Below, in pieces: positions 1 to 59,408 of a stretch of DNA of 59,408 bases (position 1 is its first letter; each line of letters opens with the position of its first letter). Position numbers and translations under genes: made by a program. The notes beneath the pieces were generated by a model, which searched no databases, was not told where the DNA came from, and saw nothing but the letters and a program-made list of their open reading frames with translations. The stretch is from Lachnotalea glycerini (GTDB lineage: Bacteria; Bacillota; Clostridia; Lachnospirales; Lachnospiraceae): assembly GCF_003201285.1 (NCBI RefSeq), contig NZ_QICS01000018.1:1-59408 (forward strand), given 5' to 3'.

Positions 1-29
1 AAAACATTACTCACTTTTTATGAGAATTA

Positions 30-77
30 TAAAAGGCCGTAATCCAGTAAATACAGTGGATTCCAGCCTTTTTTAAC
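30..77. terminator. Probable bidirectional terminator
   Basis: An interrupted inverted repeat (AAAAGGC and AATCCA pairing with TGGATT and GCCTTTTT) is flanked by A and T tracts. It lies downstream of the LysR gene on the minus strand and could also end a gene entering from the left on the plus strand. Confidence 0.6.
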
Positions 78-151
78 GTTACAACTGTCAAACATGAGAT
101 TATATAACAAAATAGAAAAAATGCAACAAAAATATTAAAGATTTATAACAG

Positions 152-1021
152 TTATTCTTTACACAAATCTATAAACTTTCTGATTGCATCTGTTAAAAAT
201 TTATTATTGTGCCATACAATATAGTGTTGCCGGGTAAAATCAGCATCAACGATATCTTTCGTGCTTATTATCCCATTCTCTATGTCAGCGTTTACTAACT
301 GCTTCGGCAAGAAAGAAATCCCAATTCCATAGCTTACTGCACGTACAATCGCCTGTGTACTGGTGCTTTCCCACATAGGTGAAATCTGTAAATCCCGCAT
401 TTCAAAGTAGTTGTCTAAAAGTGCCCGACTTGTACTTCCTTTCTCTCTTAATAAAATGGGATAATCCATAATATCCTCTAACTTAATCTTCTGTTTTTCT
501 AATAACGGATGCCTAGGTGGTGTAACTAATATAAGGTGATCCGTACCAACTTGTTCAGTATGTAACTCTTCACTCGCAACCCTGCCTTCAATCAGAGCAA
601 TGTCCAATTCATTATCTAGCAATTTTTTTTGTAAATTTACTCCATTCGTAATAATAACTTTAATACTTAGGTCTTCATACTGTTTTTGAAAACGGCTGAC
701 TAGTTGTGGAAGAAAGTAATTTCCTAAAGTAACGCTTGCACCAATACGGATAACACCAAACTTATCCCCATTTCTCATTTCCATTTCCATTGTATCAAAA
801 ACATCAATAATATGAAGTGACTTAGAATAGAATAAATGCGCACTTTCCGTTGCAAATAAACGTCGTCTAATGCGTTCAAAAAGACAAATTCCATAATAAC
901 TTTCAATTTCTTGAATTGCACGTGTTACTGCTGGCTGTGTCATATGGAGTAATTCTGCTGCTTTGGTAATATTCTGAGTACGATATACCTGTATAAAAAT
1001 CTTCATATGCTTTATTGTCAT
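152..1021 (-). CDS. LysR-family transcriptional regulator
   Basis: 289 aa, the usual LTTR length. The N-terminal winged helix-turn-helix (about residues 3-60, with the typical ITKAAELLHMTQPAVTRAI stretch) is followed by a periplasmic-binding-like effector domain from about residue 88. It is transcribed away from the adjacent chromate-transporter pair across a 173-bp intergenic region, the usual layout in which an LTTR controls its divergent neighbour. The effector cannot be read from sequence. The family call is secure; control of the chr genes is inferred from position. Confidence 0.92.
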   Translation of the reverse strand: MTIKHMKIFIQVYRTQNITKAAELLHMTQPAVTRAIQEIESYYGICLFERIRRRLFATESAHLFYSKSLHIIDVFDTMEMEMRNGDKFGVIRIGASVTLGNYFLPQLVSRFQKQYEDLSIKVIITNGVNLQKKLLDNELDIALIEGRVASEELHTEQVGTDHLILVTPPRHPLLEKQKIKLEDIMDYPILLREKGSTSRALLDNYFEMRDLQISPMWESTSTQAIVRAVSYGIGISFLPKQLVNADIENGIISTKDIVDADFTRQHYIVWHNNKFLTDAIRKFIDLCKE

Positions 1022-1062
1022 AGTAATTCTCTTTCATACCAAAATTGTATTATATATATATA

Positions 1063-1091
1063 ATAATAGCATTATATGTATATACTTTCAA
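1063..1091 (-). promoter_or_regulatory. Predicted sigma-A promoter of the LysR gene
   Basis: On the minus strand TTGAAA (1086-1091) and TATTAT (1063-1068) are separated by 17 bp. The element lies in the AT-rich divergent region shared with the chromate-transporter genes, where an LTTR would be expected to bind. Confidence 0.5.
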
Positions 1092-1194
1092 GTGATACAA
1101 TAAGTGAAAAGAGACCTTATAAAAAAGTTCAAATCAACAAACGTTTTTATAACGTTTTCTTTCTAGAGTGAATGAAAGGAATTGATATATAAAT

Positions 1195-1782
1195 ATGAAA
1201 TCAGAAAAAAAACACAATAGTAAACTAACAACACTAACAAAATTGTTTTTAAGCACTTTGTATATTAGTGCCTTTACCTTTGGCGGTGGATTTGTCATTA
1301 TCACTTTCATGAAGCGAAAATTTGTAGATGAACTGCATTGGATTGATGAGGAAGAAATGTTGAACTTAGCAGCTTTGGCACAATCTGCTCCTGGAGCAAT
1401 TGCAGTGAATGCAGCTATTTTAGTAGGATGGCGTGTTGCAGGATTCTTAGGAATGATAGTTTCAATTATTGGCACTATATTACCGCCCATGATTATATTA
1501 TCCGTTATTTCATTTTTCTATGCTGAATTTGCCACTAACTTATATGTCACATTTGCATTAAAAGGAATGCAGGCAGGTGTTGCAGCAGTCATTCTTGATG
1601 TTGTTTTTGGTCTTGGCTCAAATGTATTGAAAGAAAAATCTATTCTTAGTGTCACTATTTTGATTGCTGCCTTTATAGCCACTTACTTTTTGGACATCAA
1701 CGTGATTTTCATTATTCTTGCCGCAATAATGGTTGGTATTATGAAAGAATTAATCTATCTTAGAAAGGAGCATACATTATGA
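1195..1782 (+). CDS. Chromate transporter family protein, first half (short-chain CHR)
   Basis: 195 aa with about six hydrophobic segments, half the size of a long-chain ChrA. It carries the CHR hallmarks: FGGGF at 29-33 and a QSAPGAIAVN motif near 63-72. Its stop codon overlaps the start of the next gene (ATGA), so the two halves are translationally coupled and probably assemble as a heterodimer. CHR proteins export chromate or related oxyanions, but many Firmicute members have no proven substrate. AAAGGA lies upstream of the start at a rather long spacing. Confidence 0.88.
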   Translation: MKSEKKHNSKLTTLTKLFLSTLYISAFTFGGGFVIITFMKRKFVDELHWIDEEEMLNLAALAQSAPGAIAVNAAILVGWRVAGFLGMIVSIIGTILPPMIILSVISFFYAEFATNLYVTFALKGMQAGVAAVILDVVFGLGSNVLKEKSILSVTILIAAFIATYFLDINVIFIILAAIMVGIMKELIYLRKEHTL

Positions 1783-2333
1783 TTTATCTACAATTATTAT
1801 TGAGTTTTATGCAGGTCGGACTTTTTAGTATAGGTGGTGGATATGCAGCAATACCGTTGATACAAAATCAAGTCGTTGATACGCATTCTTGGCTTACATT
1901 AAATGAATTTACCAATTTAATCACGATTGCAGAAATGACTCCAGGTCCTATCGCAGTAAATTCTGCAACCTTTGTCGGAATACGTGTCGCTGGATTTGGC
2001 GGTGCCGTTATTTCTACTTTTGGCTGTATTTTACCATCCTGTTTTATTGTTTCATTATTAGCTTTTATTTACTACAAATTTAAAGGGGTATCCACAATTC
2101 AAAGTGTACTATCCTCCCTAAGGCCTGCCGTAGTCGCATTGATAGCCGCCGCAGGACTGTCTATTCTACAATTAGTTTTGTTTAATGATGACTCAATTAT
2201 GCTAAAAAACATAAACTGGATTGGGGCCGCAACGTTTTTAACTGCTTTTATAATATTAAGAAAATGGAAATGGAATCCAATTTTGGTAATGAGTCTTTGC
2301 GGAGTTTTCAGTCTGATTATTAATTTAATATAA
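1779..2333 (+). CDS. Chromate transporter family protein, second half (short-chain CHR)
   Basis: 184 aa integral membrane protein homologous to the preceding gene, with SIGGGYAAIP at 17-26 and EMTPGPIAVN at 52-61. The start ATG overlaps the upstream TGA stop. Paired short-chain CHR proteins are known to insert with opposite topology and function together. The 3' end runs convergently into a small minus-strand ORF and the esterase gene, with no clear terminator between them. Confidence 0.88.
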   Translation: MIYLQLLLSFMQVGLFSIGGGYAAIPLIQNQVVDTHSWLTLNEFTNLITIAEMTPGPIAVNSATFVGIRVAGFGGAVISTFGCILPSCFIVSLLAFIYYKFKGVSTIQSVLSSLRPAVVALIAAAGLSILQLVLFNDDSIMLKNINWIGAATFLTAFIILRKWKWNPILVMSLCGVFSLIINLI

Positions 2334-2456
2334 TGATTGCTGGTGCACAGGTTCCGTATCTGGATCATACGCCAATTTTATACTTTTACAGGATTGATCT
2401 CCAAACACAAGGATACGGTTAGATATTAAATATTCTAAATATTTTTTAAAATCCAT
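2325..2456 (-). CDS. Possible 43-aa ORF or gene remnant
   Basis: A short minus-strand ORF starts at an ATG inside the last codons of the esterase gene, in another frame. It ends 9 nt inside the convergent chromate-transporter gene. The composition (VFGDQSCKSIKLAYDP and a C-terminal QQSLY) looks protein-like for an AT-rich gap, but there is no recognisable family and no clear ribosome site. It may be the tail of a deleted gene, a coupled microprotein, or chance. Confidence 0.25.
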   Translation of the reverse strand: MDFKKYLEYLISNRILVFGDQSCKSIKLAYDPDTEPVHQQSLY

Positions 2457-3259
2457 TCTGCCGCCAGCCTAATCCAAGGCTGTATTTCTGTTACAACCTC
2501 ACCTGTTTCCATCGTCCCCAAGGCAAGACCATGGTGTCCTTTTTCAAAAACGTGAAAAGAAAATGCTACCTTTGCTTTTCTCATTGCATTTACCAAGAGA
2601 AGTGAATTCTCAACAGGTACCGCCTGATCCTCAAAGGTATGCCATACAAATGACTTAGGCATTGTCTCATCTACCTGCTTTTCCAAAGACAGCAGCTCTC
2701 TCCAATTACAGTCTTTAACCCTATCACCAAGTAAATTTTTAAAACTGTCTTGATGGGCAAATTCCCCTGAGGTAATAACAGGATAAGATAATACCAATGC
2801 ATTTGGTTTAATTTCTTCTTGATTCACTTTCAGCTCTCTTAAAACAAAATCCTTATTCCAAAAGGTTCCAAGACTGGCTGCTAGATGCCCTCCTGCCGAA
2901 AAACCAAGAACTACGATTTTTTCAGGATCAACATGCCATTTTTTTGCCGATTCCCGAACTAACTTCACACTTTTTGCTAATTGATTCAGAGAGGTTGGAA
3001 ATTGAGCCGGTGCACAGCTATAATTTAATACACAGGCATGCAGACCGAAGCTGTTCATTTTCAGGGCAATTGGCTCACCTTCCTTAGATGCTGTACCAAT
3101 ATACCCTCCTCCTGGGCAGACAAGCACCAATGGTCTTGTTTTTTCCGGATCAATCGTATTGTCCACAATATAGGTTGTTAATTTAGCCTTAAATCCATTA
3201 TCTTCTATTTCTATTGTATCATTTATCATATACTTGCTCCTTATTATATCTGCTTTCAT
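2435..3259 (-). CDS. Alpha/beta hydrolase (esterase/acetylxylan-esterase-like)
   Basis: 274 aa cytosolic serine hydrolase with no signal peptide. An oxyanion-type PGGGY loop lies at 49-53, the nucleophile elbow GFSAGG at 119-124 (Ser121), a candidate acid at Asp211 and the catalytic His in a GHHG motif at 241-244. The arrangement resembles the BD-FAE and acetyl-esterase group that deacetylates sugar or xylan fragments. A carbohydrate role would suit the nearby beta-glucoside operon, but the substrate is inferred only. Confidence 0.82.
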   Translation of the reverse strand: MKADIIRSKYMINDTIEIEDNGFKAKLTTYIVDNTIDPEKTRPLVLVCPGGGYIGTASKEGEPIALKMNSFGLHACVLNYSCAPAQFPTSLNQLAKSVKLVRESAKKWHVDPEKIVVLGFSAGGHLAASLGTFWNKDFVLRELKVNQEEIKPNALVLSYPVITSGEFAHQDSFKNLLGDRVKDCNWRELLSLEKQVDETMPKSFVWHTFEDQAVPVENSLLLVNAMRKAKVAFSFHVFEKGHHGLALGTMETGEVVTEIQPWIRLAAEWILKNI

Positions 3260-3357
3260 TCGTTCGTTGATTTATCCTGCATTCTCTACCTTTATCACTT
3301 GATTCGTTTTTACATTCCTTCTATATATAACCAATATATTCCAATTAAATTAATTTA

Positions 3358-4524
3358 CTATACGTACGATTTATCGATCTTAACAACAGGAATATAGTTT
3401 TCCCAAGAACTTATTATAATATCTTCAATCTGCTTTTTAACCTCTTCATCACTCAGTACAAATTCAAATGGTACAACCGCATCGAAAATTAAATTCGTAT
3501 GAGTACTTCCCCTTACCATTCTAAAATCATGTATTGTAATATCTTCACCGATTACTCTAACTTTCTCTTCCACCGCTCTACGCATTTGAAATACCATCGT
3601 ATCATCAATGGCAATCGGGTCCATGTGTATTACTGCTTCACAACCTAGTTTCCTATTAAGTTCCATTTCAATGCAGTCAATTGCATCATGCAGTTTAAAA
3701 ATATCTTCATTACTTGGTACCTCACCATGCAAGGATATCATAAGACGTCCCGGACCATAATCATGAATAACTAAATCATGTATTCCTATTATCTCCTCAT
3801 GTGCCAGCACCATTTCCTCTATTTGCTTTACCAGATTACAATCCGGAACCTGTCCAAGCAATGGCGAAAGTGTATCCTTAGCTGCATGATAGCCGGAATA
3901 CAAAATAAATATTGCAACCAATATACCACTCCAGCCATCCATTTCAACATTGGTAAGCTTCATAACAATAACAGATAATAAAACCGCAAGAGTTGCCACA
4001 GAATCCGATAAGCTATCCGTAGCTGTTGCTTTCATCGCAGGCGAATCGATTTTATTACCTAATTTACTATTATAAAACGACATATAAAGCTTAACTACAA
4101 TAGAGAATACTAATATAATAAATGTGACCGTACTTGTGTCAACCGGTGAAGGAGAAATTATTTTTGCAATAGATGATTTTGCTAATTCAAATCCAACTAG
4201 AATAATTGCCATTGATACAATAAAGCCCGACAAATACTCAATTCTTCCATGTCCAAAGGGATGCTTGGCATCTGGCTTTTTTCCTGAAAAATGAAAGCCA
4301 ATTAATGTAATTACGCTAGAGCCTGCATCCGAAAGGTTATTAAAGGCATCCGCAGTAATTGCTATAGAACCGCTTATCACTCCGGCAAAATATTTCCCGA
4401 TAAACAATAAAATGTTTAAAAAAATGCCTACCATGCTGCTAAGCATACCATATTCACGCCGGACTTTTGCATCTGCTATATTCTCCTTGTCCTTAATAAA
4501 TATTCGAGCTAGTAATGAAATCAT
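3358..4524 (-). CDS. Cation diffusion facilitator (CDF) metal exporter
   Basis: 388 aa, longer than the roughly 300-aa FieF type because of an extended cytoplasmic C-terminal region. Six TM segments are expected in residues 30-220. Metal-site residues are visible in the DAFNNLSD stretch (59-66) and a second DSLSD motif, and the family HPFGHGRIEY loop follows TM2-3. CDF proteins export Zn, Fe, Mn or Co by proton antiport as dimers. The DAFNNLSD form (Asn in place of one Asp) is common in MamB-like members, so specificity is uncertain. It is followed closely by the start of no other metal gene. Confidence 0.9.
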   Translation of the reverse strand: MISLLARIFIKDKENIADAKVRREYGMLSSMVGIFLNILLFIGKYFAGVISGSIAITADAFNNLSDAGSSVITLIGFHFSGKKPDAKHPFGHGRIEYLSGFIVSMAIILVGFELAKSSIAKIISPSPVDTSTVTFIILVFSIVVKLYMSFYNSKLGNKIDSPAMKATATDSLSDSVATLAVLLSVIVMKLTNVEMDGWSGILVAIFILYSGYHAAKDTLSPLLGQVPDCNLVKQIEEMVLAHEEIIGIHDLVIHDYGPGRLMISLHGEVPSNEDIFKLHDAIDCIEMELNRKLGCEAVIHMDPIAIDDTMVFQMRRAVEEKVRVIGEDITIHDFRMVRGSTHTNLIFDAVVPFEFVLSDEEVKKQIEDIIISSWENYIPVVKIDKSYV

Positions 4525-4543
4525 ATAATTACTCCTTTACTGG

Positions 4544-5521
4544 TTACTCATCAACTGAAAATTTTAATCCCCATGAGGATCTAATACGATCCATGATATT
4601 TAGTACCTCTAAACTATCTCGATTGGTCAATACTTCGCTTTCAAGCCGGCCTTCTAGAATGCAGCGGTTTGTCTCTCTAATCTGATATTCAAACCCATTT
4701 ATTTCAAATGGCATATCAATTTCATAAGATTTTCCCCCATATTGTTTGATATACATTTTTTCGGCTCTATGATAGTTTGGAAAATGAATGGAGCCTTTCG
4801 TTCCATAAATCACACTTTCTGTTGGAATTTCCATTCCTATGCAGGTGGTAATTGTTGCCGTTTTATCTCCAGGAAACTGAAAAATAACCGTACTAAATTC
4901 GTCAGTCCCATACTCATTCATAGTCACCTTTGATTCAAAGCTTTTAGGCTTTTCTTTCATTACCATCCAGACAAAGCCAATGTTGTAAATTCCTACATCC
5001 ATTATAGCACCACCACCAAGTGAAAGCTCAAACTTTCTTTTTTTGCTCTTGCTAGTCATAAATCCATAATCTGCACGAATATGTTTTACTTCCCCAATCT
5101 CACCTCGTGCTACTATTTCAAGCATTTTTTTATGCAATGGCAAATGTTTAATCCAAAAAGCCTCCATAATAAATAATTTTTTCTCTTTTGCTATTTGATA
5201 CAAACTTCTGGCATCTTTGGCATTTAACGTTAACGGCTTTTCACACAAGACATGCTTTCCATGATTTAAACACTGTACGCAATTTTCATAGTGCATGGAA
5301 TTTGGAGTAGCGATATAGATGACATTTACTTCATTGTCCTTACAAAGCTCCTCATAGGAAGCATACCACTTAGCTGCATGAAATTTCTCAGCAAATTTTT
5401 TCGCATTTTCCTCATTTCTGGATGCAACTGCCGTTAAAACAACTTCATCTCCCATTTGAAGAAGAGTTTCTGCAAATTGATTCGCAATCGCACCCGTAGC
5501 CATAATTCCCCATTTTAGCAT
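4544..5521 (-). CDS. Gfo/Idh/MocA-family NAD(P)-dependent oxidoreductase
   Basis: 325 aa. An N-terminal Rossmann segment (WGIMATGAIA) is followed by the signature CEKPLT near residues 93-98 and then the mixed alpha/beta substrate domain. Members oxidise or reduce sugars and related polyols. The start was set at the ATG preceded by AGGAGA at about 6-nt spacing; another ATG two codons upstream sits directly on that ribosome site. It lies 20 bp upstream of the CDF gene and downstream of the bgl terminator. The substrate is unknown. Confidence 0.88.
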   Translation of the reverse strand: MLKWGIMATGAIANQFAETLLQMGDEVVLTAVASRNEENAKKFAEKFHAAKWYASYEELCKDNEVNVIYIATPNSMHYENCVQCLNHGKHVLCEKPLTLNAKDARSLYQIAKEKKLFIMEAFWIKHLPLHKKMLEIVARGEIGEVKHIRADYGFMTSKSKKRKFELSLGGGAIMDVGIYNIGFVWMVMKEKPKSFESKVTMNEYGTDEFSTVIFQFPGDKTATITTCIGMEIPTESVIYGTKGSIHFPNYHRAEKMYIKQYGGKSYEIDMPFEINGFEYQIRETNRCILEGRLESEVLTNRDSLEVLNIMDRIRSSWGLKFSVDE

Positions 5522-5574
5522 ACACATTCTCCTATTCTATCAATCTATTAAAATATTATACATGAATATAATAA

Positions 5575-5617
5575 GAAAAAACAGGAAAAAAATTTTTATT
5601 TTCTTCCTGTTTTTTTC
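5575..5617 (-). terminator. Terminator downstream of the bgl operon
   Basis: ACAGGAA and TTCCTGT arms are flanked by A and T tracts, about 10 bp after the phospho-beta-glucosidase stop. The symmetric flanks mean it could work in either direction. Confidence 0.65.
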
Positions 5618-5623
5618 TATTAT

Positions 5624-8935
<3,312 letters not shown>

Positions 8936-9077
8936 CTACATTCCTTTCGCTTCGCTCAAGGCACACACAAGTTATGAAAAATGTTGTGCCCCTCCTCTTT
9001 GTAAGTTCGCCTCAAAATCTACTTTATTTTTCACTCTTTTCTCCTTTTTGATAAAATAGATTTTTATTATTTTAAAC

Positions 9078-9125
9078 AAAAAAACTCAGAACAAATTAAT
9101 CTCATTTAATTAATTGTTCTGAGTT
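9078..9125 (-). terminator. Conditional terminator in the bglP leader
   Basis: On the minus strand an AACTCAGAACA arm pairs with TGTTCTGAGTT and is followed by a run of seven T. Its 5' arm overlaps the RAT, the standard LicT/BglG arrangement in which bound antiterminator prevents hairpin formation. Confidence 0.85.
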
Positions 9126-9150
9126 ATGCCTGCCTTACAGTAACACCTCT
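9120..9150 (-). promoter_or_regulatory. Ribonucleic antiterminator (RAT) for LicT/BglG
   Basis: The minus strand reads GTGTTACTGTAAGGCAGGC, matching the RAT core (TGTTACTG, spacer, GCAGGC). It overlaps the stop of the antiterminator gene and the upstream arm of the terminator. It gates read-through into the PTS and phospho-glucosidase genes. Confidence 0.85.
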
Positions 9151-9979
9151 AGTTCATATTCATTCTATTTAAATGTAATGTCAAAAATAGCATTTCTCCC
9201 TGGCTTATATCCCAATCATAGGTTTGCTTTAAAAATTGTGCTATTTTCTTTGAACATTTAAAATCCTTTTGGCATTTCTCCAATATTGTTTCTGCCAGAG
9301 AATAGTCCATATTAAGCCTATCACCTTGAATCTGCCTTTTGACAAAAAAACGTATATGTGTAATAAACCTTTTTACATCAAAATTTTCTTCACTGAATTC
9401 TTTTCCATAATATAACTTTGTAATATTTAAAATATTTTGAATTATTTTTGTACACATAATAGTTTCCTGCATCTCACTATGCTCAAAATTTGAATTGATA
9501 AAATGAAGCGCTATAAATGCAGCTTCCTGATTTGGAATTTTGTGTCCTGTCTTTTCGTTTAAATCAGCAACTACATTTTTTGCAAACTTATATTCCTCCG
9601 GATAAATCAGCTTAATATCCCACTCAAGAGGATTTGTAAAATACAAGCCTTGCTCAGCTCTTTGAAGCATCATAGACAAGTGATCTGATAAAGTGAGTAA
9701 AATGATATCATTACAATGGTATCCAAGTCTTTCTTCTCCTTTTTTAATGATATTGCTGGCCAGTTCAATATCACTAATGCTGATTCTTTTTAGCAAACTA
9801 TCGAAATCCTTTTTGATACCCTCTGAATCTAATATAAATCTTTTTTCTACCAAAGAGGCATCAATTGAATTGCCTGGCTTAACATTAAATGCTACACCCT
9901 TACCCATAACAACTTGTTCTTTTTTATCGTCATTTTGTACAAATGCCACATTGTTGTTTAGTGCCTTTATCAGCTTCAT
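9149..9979 (-). CDS. licT: BglG/LicT-family transcription antiterminator
   Basis: 276 aa, the length of B. subtilis LicT. An N-terminal CAT RNA-binding domain (1-60) precedes PRD1 and PRD2. The four regulatory histidines are all visible: His100 (SDH), His159 (ALHF), His208 (THIRF) and His269 (LHL). PTS phosphorylation on these sites switches the protein by substrate and catabolite state. It should bind the RAT elements found before its own gene and before bglP, giving autoregulation plus operon control. Confidence 0.95.
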   Translation of the reverse strand: MKLIKALNNNVAFVQNDDKKEQVVMGKGVAFNVKPGNSIDASLVEKRFILDSEGIKKDFDSLLKRISISDIELASNIIKKGEERLGYHCNDIILLTLSDHLSMMLQRAEQGLYFTNPLEWDIKLIYPEEYKFAKNVVADLNEKTGHKIPNQEAAFIALHFINSNFEHSEMQETIMCTKIIQNILNITKLYYGKEFSEENFDVKRFITHIRFFVKRQIQGDRLNMDYSLAETILEKCQKDFKCSKKIAQFLKQTYDWDISQGEMLFLTLHLNRMNMN

Positions 9980-10001
9980 TCTTTCACACCTCTTTAAAAT
10001 A

Positions 10002-10048
10002 AAAAAACATGACTTAAAATATGTTAAAACACATATCCTCAGTCATGC
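10002..10048 (-). terminator. Conditional terminator in the licT leader
   Basis: On the minus strand AGTCATG pairs with CATGACT, with an inner pairing around ATGTG and ACAT, followed by a T tract. The 5' arm overlaps the second RAT. It ends 23 bp upstream of the licT start codon. Confidence 0.8.
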
Positions 10049-10070
10049 CTGCTCTACCAGTAACACTCTA
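10042..10070 (-). promoter_or_regulatory. RAT element in the licT leader
   Basis: The minus strand reads GTGTTACTGGTAGAGCAGGC, a second copy of the RAT core seen at 9120-9150. It starts within a few bases of the predicted transcription start. Confidence 0.85.
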
Positions 10071-10075
10071 TTGCC

Positions 10076-10104
10076 ATGATACAACGATTTTAACAAAATG
10101 TCAA
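10076..10104 (-). promoter_or_regulatory. Promoter of the licT-bglP-bglA operon
   Basis: Minus-strand TTGACA (10099-10104), 17-bp spacer, TATCAT (10076-10081). The predicted start falls near 10069, at the 5' edge of the RAT. Confidence 0.75.
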
Positions 10105-10267
10105 TGCTATTTTATTTATTCTTCATTTTTCAAAACAATCTGTATATATTATTACGATTATTATTCACTATTTTAGTAAAATCACCCATTTAAATAGAAT
10201 TTATACATTTATTTGCAGTAACATTACAGTATACTTTTTTATTGAATCTTTCTTGCTTTCATATAAA

Positions 10268-11461
10268 CTAGATCTTATATATCAGCCTTTCTTCCCACTC
10301 ATATAGTGCCTCGTCAAAATCTAGCTTTTTCTTTATCTCTTCTATCAATACATTTCTCTCTTCATCACTTAATAATGCAAATACCCTATTGCACTCCTCC
10401 TGATAAAAGCATTCCTGTAACAGCTCCTTCAAATCGGACAGGCTTTTGACCCTTTTCTTTATTAATTCTATTCTAGCCTCTAAACTTTGTTTCTTCATTA
10501 CTTCTATTAATTCTCTAAGTGCTTCATCCTCCATAGAGCCGCCTTCTCTATATTTTTTCTCCTGTATGCTTTTTGGGTCCTTTACCTCTATCAATACCTG
10601 CTGTAAGCTATGCTGTTTGATACCTAGCATTAGAACATAAGCAATTTCGTTAATATCTTTTTTAAGATATTCAAATAAACAGATATCGCCTTTAAATTGT
10701 TCCATAACAAAGCTTTGAAGTGTATCATTTAATATCTGCCGGATTTTATCTTGCTCCTTATCTTGAAACAATTCCTCTATTTCAATTCTTTGCATTTCAC
10801 CAATGCTTAAGCAATTCAAATCTTGCTTTGTAAGTAGGCGTCCCAAAGAATTACGAAGCACAATGCTTGCTATATTTATTATTAGACCCGAATAATCTCG
10901 GTGATAAGCTATGAGAATTTTCTCAACCTCTTCTTTCGAAAAATAGCCTAAAAATTCTTGCTCCAAAGAGGTTCTGTATAAATATTCATAGATTAGATCA
11001 ATTCCTTGTATATTTTTAACCTCACAAATCAGCGGATAGTCAAGCGTTAAAAGATGATTCGTTGCATCAAAATCCACATCATAGCGTTCAAAAAATGCTT
11101 TCATCCCATCTATTATCGTTTCGCGATAGCAGTCGTTATGGTAATCCTCAAACCGGACACATAATGAAGCAAATAGCTTCTTTGCCCTCTTAATTTTATC
11201 CTTTTTCTTATTTAATCCTATCTCAAATGCCTTCATTGCAGTTAAATTGTTATTGCCCTCTGATAATTCATACGATTCCTCATAAGCCGTTGCATGAGAG
11301 ACATCAAAATCTACCTCCTGTATACAATAGAGAACTGAGGACAATATTTGTCTTGCTGTTTGATAGGTAACGGAGGTACTTTCATTACTTGTGTATTTTC
11401 TAACGCGCTTTGCTACAACTTGTAACAGCTCTTCTTCACTAAATTTCATTTTCTTCCTCAC
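10268..11461 (-). CDS. Protein of unknown function, DUF6179-like
   Basis: 397 aa, mostly helical and charged, with no signal peptide, TM segment or catalytic motif I can identify. Overall pattern and pairing with the preceding gene recall the DUF6179/DUF6323 pair seen in Lachnospiraceae; that assignment is from memory, not a search. The start overlaps the end of the upstream gene by 23 bp, so the two are translationally coupled. Acidic/basic heptad-like stretches (around 290-380) suggest protein-protein contacts. No function can be assigned. Confidence 0.6.
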   Translation of the reverse strand: MRKKMKFSEEELLQVVAKRVRKYTSNESTSVTYQTARQILSSVLYCIQEVDFDVSHATAYEESYELSEGNNNLTAMKAFEIGLNKKKDKIKRAKKLFASLCVRFEDYHNDCYRETIIDGMKAFFERYDVDFDATNHLLTLDYPLICEVKNIQGIDLIYEYLYRTSLEQEFLGYFSKEEVEKILIAYHRDYSGLIINIASIVLRNSLGRLLTKQDLNCLSIGEMQRIEIEELFQDKEQDKIRQILNDTLQSFVMEQFKGDICLFEYLKKDINEIAYVLMLGIKQHSLQQVLIEVKDPKSIQEKKYREGGSMEDEALRELIEVMKKQSLEARIELIKKRVKSLSDLKELLQECFYQEECNRVFALLSDEERNVLIEEIKKKLDFDEALYEWEERLIYKI

Positions 11462-11912
11462 CTGCTCCTATAAAACCAATTCCTTCGCTTCTGATTTTTC
11501 TGCAAAATGCATCAAGACAACTTCCTTCCAGATAATCCAAGTCACCTTGACATTTTCCGTTGAAGCATTCTTTCATATAACTAAGTAATTCATCATCCGT
11601 TACTTCATCCAATGCTTCATTCTTATAGATATAGAAAATCTCCTGAAGTCCTTCTAACGTATCCACATAATTATCCTGATAGATAAAAGGTGAGTCACAA
11701 AATTCATAAATAATTTTAGAAAGTATGCCCTCTCCAAATTCTACTCTTTCTTCTTGTCTTAGACTATTTTTTCTACTATCTAGAAGTTGTAATGCTTCTT
11801 TTGATGATAAACTTAACCCGAATTTATTGGTGTAGCTATTGCACTTGATCACTTTTTGTAATTGTTCTTTTCCATTACTCATCATTAGTTCAAATAACTG
11901 TTTTTCCTCCAT
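11439..11912 (-). CDS. Protein of unknown function, DUF6323-like
   Basis: 157 aa, soluble, acidic. Features that look family-typical are a LTLS-type SSKEALQLLDSRKNSL helix, EFGEGILSKIIYEFCDSPFI and NYVDTL. The C-terminal region contains four cysteines (CFNGKCQ, SCLDAFC) that might bind metal, though no clean ribbon motif is visible. It is the first gene of a two-gene unit with the DUF6179-like protein. Family naming is from recall. Confidence 0.6.
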   Translation of the reverse strand: MEEKQLFELMMSNGKEQLQKVIKCNSYTNKFGLSLSSKEALQLLDSRKNSLRQEERVEFGEGILSKIIYEFCDSPFIYQDNYVDTLEGLQEIFYIYKNEALDEVTDDELLSYMKECFNGKCQGDLDYLEGSCLDAFCRKIRSEGIGFIGAGEEENEI

Positions 11913-12289
11913 AAAAGCCTCACCTTTCCTATTAGGATTTGATTGTACTCCTTCCAGTTACACCATACAAGACTTGAAAAAATCCCTTTTTTGTGTTATT
12001 ATATAAGTATAAAATTCTGTCCAAAGTAGCTTCTGATATGCATTTTTCTTTTTTTTACTTTTTCTAACATTTCTTGTTTTAAATTGTTTTCATTTATTCA
12101 ATTTTCTTTCATTTCCATTTGTTTTTTTTCATAAAGTTTAAAAGTTCTTTAATTTGGAAAACTGTGTCGTGAAAACGACAGAAAGATGCTTGCATTTTGC
12201 ATATCAGCTTTTTACTGCACAATATAGCTTTTCGCAAGTAGATACGATTTTAAGTAATTTAACCAACCTGATTTTTTAATTGTATGCAA
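11913..12289. other. Gene-free gap between the DUF pair and tRNA-Pro
   Basis: 377 bp of T-rich sequence without a credible ORF. A small hairpin (TGTCGT GAAA ACGACA, near 12165-12181) may end the tRNA transcript on the minus strand, although no long T tract follows. The promoter of the DUF6323-like gene must lie here; I do not see a convincing one. Confidence 0.4.
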
Positions 12290-12363
12290 TCGGAACGACA
12301 GGATTTGAACCTGCGACCCCTACCTCCCTAAGATAGTGCTCTACCAAGCTGAGCCACGTTCCG
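12290..12363 (-). tRNA. tRNA-Pro (anticodon AGG)
   Basis: Read on the minus strand it folds into a full cloverleaf: a 7-bp CGGAACG/CGTTCCG acceptor, D arm, anticodon stem CTATC/GGTAG with loop TTAGGGA, and a T arm with TTCGAAT. The anticodon AGG decodes CCU (wider if A34 is modified to inosine). The discriminator is A and the CCA is not encoded. Confidence 0.93.
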
Positions 12364-12439
12364 CCCTTGATTTATGGGTTGTTACGAAAACAAAAACACC
12401 GCCCCCGAAGCTCCAAAGTCTTCAAAAACAGTGCTCTAA

Positions 12440-12512
12440 TGCGCCAACAGAGGCTCGAACTCTGGACACCCTGATTAAGAGTCAGGTGCTCTACCAACTG
12501 AGCTATTAGCGC
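12440..12512 (-). tRNA. tRNA-Lys (anticodon CTT)
   Basis: Minus-strand cloverleaf with GCGCTAA-type acceptor pairing, anticodon stem CCTGA/TCAGG and loop CTCTTAA, so anticodon CTT decodes AAG. It lies 76 bp upstream of tRNA-Pro, apparently in one transcript. CCA is not encoded. Confidence 0.93.
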
Positions 12513-12548
12513 TTATTTCCTACTCGCTGCTAATGCAACGCAAAAATT

Positions 12549-12577
12549 ATTATATTACAAAACTTTGAAGATTGCAA
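12549..12577 (-). promoter_or_regulatory. Promoter of the tRNA-Lys/tRNA-Pro unit
   Basis: Minus-strand TTGCAA (12572-12577), 17-bp spacer, perfect TATAAT (12549-12554), 37 bp before the tRNA-Lys 5' end. Confidence 0.7.
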
Positions 12578-12723
12578 GTACTTTCTTTTAATTTTCTTAA
12601 TTATTTATTAGAATTTAATATAGCTCTTGAAACAATCTATAATAAGCCATATAATACTTTGTATACTTTGTTTTGCTATAATCAAAATACGGTAAAGATA
12701 AAGCAATTGATAAGGAGAAATTC

Positions 12724-13905
12724 ATGAACGACATTAAAAACAATAAATTTGAATCCAATAAGAAATACTTTACCATATGTATCTATACTATATTTGTAAT
12801 ATTGGTAGGTTCAATTATTATCAAACTGATAATGTCATGGGAGGAAGCCGTTACCACCATAAATAAATACGCCAGCGCAGTGTCTCCATTTTTAATTGGC
12901 GCCTTTATTGCCTATTTAATTAATCCGCTAATGAAGTATTTTGATCAAAAAATATTTACTAACCTGTTAAAAATTAAATCTGCAAGAAAAAGAAAGTATT
13001 TTTCTTTAGCTCTATCCTATGCTTTAGTAATAGGATTAATTTATATTTGTTTTTATTATATTATTCCACAGCTTTTTACAAGTCTAACTGATTTGATACA
13101 ATCTATTCCTTTGTTTTATGATAAAATTTATGAGTTTTTAAATAATTTAGAAACAAATTATCCAGATATTGATTTTAATTATATTAATAATTTACTTGAT
13201 AAAGCTTTACCCAACATGGTAGATACACTTAAAAATTTTGTAACGAATGCCATCCCGCTTATTTATTCAACCAGTGTTTCAGTTATTAGATGGCTGCTGA
13301 ATATTATAATAGCAATTATTGTATCAATTTACATGTTATCAGATAAAAACGTATTGCAAAAAAACTTCAAGCGTTTTATATATGCTTTTTTTCCAACAAA
13401 TTTTACAAACAATTTTATGAAAACATTAGGAGAATGCAACAAAATATTTAGCGGGTTTATTATAGGAAAATCCATAGATTCTTTGATTATAGGTATTATC
13501 TGTTTTGTGTTAATGTCAATATTTAAGATGCCATATCCGTTAGTAATCAGTGCGATTGTTGGTGTTACAAATATGATTCCTTATTTTGGTCCATTTATAG
13601 GTGCTGTCCCAGGTACTATAATATTATTATTAATCAGTCCATTAAAATCTCTGGGATTTATAATTTTAATCCTAGTATTACAACAATTTGACGGTCTGTA
13701 CCTTGGTCCCAAAATTCTTGGTAATTCTACAGGCTTAAAGCCTCTTTGGATTATATTCGCAATCACAATCGGCGGAAGTCTAGCCGGAGTGGCCGGAATG
13801 TTTTTTGGAGTTCCTTTAATGGCTGTATTTACTTATTTGGCAAACCAGATGATTGAAAAAAAATTAAAAACTAAAAATATTACGATAAATACTGACTCAG
13901 AATAG
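12724..13905 (+). CDS. AI-2E family transporter (PerM/YdiK/TqsA-like)
   Basis: 393 aa polytopic membrane protein. TM hairpins lie near 15-75 and 85-115, a soluble segment spans roughly 115-185, and a C-terminal TM bundle follows with the family-typical GVTNMIPYFGPFIGAVPG and GPKILGNSTGLKPLW stretches. Family members include the E. coli AI-2 exporter TqsA and Na+/H+ antiporter-like proteins, so the substrate is open. AAGGAGA lies 6 nt before the ATG. It is a single-gene unit closed by the terminator at 13932. Confidence 0.88.
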   Translation: MNDIKNNKFESNKKYFTICIYTIFVILVGSIIIKLIMSWEEAVTTINKYASAVSPFLIGAFIAYLINPLMKYFDQKIFTNLLKIKSARKRKYFSLALSYALVIGLIYICFYYIIPQLFTSLTDLIQSIPLFYDKIYEFLNNLETNYPDIDFNYINNLLDKALPNMVDTLKNFVTNAIPLIYSTSVSVIRWLLNIIIAIIVSIYMLSDKNVLQKNFKRFIYAFFPTNFTNNFMKTLGECNKIFSGFIIGKSIDSLIIGIICFVLMSIFKMPYPLVISAIVGVTNMIPYFGPFIGAVPGTIILLLISPLKSLGFIILILVLQQFDGLYLGPKILGNSTGLKPLWIIFAITIGGSLAGVAGMFFGVPLMAVFTYLANQMIEKKLKTKNITINTDSE

Positions 13906-13931
13906 CATACTGTAATTTATAAATTATAAAA

Positions 13932-13976
13932 AATAAGACTTAATGAATTTGTTTCACTACCCATTAAGTCTTATTT
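13932..13976. terminator. Bidirectional terminator between the AI-2E permease gene and trxA
   Basis: ATAAGACTTAATG pairs perfectly with CATTAAGTCTTAT, with T and A tracts on the two flanks. It serves both convergent genes. Confidence 0.85.
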
Positions 13977-13986
13977 TTAAGTAAAA

Positions 13987-14298
13987 TTACATTACCAGTT
14001 TATTCTTTAATACATCCTTTGAAACTGCTCCTACCACAGTTTCCTCCAAAGAACCATTTTTAAATATCATAAAGGTCGGTACTGACATTACATTATATTT
14101 AGAAGCAATTACTCTGCTTTCATCCACATCAATTTTTCCTACTTTTGCAAGACCTTCTACCTCATTTGCGATTGCCTCTACAACAGGTCCCATCATCTTG
14201 CACGGTCCACACCACTCTGCATAGAAATCAACCAATACAGGAAGATTTGATTTTAGTACTTCCTCGTCAAAATTATTATCATTAATTACTATAGCCAT
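13987..14298 (-). CDS. trxA: Thioredoxin
   Basis: 103 aa single-domain thioredoxin. The redox motif WCGPC has Cys30 and Cys33, the cis-proline is Pro74 in SVPTF, and the conserved Asp in VDFYAEW is present. It reduces cytosolic disulfides with thioredoxin reductase; no reductase gene lies in the window. It may be cotranscribed with the small ORF and trmB upstream. Confidence 0.97.
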   Translation of the reverse strand: MAIVINDNNFDEEVLKSNLPVLVDFYAEWCGPCKMMGPVVEAIANEVEGLAKVGKIDVDESRVIASKYNVMSVPTFMIFKNGSLEETVVGAVSKDVLKNKLVM

Positions 14299-14320
14299 AA
14301 TTTCTCCCTTCGTTTCTTAA

Positions 14321-14458
14321 TTACTTATCATTTTTACCGCTTATTAACTTGCTTACCTCATCAAACGATCTTTTAATTGTAACGATTTTAGAGTTCAATT
14401 CAACCTTATCATATGTATATTTACTAATTTTATTCTTGATTTTCTTACTTGCTTTCAT
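14321..14458 (-). CDS. Small basic protein of unknown function (45 aa)
   Basis: A 45-codon ORF between trmB and trxA with 14 lysines or arginines in 45 residues (starts MKASKKIKNKI). AGAAGGA lies 6 nt before this ATG; an in-frame ATG eight codons upstream (14482) has no ribosome site. Spacing of 50 bp to trmB and 22 bp to trxA fits one operon. I do not recognise a family; nucleic-acid or membrane-surface binding would fit the charge but is a guess. Confidence 0.55.
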   Translation of the reverse strand: MKASKKIKNKISKYTYDKVELNSKIVTIKRSFDEVSKLISGKNDK

Positions 14459-14508
14459 TTTATATCCTTCTGGCTTTTTCATATCTTATGTTGTACCATA
14501 GGAATTAT

Positions 14509-15147
14509 TTACATATTTCTATAAGCAATTAATTTATTAATTGGAACGTTCTGCTTAGAAAACTTCTCTTCATATTCTGTCATTACATTACCTTTATTTT
14601 TCTTCTCATCATTATGTAAATCATAAGTATAATCCTTTATTTTCCAACCTGCTTTCGGAATCTCTTCAATCGAAAAATCGAATAAAGGCCTGTTATCCGT
14701 TTTAAACTCAACTATACCGTCCAATTTTAATATCTGATTATATTTTTCAAAAAAAGACTGCGAAGTTAACCTCCTTTTTGCGTGCCTGTCCTTAGGCCAG
14801 GGATCTGAAAAATTTAAATAAATTTTACTCACTTCAGATGGGTTAAATACAGTAAGGATATTATCCGCATCCATTTTGATAAAACGCAGGTTATTAAATT
14901 CTAAATCACTTATTTTTTCAATGGCACGAACTAAAACACTGGTATATTTTTCGATTCCCACATAATTTATATCAGGATTCATCTGTGCCAATGTTGTAAT
15001 AAATCTGCCTTTTCCCATTCCAATTTCTATATGAATTGGATTTTTATTGCCAAAAACGTTACTCCAATTTCCTTTTTCTGGTTCTTGAATTACATAATTA
15101 CAGGCATCAATTATATCATTTGAACCTTTTACATTTCTTAATCTCAT
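14509..15147 (-). CDS. trmB: tRNA (guanine-N7-)-methyltransferase
   Basis: 212 aa. The SAM motif EIGMGKGRF lies near 42-50, and the TrmB signature FSDPWPKDRHAKRRL is near 117-131, followed by a TDNRPLFDFS stretch. It forms m7G46 in the variable loop of tRNAs. The protein has the standard length. It is probably the first gene of a unit running into the small ORF and trxA. Confidence 0.95.
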   Translation of the reverse strand: MRLRNVKGSNDIIDACNYVIQEPEKGNWSNVFGNKNPIHIEIGMGKGRFITTLAQMNPDINYVGIEKYTSVLVRAIEKISDLEFNNLRFIKMDADNILTVFNPSEVSKIYLNFSDPWPKDRHAKRRLTSQSFFEKYNQILKLDGIVEFKTDNRPLFDFSIEEIPKAGWKIKDYTYDLHNDEKKNKGNVMTEYEEKFSKQNVPINKLIAYRNM

Positions 15148-15353
15148 TTCTCAACCTCTTAACAAATTTTAAAATAATGATAAATAAATTATTAAATCAT
15201 TTTCTATTGTACATTATTTTATACTATTTTTAAAGTTTATTAATTTTTTTGTCGAATTTTTTGTCATAATGACTATAGATTTTTATTTAAAAAGGAGTAT
15301 TATTAAAGCAGGTATTTTCTAAAATAATTCCGGAAATACTGATATTAAAGCTT

Positions 15354-15420
15354 TTTACGACTTGAGCACTATAGCATACATTTTAAATTATTTTGCATAT
15401 ATTAATAAAATCGTCGTAAA
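15354..15420 (+). repeat. Inverted repeat in the V-ATPase leader
   Basis: TTTACGAC (15354-15361) and GTCGTAAA (15413-15420) form a perfect 8-bp inverted repeat around 51 nt of AT-rich sequence, ending about 12 nt before the ribosome site of the first V-ATPase gene. It may be an operator or an mRNA leader stem. No good promoter is obvious in the 297-bp gap. Confidence 0.4.
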
Positions 15421-15444
15421 TAAATAATATATAGGAGGATAGTT

Positions 15445-15756
15445 ATGGAAAAGGTAGTTAATAAGCTATCTGAAATTGAAGCTGCAGCTGTTACCATTAT
15501 GGAAAGCGCTAATTCAAGAAAAAAAGAAATTTCTGATAGTATGGATGTAAAGATAACAGAGTTCGATAAAAAAATCGATGCTGAGACTTCCCAGACTCTT
15601 TCTGAATTGACCCAAAAGCTTCAGGCTGATACAGAGCATGAGCTTAATGAACTTAAGATAAACACACAGAAAGCGCTAGATGCTTTAGACGAAGAATATA
15701 ATAAAAATCATTCCGCTATAGCAAATCAAATATTCAACACTATAATAAGGGAGTGA
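15445..15756 (+). CDS. ntpF: V-type ATP synthase subunit H/G (peripheral stalk)
   Basis: 103 aa, almost entirely a heptad-patterned, Glu/Lys/Gln-rich coiled coil, as expected for the small peripheral-stalk subunit that pairs with subunit E. Low-complexity helices are weakly diagnostic alone. The assignment rests on its place as first gene of the complete V-ATPase operon, with a strong AGGAGG 7 nt before the ATG. Confidence 0.8.
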   Translation: MEKVVNKLSEIEAAAVTIMESANSRKKEISDSMDVKITEFDKKIDAETSQTLSELTQKLQADTEHELNELKINTQKALDALDEEYNKNHSAIANQIFNTIIRE

Positions 15757-15760
15757 TTTT

Positions 15761-16804
15761 ATGTATAAACTGCTATCCTATAGTGGCGTAACCACTAAAA
15801 TACGAGCAATGGAAAGTAATCTGCTTACAGAAGATGATTATAGAGAACTTGCCTCTCTTAAAAGTGTCAGTGAAGCTGCTGTTTTTTTAAGGAACAAATC
15901 TGCCTATAGAAATTTATTTGCTGATGTTGATGAAACCCGCTTACATCGTGGACAGATAGAGCGTTTATTGAAGCTTTCCCTATACAGGGATTTTACAAAT
16001 ATTTATAAATTTTCAAATCCTGAGCAACGTAAGTTTTTAATGTTTTATTTTATGCGATATGAAGCTTCCATATTAAAAACTTGTATGCGATCTGTTTTAA
16101 ATGGAAGCTCTGATATACCTAATAAAGACATTGTCAGAGATTTTTTTGAACATTTTTCTGCCATTAATATGGATCAATTATTTGTTGTTCATACGATTGA
16201 AGAATTTGTTGCTTGTTTAAAAGGTACGAACTATTACAAGCCTTTATCAAAGCTTTTAACCTTGTCATCCCCTACTTTGTTTGATTATGAGATGACACTT
16301 GACCTATATTATTTTTCTCATCTTTGGAAACAGAGTCAAAAACTATTAAAGGGTAAAGAATTAAAAAGCTTATCAGAATCTTACGGCAGTAAAATTGAAA
16401 TGCTTAATATTCAATGGATTTATCGTTCAAAAAAATATTATAACATGACAGCTGCCGATATTTATGCTTTACTAATACCAGTTTCTTACAAAATAAAAAA
16501 ACAGGAGCTTATGCGACTTGTCGAATCTGCAAATATGGAGGATTTTAATTCAAATTTATCCACAACATATTATGCTAAAATTGTATTACCAGATACCTTA
16601 ACAGGAGAAAAACTTGAGGATTTGTATAACAAAATACTTGATAAGATCAATATTAAAAGTGCGCGAAGAAATCCATATTCTGTAGCCAGTATGAATATGT
16701 ACTTATCCAGAAAAGATCATGAGGTTTCAAGAATAACGAATGCTCTGGAATGTATTCGTTATGGCTTAGATTCTGGTGAAACTTTAAAATATTTAATAAA
16801 ATAA
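15761..16804 (+). CDS. ntpC: V-type ATP synthase subunit C (d/AC39-like)
   Basis: 347 aa helical protein of the V-type subunit C/d family, which caps the membrane ring and couples it to the central stalk. The opening Y-SYSGVTTKIRAMES and the repeated LLKLSLYRDF/IYKF pattern fit this family. It starts 4 bp after subunit H and is followed by subunit I. Expected length is about 330-350 aa. Confidence 0.88.
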   Translation: MYKLLSYSGVTTKIRAMESNLLTEDDYRELASLKSVSEAAVFLRNKSAYRNLFADVDETRLHRGQIERLLKLSLYRDFTNIYKFSNPEQRKFLMFYFMRYEASILKTCMRSVLNGSSDIPNKDIVRDFFEHFSAINMDQLFVVHTIEEFVACLKGTNYYKPLSKLLTLSSPTLFDYEMTLDLYYFSHLWKQSQKLLKGKELKSLSESYGSKIEMLNIQWIYRSKKYYNMTAADIYALLIPVSYKIKKQELMRLVESANMEDFNSNLSTTYYAKIVLPDTLTGEKLEDLYNKILDKINIKSARRNPYSVASMNMYLSRKDHEVSRITNALECIRYGLDSGETLKYLIK

Positions 16805-16806
16805 CC

Positions 16807-16814
16807 GGGGGGGG
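16807..16814 (+). repeat. Eight-G homopolymer in the subunit I ribosome site
   Basis: A run of eight G, rare in this AT-rich DNA, lies directly before TGAAGCT and the GTG start at 16822. It forms part of the Shine-Dalgarno region, so changes in its length would alter spacing. Confidence 0.85.
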
Positions 16815-16821
16815 TGAAGCT

Positions 16822-18753
16822 GTGATTGTTAAAATGAAATTCTTAAGTATAACCGGACCTAAATCTGATATTGACCGTGTAGCTGAAAAATACCTTTCTA
16901 AATATGAAATTCAGTTGGAAAATACACTATCAGAGCTTAAAACCGTTCAGAACTTAAGACCTTACGTTGAAATAAATCCTTACAAAAATTTATTAGTCAA
17001 AGCTAAGGATTATTTAAATCTCATTGACCAAAAAGAGACTATTAAACCTGCATCAGTTACTTTAGAAGAGGCTGTAAAGGTGATTCAACGTCTAGACATA
17101 ACAGTTAACGATTTAAAAGAGAAACGCCAGACATTAGAAAATGAGAAAGCAAAGTATTTAGATCTTTTGCATAAGATTGAACCATTTCGAGAATTAAATT
17201 ATGATGTAGAAAAGATTCTTGACTTTAAATTTATTAAATATCGTTTCGGTAAAATATCCAGAGAATACTTTGCCAAATTGGAACGATATGTTTATGACAA
17301 CTTAGATACTATTTTCTATAAATGTCATGTTGATGAAAACTATGTGTGGGGAGTATACTTTCTACCCGCATCACAGGAGGAGAAAATAGATGCTATATTT
17401 TCCTCTATGCATTTTGAACGACTTTTTATTCCTGCGGAATACAGCGGAACACCCGATCATGCCTTTCAAATATTGGAAGATGAGGTAAACGGTGTTAATG
17501 CTGAAATTGCCAAAATAAATCAACAGATTTCAAAGGAAATAGACTCGTCAAAAACTATCATATACACAGCAAGTGAAAAACTAGAATCTCTATCGAGAAA
17601 TTTTGATGTCAGAAAGCTAGCGGCTTGCACTAAAAATGAAAATCCCGTATTTTATATCATTTGCGGTTGGATGACTGAAAGAGATGCTGATTCATTTGCA
17701 ATGGACATAGAGAATGATGAAAACGTATATTGTATTATAGAGGATGACCATAATAATATATTCAGCAGCCCTCCTACTAAGCTTAATAATCCAAAGATAT
17801 TTAAGCCTTTTGAGATGTTCCTTAGAATGTATGGTTTACCAGCTTATAATGAGTTTGATCCCACCATTTTTTTGGCAATCACATATACTTTTATTTTTGG
17901 TTGTATGTTTGGTGATGCCGGACAAGGATTCTTACTTTTTGCAGGAGGAGCCTTACTTTATAAGCTAAAGAAATTGGACATTGCAGCAATTGTATCAATG
18001 GCAGGTATTTTTTCAACTATATTTGGTGTTTTATACGGAAGTTTGTTTGGATTTGAGGACATAATTCCCGCCATATGGCTTCATCCTATGAAAACATACA
18101 TTACACTACCTGTTATGGGTACACTAAATACGGTATTAGTATTAGCAGTCGCATTTGGTATGGGATTAATCCTTGTATCAATGATAATTAATATAATAAA
18201 TGGCATTAAACAAAAAAATATAGAAAAGATATTTTTTGACACTAATGGTGTTGCTGGTCTGTTATTCTATGCGTCAATTGTTGGCTCAATCGTACTTATT
18301 ATGACTGGTAATACATTGCCTGGTGGAGTTCTATTATTTATTATGTTTGGTATTCCACTAATTTTGATAGCATTTAAGGAGCCAATCACTGCTCTGATTG
18401 AAAAGAAAGCAGAAGCTATGCCTAAGGAAGTGGGAATGTACTTAGTTCAAACGATATTTGAGTTATTTGAAATTGTATTAAGCTATATGACTAACACGAT
18501 TTCCTTTGTCCGTATTGGAGCCTTTGCACTCAGCCACGCCGGTATGATGGAGGTTGTAATGACTTTAGCCGGTGTAGAAAATGGAAGTTCACCTAACTGG
18601 CCAATATTTATTATTGGTAATCTGGTTGTTATGGCTATGGAAGGACTTATTGTTGGTATTCATGTATTACGTCTTGAGTACTATGAGATGTTTAGCAGAT
18701 TTTTCTCTGGTAACGGTAGAGAATTTATACCGTATTCCAAACAAAAACAGTAA
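16822..18753 (+). CDS. ntpI: V-type ATP synthase subunit I (a-subunit)
   Basis: 643 aa. A cytosolic N-terminal stator domain (1-about 335) is followed by a C-terminal membrane domain with seven to eight helices. The essential channel arginine is visible at about Arg564 in SFVRIGAFALSHAG. The GTG start at 16822 follows a G-rich ribosome site; an ATG four codons on is an alternative. The subunit forms the ion path against the K ring. The H+ or Na+ preference is not determined here. Confidence 0.95.
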   Translation: MIVKMKFLSITGPKSDIDRVAEKYLSKYEIQLENTLSELKTVQNLRPYVEINPYKNLLVKAKDYLNLIDQKETIKPASVTLEEAVKVIQRLDITVNDLKEKRQTLENEKAKYLDLLHKIEPFRELNYDVEKILDFKFIKYRFGKISREYFAKLERYVYDNLDTIFYKCHVDENYVWGVYFLPASQEEKIDAIFSSMHFERLFIPAEYSGTPDHAFQILEDEVNGVNAEIAKINQQISKEIDSSKTIIYTASEKLESLSRNFDVRKLAACTKNENPVFYIICGWMTERDADSFAMDIENDENVYCIIEDDHNNIFSSPPTKLNNPKIFKPFEMFLRMYGLPAYNEFDPTIFLAITYTFIFGCMFGDAGQGFLLFAGGALLYKLKKLDIAAIVSMAGIFSTIFGVLYGSLFGFEDIIPAIWLHPMKTYITLPVMGTLNTVLVLAVAFGMGLILVSMIINIINGIKQKNIEKIFFDTNGVAGLLFYASIVGSIVLIMTGNTLPGGVLLFIMFGIPLILIAFKEPITALIEKKAEAMPKEVGMYLVQTIFELFEIVLSYMTNTISFVRIGAFALSHAGMMEVVMTLAGVENGSSPNWPIFIIGNLVVMAMEGLIVGIHVLRLEYYEMFSRFFSGNGREFIPYSKQKQ

Positions 18754-18780
18754 TTTTTAGATGAAAGAGGAGGTCACATT

Positions 18781-19206
18781 ATGTTGACAAAAATTATTTT
18801 AGTAATTGCACTAATTCTTAGTATTATCATTCCTTTTGGAGCATATTTAATTGGAGAGAAAAACAAAGGACGCTTTAAAACTTCATTAGGAGTAAATGTA
18901 TTCTTTTTCTTTGGAACTTTGATTTTAGCTAATATTTTATTATTCGGAGGTAATGCACATGCTGCTGATGCTGTTGCTACAGCTTCAAGCTCTGGTTCAG
19001 GCTTAGGTTACATTGCTGCTGCTTTATCTACTGGTTTATCTTGCGTTGGTGCCGGTATCGCCGTTGCAAGTTCCGCAAGTGCTGCTCTTGGCGCAATTAG
19101 TGAAGATTCAAGTATCCTTGGTAAATCTCTTATCTTCGTTGCTCTTGCAGAGGGAGTTGCTCTTTACGGACTTATTGTTTCAATCATGATTTTAGGAAAG
19201 CTATAA
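18781..19206 (+). CDS. ntpK: V-type ATP synthase subunit K (proteolipid ring)
   Basis: 141 aa with four TM segments (about 3-25, 38-57, 73-103, 115-138), a duplicated hairpin. Only the second hairpin keeps the ion-binding Glu, in ALAEGVALYG; the first (FFFFGTLILANILL) has none. One carboxylate per four helices is typical of V-type NtpK. The Na+-ligand pattern with Thr-Gln seen in E. hirae NtpK is not evident, so protons are possible (inference). Confidence 0.94.
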   Translation: MLTKIILVIALILSIIIPFGAYLIGEKNKGRFKTSLGVNVFFFFGTLILANILLFGGNAHAADAVATASSSGSGLGYIAAALSTGLSCVGAGIAVASSASAALGAISEDSSILGKSLIFVALAEGVALYGLIVSIMILGKL

Positions 19207-19210
19207 TGAT

Positions 19211-19519
19211 ATGAAAATGTATCTTATTAGTGATAATGTCGATACCTATACAGGAATGAGACTTGCAGGTGTGGAAGGTGCAGTAGTTCATGAAAGAAAT
19301 GAACTAAAAAGTGAATTGGAAAAGGTACTGGCCGATAAATCAATTGGAATTATATTATTAACTGAGAAATTTGGCCGAGAATTTCCTGATATTATTGATG
19401 ATGTTAAATTAAACAGAAAGCTTCCACTGATTGTAGAAATTCCTGATAGACACGGAACCGGTCGTAAGCCTGACTTTATCACTTCATATGTTAACGAAGC
19501 CATCGGTTTAAAGCTTTAG
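19211..19519 (+). CDS. ntpG: V-type ATP synthase subunit F
   Basis: 102 aa alpha/beta protein of the small F subunit family, part of the central rotor stalk. The opening MYLISDNVDTYTGMRLAGVEG, the central IGIILLTEKF and the PLIVEIPDRHG stretch are family-like. It lies 4 bp after subunit K and 21 bp before the favoured subunit E start. Confidence 0.92.
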   Translation: MKMYLISDNVDTYTGMRLAGVEGAVVHERNELKSELEKVLADKSIGIILLTEKFGREFPDIIDDVKLNRKLPLIVEIPDRHGTGRKPDFITSYVNEAIGLKL

Positions 19520-19540
19520 AAAGAAAGATAGGTGAAACTA

Positions 19541-20128
19541 TTGACAATAGAAGAAAAACTACAACACTTCCAAGATTTTACTATGCAGGATGCCCGCGAT
19601 AAAAGTAATCAGATGTTAGATGAATACAGTGCATCTCTAGACAAAATATTCGAAGAACATAGAGAAAAAAAGCTGCGCCAGGCTCAATTAGAAATTAAAA
19701 CGCAAACAGAAAGCTTGAAGCATGATAGGAATAAGGAACTATCTAAGCAGCATCTTCATATCAAAAGAAATATAACGAAAAAGCAAGAAAACTTAAAAGA
19801 AAAGCTTTTTGTAGAGGTTAAAGATTTGCTTTGTAAATTTATGGAATCTGCTGAATATAATCAATTACTAATATCTCAGATCAAGGCCGCTAAAAATTTT
19901 GCCAAAGATCAGAATATAACCATATATCTTGATCCTGCCGATTCCTCAAGACGCTCTAGTCTCGAAGTATCAACCAACACAATGCTTACTGTCAGTAAAT
20001 ATTCCTTTATCGGAGGAATAAGGGCTATCATACCAGATAAAAATATCCTAATAGATAACTCATTTGAAACAAAGCTTTCAGAAGCAAAAGCAAATTTTAC
20101 TTTTAATGGAGGTATCTCCAATGACTAA
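19541..20128 (+). CDS. ntpE: V-type ATP synthase subunit E (peripheral stalk)
   Basis: 195 aa from a TTG start giving MTIEEKLQHF, chosen because AGGTG lies 6 nt upstream; a GTG three codons earlier (19532) is possible but overlaps that ribosome site. A long charged N-terminal helix (to about 105) precedes the C-terminal globular domain, the standard subunit E layout. It pairs with subunit H as the outer stalk. Its last 8 bp overlap the start of subunit A. Confidence 0.88.
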   Translation: MTIEEKLQHFQDFTMQDARDKSNQMLDEYSASLDKIFEEHREKKLRQAQLEIKTQTESLKHDRNKELSKQHLHIKRNITKKQENLKEKLFVEVKDLLCKFMESAEYNQLLISQIKAAKNFAKDQNITIYLDPADSSRRSSLEVSTNTMLTVSKYSFIGGIRAIIPDKNILIDNSFETKLSEAKANFTFNGGISND

Positions 20129-21887
20129 AACTGGTATTATTTATGGGGTAAACGGACCAATTGTATACCTAAGAGGAAATACAGGCTTTAAGATGGCTGA
20201 AATGGTTTACGTTGGAAAAGAACATTTAGTAGGGGAAGTGATTAATCTTACCTCAGATACAACAACTGTACAGGTTTTTGAAGAAACAACCGGTATTAAA
20301 CCAGGAGAAGAAGTGACAGCTACAGGAGATGCTATTTCCGTAACTCTTGGACCTGGTATTTTAAACAATATATTTGACGGTATTGAACGTCCTCTTAGCG
20401 AAATCGCAAAGGATGGAGGCGCATACATTAACAGAGGTGTTAGTGTTGATTCTCTGGATACAAAAAAGCAATGGGATGTTCATATGACAATTACAAAAGG
20501 GCAGGAAGTACATGGAGGAACAATCATAGCAGAAGTTCCAGAAACATCTGCTATCACTCATAAATCAATGGTGCCTCCAAATGCCAATGGTCAAATTATA
20601 AGTGTTATGCCTGATGGCAAATACACCATAACAGACACCATAGCAGTTATACAATTAGATGATGGGTCAGAAATGAATCTTACACTGGCACAGAAATGGC
20701 CAATTCGTATACCAAGACCTACTCTGAAGCGTTATCCTGCCTCAAAACCACTTATAACAGGACAAAGAATACTAGATACCTTGTTTCCAATTGCTAAAGG
20801 TGGTACTGCCGCAATTCCCGGAGGATTTGGTACAGGCAAAACAATGACACAACATCAGATAGCTAAATGGTCAGACGCTGATATTATCATATATATTGGT
20901 TGTGGCGAACGTGGAAATGAGATGACTCAGGTATTGGAAGACTTCTCAAAATTAGTTGACCCAAAATCAGGAAATCCTTTGATGGATCGAACCACACTAA
21001 TAGCAAATACCTCCAATATGCCAGTTGCCGCTCGTGAAGCAAGTATCTATACAGGTATCACATTAGCAGAATATTACAGAGATATGGGTTATGACGTAGC
21101 AATCATGGCAGACTCCACTTCTCGTTGGGCAGAAGCACTTCGTGAATTGTCAGGTCGTTTAGAAGAAATGCCTGCTGAGGAAGGATTTCCTGCTTACCTT
21201 GCTTCCAGATTATCAGCTTTTTATGAAAGAGCCGGTATGATGGCCAACTTAAATGGAACAGAAGGCTCCGTATCCATTATTGGCGCTGTATCTCCGCAAG
21301 GAGGAGATTTTTCTGAACCTGTAACTCAAAATACAAAACGTTTTGTAAGATGCTTCTGGGGACTTGATAAATCTCTTGCATATGCAAGACACTTTCCTGC
21401 AATTCATTGGCTTACAAGCTATAGTGAATATTTGAATGATCTAGCACCTTGGTATAAAGATAACGTTTCAACGAACTTTATCGATTATCGTAACCAATTA
21501 ATTGCACTTCTCAATCAGGAAAGCAGCTTAATGGAAATTGTTAAGTTAATCGGAAGTGATGTTTTACCAGATGAGCAAAAACTTGTGCTTGAAATTGCTA
21601 AGGTAATCCGTCTTGGTTTTCTTCAACAGAATGCATTTCATGCAGAAGATACATGCGTTCCAATGATTAAACAATGTAAAATGATGGAGATTATATTATA
21701 TCTTTATACAAAATCCAGAGCATTAGTTACTATGGGTATGCCTATGTCCATACTAAAAGAAGATAATATATTTGAAAGAGTTATTTCAATTAAATACGAT
21801 GTTTCAAATAATGAACTTGAGAAATTAGATGCTTACAAAAAAGATATTGATGATTTCTATAATAAAGTTATAGAAAAGAATGCATAG
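20121..21887 (+). CDS. ntpA: V-type ATP synthase catalytic subunit A
   Basis: 588 aa from the ATG preceded by GGAGG at 20108; an upstream in-frame ATG at 20064 lies inside subunit E and is unlikely. The P-loop GGFGTGKT is at 234-241 and the typical A-subunit non-homologous insert lies before it (about 110-200). It catalyses ATP synthesis or hydrolysis in the A3B3 head. It is translationally coupled to subunit E. Confidence 0.97.
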
Positions 21888-21899
21888 GGAGGTTATAAT

Positions 21900-23276
21900 A
21901 TGTCAATTGAATATTTAGGACTTAATGAAATTAACGGCCCCCTTATCGTTTTAGAAGGTGTTCAGGATGCCGCATTTGAAGAAATTGTAGAACTTACCAT
22001 TGAAGGTAAAGAAAAAAAAATAGGACGTATTGTGGAAATCTATGATGACAAAGCAGTAATACAGGTATTTGAAGGAACTGAAAATATGTCCCTTAAGAAT
22101 ACTCATACAAAACTTACTGGTCATCCTATGGAAATTTCACTTTCTACCAGCATGCTCGGCCGAACCTTTAATGGAATCGGACAGCCAATTGACCGTTTGG
22201 GACCTGTTATTTCAGATGTTAAGAAGAACATCAATGGACTACCGCTAAATCCTGTAACCCGCGAATACCCACGTAACTATATTCGTACTGGTATTTCAGC
22301 TATAGATGGACTAACAACCTTGATTCGTGGACAAAAGCTTCCTATCTTTTCAGGAAACGGACTTCCACATGATCAGTTAGCCGCACAAATTGTAAAACAG
22401 GCTTCTCTTGGAGATAATTCAGATGAAGAATTTGCAATTGTATTTGCCGCCATGGGCGTAAAATATGACGTAGCTGAATTTTTCCGCCGTACTTTTGAAG
22501 AAAGTGGTGTTTCAGACCACGTTGCCATGTTTCTTAACCTGGCAAATGACCCTGTAGTTGAAAGACTGATTACTCCCAAGGTTGCTTTAACTGTAGCAGA
22601 GTACCTTGCTTTTGAAAAGGGAATGCATATCTTGGTCATTTTAACTGATATGACTTCTTTTGCAGAAGCTATGCGTGAAGTTTCCTCCTCTAAGGGCGAA
22701 ATTCCATCAAGAAAAGGATTTCCAGGATACCTTTACAGTGAATTGGCAACCATATATGAAAGGGCAGGAATTGTACAAGGTATTAATGGTTCTGTGACTC
22801 AGATTCCTATTTTAACCATGCCAAATGATGATATTACACATCCAATTCCGGACTTGACAGGATATATCACAGAAGGACAGATCGTTTTAGATCGTGTCAT
22901 TCACGGACAGGCAATTTATCCGCCAATTAATGTATTACCTTCTCTATCACGTCTTATGAAAGACGGTATTGGTGAAGGATATACCAGAGCTGATCATCAA
23001 GACGTTGCGAACCAGTTATTTTCTTCCTACGCTAAGGTTGGACAGGCAAGAGCATTAGCTTCAGTTATCGGTGAAGATGAATTGTCTCCTATTGATAAGA
23101 AATATTTAAAATTTGGTACTGCTTTTGAAACAGAGTACGTGGGTCAAGGACCAAATGAGAACAGAACGATTGAACAAACCTTAGATTTAGGTTGGAAACT
23201 ACTTGGTATGCTTCCTAAGGAGGAACTAGATCGTATTGATACAAAGATTCTTGAAAAATATTATAAAGCAGAGTAA
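21900..23276 (+). CDS. ntpB: V-type ATP synthase subunit B
   Basis: 458 aa non-catalytic nucleotide-binding subunit. It has [14 protein letters not shown] where the A subunit has a P-loop, as in all V/A-type B subunits. Conserved [10 protein letters not shown]-like ([15 protein letters not shown]) and [15 protein letters not shown] segments follow. GGAGG precedes the ATG. Length is standard. Confidence 0.97.
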
Positions 23277-23287
23277 GAGGTGATAGA

Positions 23288-23905
23288 ATGGATCCAAATA
23301 CATTCCCCACTAAAGGTAATTTAATATTGGCTAAAAATTCTCTTGCGCTTTCTAGACAAGGCTACGATCTTATGGATAAAAAAAGAAATATTCTTATTCG
23401 TGAGCTTATGGAATTGATTGATAAAGCAAAGGATATTCAATCAGAAATTGATATTACCTTTACCACGGCCTATAAAGCATTACAAAAAGCAAACATGGAG
23501 CTTGGTATAAACTATGTGGAAGAAATCGCTTTAACCATACCTGTAGAGGATTCTATTTCAATTAAAACCAGAAGTATTATGGGAACTGAAATTCCGTTAG
23601 TAAAATGGGAACGTTCAGATACAAAGCCAAACTATGCTTTTTACAGCACAAGAGAATCTCTAGATATAGCAAAGGCCTGCTTTGAGAAAGTAAAGCAGCT
23701 TACCATTAATCTTTCTATGATTGAAAACGCAGCATATCGTCTAGCAACCAATATTAAAAAAACTCAAAAACGTGCCAACGCTTTGAAAAATATTACTATT
23801 CCTTATTACGAAGGATTATCCACTAGTATTCAAAACTCATTGGAAGAAAAAGAGCGTGAAGAATTTACACGATTGAAAGTAATTAAAAGAACACATTCCA
23901 GATAA
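23288..23905 (+). CDS. ntpD: V-type ATP synthase subunit D
   Basis: 205 aa central-stalk subunit made of two long antiparallel helices. The start MDPNTFPTKGNLILAKNSL and the C-terminal RRTNAL-like KRANALKNITIPYYE are family marks. It is the last gene of the nine-gene V-ATPase operon, ending 15 bp before a bidirectional terminator. Confidence 0.95.
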   Translation: MDPNTFPTKGNLILAKNSLALSRQGYDLMDKKRNILIRELMELIDKAKDIQSEIDITFTTAYKALQKANMELGINYVEEIALTIPVEDSISIKTRSIMGTEIPLVKWERSDTKPNYAFYSTRESLDIAKACFEKVKQLTINLSMIENAAYRLATNIKKTQKRANALKNITIPYYEGLSTSIQNSLEEKEREEFTRLKVIKRTHSR

Positions 23906-23919
23906 TATAAGGAGCTATT

Positions 23920-23971
23920 AAAAATGGATGAATAAATACTAAAACACAGTATCTATTCATCCATTTTTAAT
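23920..23971. terminator. Bidirectional terminator between V-ATPase and cheR
   Basis: AAAAATGGATGAATA pairs with TATTCATCCATTTTT across a short loop region, with A/T tracts on both flanks. It serves the two convergent units. Confidence 0.85.
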
Positions 23972-23979
23972 TGGTTCTT

Positions 23980-24789
23980 TTATAACTTTCTATAAACAGA
24001 CGGTTGTATATATTTTAATTTAGTAGAATTAATATCTAATATTTCTGTTAATCCAATAAACAGATATCCACCTTCTTCTAAAAAATCTGCCACTTTATCC
24101 ACAATCTTATTTACTATTCCAATATCAAAATAGATAAGAACATTTCTTAAAAAAATAACATGAAAATTTTTGTCAAAAAAAATAGGTTCAATTAAGTTCT
24201 GCTTCTTAAAAACTATATTTGCTTTCACATAATCATTAATTTTGTAATCACCATTGATTTTTCTTATAAAATACTTACTTTTCCACTTATCAGGAACTGT
24301 TTCCATTTCTTCTTTTGTGTAATCACCTGCAATCGCCTTATCTAACATCGTCTGCGAAATATCAGTACCTACTACTTTCATCGTCCAAGCCTTTGCTTCC
24401 TCTCCAAAATAATCTTGTAAAATCATATTAATTGTATAGGCCTCCTGCCCAGAAGAGGTAGCAGCTGACCAAATCCGTATACCTTCCTGTTGATTGATGC
24501 ATTTTTTTAATTTAGGCAATATAATCTGATTTAATATATCAAAATGCGATGATTCTCTCATAAAAAAAGTATGATTTGTAAGCATTTCACTGATTAATAT
24601 ATTATCTAATAGTTCATATTCTTCCTTTTCAATCAAATCCATAAATTCATCTGTACTACTGCATTGAGTCTTCGTCAAAACATTATCTAATCTTTTTTCT
24701 ACTAGAGCTCTTTTTCCAATTAGACTAATTCCATATTTTTTGTTTATATAATTAATAATTCGAAAAAATTCTTTATCCGTTGTTTTCAA
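23980..24789 (-). CDS. cheR: CheR-type protein-glutamate O-methyltransferase
   Basis: 269 aa with an N-terminal CheR helical domain (1-75) and a SAM-dependent methyltransferase domain (WSAATSSGQEAYTI, then GTDIS and FLRNVLIYFD). It methylates receptor glutamates in chemotaxis. The start is TTG with GGGAGGGG about 11 nt upstream; no better in-frame start exists. No other chemotaxis gene lies in the window, so it is a stand-alone copy or part of a dispersed system. Confidence 0.9.
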   Translation of the reverse strand: MKTTDKEFFRIINYINKKYGISLIGKRALVEKRLDNVLTKTQCSSTDEFMDLIEKEEYELLDNILISEMLTNHTFFMRESSHFDILNQIILPKLKKCINQQEGIRIWSAATSSGQEAYTINMILQDYFGEEAKAWTMKVVGTDISQTMLDKAIAGDYTKEEMETVPDKWKSKYFIRKINGDYKINDYVKANIVFKKQNLIEPIFFDKNFHVIFLRNVLIYFDIGIVNKIVDKVADFLEEGGYLFIGLTEILDINSTKLKYIQPSVYRKL

Positions 24790-24818
24790 AGATTATCATA
24801 CCCCTCCCAAATCTTACT

Positions 24819-25739
24819 CTATCTCAAAAACAATATATATATTACTGGTATTGATATTAATGATAAAATTGTTGTTAAAAACACCCCAACTGATGCCGTT
24901 TTAATTTGCCCCTTATGCTCAACACAAAGCATTACACACATAGAAGCTGCTGGCATTCCCATAGACAAGGTCGCTACTCCTATAATAACCGAATCTGTAA
25001 ATATCTGTTTGGCGATAAAAAAGGTAATAATAGGTATAACAATTAGTTTAATAATTGATACGATGTATAATTTTCTTTCAGAAAAAAGCTCTCGTATTGG
25101 ATAATCTCCGAGAACACTACCCAATATCAGCATCGATAACGGTGTTGTAATACTTCCTAAAAAGGAACATGTTGCACTAATAAAAGATGGCACATTGATT
25201 TCAGTAAAATATATTATAATAGCGATAATAGCAGATACAACCCCTGGTGTAAATATGTCTTTTGGCCTAATCTTAATATTTCCTTCACCCTTAGATAACA
25301 AATATTCTCCATATGTAAATATTAAAATATTAAATGGCATATGTAATAAAGTATTGTAGAAAATTGCAGTATCACCATATAACGCTTGTACAATAGGATA
25401 ACTCATAAATGATACATTAGAAAATACAATTAATAATTGATAAATACCTTCCTTACTTTTTGTAATCTTTAATATTTTGGTAATACAATAAGCTAATATT
25501 GGCAGTAATACGTAAATAATAATACCAACACCTACTATTTTAAGCACCTCACCCTTATTCGATGGCTGAGGGGTACATACAGAACTAATAATAAGCGCTG
25601 GCGCTGTAAATTTAACAATCATATTTGATAAACTGACATTTGTATCGGAATTAATATATGATTTCTTATTTAAATAATATCCTAGTATAAGTAATGCCAA
25701 AAGTTTAAACATTGTGTCGATAATTGCTGAGTAATTCAT
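24819..25739 (-). CDS. AEC family (auxin-efflux-carrier-like) permease
   Basis: 306 aa with about ten hydrophobic helices in a five-plus-five pattern. Typical features are a conserved Asn/Pro-rich SNVSFMSYPIVQALYG segment and a C-terminal ATLSMGMPAASM motif. Bacterial relatives transport malate, malonate or other organic acids, but no substrate can be chosen. It lies 29 bp upstream of cheR on the same strand. Confidence 0.9.
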   Translation of the reverse strand: MNYSAIIDTMFKLLALLILGYYLNKKSYINSDTNVSLSNMIVKFTAPALIISSVCTPQPSNKGEVLKIVGVGIIIYVLLPILAYCITKILKITKSKEGIYQLLIVFSNVSFMSYPIVQALYGDTAIFYNTLLHMPFNILIFTYGEYLLSKGEGNIKIRPKDIFTPGVVSAIIAIIIYFTEINVPSFISATCSFLGSITTPLSMLILGSVLGDYPIRELFSERKLYIVSIIKLIVIPIITFFIAKQIFTDSVIIGVATLSMGMPAASMCVMLCVEHKGQIKTASVGVFLTTILSLISIPVIYILFLR

Positions 25740-25931
25740 GATTCAATTCCCCTGTCTGTTATTTCATATAAATTTATCATTTGTACTGATTTTACATGCT
25801 ATTATTGATTATAACACGTTCCAATTGACATACAATACAAATACTTTTATTTCTAAATCTTTGTTTGTATTCTCTAATTTTTTAAAATTGTATAAAAATT
25901 TTTTTATATACTTGAACAATACATAACATTA

Positions 25932-25965
25932 TTAAAAGCCCAGTTTTAATATCCTGGGCTTTTAA
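25932..25965. terminator. Terminator downstream of amt
   Basis: A perfect 12-bp stem, TTAAAAGCCCAG with CTGGGCTTTTAA, has a short loop. It lies 34 bp beyond the amt stop on the minus strand and is symmetric enough to act both ways. Confidence 0.85.
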
Positions 25966-25998
25966 TATATAGTTAAAGAATATAATTAATATTATAGA

Positions 25999-27216
25999 TT
26001 ATCGGTCATCATGTAATCTAAAGTTAGCATATGCACTTGACCCATGTTCATGAACATCAAGACCATCCTCTTCCTCTATAGAACTTACACGCAATCCGAT
26101 TGTCTTATCTATTATTGTAAAGATTAAAAATGCCATTATTAATACGTAAGCTAATACAGAAAATACTCCAATTAGCTGCGTTGATAAGGAGCAACCTGTT
26201 CCAAACAAACCTGTTAAAACTGTTCCTAAAAATCCACAAAAACCATGAACTCCAATTGCACCAACCGGGTCGTCAACCTTTAGCTTCCTATCCACAAATT
26301 CAATTGCTAATACTATAAATAAACCTGCTATTGCTCCAATTAAAATTGCTTCATAATTTGATACGACATCACAACCTGCTGTAATAGCTACCAAACCAGC
26401 AAGAGAACCATTTAATGTCATTGATACATCTGGCTTACCATATTTCATCCAGGTAAATATTAAAGTTACCATAGTTGATGCTGCCGCTGCAAGATTTGTT
26501 GTCATTGCAATATCGCCAAGTGTAGTTGTAGCTGCCACAGTAGAACCACAATTAAATCCAAACCAGCAGAACCACAAAATAAATACTCCTAATGCGCCAA
26601 TTGGTATATTATGACCCGGAAAAGCATTTGGCTTACCGTTTTTATCATATTTACCAATTCTTGGTCCTAATATCTTAGCTCCAACCAAAGCACAAGTACC
26701 ACCAACCATATGAACTGCAGTAGATCCGGCAAAATCATGGAATCCAAGAGAATACAACCAACCTCCTCCCCATATCCAATGACCTGAAACAGGATAAATA
26801 AATACACTAATACAAGCACTATAAATTAAATAAGCTAAAAATTTTGTTCTTTCAGCCATTGCTCCTGATACAATGGTTGCCGAGGTAGCACAAAATACTG
26901 TTTGAAAAATCATAAATACACCAATTGGTAAACCATTGAATAATCCATTTGCATCTGCAAGGCTAGTTGGATTGAAAAAACCAGATGTTCCAAGAAAACC
27001 TCCTGCCGATGCACCAAACATAATTGAAAAACCAATCACAAAGTAAAATAATGTTCCAATAACAAAATCCATCATATTCTTCATAATGATGTTTCCAGCA
27101 TTTTTAGCTCTGGTAAAGCCTGCTTCTACCATTGCAAATCCTGCCTGCATAAAATAAACCAAAAAAGCTGCAATAAGTGTCCATACGACATTTAATAACA
27201 ATTGCATATCTTCCAT
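25999..27216 (-). CDS. amt: Ammonium transporter (Amt)
   Basis: 405 aa with 11 predicted TM helices. Twin pore histidines lie in AVHMVGG and GVHGFCGFLG, and the FGASAGGF and FNCGSTVAA segments are family-typical. It conducts ammonium under nitrogen limitation and is blocked by the PII protein encoded just upstream. AGGAGG lies 6-7 nt before the ATG. A strong terminator ends only about 8 nt before this ribosome site, so its mRNA has to read through from glnK. Confidence 0.96.
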   Translation of the reverse strand: MEDMQLLLNVVWTLIAAFLVYFMQAGFAMVEAGFTRAKNAGNIIMKNMMDFVIGTLFYFVIGFSIMFGASAGGFLGTSGFFNPTSLADANGLFNGLPIGVFMIFQTVFCATSATIVSGAMAERTKFLAYLIYSACISVFIYPVSGHWIWGGGWLYSLGFHDFAGSTAVHMVGGTCALVGAKILGPRIGKYDKNGKPNAFPGHNIPIGALGVFILWFCWFGFNCGSTVAATTTLGDIAMTTNLAAAASTMVTLIFTWMKYGKPDVSMTLNGSLAGLVAITAGCDVVSNYEAILIGAIAGLFIVLAIEFVDRKLKVDDPVGAIGVHGFCGFLGTVLTGLFGTGCSLSTQLIGVFSVLAYVLIMAFLIFTIIDKTIGLRVSSIEEEDGLDVHEHGSSAYANFRLHDDR

Positions 27217-27234
27217 AATATTTCCTCCTCATAA

Positions 27235-27281
27235 AAAGAGGATAATTATTTAGACTAGAAAGTCCTAATAATTATCCTCTT
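27235..27281 (-). terminator. Intrinsic terminator in the glnK-amt junction
   Basis: On the minus strand AGAGGATAATTATT pairs perfectly with AATAATTATCCTCT (14 bp) and the inner loop extends with a GACT/AGTC stem. A run of five T follows at once, then the amt ribosome site. There is no room for a promoter between terminator and amt. Confidence 0.88.
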
Positions 27282-27335
27282 CGATAATATTTCATATTTT
27301 ATATTTTTTTAAAAAATAATTTAAAGTGCTTCATA

Positions 27336-27674
27336 CTACAATGCATCGTAGCCACGTTCTCCTGTACGAATTCTAACAGCATCCTCTACGTCATGAATAA
27401 AAATCTTACCATCACCATAGTTTCCTGTATTGATTTCCTCCACAATTCTATTAATAATTTTTTCTGATAAATTGGTAGGTACAACAGTTTCGACTTTAAT
27501 CTTAGGAAGTAAATTAACATTATATTCAGTACCTCTGTAGATTTGTTTATAACCCTTTTGATTACCATATCCCATAATATTAGTAATCATAATACCATTT
27601 GCATTACTCTCATCCAATATGCTTTTAAGATCATCGAGTTTTTCGGGCTTAATAATTATTTCCAATTTTTTCAT
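27336..27674 (-). CDS. glnK: PII nitrogen-regulatory protein GlnK
   Basis: 112 aa, standard PII length. The T-loop has Tyr51 in YRGTEY and the KIKVE strand follows. The ATP/2-oxoglutarate region around GKIFIHDVEDAVRIRTGE is intact. It senses energy and 2-oxoglutarate and plugs Amt when nitrogen is plentiful. AAGGAGG precedes the ATG. Whether Tyr51 is uridylylated is unknown; no glnD is in the window. Confidence 0.96.
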   Translation of the reverse strand: MKKLEIIIKPEKLDDLKSILDESNANGIMITNIMGYGNQKGYKQIYRGTEYNVNLLPKIKVETVVPTNLSEKIINRIVEEINTGNYGDGKIFIHDVEDAVRIRTGERGYDAL

Positions 27675-27913
27675 ATTAATACCTCCTTATATTTTTCTAA
27701 CAAGCTACTTGAATAAAATAACTTTGTTATGTTTTCTTAACCAAAAAACAAAGTACCTATGACACATTAACTCTATCCCTTATTCAAGAAAGATACCTGT
27801 ACTTTACGCACCAGTTGAAGTCACGCAGTGATCTTTCTTTTCCGCGATATGCGCATTTTGGCACGTTATGCCTTTTATTTAATATAGATGTTAGTAGAAC
27901 TTTCCTATTAAAT
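27675..27913 (-). promoter_or_regulatory. Structured 5' leader of glnK-amt (candidate cis-regulatory RNA)
   Basis: About 240 nt without a credible ORF on the sense strand and locally richer in GC than its surroundings. Read as minus-strand RNA it contains GGCA/UGCC (about 27848-27873 region), a perfect 9-bp AAGAAAGAU/AUCUUUCUU stem (27831-27839 with 27786-27794) closing a 36-nt loop, and ACUUUGUU/AACAAAGU (27747-27754 with 27721-27728). GUACUUU (27750-27756) can instead pair with AAAGUAC (27799-27805), so two folds exclude each other. No known riboswitch class is recognised. Confidence 0.5.
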
Positions 27914-27951
27914 AAAAAAACGCTTCCTAATGCAATGTACATTAAGAAACG
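27914..27951 (-). terminator. Early terminator in the glnK leader
   Basis: On the minus strand CGTTTCTTAATG pairs with CATTAGGAAGCG along 12 bp (two G-U pairs) with a 7-nt loop, followed by seven T. The hairpin starts about 15 nt after the predicted transcription start. Confidence 0.85.
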
Positions 27952-27972
27952 CCCTTGTTCTTTGATAGTTAA

Positions 27973-28000
27973 ATTATACACGATTTAAATTATTTGTCAA
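27973..28000 (-). promoter_or_regulatory. Consensus promoter of glnK-amt
   Basis: Minus-strand perfect TTGACA (27995-28000), 16-bp spacer, perfect TATAAT (27973-27978). Confidence 0.8.
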
Positions 28001-28039
28001 ATACTTTTTAGAATTTTTTGTGAATATTTTTATTTATAA

Positions 28040-28068
28040 TTGCGAACTGTACAAAAATACAATATAAT
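28040..28068 (+). promoter_or_regulatory. Promoter of the D,D-carboxypeptidase gene
   Basis: TTGCGA (28040-28045), 17-bp spacer, perfect TATAAT (28063-28068), 36 bp before the ATG. Confidence 0.65.
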
Positions 28069-28103
28069 AGAAGTTATGAAAATAAAATTCGAGGAGTTCA
28101 ACC

Positions 28104-29534
28104 ATGACGAAACTAAAGATATATTTATGTAATATACTTATTGTCTTAACTTTTTTTTTCAATATATTATCTGTTAACGCAGCTTCTAATACCAATTTGG
28201 AGGAATTAGCAACATCTGATGCATCCTCTTGTGAAAATACAGATTTATGGCCCACTGGGCCTGATATTGAGTCTGAATCAGCTATACTTATGGATATGAA
28301 TACAGGTACAGTTCTATATTCTAAAAATATGAATGAAGAGCTATATCCAGCTAGTACTACTAAGATAATGACTACACTACTTGCTTTAGAGCATTGCAAC
28401 TTAGATGAGGTTGTAACATTCTCTCATAATGCAGTTTTTTCCATTGAAGCAGGAAGCAGTCATATAGGTATCACAGAAGGTGAACAGCTTACCATGGAGC
28501 AATGCTTATATGGCATTATGCTAGAGAGCGCAAACGAGGTTTCTAATGCAGTCGCTGAGCATGTTGCAGGAAGTATTGAAGAATTTGCTAATATGATGAA
28601 TGAAAAAGCCACTGAGCTTGGATGTCAAAATACTCATTTTAATAATGCTAATGGTCTTCCTGATGAAAATCATTATAGCTCTGCATATGATCTTGCTTTA
28701 ATTGGTCGTGCTGCAATGCAAAATGAAACGTTTCGAAAAATAACATCAACAACTACTTATACAATTCCTCCTACTAATTTGCAAGAGGAGTCAAGACCTT
28801 TATCGAATCATCATAAAATGCTGCCAAAACGTTTATATGCATATGCTGACTGTATAGGCGGTAAAACCGGTTATACTACTGTTGCTCGACAAACTCTTGT
28901 CACCTTTGCCAAACGTGGTGATTTGGAGCTTGTCTGTGTTGTAATGAAAGTAGAATCACCCAACCAATATAAGGACACTGCGGCACTTTTTGATTGGGGT
29001 TTTGATAATTTTCAAATACTGAATATAGCAGATAATGAAAAAAAATATAATATTGAAAATGATAGTTTTTATGATACAGATACAAGTATTTTTGGAAATA
29101 CCAAATCTATTGTCGAAATAAATAAAAATGGAGAAATTATTCTTCCTAATACTGCCTCATTTTCTGATGCACAATCAAAACTTGATTACACAAACAATGA
29201 TAGTAATTCATTTGCAACACTCTCTTATACTTATGGAGATAGAAATATAGGTTCTACAACAATTGATTTATCAAATATTAATTTATCAGAATTTAATTTT
29301 AGTTCTTCTAATTCTACATCAAATAATAATTCTACCATGTCTACGAATAGCATGAAGAAAAGCATAAATTCACGTAATATTATTTTGATTGTTATATTAG
29401 TAGTTATGATTATAGTCATTATAGGGGCAGGATCTTTGTTTTTATTTAAAAATTATCACTTTTTCAAACGAAAACGTATTCGTAAACACAGAAAAATGAA
29501 TAGACATTTTGATGATTTTAATTTTAAGGAATAA
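28104..29534 (+). CDS. D-alanyl-D-alanine carboxypeptidase (PBP5/DacF-like)
   Basis: 476 aa exported serine peptidase. The signal peptide covers about 1-26. The catalytic triad motifs are all present: STTK at 84-87, SAN at 142-144 and KTG at 254-256. Unusually, the C-terminus is a TM helix (about 435-457) preceded by a Ser/Asn-rich linker and followed by a short, very basic cytosolic tail, rather than the amphipathic anchor of classical PBP5. It trims pentapeptide side chains of peptidoglycan; sporulation or vegetative role not determinable. Confidence 0.92.
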   Translation: MTKLKIYLCNILIVLTFFFNILSVNAASNTNLEELATSDASSCENTDLWPTGPDIESESAILMDMNTGTVLYSKNMNEELYPASTTKIMTTLLALEHCNLDEVVTFSHNAVFSIEAGSSHIGITEGEQLTMEQCLYGIMLESANEVSNAVAEHVAGSIEEFANMMNEKATELGCQNTHFNNANGLPDENHYSSAYDLALIGRAAMQNETFRKITSTTTYTIPPTNLQEESRPLSNHHKMLPKRLYAYADCIGGKTGYTTVARQTLVTFAKRGDLELVCVVMKVESPNQYKDTAALFDWGFDNFQILNIADNEKKYNIENDSFYDTDTSIFGNTKSIVEINKNGEIILPNTASFSDAQSKLDYTNNDSNSFATLSYTYGDRNIGSTTIDLSNINLSEFNFSSSNSTSNNNSTMSTNSMKKSINSRNIILIVILVVMIIVIIGAGSLFLFKNYHFFKRKRIRKHRKMNRHFDDFNFKE

Positions 29535-29600
29535 TTATTTATTTCATAGGAATCAATATTTTTATACGTTAACAACAAGGTCTTTCCTATGAAAATACAA

Positions 29601-29655
29601 TAATTAAAAGGAATTATCCATAAATATACTGGAAAATTCCTTTTAATTATTGTAC
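29601..29655. terminator. Bidirectional terminator, dac/exonuclease
   Basis: AATAATTAAAAGGAATT pairs with AATTCCTTTTAATTATT. The right arm contains the stop codon of the minus-strand exonuclease gene, so the terminator is shared by the convergent genes. Confidence 0.8.
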
Positions 29656-30605
29656 TTCTTTGACTTTCTTTTTATTTTTCTTTTTTTCCTTAATTCATCT
29701 CTCCTTGCTTGAATCTGAAATCCTTCTTCTTCACTAATTCCCTTTATTGTTTTAATTACAAAATATTTGTCCGATTCACTTTTCTTCATTCTTATCTTAC
29801 ACTTAATAAATCCATGTTCATTACAATAACATAATGCATAATATACCTTAGCATTAATCGAGAACCATTTAATCCTTCTCTTTACATTTTTATTACAGTA
29901 ATTGCATTTTGTGCTAATCACTTCCTTATCAAGCATAGCCTCTTCCTTTGAATTAAACTGTCTTGATATATACTTACTATATTCATTATATTTTAAATAG
30001 ATTTCATCTTTCTTTTCCTTTGGTGGATTAAAATAATCGACTGAAATATTATTCAATAAATAATTTTCATCTAATAATTTTAAGATTAGTCCTGTATATT
30101 CGGCGTCATAAATTGCCTTATGAAATTCGTGATCTATGCTAATATTAAGAAATGAAACTGCATATTCAAGAGTTCTTCTTACTTTAATTGCCTCAAAAAA
30201 CATACTAAATATTTTTTGAACATCGTAATATTTTAAAGGATAATCAAACTGATATTCAATACCAAAGTATTTCATATTCCTCTGCAATTCCATCAAATCC
30301 ATATTTCCCCAAGTAGCAAAAATATAATCTTTTCCACACCAATCTAGAAAATGAGAGCAAACCTGTGAAAAGGTACAGCATTTGTTTAATTCTTCCATAC
30401 TAATTTTAATAACTTCCCTTGTCTTATAATGAATTGCATTATAAACACAAGGTTTAATCAATTCACTGAATTCTCCAATTTTATTATAATTAGAATCCAA
30501 CTTAACAGCGCCAATTTCTATAATTTCAAAAGGGAGCTCTTTATTTTCTTTTACTTTTCCGTCTGGACATTGATTCCATTCCAAATCCAGTACTATATAA
30601 TTCAT
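29643..30605 (-). CDS. DEDDh 3'-5' exonuclease with Cys-rich zinc-ribbon-like C-terminus
   Basis: 320 aa from the ATG that follows AGGTGG by 7 nt; an in-frame ATG ten codons upstream overlaps the ribosome site. The exonuclease fold has Asp7 and Glu9 (VLDLEWN), Asp103, and His162-x4-Asp167, so it is DEDDh like KapD and ERI-1. A second part contains CNYC (234-237), CYC (259-261) and C269, a probable zinc ribbon. The end is strongly basic (about 305-317). This suggests RNA trimming, but the substrate is inferred. Confidence 0.85.
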   Translation of the reverse strand: MNYIVLDLEWNQCPDGKVKENKELPFEIIEIGAVKLDSNYNKIGEFSELIKPCVYNAIHYKTREVIKISMEELNKCCTFSQVCSHFLDWCGKDYIFATWGNMDLMELQRNMKYFGIEYQFDYPLKYYDVQKIFSMFFEAIKVRRTLEYAVSFLNISIDHEFHKAIYDAEYTGLILKLLDENYLLNNISVDYFNPPKEKKDEIYLKYNEYSKYISRQFNSKEEAMLDKEVISTKCNYCNKNVKRRIKWFSINAKVYYALCYCNEHGFIKCKIRMKKSESDKYFVIKTIKGISEEEGFQIQARRDELRKKRKIKRKSKKYNN

Positions 30606-30638
30606 AAATTCACCACCTATATAATGGTAAAACAAAAA

Positions 30639-30712
30639 TGCACTTAACTGGATTCGAACCAGCGGCCTACCGCTTAGGAGGCGGTCGCTCTATCCTACTG
30701 AGCTATAAGTGC
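30639..30712 (-). tRNA. tRNA-Arg (anticodon CCT)
   Basis: Minus-strand cloverleaf with GCACTTA/TAAGTGC acceptor, anticodon stem ACCGC/GCGGT and loop CTCCTAA, so anticodon CCT decodes AGG. Discriminator A; CCA not encoded. Confidence 0.94.
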
Positions 30713-30748
30713 ATAAGTATATTGCTGCTACATACAGCAACATACATT

Positions 30749-30777
30749 ATTTTATATGCATTAGGACATAAAGTCAA
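30749..30777 (-). promoter_or_regulatory. Promoter of tRNA-Arg
   Basis: Minus-strand TTGACT (30772-30777), 17-bp spacer, TAAAAT (30749-30754), 37 bp before the tRNA. Confidence 0.65.
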
Positions 30778-30811
30778 TCATTTAATTATAAAATGTTTTC
30801 AATTTAATTAA

Positions 30812-31693
30812 TTATTGAGGAAAATTAATTTTTCCTTGCATCCAAATAATTCCTTTAAAACGTCTTCCAACCGAAGGTTCACCAATTAAATCTTTTTTAT
30901 TAATGCAAACATCAAAAGTTAAAGAATTTGTGTTTATAGTCATAATATATAATTCCTCTTTCGTATAACTATTAATTTCTGATTCAAAATCAATAATTTC
31001 ACCCAGTATAGAATATTGATCACATTCAATTCCATATGGCATAAAATATGAATCTACAATAGTAAATACATCCTCATTTAAAATACGTTTTGATATCATT
31101 GTATAGGTATCAATATCTTCTAATGTCAAGCTCTCAATTGCATCCTCATCCCCATTACGAGCAGCAGCGATTAATATATTTCGATTCATGGAAGCTTCCT
31201 TTGTATTTTTGATTTGCTTCTCATTTTTACCAATAGGTAATATAATATTGCCATTTGTTGATAATGCTGATAAGGTTATCGAGATATTTTGTTTAGACAA
31301 AGCACCTATTCTTTTTTCATTCATATAATCTGTTATGTTTTGTAAATAGAATATTAGGGAAACTCCAACCTTTACATCATCGACAATACCTGCATAAGAT
31401 TCTTTTTCAGCATGTTTTTCTACAGATACATCTTCATTTGAAGTAATTCCTTTTCCCTTTAAATAAGGATAATAATAATTGATGCTAAATTCATTTTCTT
31501 CATTATATTCACCGCGAATATTAATTCCAACACTTTTTGAGAACTCCTTATATATCTCAGTAAATAAGCTTTCTTCTTCTATTTCTGCCATATCCTTTTT
31601 ATCAGAATTATGAATGACATACTTAATTAATGAATCTAAATCCTTCTTTTTCTTAATATTGCTAAAACCTATCGCTCTTAAGTAGCTATGCAC
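30812..31693 (-). CDS. Protein of unknown function, DUF3881-like
   Basis: 293 aa from a GTG preceded by GGGGTG at 6 nt, giving MHSYLRAIGF; a GTG three codons earlier lies inside that ribosome site. Soluble, no signal or TM segment. The opening MHSYLRAIGF and a late EEDIDTYTMISKRI-like stretch recall DUF3881, a family I associate with Lachnospiraceae; this is recall, not a search. It lies downstream of the HD-GYP gene on the same strand with a 127-bp gap. Confidence 0.65.
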   Translation of the reverse strand: MHSYLRAIGFSNIKKKKDLDSLIKYVIHNSDKKDMAEIEEESLFTEIYKEFSKSVGINIRGEYNEENEFSINYYYPYLKGKGITSNEDVSVEKHAEKESYAGIVDDVKVGVSLIFYLQNITDYMNEKRIGALSKQNISITLSALSTNGNIILPIGKNEKQIKNTKEASMNRNILIAAARNGDEDAIESLTLEDIDTYTMISKRILNEDVFTIVDSYFMPYGIECDQYSILGEIIDFESEINSYTKEELYIMTINTNSLTFDVCINKKDLIGEPSVGRRFKGIIWMQGKINFPQ

Positions 31694-31820
31694 TAAACTC
31701 ACCCCATTTCTATAATACTATCCCAAAAATAGCTCATATCTATTTTTACTTTCTTTTATATCATAGTATAAAATTTTTTTATAGTAAAGATTATTTCTAA
31801 AATAACCAATTTTTTAATAA

Positions 31821-32879
31821 CTAATCAATTACACTTTCTATAAATACATTAAGATACTTCATTAGATCTTTTTCCTTGTTAATATTGTTTCCATATTTAT
31901 CCTTAATAATACTTATAATAGGTCTTTCCTTAAATGATGAATTTTGTTTTACTACTACTCCTATTTCACCTTCGTTTGTTAACACCTTGGTTCCATTTGG
32001 ATAAAGTGCTATGAATTCCAAAAATATTTCTAAATATTCTTTATCAAATGTAATACCATTTTTTGCCTTTAAATTTTCAATTATTTGATAAGTTTTCATT
32101 GATTTACAACATATTCCGCACAATAATGAGTCATATTCATCACATATTGAAACTATTTTTGTAGCCTTATTTATTTCTTTCTTTTTAAGTGGATAACCAC
32201 TTCCATCTATTCTCTCATGATGAGATAAAATAATATCTTTACTTTCATTTGTTAACCAATCTTCGTATTCTATTGCCATATAACCATAGATTGTATGTTT
32301 CCTATACTCGTTAAGTTCCTTTCTAGAAAGTTCTTCCATAATTTTTCCAGTAAAGGATATAGGTATATATCTAAATCCAATATCATGTAATATACTGCCT
32401 ACAGCGATTGAATTAATTGTCTCCATATCCAAATTAGATTTTACTGCCAATAAAACAGATAATGCACAAACATTTACCGAGTGCTCATAAATATCAGCTT
32501 CATGCTCTTTCAGATTTTCAATTTCTTCAACTATTTTGTCCTCATTCATTATATTAATAATAATTTGCTGTGCTATTTCCTTTAATTCTGCTAATTCTGA
32601 TCTACTACTGTAAATATGTCGTTCCAGTAAATTTTTTATTTTTACTCTATAATCTTCAATTATATGATCCTTCACAGCATAACTATTTTCTTCAATCTCA
32701 TTTAATTCATTATTATTATCTCTAATATATACATACTGAACCCCTAATTCCTTTAATTTTTTAATGTACTCTTCCTTTAAACAGGTTCCTTCGTATATTA
32801 AAATGATATCACTTCCGATACAAACTGGTTTAGCCAAATACTCTCCGCCTAATAAATCATTAACATTTTTTAACTTCAT
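31821..32879 (-). CDS. HD-GYP domain phosphodiesterase (probable c-di-GMP)
   Basis: 352 aa. An N-terminal segment (1-105) resembles the small domain often found before HD-GYP. The catalytic part holds LHDIGFRYIP, HTIYGY and HHERIDGSGYP, i.e. the HD pair and the GYP signature. These hydrolyse c-di-GMP in proven members. No TM or receiver domain is present. It is part of the left origin arm next to the DUF4446-like gene and parB; no diguanylate cyclase is nearby. Confidence 0.9.
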   Translation of the reverse strand: MKLKNVNDLLGGEYLAKPVCIGSDIILIYEGTCLKEEYIKKLKELGVQYVYIRDNNNELNEIEENSYAVKDHIIEDYRVKIKNLLERHIYSSRSELAELKEIAQQIIINIMNEDKIVEEIENLKEHEADIYEHSVNVCALSVLLAVKSNLDMETINSIAVGSILHDIGFRYIPISFTGKIMEELSRKELNEYRKHTIYGYMAIEYEDWLTNESKDIILSHHERIDGSGYPLKKKEINKATKIVSICDEYDSLLCGICCKSMKTYQIIENLKAKNGITFDKEYLEIFLEFIALYPNGTKVLTNEGEIGVVVKQNSSFKERPIISIIKDKYGNNINKEKDLMKYLNVFIESVID

Positions 32880-32960
32880 ATTTTTATACTCCGTCTTTAT
32901 GTTGTGTTATGTAAACCACAGTATTAAAAAGCAATCACAAGTATCCTATTTTTTATCTAT

Positions 32961-33467
32961 TTATACTTTACCAATAGCCTCATCTAGAGCTTGTCTCTCT
33001 TCATCTCCAAGTATAATATATGACTGTCCATTGATAATTTCTTTAATATAAGTATAACATCCTTCCCTGCTATGCATTGCATTAATTATAAACCCGTCAT
33101 TTTTTTTGTTAAGTAATGCCACAGCAAAACTAAGCTTTCCACCCATTTCATTGAAAGCATCATATTTGATAATTCCGACTTTCTTAAAGGTTAATAACAA
33201 AGTTTCATTTATTTTCAAAATATCCTCTTTATTTTTCCTATCTGAAACTTTTAAAGTTTCAATTTCATCTAATTTTTCTAATATGATTTTTTCCAGCGAT
33301 TTTGCATCCTCGCCTTTCATAAATATATTATATCTATTTTTAAGACCTCTTAACTTACACATTAAAATAATAGCTATAATAAATATAATAATATCAAAAA
33401 CTGCAAATCCAATTAATAAGTATAATGGTTCTAAATATATACTATAATCTAAAACTTGTAAATTCAT
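32961..33467 (-). CDS. DUF4446-like membrane-anchored protein
   Basis: 168 aa from the ATG preceded by GGTGGAGG at 5-6 nt. One N-terminal TM helix (about 14-36) is followed by a coiled-coil stretch (40-85) and a small C-terminal domain with FNEMGGKLSFAVALLN and GEEYSYIKEI-like motifs. The family and its position directly downstream of parB are typical in Firmicutes. No biochemical role is known to me. Confidence 0.75.
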   Translation of the reverse strand: MNLQVLDYSIYLEPLYLLIGFAVFDIIIFIIAIILMCKLRGLKNRYNIFMKGEDAKSLEKIILEKLDEIETLKVSDRKNKEDILKINETLLLTFKKVGIIKYDAFNEMGGKLSFAVALLNKKNDGFIINAMHSREGCYTYIKEIINGQSYIILGDEERQALDEAIGKV

Positions 33468-33535
33468 TTTTTCCTCCACCTATGTACTTTTCAACAGAAA
33501 TATAATAATATAATTTAATTACATAGTAATTGATA

Positions 33536-34432
33536 CTAATTTTCTATAGATTGCAAAAGTTCAAATATTCTTTCTAATTCATCATTAGAATAATATTCTA
33601 TTTCAATTTTTCCTTTATTATTTTTCTTTTGATTAATAGTAACTCTACTACCTACTATTGAAGTAATTCTTTCTTCTATATTTTTATATATAAAGTCATT
33701 TTCTACAACTTTTTTTTCTTTTATTTCTTCCTTTTGAGTAGAAATATTTTTAATTAACTTTTCAGTTTCTCTTACACTTAATTTTTCATCAAAAATGCGA
33801 TTTGCTAAATTATACTGTATATCATTATCTTCTATTACAATTAATGTTCTGGCATGACCCGTGGATATTTTATCATCAATAACCATCTGTTGTACTCTTT
33901 CATCGAGCTTTAATAATCTTAAAGAGTTAGTTACTGCTGTTCTACTTTTTGAAACTCTTTCCGCAACCTCATCTTGCTTTAAATCAAATTCACTAATTAA
34001 TTTTTTAAATGCAAAAGCTTCTTCAATTGGATTTAAATTTTCTCTTTGTATATTTTCTATAAGAGATATTTCTACAATTTCTTGTGCACTATACTTTTTT
34101 ATAATTACAGGAACTTCCTTTAATCCTGCTATTTTAGCAGCTCTCCATCTTCTTTCCCCTGCTATTATTTCGTAATATTCATCTCTTTCCTGAACCACTA
34201 ATGGCTGAATAATTCCAAATTGTTTAATTGACTCTGCCAACTCTAATAAAGAATCCTCTTCAAAATTCTTTCTTGGCTGTTCTCTGTTGGGTTCAATCTT
34301 AGATAATTTAATCTTTATCTCTACCGGTTTTTCAACTACTCTTTCAATAATTTTAGTTTTTTCTTCTTTGAAAGCTGTATCCGGTATTAATAAATCCAAT
34401 CCTTTTCCTAATCCTCTTGTTTTTATCGCCAT
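33536..34432 (-). CDS. parB: Chromosome-partitioning protein ParB (Spo0J)
   Basis: 298 aa. It begins with the conserved GLGKGLDLLIP. The CTPase/ParB-N domain includes ENREQPR-like PNREQPRKNF and GERRWRA. A central HTH (about 130-190, with SKSRTAVTNSLRLL and TGHARTL) follows, then the C-terminal dimerisation domain. It binds the two parS sites found upstream of parA and loads SMC. Its start overlaps parA by 10 bp. Confidence 0.96.
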   Translation of the reverse strand: MAIKTRGLGKGLDLLIPDTAFKEEKTKIIERVVEKPVEIKIKLSKIEPNREQPRKNFEEDSLLELAESIKQFGIIQPLVVQERDEYYEIIAGERRWRAAKIAGLKEVPVIIKKYSAQEIVEISLIENIQRENLNPIEEAFAFKKLISEFDLKQDEVAERVSKSRTAVTNSLRLLKLDERVQQMVIDDKISTGHARTLIVIEDNDIQYNLANRIFDEKLSVRETEKLIKNISTQKEEIKEKKVVENDFIYKNIEERITSIVGSRVTINQKKNNKGKIEIEYYSNDELERIFELLQSIEN

Positions 34433-35205
34433 TCGTCATCCTCCTCTCCGCGATGAATTACTTCCTCAGCCAATAATCTGTAACTTTCTGCTCCTGCTGA
34501 CTTTGCATCATATAGATTAATTGGAAGTCCGTGACTCGGTGCTTCAGCTAATCTAATATTTCTAGGTATAATTGTTTTATAAATAGCCTGTTTAAGATTT
34601 GCCTTTACATTTTCAACCACCTGTAATGATAAGTTAGTTCTTGCATCATACATAGTAAATACTACACCTTCAATTTCCAAATCAGAATTAAGTCTATTTT
34701 TAACAAGATTAATTGTCCTGATTAGCTGTGATAATCCTTCTAAAGCATAATATTCACATTGTATTGGAACTAATACTGTATCAGCAGTAGTCATTGCATT
34801 CACTGTCAGCATATTTAAGGAAGGTGGACAATCGATTAGAATATAGTCAAAATCATCTTTTACTTTATCTACTGCTTTTTTCATTATATATTCTTTTTCA
34901 CTAATACCTATTAATTCTATTTCAGCAGCTGATAAATCTACATTTGATGCAATGACTTTAAGTCCATCCATAATACTATTTTGCATACAATCATTAATAT
35001 CACATTGCCCCAATATTAATTCATAGACTGTATTCTCTATTGTATTCTTATCCAATCCTAATCCACTTGTAGTATTTCCTTGGGGATCAATATCTATAGT
35101 TAATACTTTTTGACCAAGTTCTGCTAAGTATGCTGATAAATTTATTGTAGTTGTTGTTTTTCCAACTCCGCCTTTTTGATTTGCTACTGCAATAATTCTT
35201 CCCAT
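34423..35205 (-). CDS. parA: Chromosome-partitioning ATPase ParA (Soj)
   Basis: 260 aa. The deviant Walker A motif KGGVGKTTT lies at 11-19, Walker A' in IDIDPQGN and Walker B in ILIDCPPSL. No N-terminal HTH is present, so it is of the chromosomal Soj type. It partners ParB in origin segregation and controls DnaA in B. subtilis. It is cotranscribed with parB; the parS pair sits just upstream. Confidence 0.96.
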   Translation of the reverse strand: MGRIIAVANQKGGVGKTTTTINLSAYLAELGQKVLTIDIDPQGNTTSGLGLDKNTIENTVYELILGQCDINDCMQNSIMDGLKVIASNVDLSAAEIELIGISEKEYIMKKAVDKVKDDFDYILIDCPPSLNMLTVNAMTTADTVLVPIQCEYYALEGLSQLIRTINLVKNRLNSDLEIEGVVFTMYDARTNLSLQVVENVKANLKQAIYKTIIPRNIRLAEAPSHGLPINLYDAKSAGAESYRLLAEEVIHRGEEDDEWR

Positions 35206-35284
35206 TTCAATCCCCTTTCTTTAGATTAATGATCACTTTTTTCATTATATCACTTTTCTATTTTATAATCTATAAAAAAATAAA

Positions 35285-35300
35285 TGTTTCACGTGAAACA
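35285..35300. promoter_or_regulatory. parS site 1
   Basis: A perfect 16-bp palindrome TGTTTCACGTGAAACA, identical to the conserved parS core, extended by AAA/TTT flanks. Confidence 0.95.
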
Positions 35301-35361
35301 TTTATTTTTCAATTAAATATATTTAGAATATATTTTTTTAATAACATATAATATGTATATA

Positions 35362-35377
35362 TGTTTCACGTGAAACA
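35362..35377. promoter_or_regulatory. parS site 2
   Basis: A second perfect TGTTTCACGTGAAACA, 77 bp from the first, in the parA/response-regulator gap and about 10 kb from the origin. Confidence 0.95.
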
Positions 35378-35388
35378 TATTATTTTAA

Positions 35389-36030
35389 TTATACAATAAT
35401 TAAATTATTTCTAATTGCAAAAACTGCAGCTTGAGTTCTATCTGCTACTGTGATTTTTTTGAAAATATTTGAAACATGATTTTTGACCGTTCTCTCACTA
35501 ATATCCAAACGTGAAGCAATTTCTTTATTAAACATTCCTTCTGCCAACAATCTTAACACCTCAATTTCCCGCTTAGTTAAATTATTTATTTTTTTCTGAT
35601 CTTCATTTCGATTTAATAATTTTGAATTTAATAATGGTGATAACTTCGGCTGTATGTATATTTCTCCTGCTCTTACTGAATAGATAGCTTTCTTTAATTC
35701 ATTTGAGCCTGAATCCTTAAGCATATATCCATTAATACCTATATCAACAGCCTTTAACAAATACTCAACTTCATTATGTATTGTTAAAACAATAACCTTA
35801 GTATTATCATTTCTTTCTCTCATTATCTTTAAAACTTCTAATCCATTCATTACTGGCATGTTAATATCCAATAACATTACATCAACATTTACTTTTTTTA
35901 AAAGATCCAAGCACTGTACACCATCACCAGCCTGTCCAACTACTTTTATGTCCCCATCCAACTCTAATAATTGAATAAGACCTTCTCTAACCATGATATG
36001 ATCATCCACTATCGCAATATTAATTGGCAT
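35389..36030 (-). CDS. NarL/LuxR-family response regulator (DegU-like)
   Basis: 213 aa. The receiver domain has phosphoacceptor Asp55 in VMLLDINMP, with Asp9/Asp10 and Lys in the usual places. The C-terminal LuxR-type HTH (about 148-210, LTKREIEVLRLLAEG and SERTVKNHVSNIF) follows. It overlaps the kinase gene by 11 bp, so the pair is coupled. The targets cannot be read here. Confidence 0.93.
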   Translation of the reverse strand: MPINIAIVDDHIMVREGLIQLLELDGDIKVVGQAGDGVQCLDLLKKVNVDVMLLDINMPVMNGLEVLKIMRERNDNTKVIVLTIHNEVEYLLKAVDIGINGYMLKDSGSNELKKAIYSVRAGEIYIQPKLSPLLNSKLLNRNEDQKKINNLTKREIEVLRLLAEGMFNKEIASRLDISERTVKNHVSNIFKKITVADRTQAAVFAIRNNLIIV

Positions 36031-37099
36031 TTTTTACTTCCTCCCTAAAACTCTTTGGAACCTTAAAGCATATTTGAGTTCCTTCATTTGCACTTGATTT
36101 AAAATTAATTTTTCCTGATAATAAATAAACTCTTTCTCTCATCATTGACAATCCAAATCCTGATTTTGATTCATATACAATTCCACAATTATTAGAAATT
36201 TCAAAGCCAACACCATTATCTTTAATTATAACTTCAATACTATTTTTAGTATATAAAATTTTAACACATAATACAGTACATTTTGAATGCTTTAACACAT
36301 TATTACATGCTTCTTGTATAATTCTAATCAGTGTTAATGATACTACTTGATCAATATTTCCATATTCACCTTCTACTTCATATTTCACATCTATACCATT
36401 TTCTTTAAGTTTTGATAACTCTCTTTCTATAATTACATCAATTCCAATATCGTCAAAAGCCATAGGCCGTAAATTATAAATGATGTCTCTCATTTCATCT
36501 ATTACATCTCTTAAATTATTAGATATCGTCATTAATTCAAGTTTTGCTCGAATAGAATCAATATCCATTACTTTTAAAGTAAACTCTGATTTATGAATTA
36601 AATTAGTTAATTTTTGAATCACAGTATCATGAATATCTCTTGCAATCCTTTTTCTCTCCAATTCCTGACTTCTTAAAATTTCTATTTTAAATTTTCCATT
36701 ATCTTTACAATTACTTAAATATTCTTGATAACTTTTATTTTTTATTTTATTAATAATAACATCCATTTCACTACTGTTTTTATTAATAGTATCTATTTTT
36801 TTTTGTATCTTATTATTAAGTTCAATAATTCGTGTTTTTTCGCTAATCAAATAATTTAAATTAATTTCTTTCTCTTTATTTGAATAGCAAGGATTAAAAA
36901 TATTTTGATCGCAAGAGATATCATTTTGTAAAGATAATATTTTTGATTCTATTTCATTAATTGTTTTACTATTTTTATTATAACTTAACAATAATTCATC
37001 TTTTTCAATTAGCGTTTCATTACATATTTTATTAATAAAATCATTTAATTCTTTAAAACATTCTAATTCACTATTTTCTTCTTTAATATTTTTAATCAT
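36020..37099 (-). CDS. Cytosolic sensor histidine kinase, HisKA_3 type (DegS-like)
   Basis: 359 aa with no TM segment. A long coiled-coil N-terminal sensor region (1-140) precedes the HisKA_3 motif RKRIARDIHD with His157, and an HATPase_c domain with NNVLKHS and IKDNGVGFE. The layout matches DegS, a soluble kinase with a coiled-coil sensor. It phosphorylates the adjacent regulator. The input signal is unknown. Confidence 0.92.
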   Translation of the reverse strand: MIKNIKEENSELECFKELNDFINKICNETLIEKDELLLSYNKNSKTINEIESKILSLQNDISCDQNIFNPCYSNKEKEINLNYLISEKTRIIELNNKIQKKIDTINKNSSEMDVIINKIKNKSYQEYLSNCKDNGKFKIEILRSQELERKRIARDIHDTVIQKLTNLIHKSEFTLKVMDIDSIRAKLELMTISNNLRDVIDEMRDIIYNLRPMAFDDIGIDVIIERELSKLKENGIDVKYEVEGEYGNIDQVVSLTLIRIIQEACNNVLKHSKCTVLCVKILYTKNSIEVIIKDNGVGFEISNNCGIVYESKSGFGLSMMRERVYLLSGKINFKSSANEGTQICFKVPKSFREEVKNAN

Positions 37100-37226
37100 T
37101 TTATCTCCTATACTGTACTTTAATCAATTACATACTCCCTTTTATTCTACTTCATTTATTATAAATTTAAAACAATTATATTATTTGATACATATATTAA
37201 TATCTTTTAATACTCAAAAAATGTAT

Positions 37227-37255
37227 TTGTATATCATACAATTTTAGACTATAAT
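37227..37255 (+). promoter_or_regulatory. Promoter of the alpha/beta hydrolase gene
   Basis: TTGTAT (37227-37232), 17-bp spacer, perfect TATAAT (37250-37255), 55 bp before the ATG at 37311. Confidence 0.65.
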
Positions 37256-37310
37256 ATAATTGATATTATTATTTTGTTACATTTTAATTTTAAGAAGGGA
37301 CTTATTCATT

Positions 37311-38264
37311 ATGAAAATAAAAAATAAATTAAAATATACTTTTCTTTTTAGCGCCTTAATTGCTTTTACTATATCTATTATAAATAGGCTAATATATATT
37401 TCGGCAATTATTAAGAATAATCTTACACCAATTAAGGGTAAATACTATAATTGGAGATTTGGTAAAATATTTTATACGAAACAAGGCTTTGGAAATCCAA
37501 TCCTTCTTATTCATGATTTAGATGTTTGTTCCTCCTCATTAGAATGGAAAGAAATAATTAAAAAATTATCTGCAGACCATATGGTATATACAATCGACTT
37601 ATTAGGATGTGGCTTATCTGATAAACCATACTTAACCTACACTAATTTCCTGTATGTCCAATTAATATCTGATTTTATTAATAATGTAATATGTCACAAA
37701 ACAAATGTTATTGCAAGTGGTTCTTCTTCTTCGTTTACCATTATGGCTTGTCATAACGATTCAAATCTTTTTAATAAAATTATGATTATTAATCCTGATG
37801 ATTTATACCAGTCTAACTTTGTTCCTAGAAAAAACAGTATATCTCTCAAAATATTATTTGATACACCTATTATAGGAACTTTGGTATACAACATTATTTT
37901 TTCTAAAAATCATATAAAAAATATGTTATCTCATCAAGTCTATATATTTAATGATAAACTGTTAATAACTGTTAATGAAAATTATGAAGCATCTCACATT
38001 CAAAACTGTAAAGGAAAATATTTATTTGCAAGCATTAAAGGTTCTTATACAAACGTTAATGTAATACATGCCCTAAAAGAAATTAATAATAGTATTTATA
38101 TTATAGGTGGACATTATAAGGAAAATATAAATACTATTATTGAAAATTATATGTATTATAATTCATCTATGGAATGCTTTATTATTGAAAATACGAAACA
38201 TTTTCCTCACATTGAAGCACCTAATACTTTTTTTGAACAAATTAAAGTTTTTTTTGATAATTAA
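37311..38264 (+). CDS. Membrane-anchored alpha/beta hydrolase-fold protein
   Basis: 317 aa from the ATG with AGAAGGGA upstream; a TTG at 37260 lies within the promoter. An N-terminal TM helix (about 8-32) anchors an alpha/beta hydrolase domain with ILLIHDLD and the strand-4 TIDLLGCGLSDKP. The nucleophile elbow reads GSSSS (137-141) instead of GxSxG, and the late His lies in NTKHFPHIEAP. It is the only plus-strand gene in the left origin arm. Activity is uncertain because of the altered elbow. Confidence 0.78.
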   Translation: MKIKNKLKYTFLFSALIAFTISIINRLIYISAIIKNNLTPIKGKYYNWRFGKIFYTKQGFGNPILLIHDLDVCSSSLEWKEIIKKLSADHMVYTIDLLGCGLSDKPYLTYTNFLYVQLISDFINNVICHKTNVIASGSSSSFTIMACHNDSNLFNKIMIINPDDLYQSNFVPRKNSISLKILFDTPIIGTLVYNIIFSKNHIKNMLSHQVYIFNDKLLITVNENYEASHIQNCKGKYLFASIKGSYTNVNVIHALKEINNSIYIIGGHYKENINTIIENYMYYNSSMECFIIENTKHFPHIEAPNTFFEQIKVFFDN

Positions 38265-38266
38265 TT

Positions 38267-38312
38267 ATATAATAAAAATAGAAAGGATAAACCTTTCTAT
38301 TTTTATTATATA
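38267..38312. terminator. Bidirectional terminator, hydrolase/rsmG
   Basis: ATAATAAAAATAGAAAGG pairs with CCTTTCTATTTTTATTAT with a 5-nt loop. It overlaps the rsmG stop and serves both convergent genes. Confidence 0.88.
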
Positions 38313-39031
38313 ATCGGATTTTTTGTCGGCATTCCTGCTTTCCTCGGATATAGATTAGGTGTTGTCTTATACTTATTAATAATAACAAATGCTCTTTCTA
38401 TATCTGTATCTGGCAATTGAAACATAACCTGTTCCTCTATTTTACCACCTAATATCTGTACTGCCTTATTAGATGCTTTTAGCTCCTCTTCAATCTTTCC
38501 CGATTTATATGAAATAAATTTTCCGTTTATTTTAATATAAGGAATACAATATTCCGATAATGAAGAAAGATTAGCTACTGCCCTAGAAACACATAAATCA
38601 AATTTCTCCCTATAATTACTATCTCGTGAAAAATCCTCAGCTCTTCCATGTATCGTATATATTTTATTAAGTTTAAGTTTTTCTATTACTTCATTTAAAA
38701 AATTAACTCTTTTTTTTAATGAATCTAATAGAACAATTTCTAATTTTGGAAATGCTATTTTTAAAGGAATTCCTGGAAACCCAGCACCTGTACCTATATC
38801 AATTATTTTGATTGATTCATTCATATTCATAGCCTTAACAATGGATAAACTATCAATAAAATGCTTCCTGATAACTTCATTAAATTCAGTTATTGTAGTA
38901 AGATTCATAACCTTATTCCACTCTATCAGCATCTCATAATACGTAATAAATTGACTAATTTGTTCCTCTGATAAGGATATTTTTAAATTACTCAAACCTT
39001 CTCTAAACAGTTCTATATTATAATTTTCCAT
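38306..39031 (-). CDS. rsmG: 16S rRNA (guanine527-N7)-methyltransferase
   Basis: 241 aa. SAM motif IIDIGTGAGFPGIPLKI and the N-terminal KWNKVMNLTTI-like segment (EWNKVMNLTT) are family-typical. It methylates G527 of 16S rRNA; loss gives low-level streptomycin resistance. It is the last gene of the rpmH-to-rsmG strand, 10 bp after mnmG. Confidence 0.96.
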   Translation of the reverse strand: MENYNIELFREGLSNLKISLSEEQISQFITYYEMLIEWNKVMNLTTITEFNEVIRKHFIDSLSIVKAMNMNESIKIIDIGTGAGFPGIPLKIAFPKLEIVLLDSLKKRVNFLNEVIEKLKLNKIYTIHGRAEDFSRDSNYREKFDLCVSRAVANLSSLSEYCIPYIKINGKFISYKSGKIEEELKASNKAVQILGGKIEEQVMFQLPDTDIERAFVIINKYKTTPNLYPRKAGMPTKNPII

Positions 39032-39041
39032 TTAATCCTCT

Positions 39042-40925
39042 CTAATTTCGATATTTAAGCTGTTCTAAATACACAAGCAATACAGATATATCTGCTGGAG
39101 TAACCCCCGATATACGAGAGGCTTGGCCAATTGAAACTGGCTTAAATAAATCTAATTTTTGCTTTGCTTCTATTCTTAAACCATTTATTTCTTTAAAATC
39201 AAAACCATCTGGTATCTTTTTATTTTCTATCTTTTTAAATTGTTCCACCTGCTTTAACTGCCTTTTAATATACCCATCATATTTAATAATTATGTTAACC
39301 TGTTCAGTAACTTTTTCATCTAATAAAACTCTGCTTTTATCAATGGGAGCTATTAAGTCATAAGACAATTCAGGTCTTTTTACTAATTCAGCCAAATCAA
39401 CGCCGGAATTTATTAATGTACTTTGATATTTTTCTAATAAATCCTGTACTTCTTTAGTTGTACCTACAAAAGTATTTTCAAGTCTTTTAATTTCCATCTC
39501 AATTTCATGTTCCAAATCCAAAACTCGGTTAAACTGCTCATCACTAATTAAACCAACTCTATGTCCTATCTCAGATAACCGAAAAATAGCATTATCCTGC
39601 CTTAATAAAAGCCTATATTCTGCCCGTGAAGTCATCATACGATAAGGTTCTTTATTTTCCTTTGTCACAAGATCATCTATCAATACACCAATATATGCCT
39701 GTGAACGGTCTAACACCAGCATTTCTCTTTTAAGAAGCTTACAAGCTGCATTAATGCCTGCTACTAAACCTTGAGCTGCCGCCTCTTCATATCCTGAGCT
39801 TCCATTAAACTGTCCCCCACTGAATAAGCCTTCTATATTTTTAAATTCCAAAGTAGGATTTAGCTGTCTTGGATTAATACAATCATACTCAATAGCATAT
39901 GCATTTTTAACAATTTTAGCATTTTCTAATCCCGGTACACTATGATACATGTTATGCTGGACATCTTCCGGAAGCGAACTTGACATACCACCTACGTACA
40001 TTTCATTCGTATAAAGTCCTTCCGGTTCCAGAAATACCTGATGTCGATTCTTATCTGCAAACTTAACAACCTTATCTTCAATCGATGGACAATACCTTGG
40101 TCCTGTGCCTTCTATTACACCTGCATACAAAGGAGAACGATTTAAATTTTTTCTAATAATGTTATGTGTTTCCTCATTTGTATAAGTCAGCCAACAAGAT
40201 TCCTGCTTAATTTGTACATCATCTGGATTGGTAGTAAAAGAAAAAGGAATAACTCTCTCATCTCCATATTGCTCCTGCATTTTACTAAAATCAATAGAAC
40301 GTTTATCAATTCTTGCAGGTGTACCAGTCTTAAAACGAAACATTTCAATACCATTTTTTTTCAGAGATTCTGATAAATAATTTGCAGCTTGTAATCCATT
40401 TGGTCCTGTATAATTTATTACCTCACCATATAAACATCTAGACCTTAAATATGTTCCCGTACACAAAATAGCCGCTTTACATTGATATAATGCTCCCGAA
40501 AAAGTTTTAACTCCTGTAATCTTGTTATCTTGTACAACAATCTCTGTTACTTCTGCCTGCTTAATTGTTAAATGATTAGTATTTTCAAGTACCTGTCTCA
40601 TTCTTCTGCTATATTGTGCTTTATCAGCCTGAGCACGAAGAGAATGAACTGCCGGGCCTTTAGATTTATTCAACATTTTAGACTGTATAAAAGTTTTATC
40701 TATATTCTTTCCCATTTCACCGCCTAAGGCGTCAATTTCTCTAACCAAATGACCTTTTGAGCTTCCTCCAATATTTGGATTACATGGCATAAGCGCAATA
40801 CTTTCAACACTGACTGTAAATATAATTGTTTCAAGACCTAATCTTGCACTAGCCAATGCTGCCTCACAGCCTGCATGTCCTGCTCCAATGACTGCAACAT
40901 CATAATTTTCTATTAATGCTGACAT
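39042..40925 (-). CDS. mnmG: tRNA uridine-34 carboxymethylaminomethyl enzyme, FAD subunit
   Basis: 627 aa. The FAD motif [14 protein letters not shown] is at 13-26, followed by [15 protein letters not shown] and the C-terminal tRNA-binding helical domain ending in the [11 protein letters not shown] segment. It works with MnmE to make (c)mnm5U34. It lies 31 bp downstream of mnmE. Confidence 0.98.
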
Positions 40926-40956
40926 TTTAATTTCTCCTTCTTCCTTTGCAGGTACA

Positions 40957-42333
40957 TTATTTTCCCATACAAAACTTACTGAATATCTGATTTACTAAAT
41001 CATCTTCCATCGACTCTCCAATAACCTGACCTAATTTATCATATGCATCCATTAAATCAATGGAATAAAAATCCTCCGGCATATTTTCATTAATACTATT
41101 TTTTACTAATTTTAAGCTCTCAAAAGCTTCTGATATTAACGATTTTTGACGAATATTTGTAATATAGATTTCATCATTATATTCTATATTACCCTTCATA
41201 AACATTTTTTTAATGCTGGCTTGTAATAATTCAACACCGTTTTTTTCCTTTATTGAAACTGGTATTACAATACAATCCGTTTTTTTTCTAATTATTTCTT
41301 CTGAAGTAACAATATTTAAATCTGTTTTATTTAAAAGTATGATTGCTTTTTTATCCTTTAACAATTCTAATATTTGTTCATCATTTTCATCAAGTTTAGT
41401 AGAAGAATCTACAATATATATAATTAAATCAGCATCACTTGCATTTTGGATTGCTTTTTCCACTCCTATTTTTTCAACAATATCTTCTGTTTTTCTAATT
41501 CCTGCTGTATCAATAATATTTAAACTTAATCCATTTAAATTTATGTTTTCTTCAATTATATCTCTTGTCGTTCCTGCAATATTAGTAACAATTGCCTTTT
41601 CTTCTCCAACTAAATAATTTAATAGTGATGATTTTCCTACATTTGGTTTACCAATAATTACTGTTTTAATGCCTTCTTTTAATATTTTACCATCATCTGC
41701 TTTTACTAATATAATTTCTAAATTGGATATAATTTCATTAACCGTCTTAATAAGCTGCTCATTATAACCTTCTAAACTGATATGTTCAGGATCATCCAAC
41801 GCAGCTTCAATAAATGCTATATGATAAATTAATTTTTCTCTGATATCTTTAATTTTATCATGTATAACACCTTTTAATTGGCTGAGAGAATTTTTTAAGG
41901 CAAAATTATTTTTCGAATTAATAATATCAATTACCGCCTCAGCCTGGGATAAATCAATTCTTCCATTTAAAAAAGCTCTTTTCGTAAATTCACCAGGCTC
42001 TGCACATCTTGCTCCATTTTTTATCACAATTTCTAAAACTCTTTGCACTACTAAAATACCGCCATGACAGTCTATTTCAACACTATCTTCTTTTGTATAA
42101 CTATTTGGTCCCTTCATAATCAATACCATTACTTCATCTATTAATTCATTATGATCATAGATGTATCCATAATGAATTGTATGTGAATCAACATAAGCTA
42201 ATTTTTTATTCTCTTTTTTTGATTTATATACTTTATCAACGATAGAAATTGCATCCTCTCCGCTAATTCGCACAATTCCTATACCAGAATTACTCATTGC
42301 GGTTGCAATTGCAGCAATTGTATCCTGCTTCAT
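40957..42333 (-). CDS. mnmE: tRNA uridine-34 modification GTPase
   Basis: 458 aa. The N-terminal folate-binding domain is followed by a GTPase domain inserted in the helical domain, with [21 protein letters not shown] and NKTD. The C-terminus ends in the CMGK motif (CxGK) whose Cys is functionally important. It partners MnmG. The standard order with jag upstream and mnmG downstream is kept. Confidence 0.98.
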
Positions 42334-42412
42334 ATGATTGCCTCCATTTAAGATTTTAACTTTCCAAACATACTAATAGGAACAGTCAATTGACTGTCCC
42401 CATTTTCATTAA

Positions 42413-43033
42413 TTATTTTAATGTAACCACTACTCGTCTATAAGGTTCCTCACCTTCACTATGCGTAACAACATATTTATCATTTTGTAAAGCTGAATGA
42501 ATGACTCTTCTTTCATAAGGATTCATTGGCTCTAATGAAACCGGACGTTTTGTTCGTTTGACCTTATAAGATATATTATGAGCCAAATTTTCTAAAGTTT
42601 CTTTTCTTCTTTTTCTATAATTTTCTGTATCTAATTTAACTCTTAAATAATTATCACTATTTTTATTAGCTACTAAACTTATTAAATATTGAAGTGAATC
42701 GAGAGTTTGTCCTCTTTTACCAATTAGAACACCCATTTCTTCACCCTTTAATTCAATATCCAAATTATTATTCACTTCATCAAGATTAGTTATTATTTCC
42801 ACACTTATATTCATTGCATCAAAAACATTATTTAAAAATTCTCTTACGTGATCTTCCATTGTAAATTTTTTTCTTGCCTTTATCACAGCTGGTTTACTAT
42901 TAAAGCCTAAAAATCCTGAACTACCTTTTTCAATCACTTCATATTCTATCATATCACTAGTAGACTCAAGTTTAATTAATGCTTCTGTAATTGCATCTTC
43001 AACTGTTTTAGCGGAAATCTTGATGTAATCCAT
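42413..43033 (-). CDS. jag: RNA-binding protein Jag (KhpB/EloR)
   Basis: 206 aa from the ATG preceded by AAGGGGG; an in-frame ATG 11 codons upstream would overlap yidC. It has the Jag_N domain (EDAITEALIKL...), a KH domain with LIGKRGQTLDSLQYL, and a C-terminal R3H domain (YERRVIHSAL...). It regulates cell elongation and wall growth together with KhpA in pneumococcus. It lies 13 bp after yidC. Confidence 0.95.
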   Translation of the reverse strand: MDYIKISAKTVEDAITEALIKLESTSDMIEYEVIEKGSSGFLGFNSKPAVIKARKKFTMEDHVREFLNNVFDAMNISVEIITNLDEVNNNLDIELKGEEMGVLIGKRGQTLDSLQYLISLVANKNSDNYLRVKLDTENYRKRRKETLENLAHNISYKVKRTKRPVSLEPMNPYERRVIHSALQNDKYVVTHSEGEEPYRRVVVTLK

Positions 43034-43046
43034 TTTAATTACCCCC

Positions 43047-44294
43047 TTATTTCGTATTTTTCTCATTGAACTGTTTTACCATATTGGCCTTTTCTCTAAT
43101 ACTTCCCGGTTTTCTTTTACCCTTCCCCTTATTATAATATTCATTAGAAGCCTTTATTTCTGCCTGCTTAACTTCTTCTTTTTTAATCAGCTTATTTTTA
43201 ACAGGTGCTTCTATATTCTTAACATTTGTTTTAGCAGAGGCTGAAATCTGAGGAAGCCCCTGCTTATCTCTTTTTTTATTAGCTTTTTCAAGATTTTTTT
43301 TAATCAAATCATCAATATCAACTTTATCCATATATTTATTAATGGTAACCTGCTGAATACATCTAAATACTGCACCTGCAATCCAGTATAGACCCAAACC
43401 AATAGGCAATGTAACAGCCATTACAGCGGACATAATTGGCATCATAAGATTCATTGTTTTCATAGAATTTGCCATTGGATTTTCTTCTGCATTTACTGCC
43501 TGTTCTGGCTGCGGCATAAGCTTAACATTAAGCCATTGCGTTAATCCTGACAAAATAGGAACTAAAATTGCAATTGACATTATATTAGTAATTGGTGCAT
43601 CCGAAATATTAATTCCACCCAAAAAACTGTTCATATGAGACATTTTATCTGCTGTTTCAGTTATAACTGATGATAGATTTGGAAATTTTTCAATTAAATT
43701 ATTCCAATCAGATGTATTAAATTTATATAAAACATCTATAAGTGTATTTACTTGGGTATAATCATATTTATCAGGACTGATTTGCTTGCCTGTACCAATC
43801 GATTCCATAATTGCCTGATAACCTGATGTAGACATAATTCCTGTTACAAGTGCGTCATAAGTACTCTTAACACTACTAACATATGCCGGAATATTATAAA
43901 TTACACGATACAATGCAAACAAAATAGGCATTTGAATGATTAATTGTAAACACCCACCCGTAGGAGATGTTCCATATTTTTGGTGAACGGCCTTTGTTTC
44001 CTCATTCATTGCCATCATTGACTGTTGGTCTTGTTTACCCTTATACTTCTTTTGAATTGCTTGAATTTCTGGATTCATTTTTGCAGAAAGTTTAGAAAAC
44101 TTTTGCTGCTTTATTGTTAGTGGAATCATTAATGTATATACAATAAATGTAAAAAGTATAATACATAAACCTATATTTTCAATATGAAACGTATTACTTA
44201 AAAAAACAAATATAGCATTCATGAGCCATCCAAGTGCTCTAGCTACATCACCTATAATAGGTGTACTACTTTGAGTTGCCAATATACCAATCAC
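43047..44294 (-). CDS. yidC: Membrane protein insertase YidC/OxaA
   Basis: 415 aa with no N-terminal periplasmic domain, as in Gram-positives. Five TM helices (about 27-50, 103-125, 225-250 and two near 280-320) include the hydrophilic groove region. An in-loop KQQKFSKLSAKMNPEIQ follows TM1. The very basic C-terminal tail (about 340-415) is of the ribosome-binding type. No lipobox cysteine is seen. It inserts membrane proteins such as V-ATPase subunits. Confidence 0.95.
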   Translation of the reverse strand: MIGILATQSSTPIIGDVARALGWLMNAIFVFLSNTFHIENIGLCIILFTFIVYTLMIPLTIKQQKFSKLSAKMNPEIQAIQKKYKGKQDQQSMMAMNEETKAVHQKYGTSPTGGCLQLIIQMPILFALYRVIYNIPAYVSSVKSTYDALVTGIMSTSGYQAIMESIGTGKQISPDKYDYTQVNTLIDVLYKFNTSDWNNLIEKFPNLSSVITETADKMSHMNSFLGGINISDAPITNIMSIAILVPILSGLTQWLNVKLMPQPEQAVNAEENPMANSMKTMNLMMPIMSAVMAVTLPIGLGLYWIAGAVFRCIQQVTINKYMDKVDIDDLIKKNLEKANKKRDKQGLPQISASAKTNVKNIEAPVKNKLIKKEEVKQAEIKASNEYYNKGKGKRKPGSIREKANMVKQFNEKNTK

Positions 44295-44311
44295 TTAATA
44301 TCCTCCTTATA

Positions 44312-44533
44312 CTATGGGACAGGATCATAACCGCCTTTTGCAAACGGATTACATCTTAATATTCTTTTGCATGTTAAAAAAGTCCCCTTTAACGCACCAT
44401 ACTTTTCAATTGCTTCTATTCCATATTGGGAACATGTTGGAGTATAGATACAATGATTATACATTTGTAATGGTGACAAATATTTCTTATACAATTTTAT
44501 TAATCCAATTAATATTTTTTTCATTCTAATCAT
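44312..44533 (-). CDS. yidD: Membrane protein insertion efficiency factor YidD
   Basis: 73 aa. It carries the family core [28 protein letters not shown] and the C-terminal [17 protein letters not shown]. The start ATG overlaps the rnpA stop (ATGA); a second in-frame ATG three codons later is also possible. It lies between rnpA and yidC, the conserved order. Confidence 0.95.
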
Positions 44534-44868
44534 CTCTTTACAATATTGTGAAGCTTACCCAAATGTAATAAAGAACTTTGCATGTCTCTAAAAGTTTTAT
44601 CTTTTGCTGCTACCCTAACTACAATTACTATATCAAATCCCGAATTAAAATCTTCTTCCTTTAATCTGTAGCTCTCTCTTACTAACCTTGCTAACCTGTG
44701 TCTTACTACACTATTGCCTACTTTTTTGCTAGCTGATATACCAATTCTATTCTTGTCCATATTATTATTTAAAATATACATAACCAAATGTTTGTTAGCA
44801 TATGAATTTCCATTTTTATATACTAACTGAAAATCTTTATTACTTTTTAAGCTTTCAGAAAATTTCAT
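44530..44868 (-). CDS. rnpA: Ribonuclease P protein component
   Basis: 112 aa from the ATG giving [17 protein letters not shown], with GAGAAA upstream. Two in-frame ATG codons upstream would add 17 unconserved residues. The RNR motif region [19 protein letters not shown] is present. It pairs with the RNase P RNA to mature tRNA 5' ends. Confidence 0.95.
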
Positions 44869-44928
44869 TCTTTTCTCAATCCAATCCATAGATATTACAG
44901 ATAGAAGAAAAGGCCACATATATGCGGC

Positions 44929-45063
44929 CTACGCTGATAATTTTTTTCTTCCTTTTGCACGTCTTGCTGCTAATACTTTTCTTCCGCCTGGAGTACTCAT
45001 TCTAGCTCTAAAACCATGAACTTTAGATCTTTGTCTTTTTTTAGGTTGGAATGTCATCTTCAT
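44929..45063 (-). CDS. rpmH: Ribosomal protein bL34
   Basis: 44 aa from the ATG preceded by GGAGGTG. The start [18 protein letters not shown] and the [17 protein letters not shown] core are diagnostic. A longer reading from 45144 runs into the leader and is not used. Confidence 0.98.
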
Positions 45064-45214
45064 ATCTAAGGCACCTCCTTCGATTAATAACCTATATCTA
45101 TAGTTTATAGAAATAAAATTTCTATAATCAATTTTGAAATTCATTGATCAAAAATGAACTTCTTTATAATATAAGGTATACATAATTGTATTCATGTTAA
45201 AAAACATCATTCTA

Positions 45215-45243
45215 ATTATATGCAATAAAGACTTCTGCGTCAA
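45215..45243 (-). promoter_or_regulatory. rpmH promoter
   Basis: Minus-strand TTGACG (45238-45243), 17-bp spacer, perfect TATAAT (45215-45220), 152 bp before the rpmH start. Confidence 0.75.
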
Positions 45244-45284
45244 GTAATTAGTAATATTTTTTAATATTTTTTTCTAAATACTAT

Positions 45285-45500
45285 TTTACACATACCACTT
45301 TTTGCACATATGATTTACATAATATTTATCCACATAATGTGTATAACCTGTGGATAACTTTTTCTTATTTTGTGAATAACTTGTCTTAAATATAAATTTT
45401 TGTTGATTTTATGCATGTTGACAATGTTGATTAACTTATCCATATTTAAACATAAATCCCATTTTTGATGTTAAAAACATGTTTACCAAATGTGAATTAA
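45285..45500. other. oriC: oriC, upstream DnaA-box cluster
   Basis: Boxes seen: TTATCCACA 45326-45334 (+), TTATACACA 45338-45346 (-), TTATCCACA 45349-45357 (-), TTATTCACA 45371-45379 (-), TTATCCATA 45436-45444 (+, one mismatch), and a weaker site at 45491-45499. They lie in AT-rich DNA between rpmH and dnaA, the usual origin position. Strand switching of the genes to either side agrees. Confidence 0.9.
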
Positions 45501-45521
45501 TGTTACTTATATTTTTTTGGA

Positions 45522-45550
45522 TTGATAAATTGTTTATTTTAGTTTAAGAT
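45522..45550 (+). promoter_or_regulatory. dnaA promoter
   Basis: TTGATA (45522-45527), 17-bp spacer, TAAGAT (45545-45550), 43 bp before the ATG and just downstream of the DnaA boxes, so autoregulation by DnaA is likely. Confidence 0.55.
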
Positions 45551-45592
45551 AGAGTAGAGATATTTTACTTCACAAGGTTAGGGAGATTAGAA

Positions 45593-46942
45593 ATGGATTT
45601 AATAGTTGAAAAATGGGAAGATATTTTAAATCAAGTACGTCAAGAGCACGAACTTACCGACATTTCATTTAAAACATGGCTTTTGCCATTACGTGTACAT
45701 GCTGTTATGAACAATACAGTTGTTATTGTTGTGCCATTAGAAAATGCTGCTCTTTCCTATATTAATAACAAATATTCATTGCCACTCAAAGTAGCAATTG
45801 CTGAAATTACAGGTTTTGAGTATGAAATAGAATTTATATTGGAAAAAAATATTGAAAAGAGTGAACCAAAGTCACACATAGTTCCTACAATCAATCAAAA
45901 TATTGAAAAGGCTAATCTTAACCCTCGATATACATTTGACACATTTGTTGTTGGTGGTAACAACAGTTTTGCTCATGCTGCTTCATTAGCAGTTGCCGAA
46001 TCTCCGGGAGAAGTATATAATCCACTCTTTTTATATGGAGGAGTTGGACTAGGTAAAACTCATTTAATGCATTCTATTGCACATTTTGTATTAAATCAAA
46101 AGCCAGAAACAAAAGTATTGTATGTAACAAGTGAATTTTTTACAAATGAACTAATTGAAGCAATACGTAATGGAAATAATACTGCAATGAGTAAATTCAG
46201 AGAAAAATACAGAAGCATTGATGTTCTTCTAATTGATGACGTTCAATTTATTATTGGTAAGGAAAGTACACAGGAAGAATTTTTCCATACGTTCAATGAT
46301 TTACACGGTGCTAAAAAACAAATTATTCTCTCTAGTGATAAACCTCCTAAGGATATGGAAACTCTTGAAGCCAGACTTCGTTCACGATTTGAATGGGGTC
46401 TTATTGCTGATATATCATCTCCAGATTATGAAACACGTATGGCTATTCTTAGAAAAAAAGAAGAACTTGATGGCTATAATATTGATGATGAAGTAATAAA
46501 ATATATTGCTAATAACATCAAATCAAATATTAGAGAGCTTGAAGGAGCATTAAATAAATTAATCGCATGTGCTAAATTAGAAAAAAAGGAAATTAATTTA
46601 GACCTTGCGGAAAAGGCTCTACAAGACATAATCTCACCAGATGCCCCAAAAGAAATAACACCTCAATTAATTATTAGCACAGTTGCAGAACATTATAATA
46701 TATCTTCAACTGATCTATCATCTACAAAACGTAATGCTGAAATTGTATTACCAAGACAGGTAGCAATGTACCTTTGCCGAGAAATGACAAGTACTCCATT
46801 AAAGGCAATTGGAGGTTACCTTGGTAAAAAGGATCATACTACAGTTATTCACGGCGCAGATAAAATTTCTAATGAAATCAAAACAAATGAAGCACTTAGC
46901 AATGTCATTGACATAATTAAGAAAAAAATTAACCCTAATTGA
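45593..46942 (+). CDS. dnaA: Chromosomal replication initiator DnaA
   Basis: 449 aa. Domain I (1-85), a short linker, an AAA+ domain with Walker A GGVGLGKT at 149-156 and LLIDDVQF, and a C-terminal domain IV with the DnaA-box-binding signature KDHTTVIHGADKI. It unwinds oriC and loads DnaB. DnaA boxes lie on both sides of the gene. Confidence 0.98.
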   Translation: MDLIVEKWEDILNQVRQEHELTDISFKTWLLPLRVHAVMNNTVVIVVPLENAALSYINNKYSLPLKVAIAEITGFEYEIEFILEKNIEKSEPKSHIVPTINQNIEKANLNPRYTFDTFVVGGNNSFAHAASLAVAESPGEVYNPLFLYGGVGLGKTHLMHSIAHFVLNQKPETKVLYVTSEFFTNELIEAIRNGNNTAMSKFREKYRSIDVLLIDDVQFIIGKESTQEEFFHTFNDLHGAKKQIILSSDKPPKDMETLEARLRSRFEWGLIADISSPDYETRMAILRKKEELDGYNIDDEVIKYIANNIKSNIRELEGALNKLIACAKLEKKEINLDLAEKALQDIISPDAPKEITPQLIISTVAEHYNISSTDLSSTKRNAEIVLPRQVAMYLCREMTSTPLKAIGGYLGKKDHTTVIHGADKISNEIKTNEALSNVIDIIKKKINPN

Positions 46943-46976
46943 ATTTTTAAAGATCATTATAAACAATTTAAAAGAG

Positions 46977-47224
46977 TTATTCACATTTTTTGTTTATAAC
47001 CTGTTAAATATGTGTTTATATTTATATATATTTTAAATCACTGTTAATACTATTCTTTTTATACCTTTTATATTATATCGTTTTAAACATAGTTATTAAG
47101 TATCTGACCTTATGATTAATCTTAACACTTTAATGGTTATTCACTTATTAACACCCCCTATTATTAAGACTACTAATTTACTTATTAATTATTTAATACA
47201 AAATCCAGAGAGGAGTTATTCACA
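46977..47224 (+). other. oriC, downstream DnaA boxes (dnaA-dnaN gap)
   Basis: TTATTCACA occurs at 46977-46985 and 47216-47224, and TTATTCACT at 47137-47145, in a 284-bp very AT-rich gap. The last box directly abuts the dnaN start codon. The AT-rich middle is a candidate unwinding element, giving a bipartite origin like that of B. subtilis. Confidence 0.75.
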
Positions 47225-47226
47225 CA

Positions 47227-48339
47227 ATGAAAATAGTATGTACCAAATCAGATTTATTACATGGTGTAAATATTGTATCAAAGGCAGTACCTTCTAAAAC
47301 TACAATGGCAATACTCGAATGCATTCTAATAGATTCTTCAACAAATGAAATTAAGCTTACAGCAAATGATATGGAATTAGGAATTGAAACAAAAATTAGT
47401 GGCGATATTAAAGAAAAAGGTATCATTGCACTTGATGCCAAAATATTTACTGAAATAGTAAGAAAACTTCCTGATAGTGATGTAACAATAGAAACTGATT
47501 CATCATTAAAAACTATTATTACATGTGAAAAAGCTAAATTTAATATTATAGGTAAATCAGGAGAAGATTTTTCATATTTACCTTATATAGAGAAAGATTA
47601 TTTTATTTCAATATCTCAATTTACTTTAAAAGAAATTATACGACAAACCATATTTTCTATTGCAGATAATGACAATAATAAATTAATGACTGGAGAACTT
47701 ATTGATGTACAGGGAGAAGAATTTAAAGTAGTATCCTTGGATGGTCATAGAATATCAATTCGAAATATTAAACTAAAAGATATTTATGATAATAAAAAAG
47801 TAATTGTCCCTGGTAAAACTTTAATAGAAATCAGTAAAATATTAAATGGAGATTTAAATACAGAGGTAAAATTATTCTTTACAGATAAGCACATTGTATT
47901 TGAATTTGAAGCTTCAACAGTTGTATCCAGACTAATAGAAGGTGAATATTTTAAAATTGAACAAATGCTAACCAATGATTATGAAACTAAGGTACGAATC
48001 AATAAAAAAGAACTATTAAACTCCATCGACAGAGCAACTCTTCTTGTGAAAGAAGGTGACAAAAAACCTATTATTATAAATATAACAGATGGAAGAATGG
48101 AGCTGAAAATTAATTCTTTTATTGGTTCTATGAATGAAGATATTAATATTACGAAGGAAGGAAAAGATATATTAATCGGATTTAATCCTAAATTTTTAAT
48201 TGATGCATTAAGGGTAATTGATGATGAAGATATTGATATTTACTTTGTAAATCCAAAAGCACCTTGTTTTATTAAGGACACTGAAGAAAAGTATACATAT
48301 TTAATTTTACCTGTAAATTTTAATTCAGTAACAAATTAA
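47227..48339 (+). CDS. dnaN: DNA polymerase III beta sliding clamp
   Basis: 370 aa, three repeated clamp folds of about 120 aa. MKIVCTKSDLLHGVNIVSKAV and C-terminal YLILPVNF (the hydrophobic-cleft end) are typical. It tethers the polymerase. A DnaA box overlaps its ribosome-site region (GAGG at 47210-47213). Confidence 0.98.
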   Translation: MKIVCTKSDLLHGVNIVSKAVPSKTTMAILECILIDSSTNEIKLTANDMELGIETKISGDIKEKGIIALDAKIFTEIVRKLPDSDVTIETDSSLKTIITCEKAKFNIIGKSGEDFSYLPYIEKDYFISISQFTLKEIIRQTIFSIADNDNNKLMTGELIDVQGEEFKVVSLDGHRISIRNIKLKDIYDNKKVIVPGKTLIEISKILNGDLNTEVKLFFTDKHIVFEFEASTVVSRLIEGEYFKIEQMLTNDYETKVRINKKELLNSIDRATLLVKEGDKKPIIINITDGRMELKINSFIGSMNEDINITKEGKDILIGFNPKFLIDALRVIDDEDIDIYFVNPKAPCFIKDTEEKYTYLILPVNFNSVTN

Positions 48340-48384
48340 AAATTATTTTAAATAGTTATGTTAACATAACTAGAAGGTGGTATT

Positions 48385-48591
48385 ATGGAAATTGTATTGA
48401 GAGATGAATATATTAAACTTGGTCAAGCTTTAAAAGCTGCCGGACTTGTAGAATCCGGATTTATGGCAAAAGACGTAATTGCGGACGGTCTTGTTAAAGT
48501 TAATGGCAATGTAGAATATCAAAGAGGTAAGAAGCTTCGTGAAGGAGATGTTGTTATCTATGCCGGAGAAGAGATAACAATTAAAGCTTAA
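48385..48591 (+). CDS. yaaA: S4-domain RNA-binding protein YaaA
   Basis: 68 aa single S4 domain: YIKLGQALKAAGLVESGFMAKDVI and DGLVKVNGNVEYQRGKKLREGD. It is the small RNA-binding protein usually encoded between dnaN and recF, possibly a ribosome assembly factor. GGTGG precedes the start. Confidence 0.93.
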   Translation: MEIVLRDEYIKLGQALKAAGLVESGFMAKDVIADGLVKVNGNVEYQRGKKLREGDVVIYAGEEITIKA

Positions 48592-48607
48592 ATTAAGTTG
48601 GTGTAAA

Positions 48608-49693
48608 ATGATTATTCAATCAATAAAACTTGAGAATTTTCGAAATTATAATGAGTTAGATATTTGTTTTAGTGATGGAACAAATATAATCTATGGTGAC
48701 AATGCACAGGGAAAAACAAATATTTTAGAGGCTGTTTATTTATGTGGTACAACAAAGTCACATAAAGGAAGTAAGGATAGAGAAATTATTAAGTTTCATA
48801 ATGATGAATCTCACATTAGGACAATTATTTCTAAAAATAGTATTGAATATAAAATTGATATGCATCTCAGAAAAAATAAAACAAAAGGTATCGCAATCAA
48901 TGGAATACCAATAAAGAAAGCGAGCGATCTTTTTGGTATTGTTAATTTTGTATTTTTTTCACCGGAGGACTTAAATATAATAAAAAATGGTCCGTCTGAA
49001 AGAAGAAGATTTATTGATTTAGAGTTATGTCAACTAGATAAGGTATATCTATATAACTTGACGAATTATAATAAAATAATTAATCAAAGAAATAAACTAC
49101 TAAGAGATTTACCATATCAAAGTGAACTAAAGGATACTCTTTCTGTTTGGAATTTACAATTAGTTAATTATGGAGTTAAAATAATAGAAAGACGTAGATT
49201 ATTTATTGAGCAAATCAATCAAATTATCTTTAAAATTCATAGTAATTTGACAGGTGGAAGTGAAGAACTTTTTATTAAATATGAGCAAAATGTCAGTGCT
49301 GAATTTTTTTTGAATAAACTGGAACAAAATATTTCAAAAGATATTAAATTAAAGACCACTACGGTTGGTCCTCATAGAGATGATTTGAATTTTTTAGTAA
49401 AAGATATTGATATTAGAAAATATGGTTCACAGGGTCAGCAAAGAACAGCAGCATTATCATTAAAGCTGTCAGAAATAGAACTTGTAAAGAATTTAATTGA
49501 TGATAAACCAATTTTATTATTAGACGACGTTTTGTCTGAACTTGATTCTAATAGGCAAAACTATTTATTAAACAGTATTTATGATATACAGACATTAATA
49601 ACCTGTACCGGTTTAGAGGAGTTTATTAATAATCGCTTTAGCATTGATAAAATATATAAAGTTAATGATGGTACAGTCATAATAGAAAATTAG
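48608..49693 (+). CDS. recF: DNA replication and repair protein RecF
   Basis: 361 aa SMC-like ATPase. Walker A GDNAQGKT is at 30-37, the signature GSQGQQRTAALSLKL is near 278-292 and Walker B LLLDDVLSELD follows. It helps load RecA at gaps. The DUF370/RemB-type gene (yaaB) often found between recF and gyrB is absent. Confidence 0.97.
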   Translation: MIIQSIKLENFRNYNELDICFSDGTNIIYGDNAQGKTNILEAVYLCGTTKSHKGSKDREIIKFHNDESHIRTIISKNSIEYKIDMHLRKNKTKGIAINGIPIKKASDLFGIVNFVFFSPEDLNIIKNGPSERRRFIDLELCQLDKVYLYNLTNYNKIINQRNKLLRDLPYQSELKDTLSVWNLQLVNYGVKIIERRRLFIEQINQIIFKIHSNLTGGSEELFIKYEQNVSAEFFLNKLEQNISKDIKLKTTTVGPHRDDLNFLVKDIDIRKYGSQGQQRTAALSLKLSEIELVKNLIDDKPILLLDDVLSELDSNRQNYLLNSIYDIQTLITCTGLEEFINNRFSIDKIYKVNDGTVIIEN

Positions 49694-49701
49694 TATTTTG
49701 A

Positions 49702-51678
<1,977 letters not shown>

Positions 51679-51720
51679 TTAGAAATTTTTCATGTTTTAT
51701 ATAAGACGGAGGAAACATAA

Positions 51721-54240
51721 ATGGATGACAATATTTTTGATAAGATTCATGAAGTGGATTTAAAGAAAACCATGGAAAATTCTTACATTGATTATGCGAT
51801 GAGTGTTATAGCGGCTCGTGCATTACCAGATGTAAGAGATGGTTTGAAGCCAGTTCAAAGAAGAGTTTTATATTCAATGATAGAACTAAACAATGGACCA
51901 GACAAGCCTCACAGAAAATGTGCGCGTATTGTCGGAGATACAATGGGTAAATATCATCCTCATGGAGATAGTTCTATTTACGGTGCTTTAGTTAATATGG
52001 CACAGGAATGGTCTACCAGATATCCATTAGTAGATGGACATGGAAATTTTGGTTCTGTAGATGGTGACGGAGCTGCCGCAATGCGTTATACAGAAGCACG
52101 TTTAAGTAAAATTTCTATGGAAATGACTGCTGATATTAATAAAGATACCGTAGATTTTATTCCTAACTTTGATGAGACTGAGAGAGAGCCGGTAGTTTTA
52201 CCATCCAGATATCCTAATTTATTGGTAAATGGAACTACTGGTATTGCAGTTGGAATGGCAACAAACATACCACCTCATAATATAAAAGAAGTAATTCAAG
52301 CTGTTGTTAAGCTTATCGATAATCAGGTAATAGAGAATAGAGAGACAGATATTGATGAATTAATCGAAATTATAAAAGGACCAGATTTTCCTACCGGTGC
52401 CACTATTCTTGGTAGAAATGGAATTGAAGAAGCTTATAGAACCGGCAGAGGAAAAATTAGAGTTAGAGCAGTTACCAATATAGAGCCAATGCAAAATGGT
52501 AAAAACAGAATTGTTGTAACTGAATTACCTTACATGGTTAATAAAGCAAGGTTAATAGAAAAAATAGCTGAGCTTGTTAGAGATAAAAAAATTGACGGAA
52601 TTACAGATTTACGTGATGAATCTGACCGAACAGGTATGAGAATTTGTATTGAATTAAGAAGAGATGTCAATGCAAATGTAATATTGAATCAATTATATAA
52701 GCATACACAGCTTCAGGATACATTTGGTGTTATTATGATTGCTCTTGTTGATAATCAGCCAAGGGTATTGAATCTTTTTGAAATGCTCAATTATTATTTA
52801 CTACATCAAAAAGAAGTAGTAACAAGAAGAACAAAATATGAATTGAATAAGGCACAAGAACGTGCTCACATTTTAGAAGGTTTATTAATTGCATTAGATA
52901 ATATAGATGAAGTGATTCATATCATACGTTCTTCAAAAAATGTTTCAGATGCAAAAGAAAAATTAATTGAACGCTTTGGATTAACGGATGTTCAGTCACA
53001 AGCTATCGTTGATATGCGATTACGTGCATTAACAGGCTTGGAAAGAGAAAAGCTTGAAGCAGAATATAAAGAATTAATGCAAAAAATTGCAGAATTACAA
53101 GCAATTCTTGCAGATGAAAATAAGCTTTTAGGCGTTATAAGAGAAGAAATTCTAATCATTGCAGAAAAATATGGTGATGAAAGAAGAACAGCGATTGGCT
53201 ATGATGAAAGTGAAATTTTAATGGAAGATTTAATTCCGATTGAAAATACAGTAATAGCAATGACAAGCCTTGGATATATAAAGAGGATGACGGTTAATAA
53301 TTTTAAGAGTCAGCATCGTGGTGGTAAAGGTATAAAAGGTATGCAGACGATTGATGAAGATTTTATTGAAGATTTATTAATGACGACAACACATCACTTC
53401 ATTATGTTCTTTACAAATAAAGGAAAAGTATATCGTTTGAAGGCCTATGAAATACCAGAGTCAAGCAGAACGGCAAGAGGAACCGCAATTATTAATCTAC
53501 TTCAGATAACACCAGGTGAAAAAATAACTGCTGTGATTCCAATTAAGGAATACAAAAAAGGCCGTTATTTATTTATGGCAACTAAGAATGGTATTGTTAA
53601 GAAAACAGATATAACAGAATATCAAAATGTTAGAAAAACAGGTTTACAGGCAATTAACTTACGAGAAGATGATGATTTAATTGAAGTAAAATCTACAAAT
53701 AAGGAAAAGGATATTATACTTGTTACAAAACATGGTCAATGTATTCGATTTAGCGAAAATGATGTAAGAACTACTGGTAGAAATTCTATGGGAGTTATTG
53801 GAATGAATCTTTCAGATGGTGATGAAGTAATAGGAATGCAGTTGAATACACAAGGTGATTCTTTATTGATTGTTTCAGAGTTTGGATTAGGTAAACGTAC
53901 TTATTTAGATGAATTTACAGTTCAATATAGAGGTGGTAAGGGAGTTAAGTGCTATAAAATTACCGAAAAAACAGGAAATGTAATAGGTGTAAAGGCAGTT
54001 AGCGATAATAATGAGATTATGATGATCACAACGGAAGGTATTATTATACAATTGATGGTTTCTGATATTTCTGTTTTAGGAAGAATTACTTCAGGGGTTA
54101 AATTAATTAATATGGATGATAATATTACCGTTGCTAGTATTGCAAAGGTAAGGGAAAATTTAAATATTACCGAAGATGATGTAATTAAACAGTTGGAAGA
54201 AGAATTAAATCAAGAAATGAACGAAGAAAAAAATAATTAA
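51721..54240 (+). CDS. gyrA: DNA gyrase subunit A
   Basis: 839 aa. The active-site Tyr123 lies in [12 protein letters not shown], and the GyrA box [10 protein letters not shown] marks the C-terminal beta-pinwheel. In the quinolone region, HGDSSIYG gives Ser84 (E. coli Ser83) and Gly88 where E. coli has Asp87. It is cotranscribed with gyrB (42-bp gap) and ended by the terminator at 54255. Confidence 0.98.
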
Positions 54241-54254
54241 AATTAAAAAAATAA

Positions 54255-54292
54255 AATGGTTCACGCATAAAAAGCGGGAACCATTTTTTTAT
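54255..54292 (+). terminator. gyrA terminator
   Basis: AATGGTTC-CGC pairs with GCG-GAACCATT, followed by seven T. A conventional intrinsic terminator 15 bp after the gyrA stop. Confidence 0.88.
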
Positions 54293-54324
54293 AGTGAATC
54301 AATATTTTACAATAAAAATCAATA

Positions 54325-54356
54325 TTGACCTTCCCCTATACAGGAAGGTTTATACT
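54325..54356 (+). promoter_or_regulatory. MerR-type promoter/operator
   Basis: TTGACC (54325-54330) and TATACT (54351-54356) are 20 bp apart, an over-long spacer filled by a perfect dyad ACCTTCC-N8-GGAAGGT (54328-54349). Long spacers with such a dyad are the mark of promoters bent by MerR-family activators, and this sequence resembles the CueR site at E. coli copA. Confidence 0.8.
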
Positions 54357-54418
54357 TAATATAATTGAAAAAAGAATAAGATGACATGTAAATCGAGTAA
54401 CACATTGGGGAGGTTTGT

Positions 54419-54574
54419 ATGGAGGATAGGCTATATTCAATAGGAGAAGTTAGTAAAAATTGTAATATTTCAACAAAAGCGTTACGTTTTTATGACAAAT
54501 TAGGAGTTATATCTCCAGACTTGATTTGTAAGGAAATTTTGAGGATAAAATGCTATGAAAATGTAATCAAGTAA
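54419..54574 (+). pseudogene. Truncated MerR-family regulator
   Basis: A 51-codon ORF after a good GGGGAGG ribosome site encodes the MerR helix-turn-helix start (YSIGEVSKNCNISTKALRFY, then DKLGVISPDLI). After about residue 35 the family sequence is lost and the frame stops. The rest of the DNA-binding domain and the whole effector domain are missing, so it is a remnant of the regulator of the operator upstream. Confidence 0.75.
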
Positions 54575-54679
54575 GAATTATGCAACAAGCTATTTATTCA
54601 TGCGAAGGACCCAAGAATACCAAAAGCAGAGGATATTGAGGCTCTCTATCGTAAATTATATAGGAAAATCATATTATAG
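54575..54679 (+). pseudogene. C-terminal gene fragment of unknown origin
   Basis: In the same frame, directly after the MerR-remnant stop, 34 codons end in TAG just before the shell-protein ribosome site. The end (PKAEDIEALYRKLYRKIIL) is an amphipathic helix after a short linker, reminiscent of microcompartment encapsulation peptides, but short helices are not diagnostic. It may be the tail of a deleted gene. Confidence 0.4.
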
Positions 54680-54691
54680 GAGGAAAAGAAA

Positions 54692-54877
54692 ATGAAATTT
54701 GATGCGTTAGGAATGATTGAAACAAAAGGGTTAGTTGGATCTATTGAGGCAGCGGATGCTATGGTAAAAGCGGCAAACGTTACTTTAATTGGTAAAGAAT
54801 TTGTTGGTGGAGGTCAGCCAATTGAGATACCTTTTATATATATAACTTTTCTATTACAGCTTAAGTCAATCATCTGA
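54692..54877 (+). pseudogene. Truncated bacterial-microcompartment shell protein (BMC domain)
   Basis: 61 codons with an excellent AGGAGG ribosome site. Residues 1-42 match the start of a hexameric BMC-H shell protein of EutM/PduA type ([39 protein letters not shown]). The remaining roughly 50 residues of the fold are gone and replaced by unrelated hydrophobic sequence. It cannot form a shell subunit. No other microcompartment gene is in the window. Confidence 0.82.
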
Positions 54878-55029
54878 TTTGCAGGACAAACACACGTTTA
54901 AACTTAACCTTTCATCTCATGAGATAATTTACTGCACGATAAAGCACTTCATTTAGCAATTAAACATTGATAAAATAATCTATTTATTATATGATAAGAA
55001 TTGTGAAATAACGAGATTTGGAGGAATTT
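54878..55029 (+). other. Non-coding remainder of the decayed region
   Basis: About 150 bp without a gene. A short palindrome ATCTCATGAGAT lies near 54913. The 3' part carries the GGAGGA ribosome site of the next gene. I see no promoter here that is better than the MerR-type one upstream. Confidence 0.4.
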
Positions 55030-56625
55030 ATGAAGAATTATTTTAAAGAGAATATAGTAAAATATATCTCAATCGTTTCGTTTCTTATATTTTTTATATT
55101 AATCTTAATTCAGTATTTAAATGTGTTTGTTTGCTATGATGATTATGGTTTTGCATCTTTAAGTTATAGTAACAGTATTGAGGGGGTTCGCGGCCTTCAT
55201 TATAATTTACGACAATTGATAAAATTTTTATATCTTTATTATATAGATTGGGGTGGAAGAGTAATAAGTTTTGGTACGGAAGCCTTATTACTAAAAAATG
55301 GTGTTATAGTGATGCAGATAGCTATGGCTCTAACAGTAACCTTAATTATGTACTTTTTATATAAAATAATTACTATTTATCCTGTTAAAAACAAATGGTT
55401 TACAGCCATAGCAGTATGTAGTTTATACGGATTAATTCATATTGGTATGTTGAGAGATTCCTTTTATTGGTATACCTCAGCTGTTATTTATGTTATGCCA
55501 TTTATGCCTTATTTAATCGGAGTTTATTTTTATGCTAATACAGTAAATAGACAAATAGTAAGTGATAATAATTTTAAACCTGAGAAAAATTTAATGTTTT
55601 ATATTAAAAATATTTTAATTGCATTTATATTATTTATTGCCGCATTTTCTCAAGAACAGGTAGCAATTTCATTAAGTTTTATGATAGCTTCTCTTATGAT
55701 ATATAAATATCTGATTCTAAAAAAATTAAATTTATGGGATTATATCAATACTGCCTCAACAATACTTGGAACTCTATTAGTAGTGTTTGCACCAGGTAAT
55801 AGCAAAAGGATGGATGAACAAATTAATTTTTACAATTCACCTCTTATAGCAAGAACATTGACTAATGTTGACAGTATTTTTAAAGAAGTATTCGGTTATA
55901 AATTTATTTATATTATGACAGCTTATATCATGGCATTAGCATTGATTAGCATGATTATGATAATAAAAAATTACGGAAGTAAAATATTAAATATATTATT
56001 TTTATTAATTAACATGATAATTTTATGTTTATCTTTATTTTTAAAAATGCCATTATACGCTGCTTTAGAAAATCAATTAAATAAAAATTTGGTTATGTTA
56101 CTTATTTTTACTTATATTTCTTTCATAATAGTTCAGCTTACTATTTACTATTTAAGTGTTAAGAAGCAAATTATGCTGATATTATTTTGGGCATCAATGT
56201 GTACCATAGCTTCTATGGCATTTATACCATGTATTACAATAAGGTGCTACGTTCCGTTTGTTATACTGAGTTTTGGTATTATTACAGATTTAGCAACCAC
56301 TTTTATAGAGAATATTAAGTATGGTATAGTATTTGGAATGATTATGTTATTGCTGATTGTACCTTTTTCCTATAAGAACTATTCTGTTATTTTAGATGGT
56401 TATCAAATCAACCGTTCTTATCATATTAATAATGATACAGAATTAAAAAATACTGCTAAAAAAATTAAAAATGGAGTAAAAGTTAAAAGTGTAACGCTTC
56501 AAAAACTAAATAATACAATATGCTCTAATATTATGCAATATGAAGATGGTTTTGAATTTGTGAAAATATGGATGTGTGAATATTATGATATTCCTCAAAA
56601 TATAGAATTTAATTGGGTTGAATAA
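55030..56625 (+). CDS. Polytopic membrane protein, possible GT-C-type/DUF6056-like
   Basis: 531 aa from the ATG preceded by GGAGGA; a TTG four codons earlier overlaps that site. About eleven TM helices are spread over 10-450, with a soluble C-terminal tail of about 80 aa. The first outside loop holds a YDDYGF motif, and acidic residues there are typical of GT-C glycosyltransferases. DUF6056 is suggested from memory. It is 1.0 kb from any partner of known sugar metabolism, so a wall or envelope glycan role is only inferred. Confidence 0.6.
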   Translation: MKNYFKENIVKYISIVSFLIFFILILIQYLNVFVCYDDYGFASLSYSNSIEGVRGLHYNLRQLIKFLYLYYIDWGGRVISFGTEALLLKNGVIVMQIAMALTVTLIMYFLYKIITIYPVKNKWFTAIAVCSLYGLIHIGMLRDSFYWYTSAVIYVMPFMPYLIGVYFYANTVNRQIVSDNNFKPEKNLMFYIKNILIAFILFIAAFSQEQVAISLSFMIASLMIYKYLILKKLNLWDYINTASTILGTLLVVFAPGNSKRMDEQINFYNSPLIARTLTNVDSIFKEVFGYKFIYIMTAYIMALALISMIMIIKNYGSKILNILFLLINMIILCLSLFLKMPLYAALENQLNKNLVMLLIFTYISFIIVQLTIYYLSVKKQIMLILFWASMCTIASMAFIPCITIRCYVPFVILSFGIITDLATTFIENIKYGIVFGMIMLLLIVPFSYKNYSVILDGYQINRSYHINNDTELKNTAKKIKNGVKVKSVTLQKLNNTICSNIMQYEDGFEFVKIWMCEYYDIPQNIEFNWVE

Positions 56626-56665
56626 AAATATATTGATATAGAATATAATAAAGCTGGAGGAAAAA

Positions 56666-57511
56666 ATGATTAGAACAATAAATGTGAGTGAAATAACAAA
56701 TATTATAAAAGAAATGTGTATAAAAGCGAATCATTTTCTTTCGCAGGATATGGATGAGATAATGAAAGCCGCAGTAGACGAAGAAGAATCCATTATAGGA
56801 AAGCAAATTTTAAATCAGCTTCAGGAAAATCTAAAAATAGCGGGAGAAGAGATGATTCCAATTTGTCAGGATACCGGTATGGCAGTTATATTTATAGAGG
56901 TAGGACAAGAGGTTCATTTTGAAGGCGGAAATATTAACGATGCTATCAATGAAGGCGTAAGAAGAGGTTATAAGGAAGGATATTTAAGGAAATCTGTTGT
57001 AAAGGATCCCATTGAAAGAGAGAATACAAATGATAATACACCTGCTGTTATCTACTATAATATAGTAGATGGAGATAAAGTAAAAATTACAGTTGCACCA
57101 AAAGGTTTTGGAAGTGAAAATATGAGTCGAGTGTTTATGCTTAAACCTTCAGATGGGATAGAAGGAGTAAAAAGTGCAGTTTTAACTGCAGTAAAGGATG
57201 CAGGACCAAATGCATGTCCACCAATGGTAGTTGGTGTGGGAATCGGTGGAACTTTTGAAAAATGTGCATTATTGGCAAAGCAAGCACTGACTAGGGAAGC
57301 AAATAAGCATTCTGATATAGAGTATGTAAAAGATTTAGAAAAAGAATTATTAGTCAAAATAAATCAATTAGGTATCGGACCTGGTGGATTAGGCGGAAAG
57401 GTAACTGCATTGGCCGTTAATATTAATACATATCCAACACACATTGCAGGACTTCCGGTAGCAATCAATATATGCTGTCATGTTAACAGACATATTATAG
57501 AAGAAATTTAA
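56666..57511 (+). CDS. Class I fumarate hydratase, alpha subunit
   Basis: 281 aa, N-terminal half of the class I (4Fe-4S) fumarase/tartrate dehydratase family. Cluster cysteines are seen at Cys67 (ICQDTG), Cys184 (NACPP) and Cys270 or 271 (ICCHVNRH). It hydrates fumarate to malate, with the beta subunit encoded next; tartrate dehydratase is an alternative. GGAGG precedes the ATG. Confidence 0.93.
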   Translation: MIRTINVSEITNIIKEMCIKANHFLSQDMDEIMKAAVDEEESIIGKQILNQLQENLKIAGEEMIPICQDTGMAVIFIEVGQEVHFEGGNINDAINEGVRRGYKEGYLRKSVVKDPIERENTNDNTPAVIYYNIVDGDKVKITVAPKGFGSENMSRVFMLKPSDGIEGVKSAVLTAVKDAGPNACPPMVVGVGIGGTFEKCALLAKQALTREANKHSDIEYVKDLEKELLVKINQLGIGPGGLGGKVTALAVNINTYPTHIAGLPVAINICCHVNRHIIEEI

Positions 57512-57562
57512 TAAAAGAAATATAATTTTGATCTTTACAATATTTTATAAATGGAGGAAATT

Positions 57563-58099
57563 ATGAATAAATATATAAAGGCACCGATTAGTGATATAGA
57601 TGCAAAGAATTTAAGAGCTGGTGATTGCGTATATATCACAGGTAAGATATATACGGCGCGAGATGCTGCACATAAAAGAATGTATGAAGCTTTGGAAAAG
57701 AAAGAATTACTTCCAATAAATATGAAAAATAATATTATTTATTATATGGGACCTTCTCCTGCCAGAGAAGGAAGACCAATTGGTTCAGCAGGCCCAACCA
57801 CCAGCAGCAGAATGGATAAATATACACCCTCATTATTAGACTTAGGTTTAAAGGGTATGATAGGAAAAGGAAAACGGCAAAAAGAAGTAATTGAATCAAT
57901 AATTAAAAATGAAGCAGTTTATTTTGCAGCAGTAGGTGGGGCAGGTGCTTTGTTATCAAAAAGAATTGTTAAATCAACTGTAATTGCATATGATGATTTG
58001 GGGACAGAGGCTATCAGGGAACTAGAAGTTAAAGATTTTCCTGTCATTGTAGTAATTGATTCTATAGGAAATAATTTATACGAAAATGTGATAAGTTAA
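57563..58099 (+). CDS. Class I fumarate hydratase, beta subunit
   Basis: 178 aa from the ATG preceded by GGAGG; an ATG four codons earlier contains this ribosome site. Family marks are GKIYTARDAAHKRMYE, YYMGPSPAREGRPIGSAGPT and SSRMDKYTP. It carries part of the active site of the two-subunit enzyme. It is 51 bp after the alpha subunit, in one operon. Confidence 0.93.
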   Translation: MNKYIKAPISDIDAKNLRAGDCVYITGKIYTARDAAHKRMYEALEKKELLPINMKNNIIYYMGPSPAREGRPIGSAGPTTSSRMDKYTPSLLDLGLKGMIGKGKRQKEVIESIIKNEAVYFAAVGGAGALLSKRIVKSTVIAYDDLGTEAIRELEVKDFPVIVVIDSIGNNLYENVIS

Positions 58100-58160
58100 A
58101 TCATTCATTTAATATTGAAAACAGAATAGAAAATATTATTAAATATAGATTGGACAATAT

Positions 58161-58865
58161 ATGAAAAGAATTATTTTAATGATTTTATTAAATATATATC
58201 GTGTACCATATTGGTTTATAAAAATATGTATTTATGGGAAAAATGATAAATATACGGAAGAACAGCGTTATGCGCTGCTAAAACATGCAGTCATAAAGTC
58301 AAATCATTCAGGAAGAGTAAAGATACAAGCATTTGGCTTAGAAAATCTACCAAATGAAACTGGTTATATTATGTTTCCAAATCATCAAGGTTTATTTGAC
58401 GTGCTAGCATTCTTTGAAACACATCCACTTCCATTCACAGTAGTTTTGAAAAAGGAAGTGTTAAATGTAATATTTCTTAGACATATAATAAGAGCCTTAA
58501 GAGCACAGGCGATTGATAGAAGTGATGTCAGACAATCCTTAAAGGTTATTAATCAAATGACAGAGGAAGTAATGCAAGGAAGAAATTTTATCATTTTTGC
58601 AGAAGGAACCAGAAATAAAGAAAATGTCTTATTAGATTTTAAAGGTGGAAGTTTTAAAAGTGCAATGAATGCAAAATGTCCTATTGTTCCAGTTGCGTTA
58701 ATTGATTCTTATAAAGTATTTGATACATCATCAATAAAAAAACAAACTGTTCAAATACATTATTTAAAACCTATTTATTATGATGAGTATAAAAATATGA
58801 AATCAACGGAAATTGCAAAGTTAGTGAAAAACAAAATAGAAGAAGAAATCAATCATTTTGTATAA
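58161..58865 (+). CDS. plsC: 1-acyl-sn-glycerol-3-phosphate acyltransferase
   Basis: 234 aa. Acyltransferase motif I NHQGLFD (NHx4D, 74-80), EGTR at 148-151 and CPIVPVALIDS are present. A short hydrophobic N-terminus (about 3-25) suits a membrane-associated enzyme. It makes phosphatidic acid from lysophosphatidate. The gap to fumarase is 61 bp and no clear ribosome site is seen upstream. Confidence 0.9.
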   Translation: MKRIILMILLNIYRVPYWFIKICIYGKNDKYTEEQRYALLKHAVIKSNHSGRVKIQAFGLENLPNETGYIMFPNHQGLFDVLAFFETHPLPFTVVLKKEVLNVIFLRHIIRALRAQAIDRSDVRQSLKVINQMTEEVMQGRNFIIFAEGTRNKENVLLDFKGGSFKSAMNAKCPIVPVALIDSYKVFDTSSIKKQTVQIHYLKPIYYDEYKNMKSTEIAKLVKNKIEEEINHFV

Positions 58866-58919
58866 TATTTATTAATTATAGAATAAAGTAATTATTTTTC
58901 AAATAATTTCAAAAATTGA

Positions 58920-58948
58920 TTGACAAACTATCATGCGTTTAGTATAAT
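58920..58948 (+). promoter_or_regulatory. tRNA-Ser promoter (perfect consensus)
   Basis: TTGACA (58920-58925), 17-bp spacer, TATAAT (58943-58948). An ideal sigma-A promoter 52 bp before the tRNA. Confidence 0.9.
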
Positions 58949-59000
58949 AATTTTTGCGTCGAGTGACGTAAATTAAATATGTAATTGATTCAGGCAATAT

Positions 59001-59089
59001 GGAGAAATACTCAAGTGGCTGAAGAGGTGCCCCTGCTAAGGGTATAGGTCGTTTATAGCGGCGCGAGGGTTCAAATCCCTCTTTCTCCG
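59001..59089 (+). tRNA. tRNA-Ser (anticodon GCT)
   Basis: An 89-nt class II tRNA with a GGAGAAA/TTTCTCC acceptor, long variable arm, anticodon loop CTGCTAA and discriminator G. Anticodon GCT decodes AGC/AGU. CCA is not encoded. Confidence 0.95.
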
Positions 59090-59117
59090 TTCTTTTTTAT
59101 GAGTTAACAATAAGTTG

Positions 59118-59146
59118 TTGACAAGCAGATATTTAAGTGATATACT
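59118..59146 (+). promoter_or_regulatory. Predicted rRNA-operon promoter P1
   Basis: TTGACA (59118-59123), 17-bp spacer, TATACT (59141-59146). It shares TTGACAAGCAG with P2. Confidence 0.75.
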
Positions 59147-59174
59147 GTAACTCCACTATATGACGGTGGTTTCG

Positions 59175-59210
59175 CGCGTGTGAAGAAAAAGTTTCACACG
59201 TTGTTTTATC
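59175..59210 (+). terminator. Hairpin between the tandem promoters
   Basis: CGTGTGAA pairs with TTTCACACG around a short loop, followed by TTGTTTTATCT. It could stop P1 transcripts or tRNA read-through before P2; the T tract is imperfect. Confidence 0.5.
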
Positions 59211-59254
59211 TCTTGAGTATGGATGAGAAAATAAAAAAGAAAATAAAAAAAGTG

Positions 59255-59284
59255 TTGACAAGCAGTTGCAATATATGATATCAT
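59255..59284 (+). promoter_or_regulatory. Predicted rRNA-operon promoter P2
   Basis: TTGACA (59255-59260) with TATCAT at 59279-59284, an 18-bp spacer. The initial TTGACAAGCAG repeats that of P1. Confidence 0.7.
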
Positions 59285-59408
59285 ATAAAAGTTGCAGGTC
59301 ACACAGCAACAACAAGAACCTTGATAATTAAACAGTAATTACAACCTTGAAAATTCAACGGTTTTCGAAGAAAACCAAAAGAGATTTCAGAACAAAAAGT
59401 ATCAGAAA
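59285..59408 (+). other. Probable leader of an rRNA operon (cut by window end)
   Basis: No ORF. The text with CCTTGATAATTAAACAG and CCTTGAAAATTCAACGG is of the kind seen before 16S rRNA in Clostridia. With tandem strong promoters and an adjacent tRNA it suggests a 16S gene just past the window. The 16S itself is not in the window. Confidence 0.6.

Follow-up and report, generated by a model that had tools for sequence, protein, structure and literature searches.

A candidate single-hexaloop attenuator and a terminator-associated structured repeat in the glnK-amt leader of Lachnotalea glycerini

Introduction

The closest described counterparts of the locus analysed here are the ANTAR antitermination systems EutV-eut, NasR-nasF and AmiR-ami. 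According to the accessible part of PMC3369931, the ANTAR substrate is defined as a dual hairpin, induction is lost upon deletion of the first hairpin, and P-II and ammonium transporter genes are already found among the substrate matches. Antitermination by EutV of E. faecalis requires two hexaloops, as stated in the accessible parts of PMC3369931 and PMC8934654. The latter, a structural study from 2022, redefined the minimal ANTAR binding motif as one hexaloop and predicted single-hexaloop sites, with two hexaloops still required for antitermination and single sites expected where polymerase timing is unimportant; it also raised the question of why antitermination should need two hexaloops if a dimer binds one (PMC8934654, accessible part). 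The glnK loci described below agree with this minimal motif in their single hexaloop but, unlike the expectation voiced in that part of PMC8934654, their single hexaloops overlap terminators, both in leaders and in operon gaps. Like the established ANTAR systems, they combine a six-base loop carrying A or G at position 1 and G at position 4 with a short stem, a C-G closing pair, bases common to the 5' arm of a terminator and a location at nitrogen genes. Unlike EutV-eut, NasR-nasF and AmiR-ami, the glnK leaders show one hexaloop, located a few nucleotides after the expected RNA start.

The second component of the leader is a dispersed structured repeat, for which several described elements offer comparisons. 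Group IIC introns insert behind terminator hairpins, and the repeat shares this placement, although its copies measure about 180 nt and six canonical repeat loci gave no intron match in Rfam. Like REP/BIME elements, bcr1 of B. cereus and the clostridial Clop/Clot repeats, it is short, palindromic, present in many copies and organised in genome-specific families; going by the descriptions in the accessible parts of PMC2267715 and PMC3733652, it differs from them in its multi-helix body of ~180 nt, a helix bulged on the 5' side, a terminator-like end of its own and a position directly behind terminator T-runs. 'Mobile attenuators' (PMC2965389, accessible part) likewise link a mobile sequence to attenuators upstream of genes; there the element brings the terminator, whereas here the attenuator is conserved and the element appears to have arrived behind it.

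Organization of the glnK-amt locus

The window, i.e. the entire 59,408-nt stretch of L. glycerini DNA analysed, carries the glnK-amt locus on its minus strand (Table 1). The glnK promoter is the sole perfect TTGACA-16-TATAAT in a 4-kb scan, and the stretch between the start-proximal terminator and glnK forms a leader of about 240 nt. An earlier note on this DNA had described the perfect promoter, a hairpin with a T-run soon after the expected start and a perfect 9-bp stem around a 36-nt loop, all of which are present. Its further statement that the leader holds no sense ORF has to be corrected, as a 65-codon GTG-start frame on the same strand (27784-27981) overlaps it, though the start of this frame lies upstream of the expected RNA start.

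Table 1. Features of the glnK-amt locus and of the glnA-ANTAR operon. Positions refer to the window unless a locus is given.
Feature	Position	Strand	Remark
Promoter TTGACA-16-TATAAT	27973-28000	-	12/12 match
Hexaloop hairpin GAAC-AAGGGC-GTTT (P2-like, ANTAR-target type, loop A1 and G4)	27947-27960	-	overlaps 5' arm of terminator
Start-proximal intrinsic terminator, hairpin (27956-27916) and T7	27914-27956	-	counterparts in relatives
Degenerate copy of terminator-associated structured repeat ('switch-like RNA')	27742-27916 (ends approximate)	-	
Repeat helix H1, AT-rich palindrome	27873-27916	-	
Repeat helix H2 (GGCATAACGTGCC), then conserved ATGCGCA	27860-27872	-	
Perfect 9-bp stem 27839-27831 / 27794-27786, 36-nt loop	27786-27839	-	outside canonical repeat fold
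AAAGTAC ... GTACTTTGTT	27747-27805	-	place and pattern of terminal stem H5 of the repeat, by eye
glnK, P-II protein, 112 aa	27336-27674	-	PF00543, 6.3e-27
Second hexaloop hairpin ATTATC-GAAGAG-GATAAT, glnK-amt gap, loop G1 and G4	27271-27288	-	
Terminator between glnK and amt	27233-27280	-	overlaps second hexaloop
amt, ammonium transporter, 405 aa	25999-27216	-	PF00909, 9.2e-124
glnA-ANTAR operon of the same genome	L117 (G000:C13:38000-46000), about 5925-6100	-	hexaloop leader, repeat directly behind terminator

A hexaloop over a start-proximal terminator is conserved at glnK

A hairpin with a six-base loop lying over the 5' arm of a terminator was found in 31 of 46 glnK leaders and in 26 of 46 glnK-amt gaps, compared with 1 of 196 control terminators (loci L160-L199) passing the same rule (purine at loop position 1, G at position 4, a C-G closing pair and four or more stem pairs). 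The 46 loci comprise all 45 matches of one search (E <= 1e-34; three genomes give two) and one other, and the 15 leaders failing the scan include one with only 78 nt upstream (L099). When the loop letters were left free, six bases remained the commonest loop size in leaders (33/46; 23, 7, 11 and 17 for sizes 4, 5, 7 and 8) and in gaps (31/46; 9, 12, 11 and 28), and eight size-8 gap loops that were inspected turned out to be the same six-base-loop hairpins with one pair opened. Without any preselection of letters, loop position 1 was A in 18, G in 13 and T in 2 leaders and position 4 was G in 29 of 33, while in gaps the counts were A 25, G 4 and T 2, with G at position 4 in 31 of 31. The window follows this pattern with AAGGGC in its leader, which meets both A1 and G4, and with a gap loop that has G at position 1. 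In 13 of the 31 attenuator-bearing leaders, the first loop base is G instead of A, a departure from the established ANTAR targets.

The hairpin is closely coupled to the promoter. A -10 box matching at least 5/6 lies 4-20 nt before the hexaloop stem in 28 of the 31 attenuator-bearing leaders, 25 of which also have a -35 box, spaced by 16 and likewise matching at 5/6 or better. In these 28 leaders the hairpin would thus start within the first nucleotides of the RNA; the other three lack such a -10 box. One pair of the hexaloop stem occurs as A-U in 17, G-C in 9 and G-U in 3 sequences, all of them preselected for a 4-bp stem; the 31 aligned leaders (29 distinct) had entered the set by having four or more stem pairs, which fixed their pairing percentage beforehand. 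The covariation score of the stem over the 29 distinct leaders is 0.300. Sliding the alignment by one column lowers this score to 0.194, yet leaves the number of two-sided changes at 12 cells and raises the pair types from 7 to 9. Promoter and terminator are also present in the glnK leader of a genome of the same genus (G002). Together, these observations support the start-proximal terminator as a conserved, nitrogen-linked attenuator between promoter and glnK. A distance of 349 nt separates the attenuator terminator from the start codon in one glnK leader (L104, genome G334).

As the hexaloop starts near the RNA start, a first hexaloop (P1) of the leader would fall in the promoter. A P1 is seen in 3 of 31 leaders, in each case on the upstream side of the -10 box. 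Among 24 gaps, 7 carry a further hexaloop upstream when three pairs suffice for the stem (shuffles: 6.3). Requiring four pairs or more leaves 6 of 24 (shuffles: 2.5, maximum 7), and requiring A1 and G4 as well leaves 4 of 24 (50 shuffles: mean 1.5, maximum 4). A consistent first hairpin is absent from leaders and gaps, and a minority may have a P1. The earlier note had found the hexaloop pairs bound by ANTAR proteins not evident; one hexaloop is in fact present, and the point stands insofar as a consistent pair was not seen.

A glnA-linked ANTAR protein is the likeliest candidate regulator

A covariance model trained on glnK leaders alone (R2) returned, besides the window's own glnK leader, which is a training sequence, the glnA leader of the same genome as its second match (E 9.5e-4; 150 of 1597 candidates scored) and a near-perfect palindromic terminator (C1:920316) as its third. 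It also finds the glnA leader of G002 (E 6e-7), and both glnA leaders lie outside the training set. Behind glnA, both genomes encode a 182-aa ANTAR protein, a gene order kept in a further genome (G056) with a weak leader match (R2 E 0.93). Proteins of this kind go by the name NitR. In an alignment of the glnA-linked protein to solved ANTAR proteins, Asp54 of EutV is replaced by Gly in its receiver-like part, which sets it apart from EutV. At the position of EutV Tyr164, as numbered by our own count along the chain, it carries His, and so does AmiR. Tyr164 of EutV stacks on loop G4, as given in the accessible part of PMC8934654. Based on gene order and leader similarity, the glnA-linked protein is the likeliest candidate regulator of the glnK leader, and we infer ANTAR control of both the glnK and the glnA leaders. 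The genome of L. glycerini has two ANTAR genes, one being that behind glnA. The second encodes a receiver-ANTAR protein beside a sensor kinase, in a layout resembling EutV/EutW (L116, G000:C2, 3393-5472).

The region behind the terminator is a dispersed structured repeat

BLAST of the leader against its own genome returned further places, the strongest of which match only the middle of the leader. This middle part is absent from the glnK leader of G002. A covariance model of its first two helices and the motif ATGCGCA (R1), built from 11 training copies including those of the window and of loci L094 and L105, scores the window copy, itself in the training set, at 82.1 bits. R1 matches occur in 21 of 61 genomes, 20 of 37 within the family and 1 of 24 outside, and number at least 51 in the genome of L. 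glycerini, at least 77 in G001, which belongs to the same genus, and at least 60 in G005 (84 candidates scored per genome, strict filters), counts that include matches on both strands of one palindrome. The full-length majority sequence was located at at least 46 places in the genome of L. glycerini, many of them 180-187 nt long (40 of 177 candidates scored).

The canonical fold begins with an AT-rich palindrome (H1) and a small hairpin (H2). A helix (H3/H4) follows, from whose 5' strand about ten bases bulge out, and a hairpin resembling a terminator closes the element. When 14 subfamily copies were folded for H3/H4, some, L163, L181 and L182 among them, took other minimum-energy folds. The helices are kept with different letters across the subfamilies of different genera: in 14 hand-trimmed copies the H3/H4 covariation is 0.341 compared with 0.154 for shuffled alignments, a value reached by 0 of 500 shuffles, with slid controls at or below 0.123. 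Further pair types do not exceed shuffles, 171 of 500 of which reach the count in one repeat alignment and 312 of 500 in the H3/H4 alignment. The copy in the window has kept H1 and H2, whereas its H3/H4 is decayed. At another locus of the same genome (L173, G000:C6 near 143255), the second half of the repeat is swapped for a long hairpin (GATAAGGGGATATATC...GATATATCCCCTTATC).

Identity with a known RNA family was dismissed because, in an Rfam scan of six canonical repeat loci, two tRNAs passed the cut-off and all other matches fell short of it. Copies on plasmids or phages were likewise dismissed: a search of 72,556 plasmid and 50,697 phage records for the subtype found in L. glycerini came back empty. 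A pattern search of genome contigs returned 8 stretches, all from Konateibacter massiliensis; an earlier, over-specified pattern had given zero matches in genome contigs.

A hairpin stands right before the T-run preceding H1 in 29-32 of 40 copies, compared with 1.7-5.3 of 40 for shuffled upstream sequence; R1 begins with three T, so the T-run is partly built into this count, the hairpin is not. Before other T-runs a hairpin was found in 3-14% of 66. The 40 copies came from the top of the match list, not at random (20 from the genome of L. glycerini, 8 from G001, 6 from G010, 3 from G005 and one each from G012, G027 and G030). The repeat also occurs head to tail in two or three units (L220, L221 and L222), each of which, with repeat ends judged by eye, starts at the terminator-like end of the previous unit; these arrays fit placement at terminators because the repeat's own end is terminator-like.

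A two-layer explanation of the glnK leader

We consider it probable that two layers explain the glnK leader, namely a promoter-coupled attenuator of the ANTAR type and a passenger repeat behind its terminator. RNA synthesis would start at about 27966, and the first 20 nt of the RNA would form a four-pair hairpin with the loop AAGGGC, whose bases are common to a terminator ending about 50 nt in. By default, the terminator would form and transcription would stop; when nitrogen is scarce, an ANTAR protein on the hexaloop would hold the terminator open, allowing RNA polymerase to reach glnK, and the second hexaloop-terminator would gate amt in turn. The likeliest actor would be the 182-aa glnA-linked protein. 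Its own operon is led by the same type of leader, which would let the regulator boost its own synthesis. The stretch of 175 nt that follows the terminator is a decayed copy of a dispersed repeat whose usual site is immediately downstream of terminator hairpins. Within an attenuator, such a site belongs to the 5' UTR, which is how the repeat would have become part of the glnK leader. It would be unnecessary for the switch and would probably only lengthen the leader or mildly affect read-through or stability.

On balance, we lean towards a broader picture in which single-hexaloop ANTAR antiterminators of Lachnospiraceae, located in the first 20 nt of RNA behind TTGACA/TTTACA-16-TATAAT, gate glnA-ANTAR, glnK and, inside the operon, amt, and in which a ~180-nt repeat of some genomes targets terminators, its own terminator-like end among them, and thereby enters attenuators, where it changes from a 3' flank into a 5' leader. 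If true, this single-hexaloop class would break the two-hexaloop rule of ANTAR antitermination. The two-hexaloop question becomes directly testable with this natural set of leaders and gaps in which just one hexaloop overlaps a terminator. The repeat, by its position behind terminators, is unusually placed, and at attenuators this puts it within a leader under regulation. The results of interest here are the single-hexaloop attenuator and the terminator-associated repeat; neither was found in the literature searched, which comprised few subscription papers, without supplements.

Alternative readings

The repeat might instead have been co-opted, acting, once the terminator has been passed, as an additional brake on the glnK-amt mRNA, as its stabiliser or as a site of its processing. 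Related repeats, identified by eye, lie behind the terminator of the glnK leader in two other genera (G270, L094; G253, L105) and behind the glnA attenuator of L. glycerini itself, where G002 has an H1-like remnant alone, and canonical copies end in a terminator-like hairpin, a property suited to this reading. It is nonetheless rather unlikely given that H3/H4 of the window copy is decayed and that repeats also lie behind ordinary terminators, so attenuators may simply be targets. A related repeat was seen by eye in 3 of 31 attenuator-bearing glnK leaders, the window included, a share that may be no higher than the background rate, and the other 28 are without one.

The start-proximal attenuator might also be read by means other than ANTAR, such as another RNA-binding protein, slippage during initial transcription or a terminator of fixed strength. 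The single hexaloop and the frequent G at loop position 1 would accord with this, ANTAR binding of the leader being a prediction. Among 98 genomes, ANTAR genes occur in 12 of 12 with the leader and in 62 of 86 without it (Fisher 0.035), the 86 including genomes that lack this glnK; inside the family the figures are 11 of 11 and 44 of 49 (Fisher 0.57). The phyletic link was given no weight because it vanishes inside the family, where ANTAR genes were found in 55 of 60 genomes searched, which makes co-occurrence with the leader uninformative there. Against a non-ANTAR reading, which we regard as doubtful, stand the recurrence of the loop of six, G4, the purine at position 1 and the overlap with the terminator 5' arm at glnK, amt and glnA, and the fact that the glnA operon itself encodes an ANTAR protein.

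Returning to the passenger repeat of the two-layer explanation, its dispersal, its arrays and the one leader without it together suggest that it is mobile. An IS200-type (Y1) transposase, also targeting terminator T-runs, might move it in trans. A Y1 match is present in 10 of 10 family genomes with at least 8 R1 matches and in 11 of 17 with none, an association short of significance (Fisher 0.057), and five low-copy repeat genomes (G003, G004, G013, G024 and G033) are without a Y1 match. Five of eight Y1 elements inspected by eye, four in G001 and one in L. glycerini, lie just behind terminators, whereas L213 (masked upstream), L218 and L219 do not show this, and the ends of the Y1 elements look unlike those of the repeat. 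The evidence for Y1 as mobiliser is suggestive only, and we hold the idea to be improbable. By eye, each of the five (L212 and L214-L217) starts immediately after a terminator T-run with TTG at its end, and L214 and L216 have a copy of the repeat as their right flank.

The earlier note had read the leader as a nitrogen-linked riboregulator, of which the conserved, nitrogen-linked start-proximal terminator is supported and the unnamed riboswitch downstream of it is not. It had noted that GUACUUU can pair either with AAAGUAC or with a downstream segment, and both mutually exclusive pairings are indeed in the sequence (AAAGTAC 27805-27799, GTACTTT 27756-27750 and AACAAAGT 27728-27721); with relatives compared by eye, they were found in the window copy alone. 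None of 200 shuffles folds as well as the 277-nt leader (z -5.5); z is -2.2 without the terminator and -2.4 when the first palindrome of the repeat is removed as well. A perfect 9-bp stem with a loop of at most 60 nt arises in 20 of 500 shuffles of the 181-nt remainder, placing the stem only weakly beyond chance. The leader has no Rfam hit at the gathering cut-off, its best being rli56, which scores 21.8 bits where 47 are required, and can thus be assigned to no known riboswitch family. Conservation in relatives, on which the note had made its reading depend, is contradicted by the G002 glnK leader, and the few glnK leaders with a related repeat do not amount to a conserved aptamer upstream of orthologous genes. 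A new nitrogen-metabolite riboswitch after the terminator (27870-27700), switching between AAAGUAC/GUACUUU and GUACUUUGUU/AACAAAGU, was rejected as extremely improbable despite its real pairings and somewhat better than shuffled folding, since the region is missing from G002, is a repeat present at many other loci genome-wide, matches nothing in Rfam at the gathering cut-off and contains a stem of a kind also seen in shuffles, and since one side of the putative switch resembles the ordinary terminal stem of the repeat. AAAGUAC/GUACUUU is probably this terminal stem, whose counterparts in other copies, by eye, read AAAGCGG...CCGCTTTGTT and AAAGTGT...ACACTTTGTT.

Elsewhere in the window, an H1-like palindrome of another repeat subtype (TTTCATAGGAAAGACC...GATTCCTATGAAA) lies on the minus strand at 29542-29594, behind the terminator of the minus-strand gene 29643-30635, with an R1 score of 18.7 bits (E 0.086).
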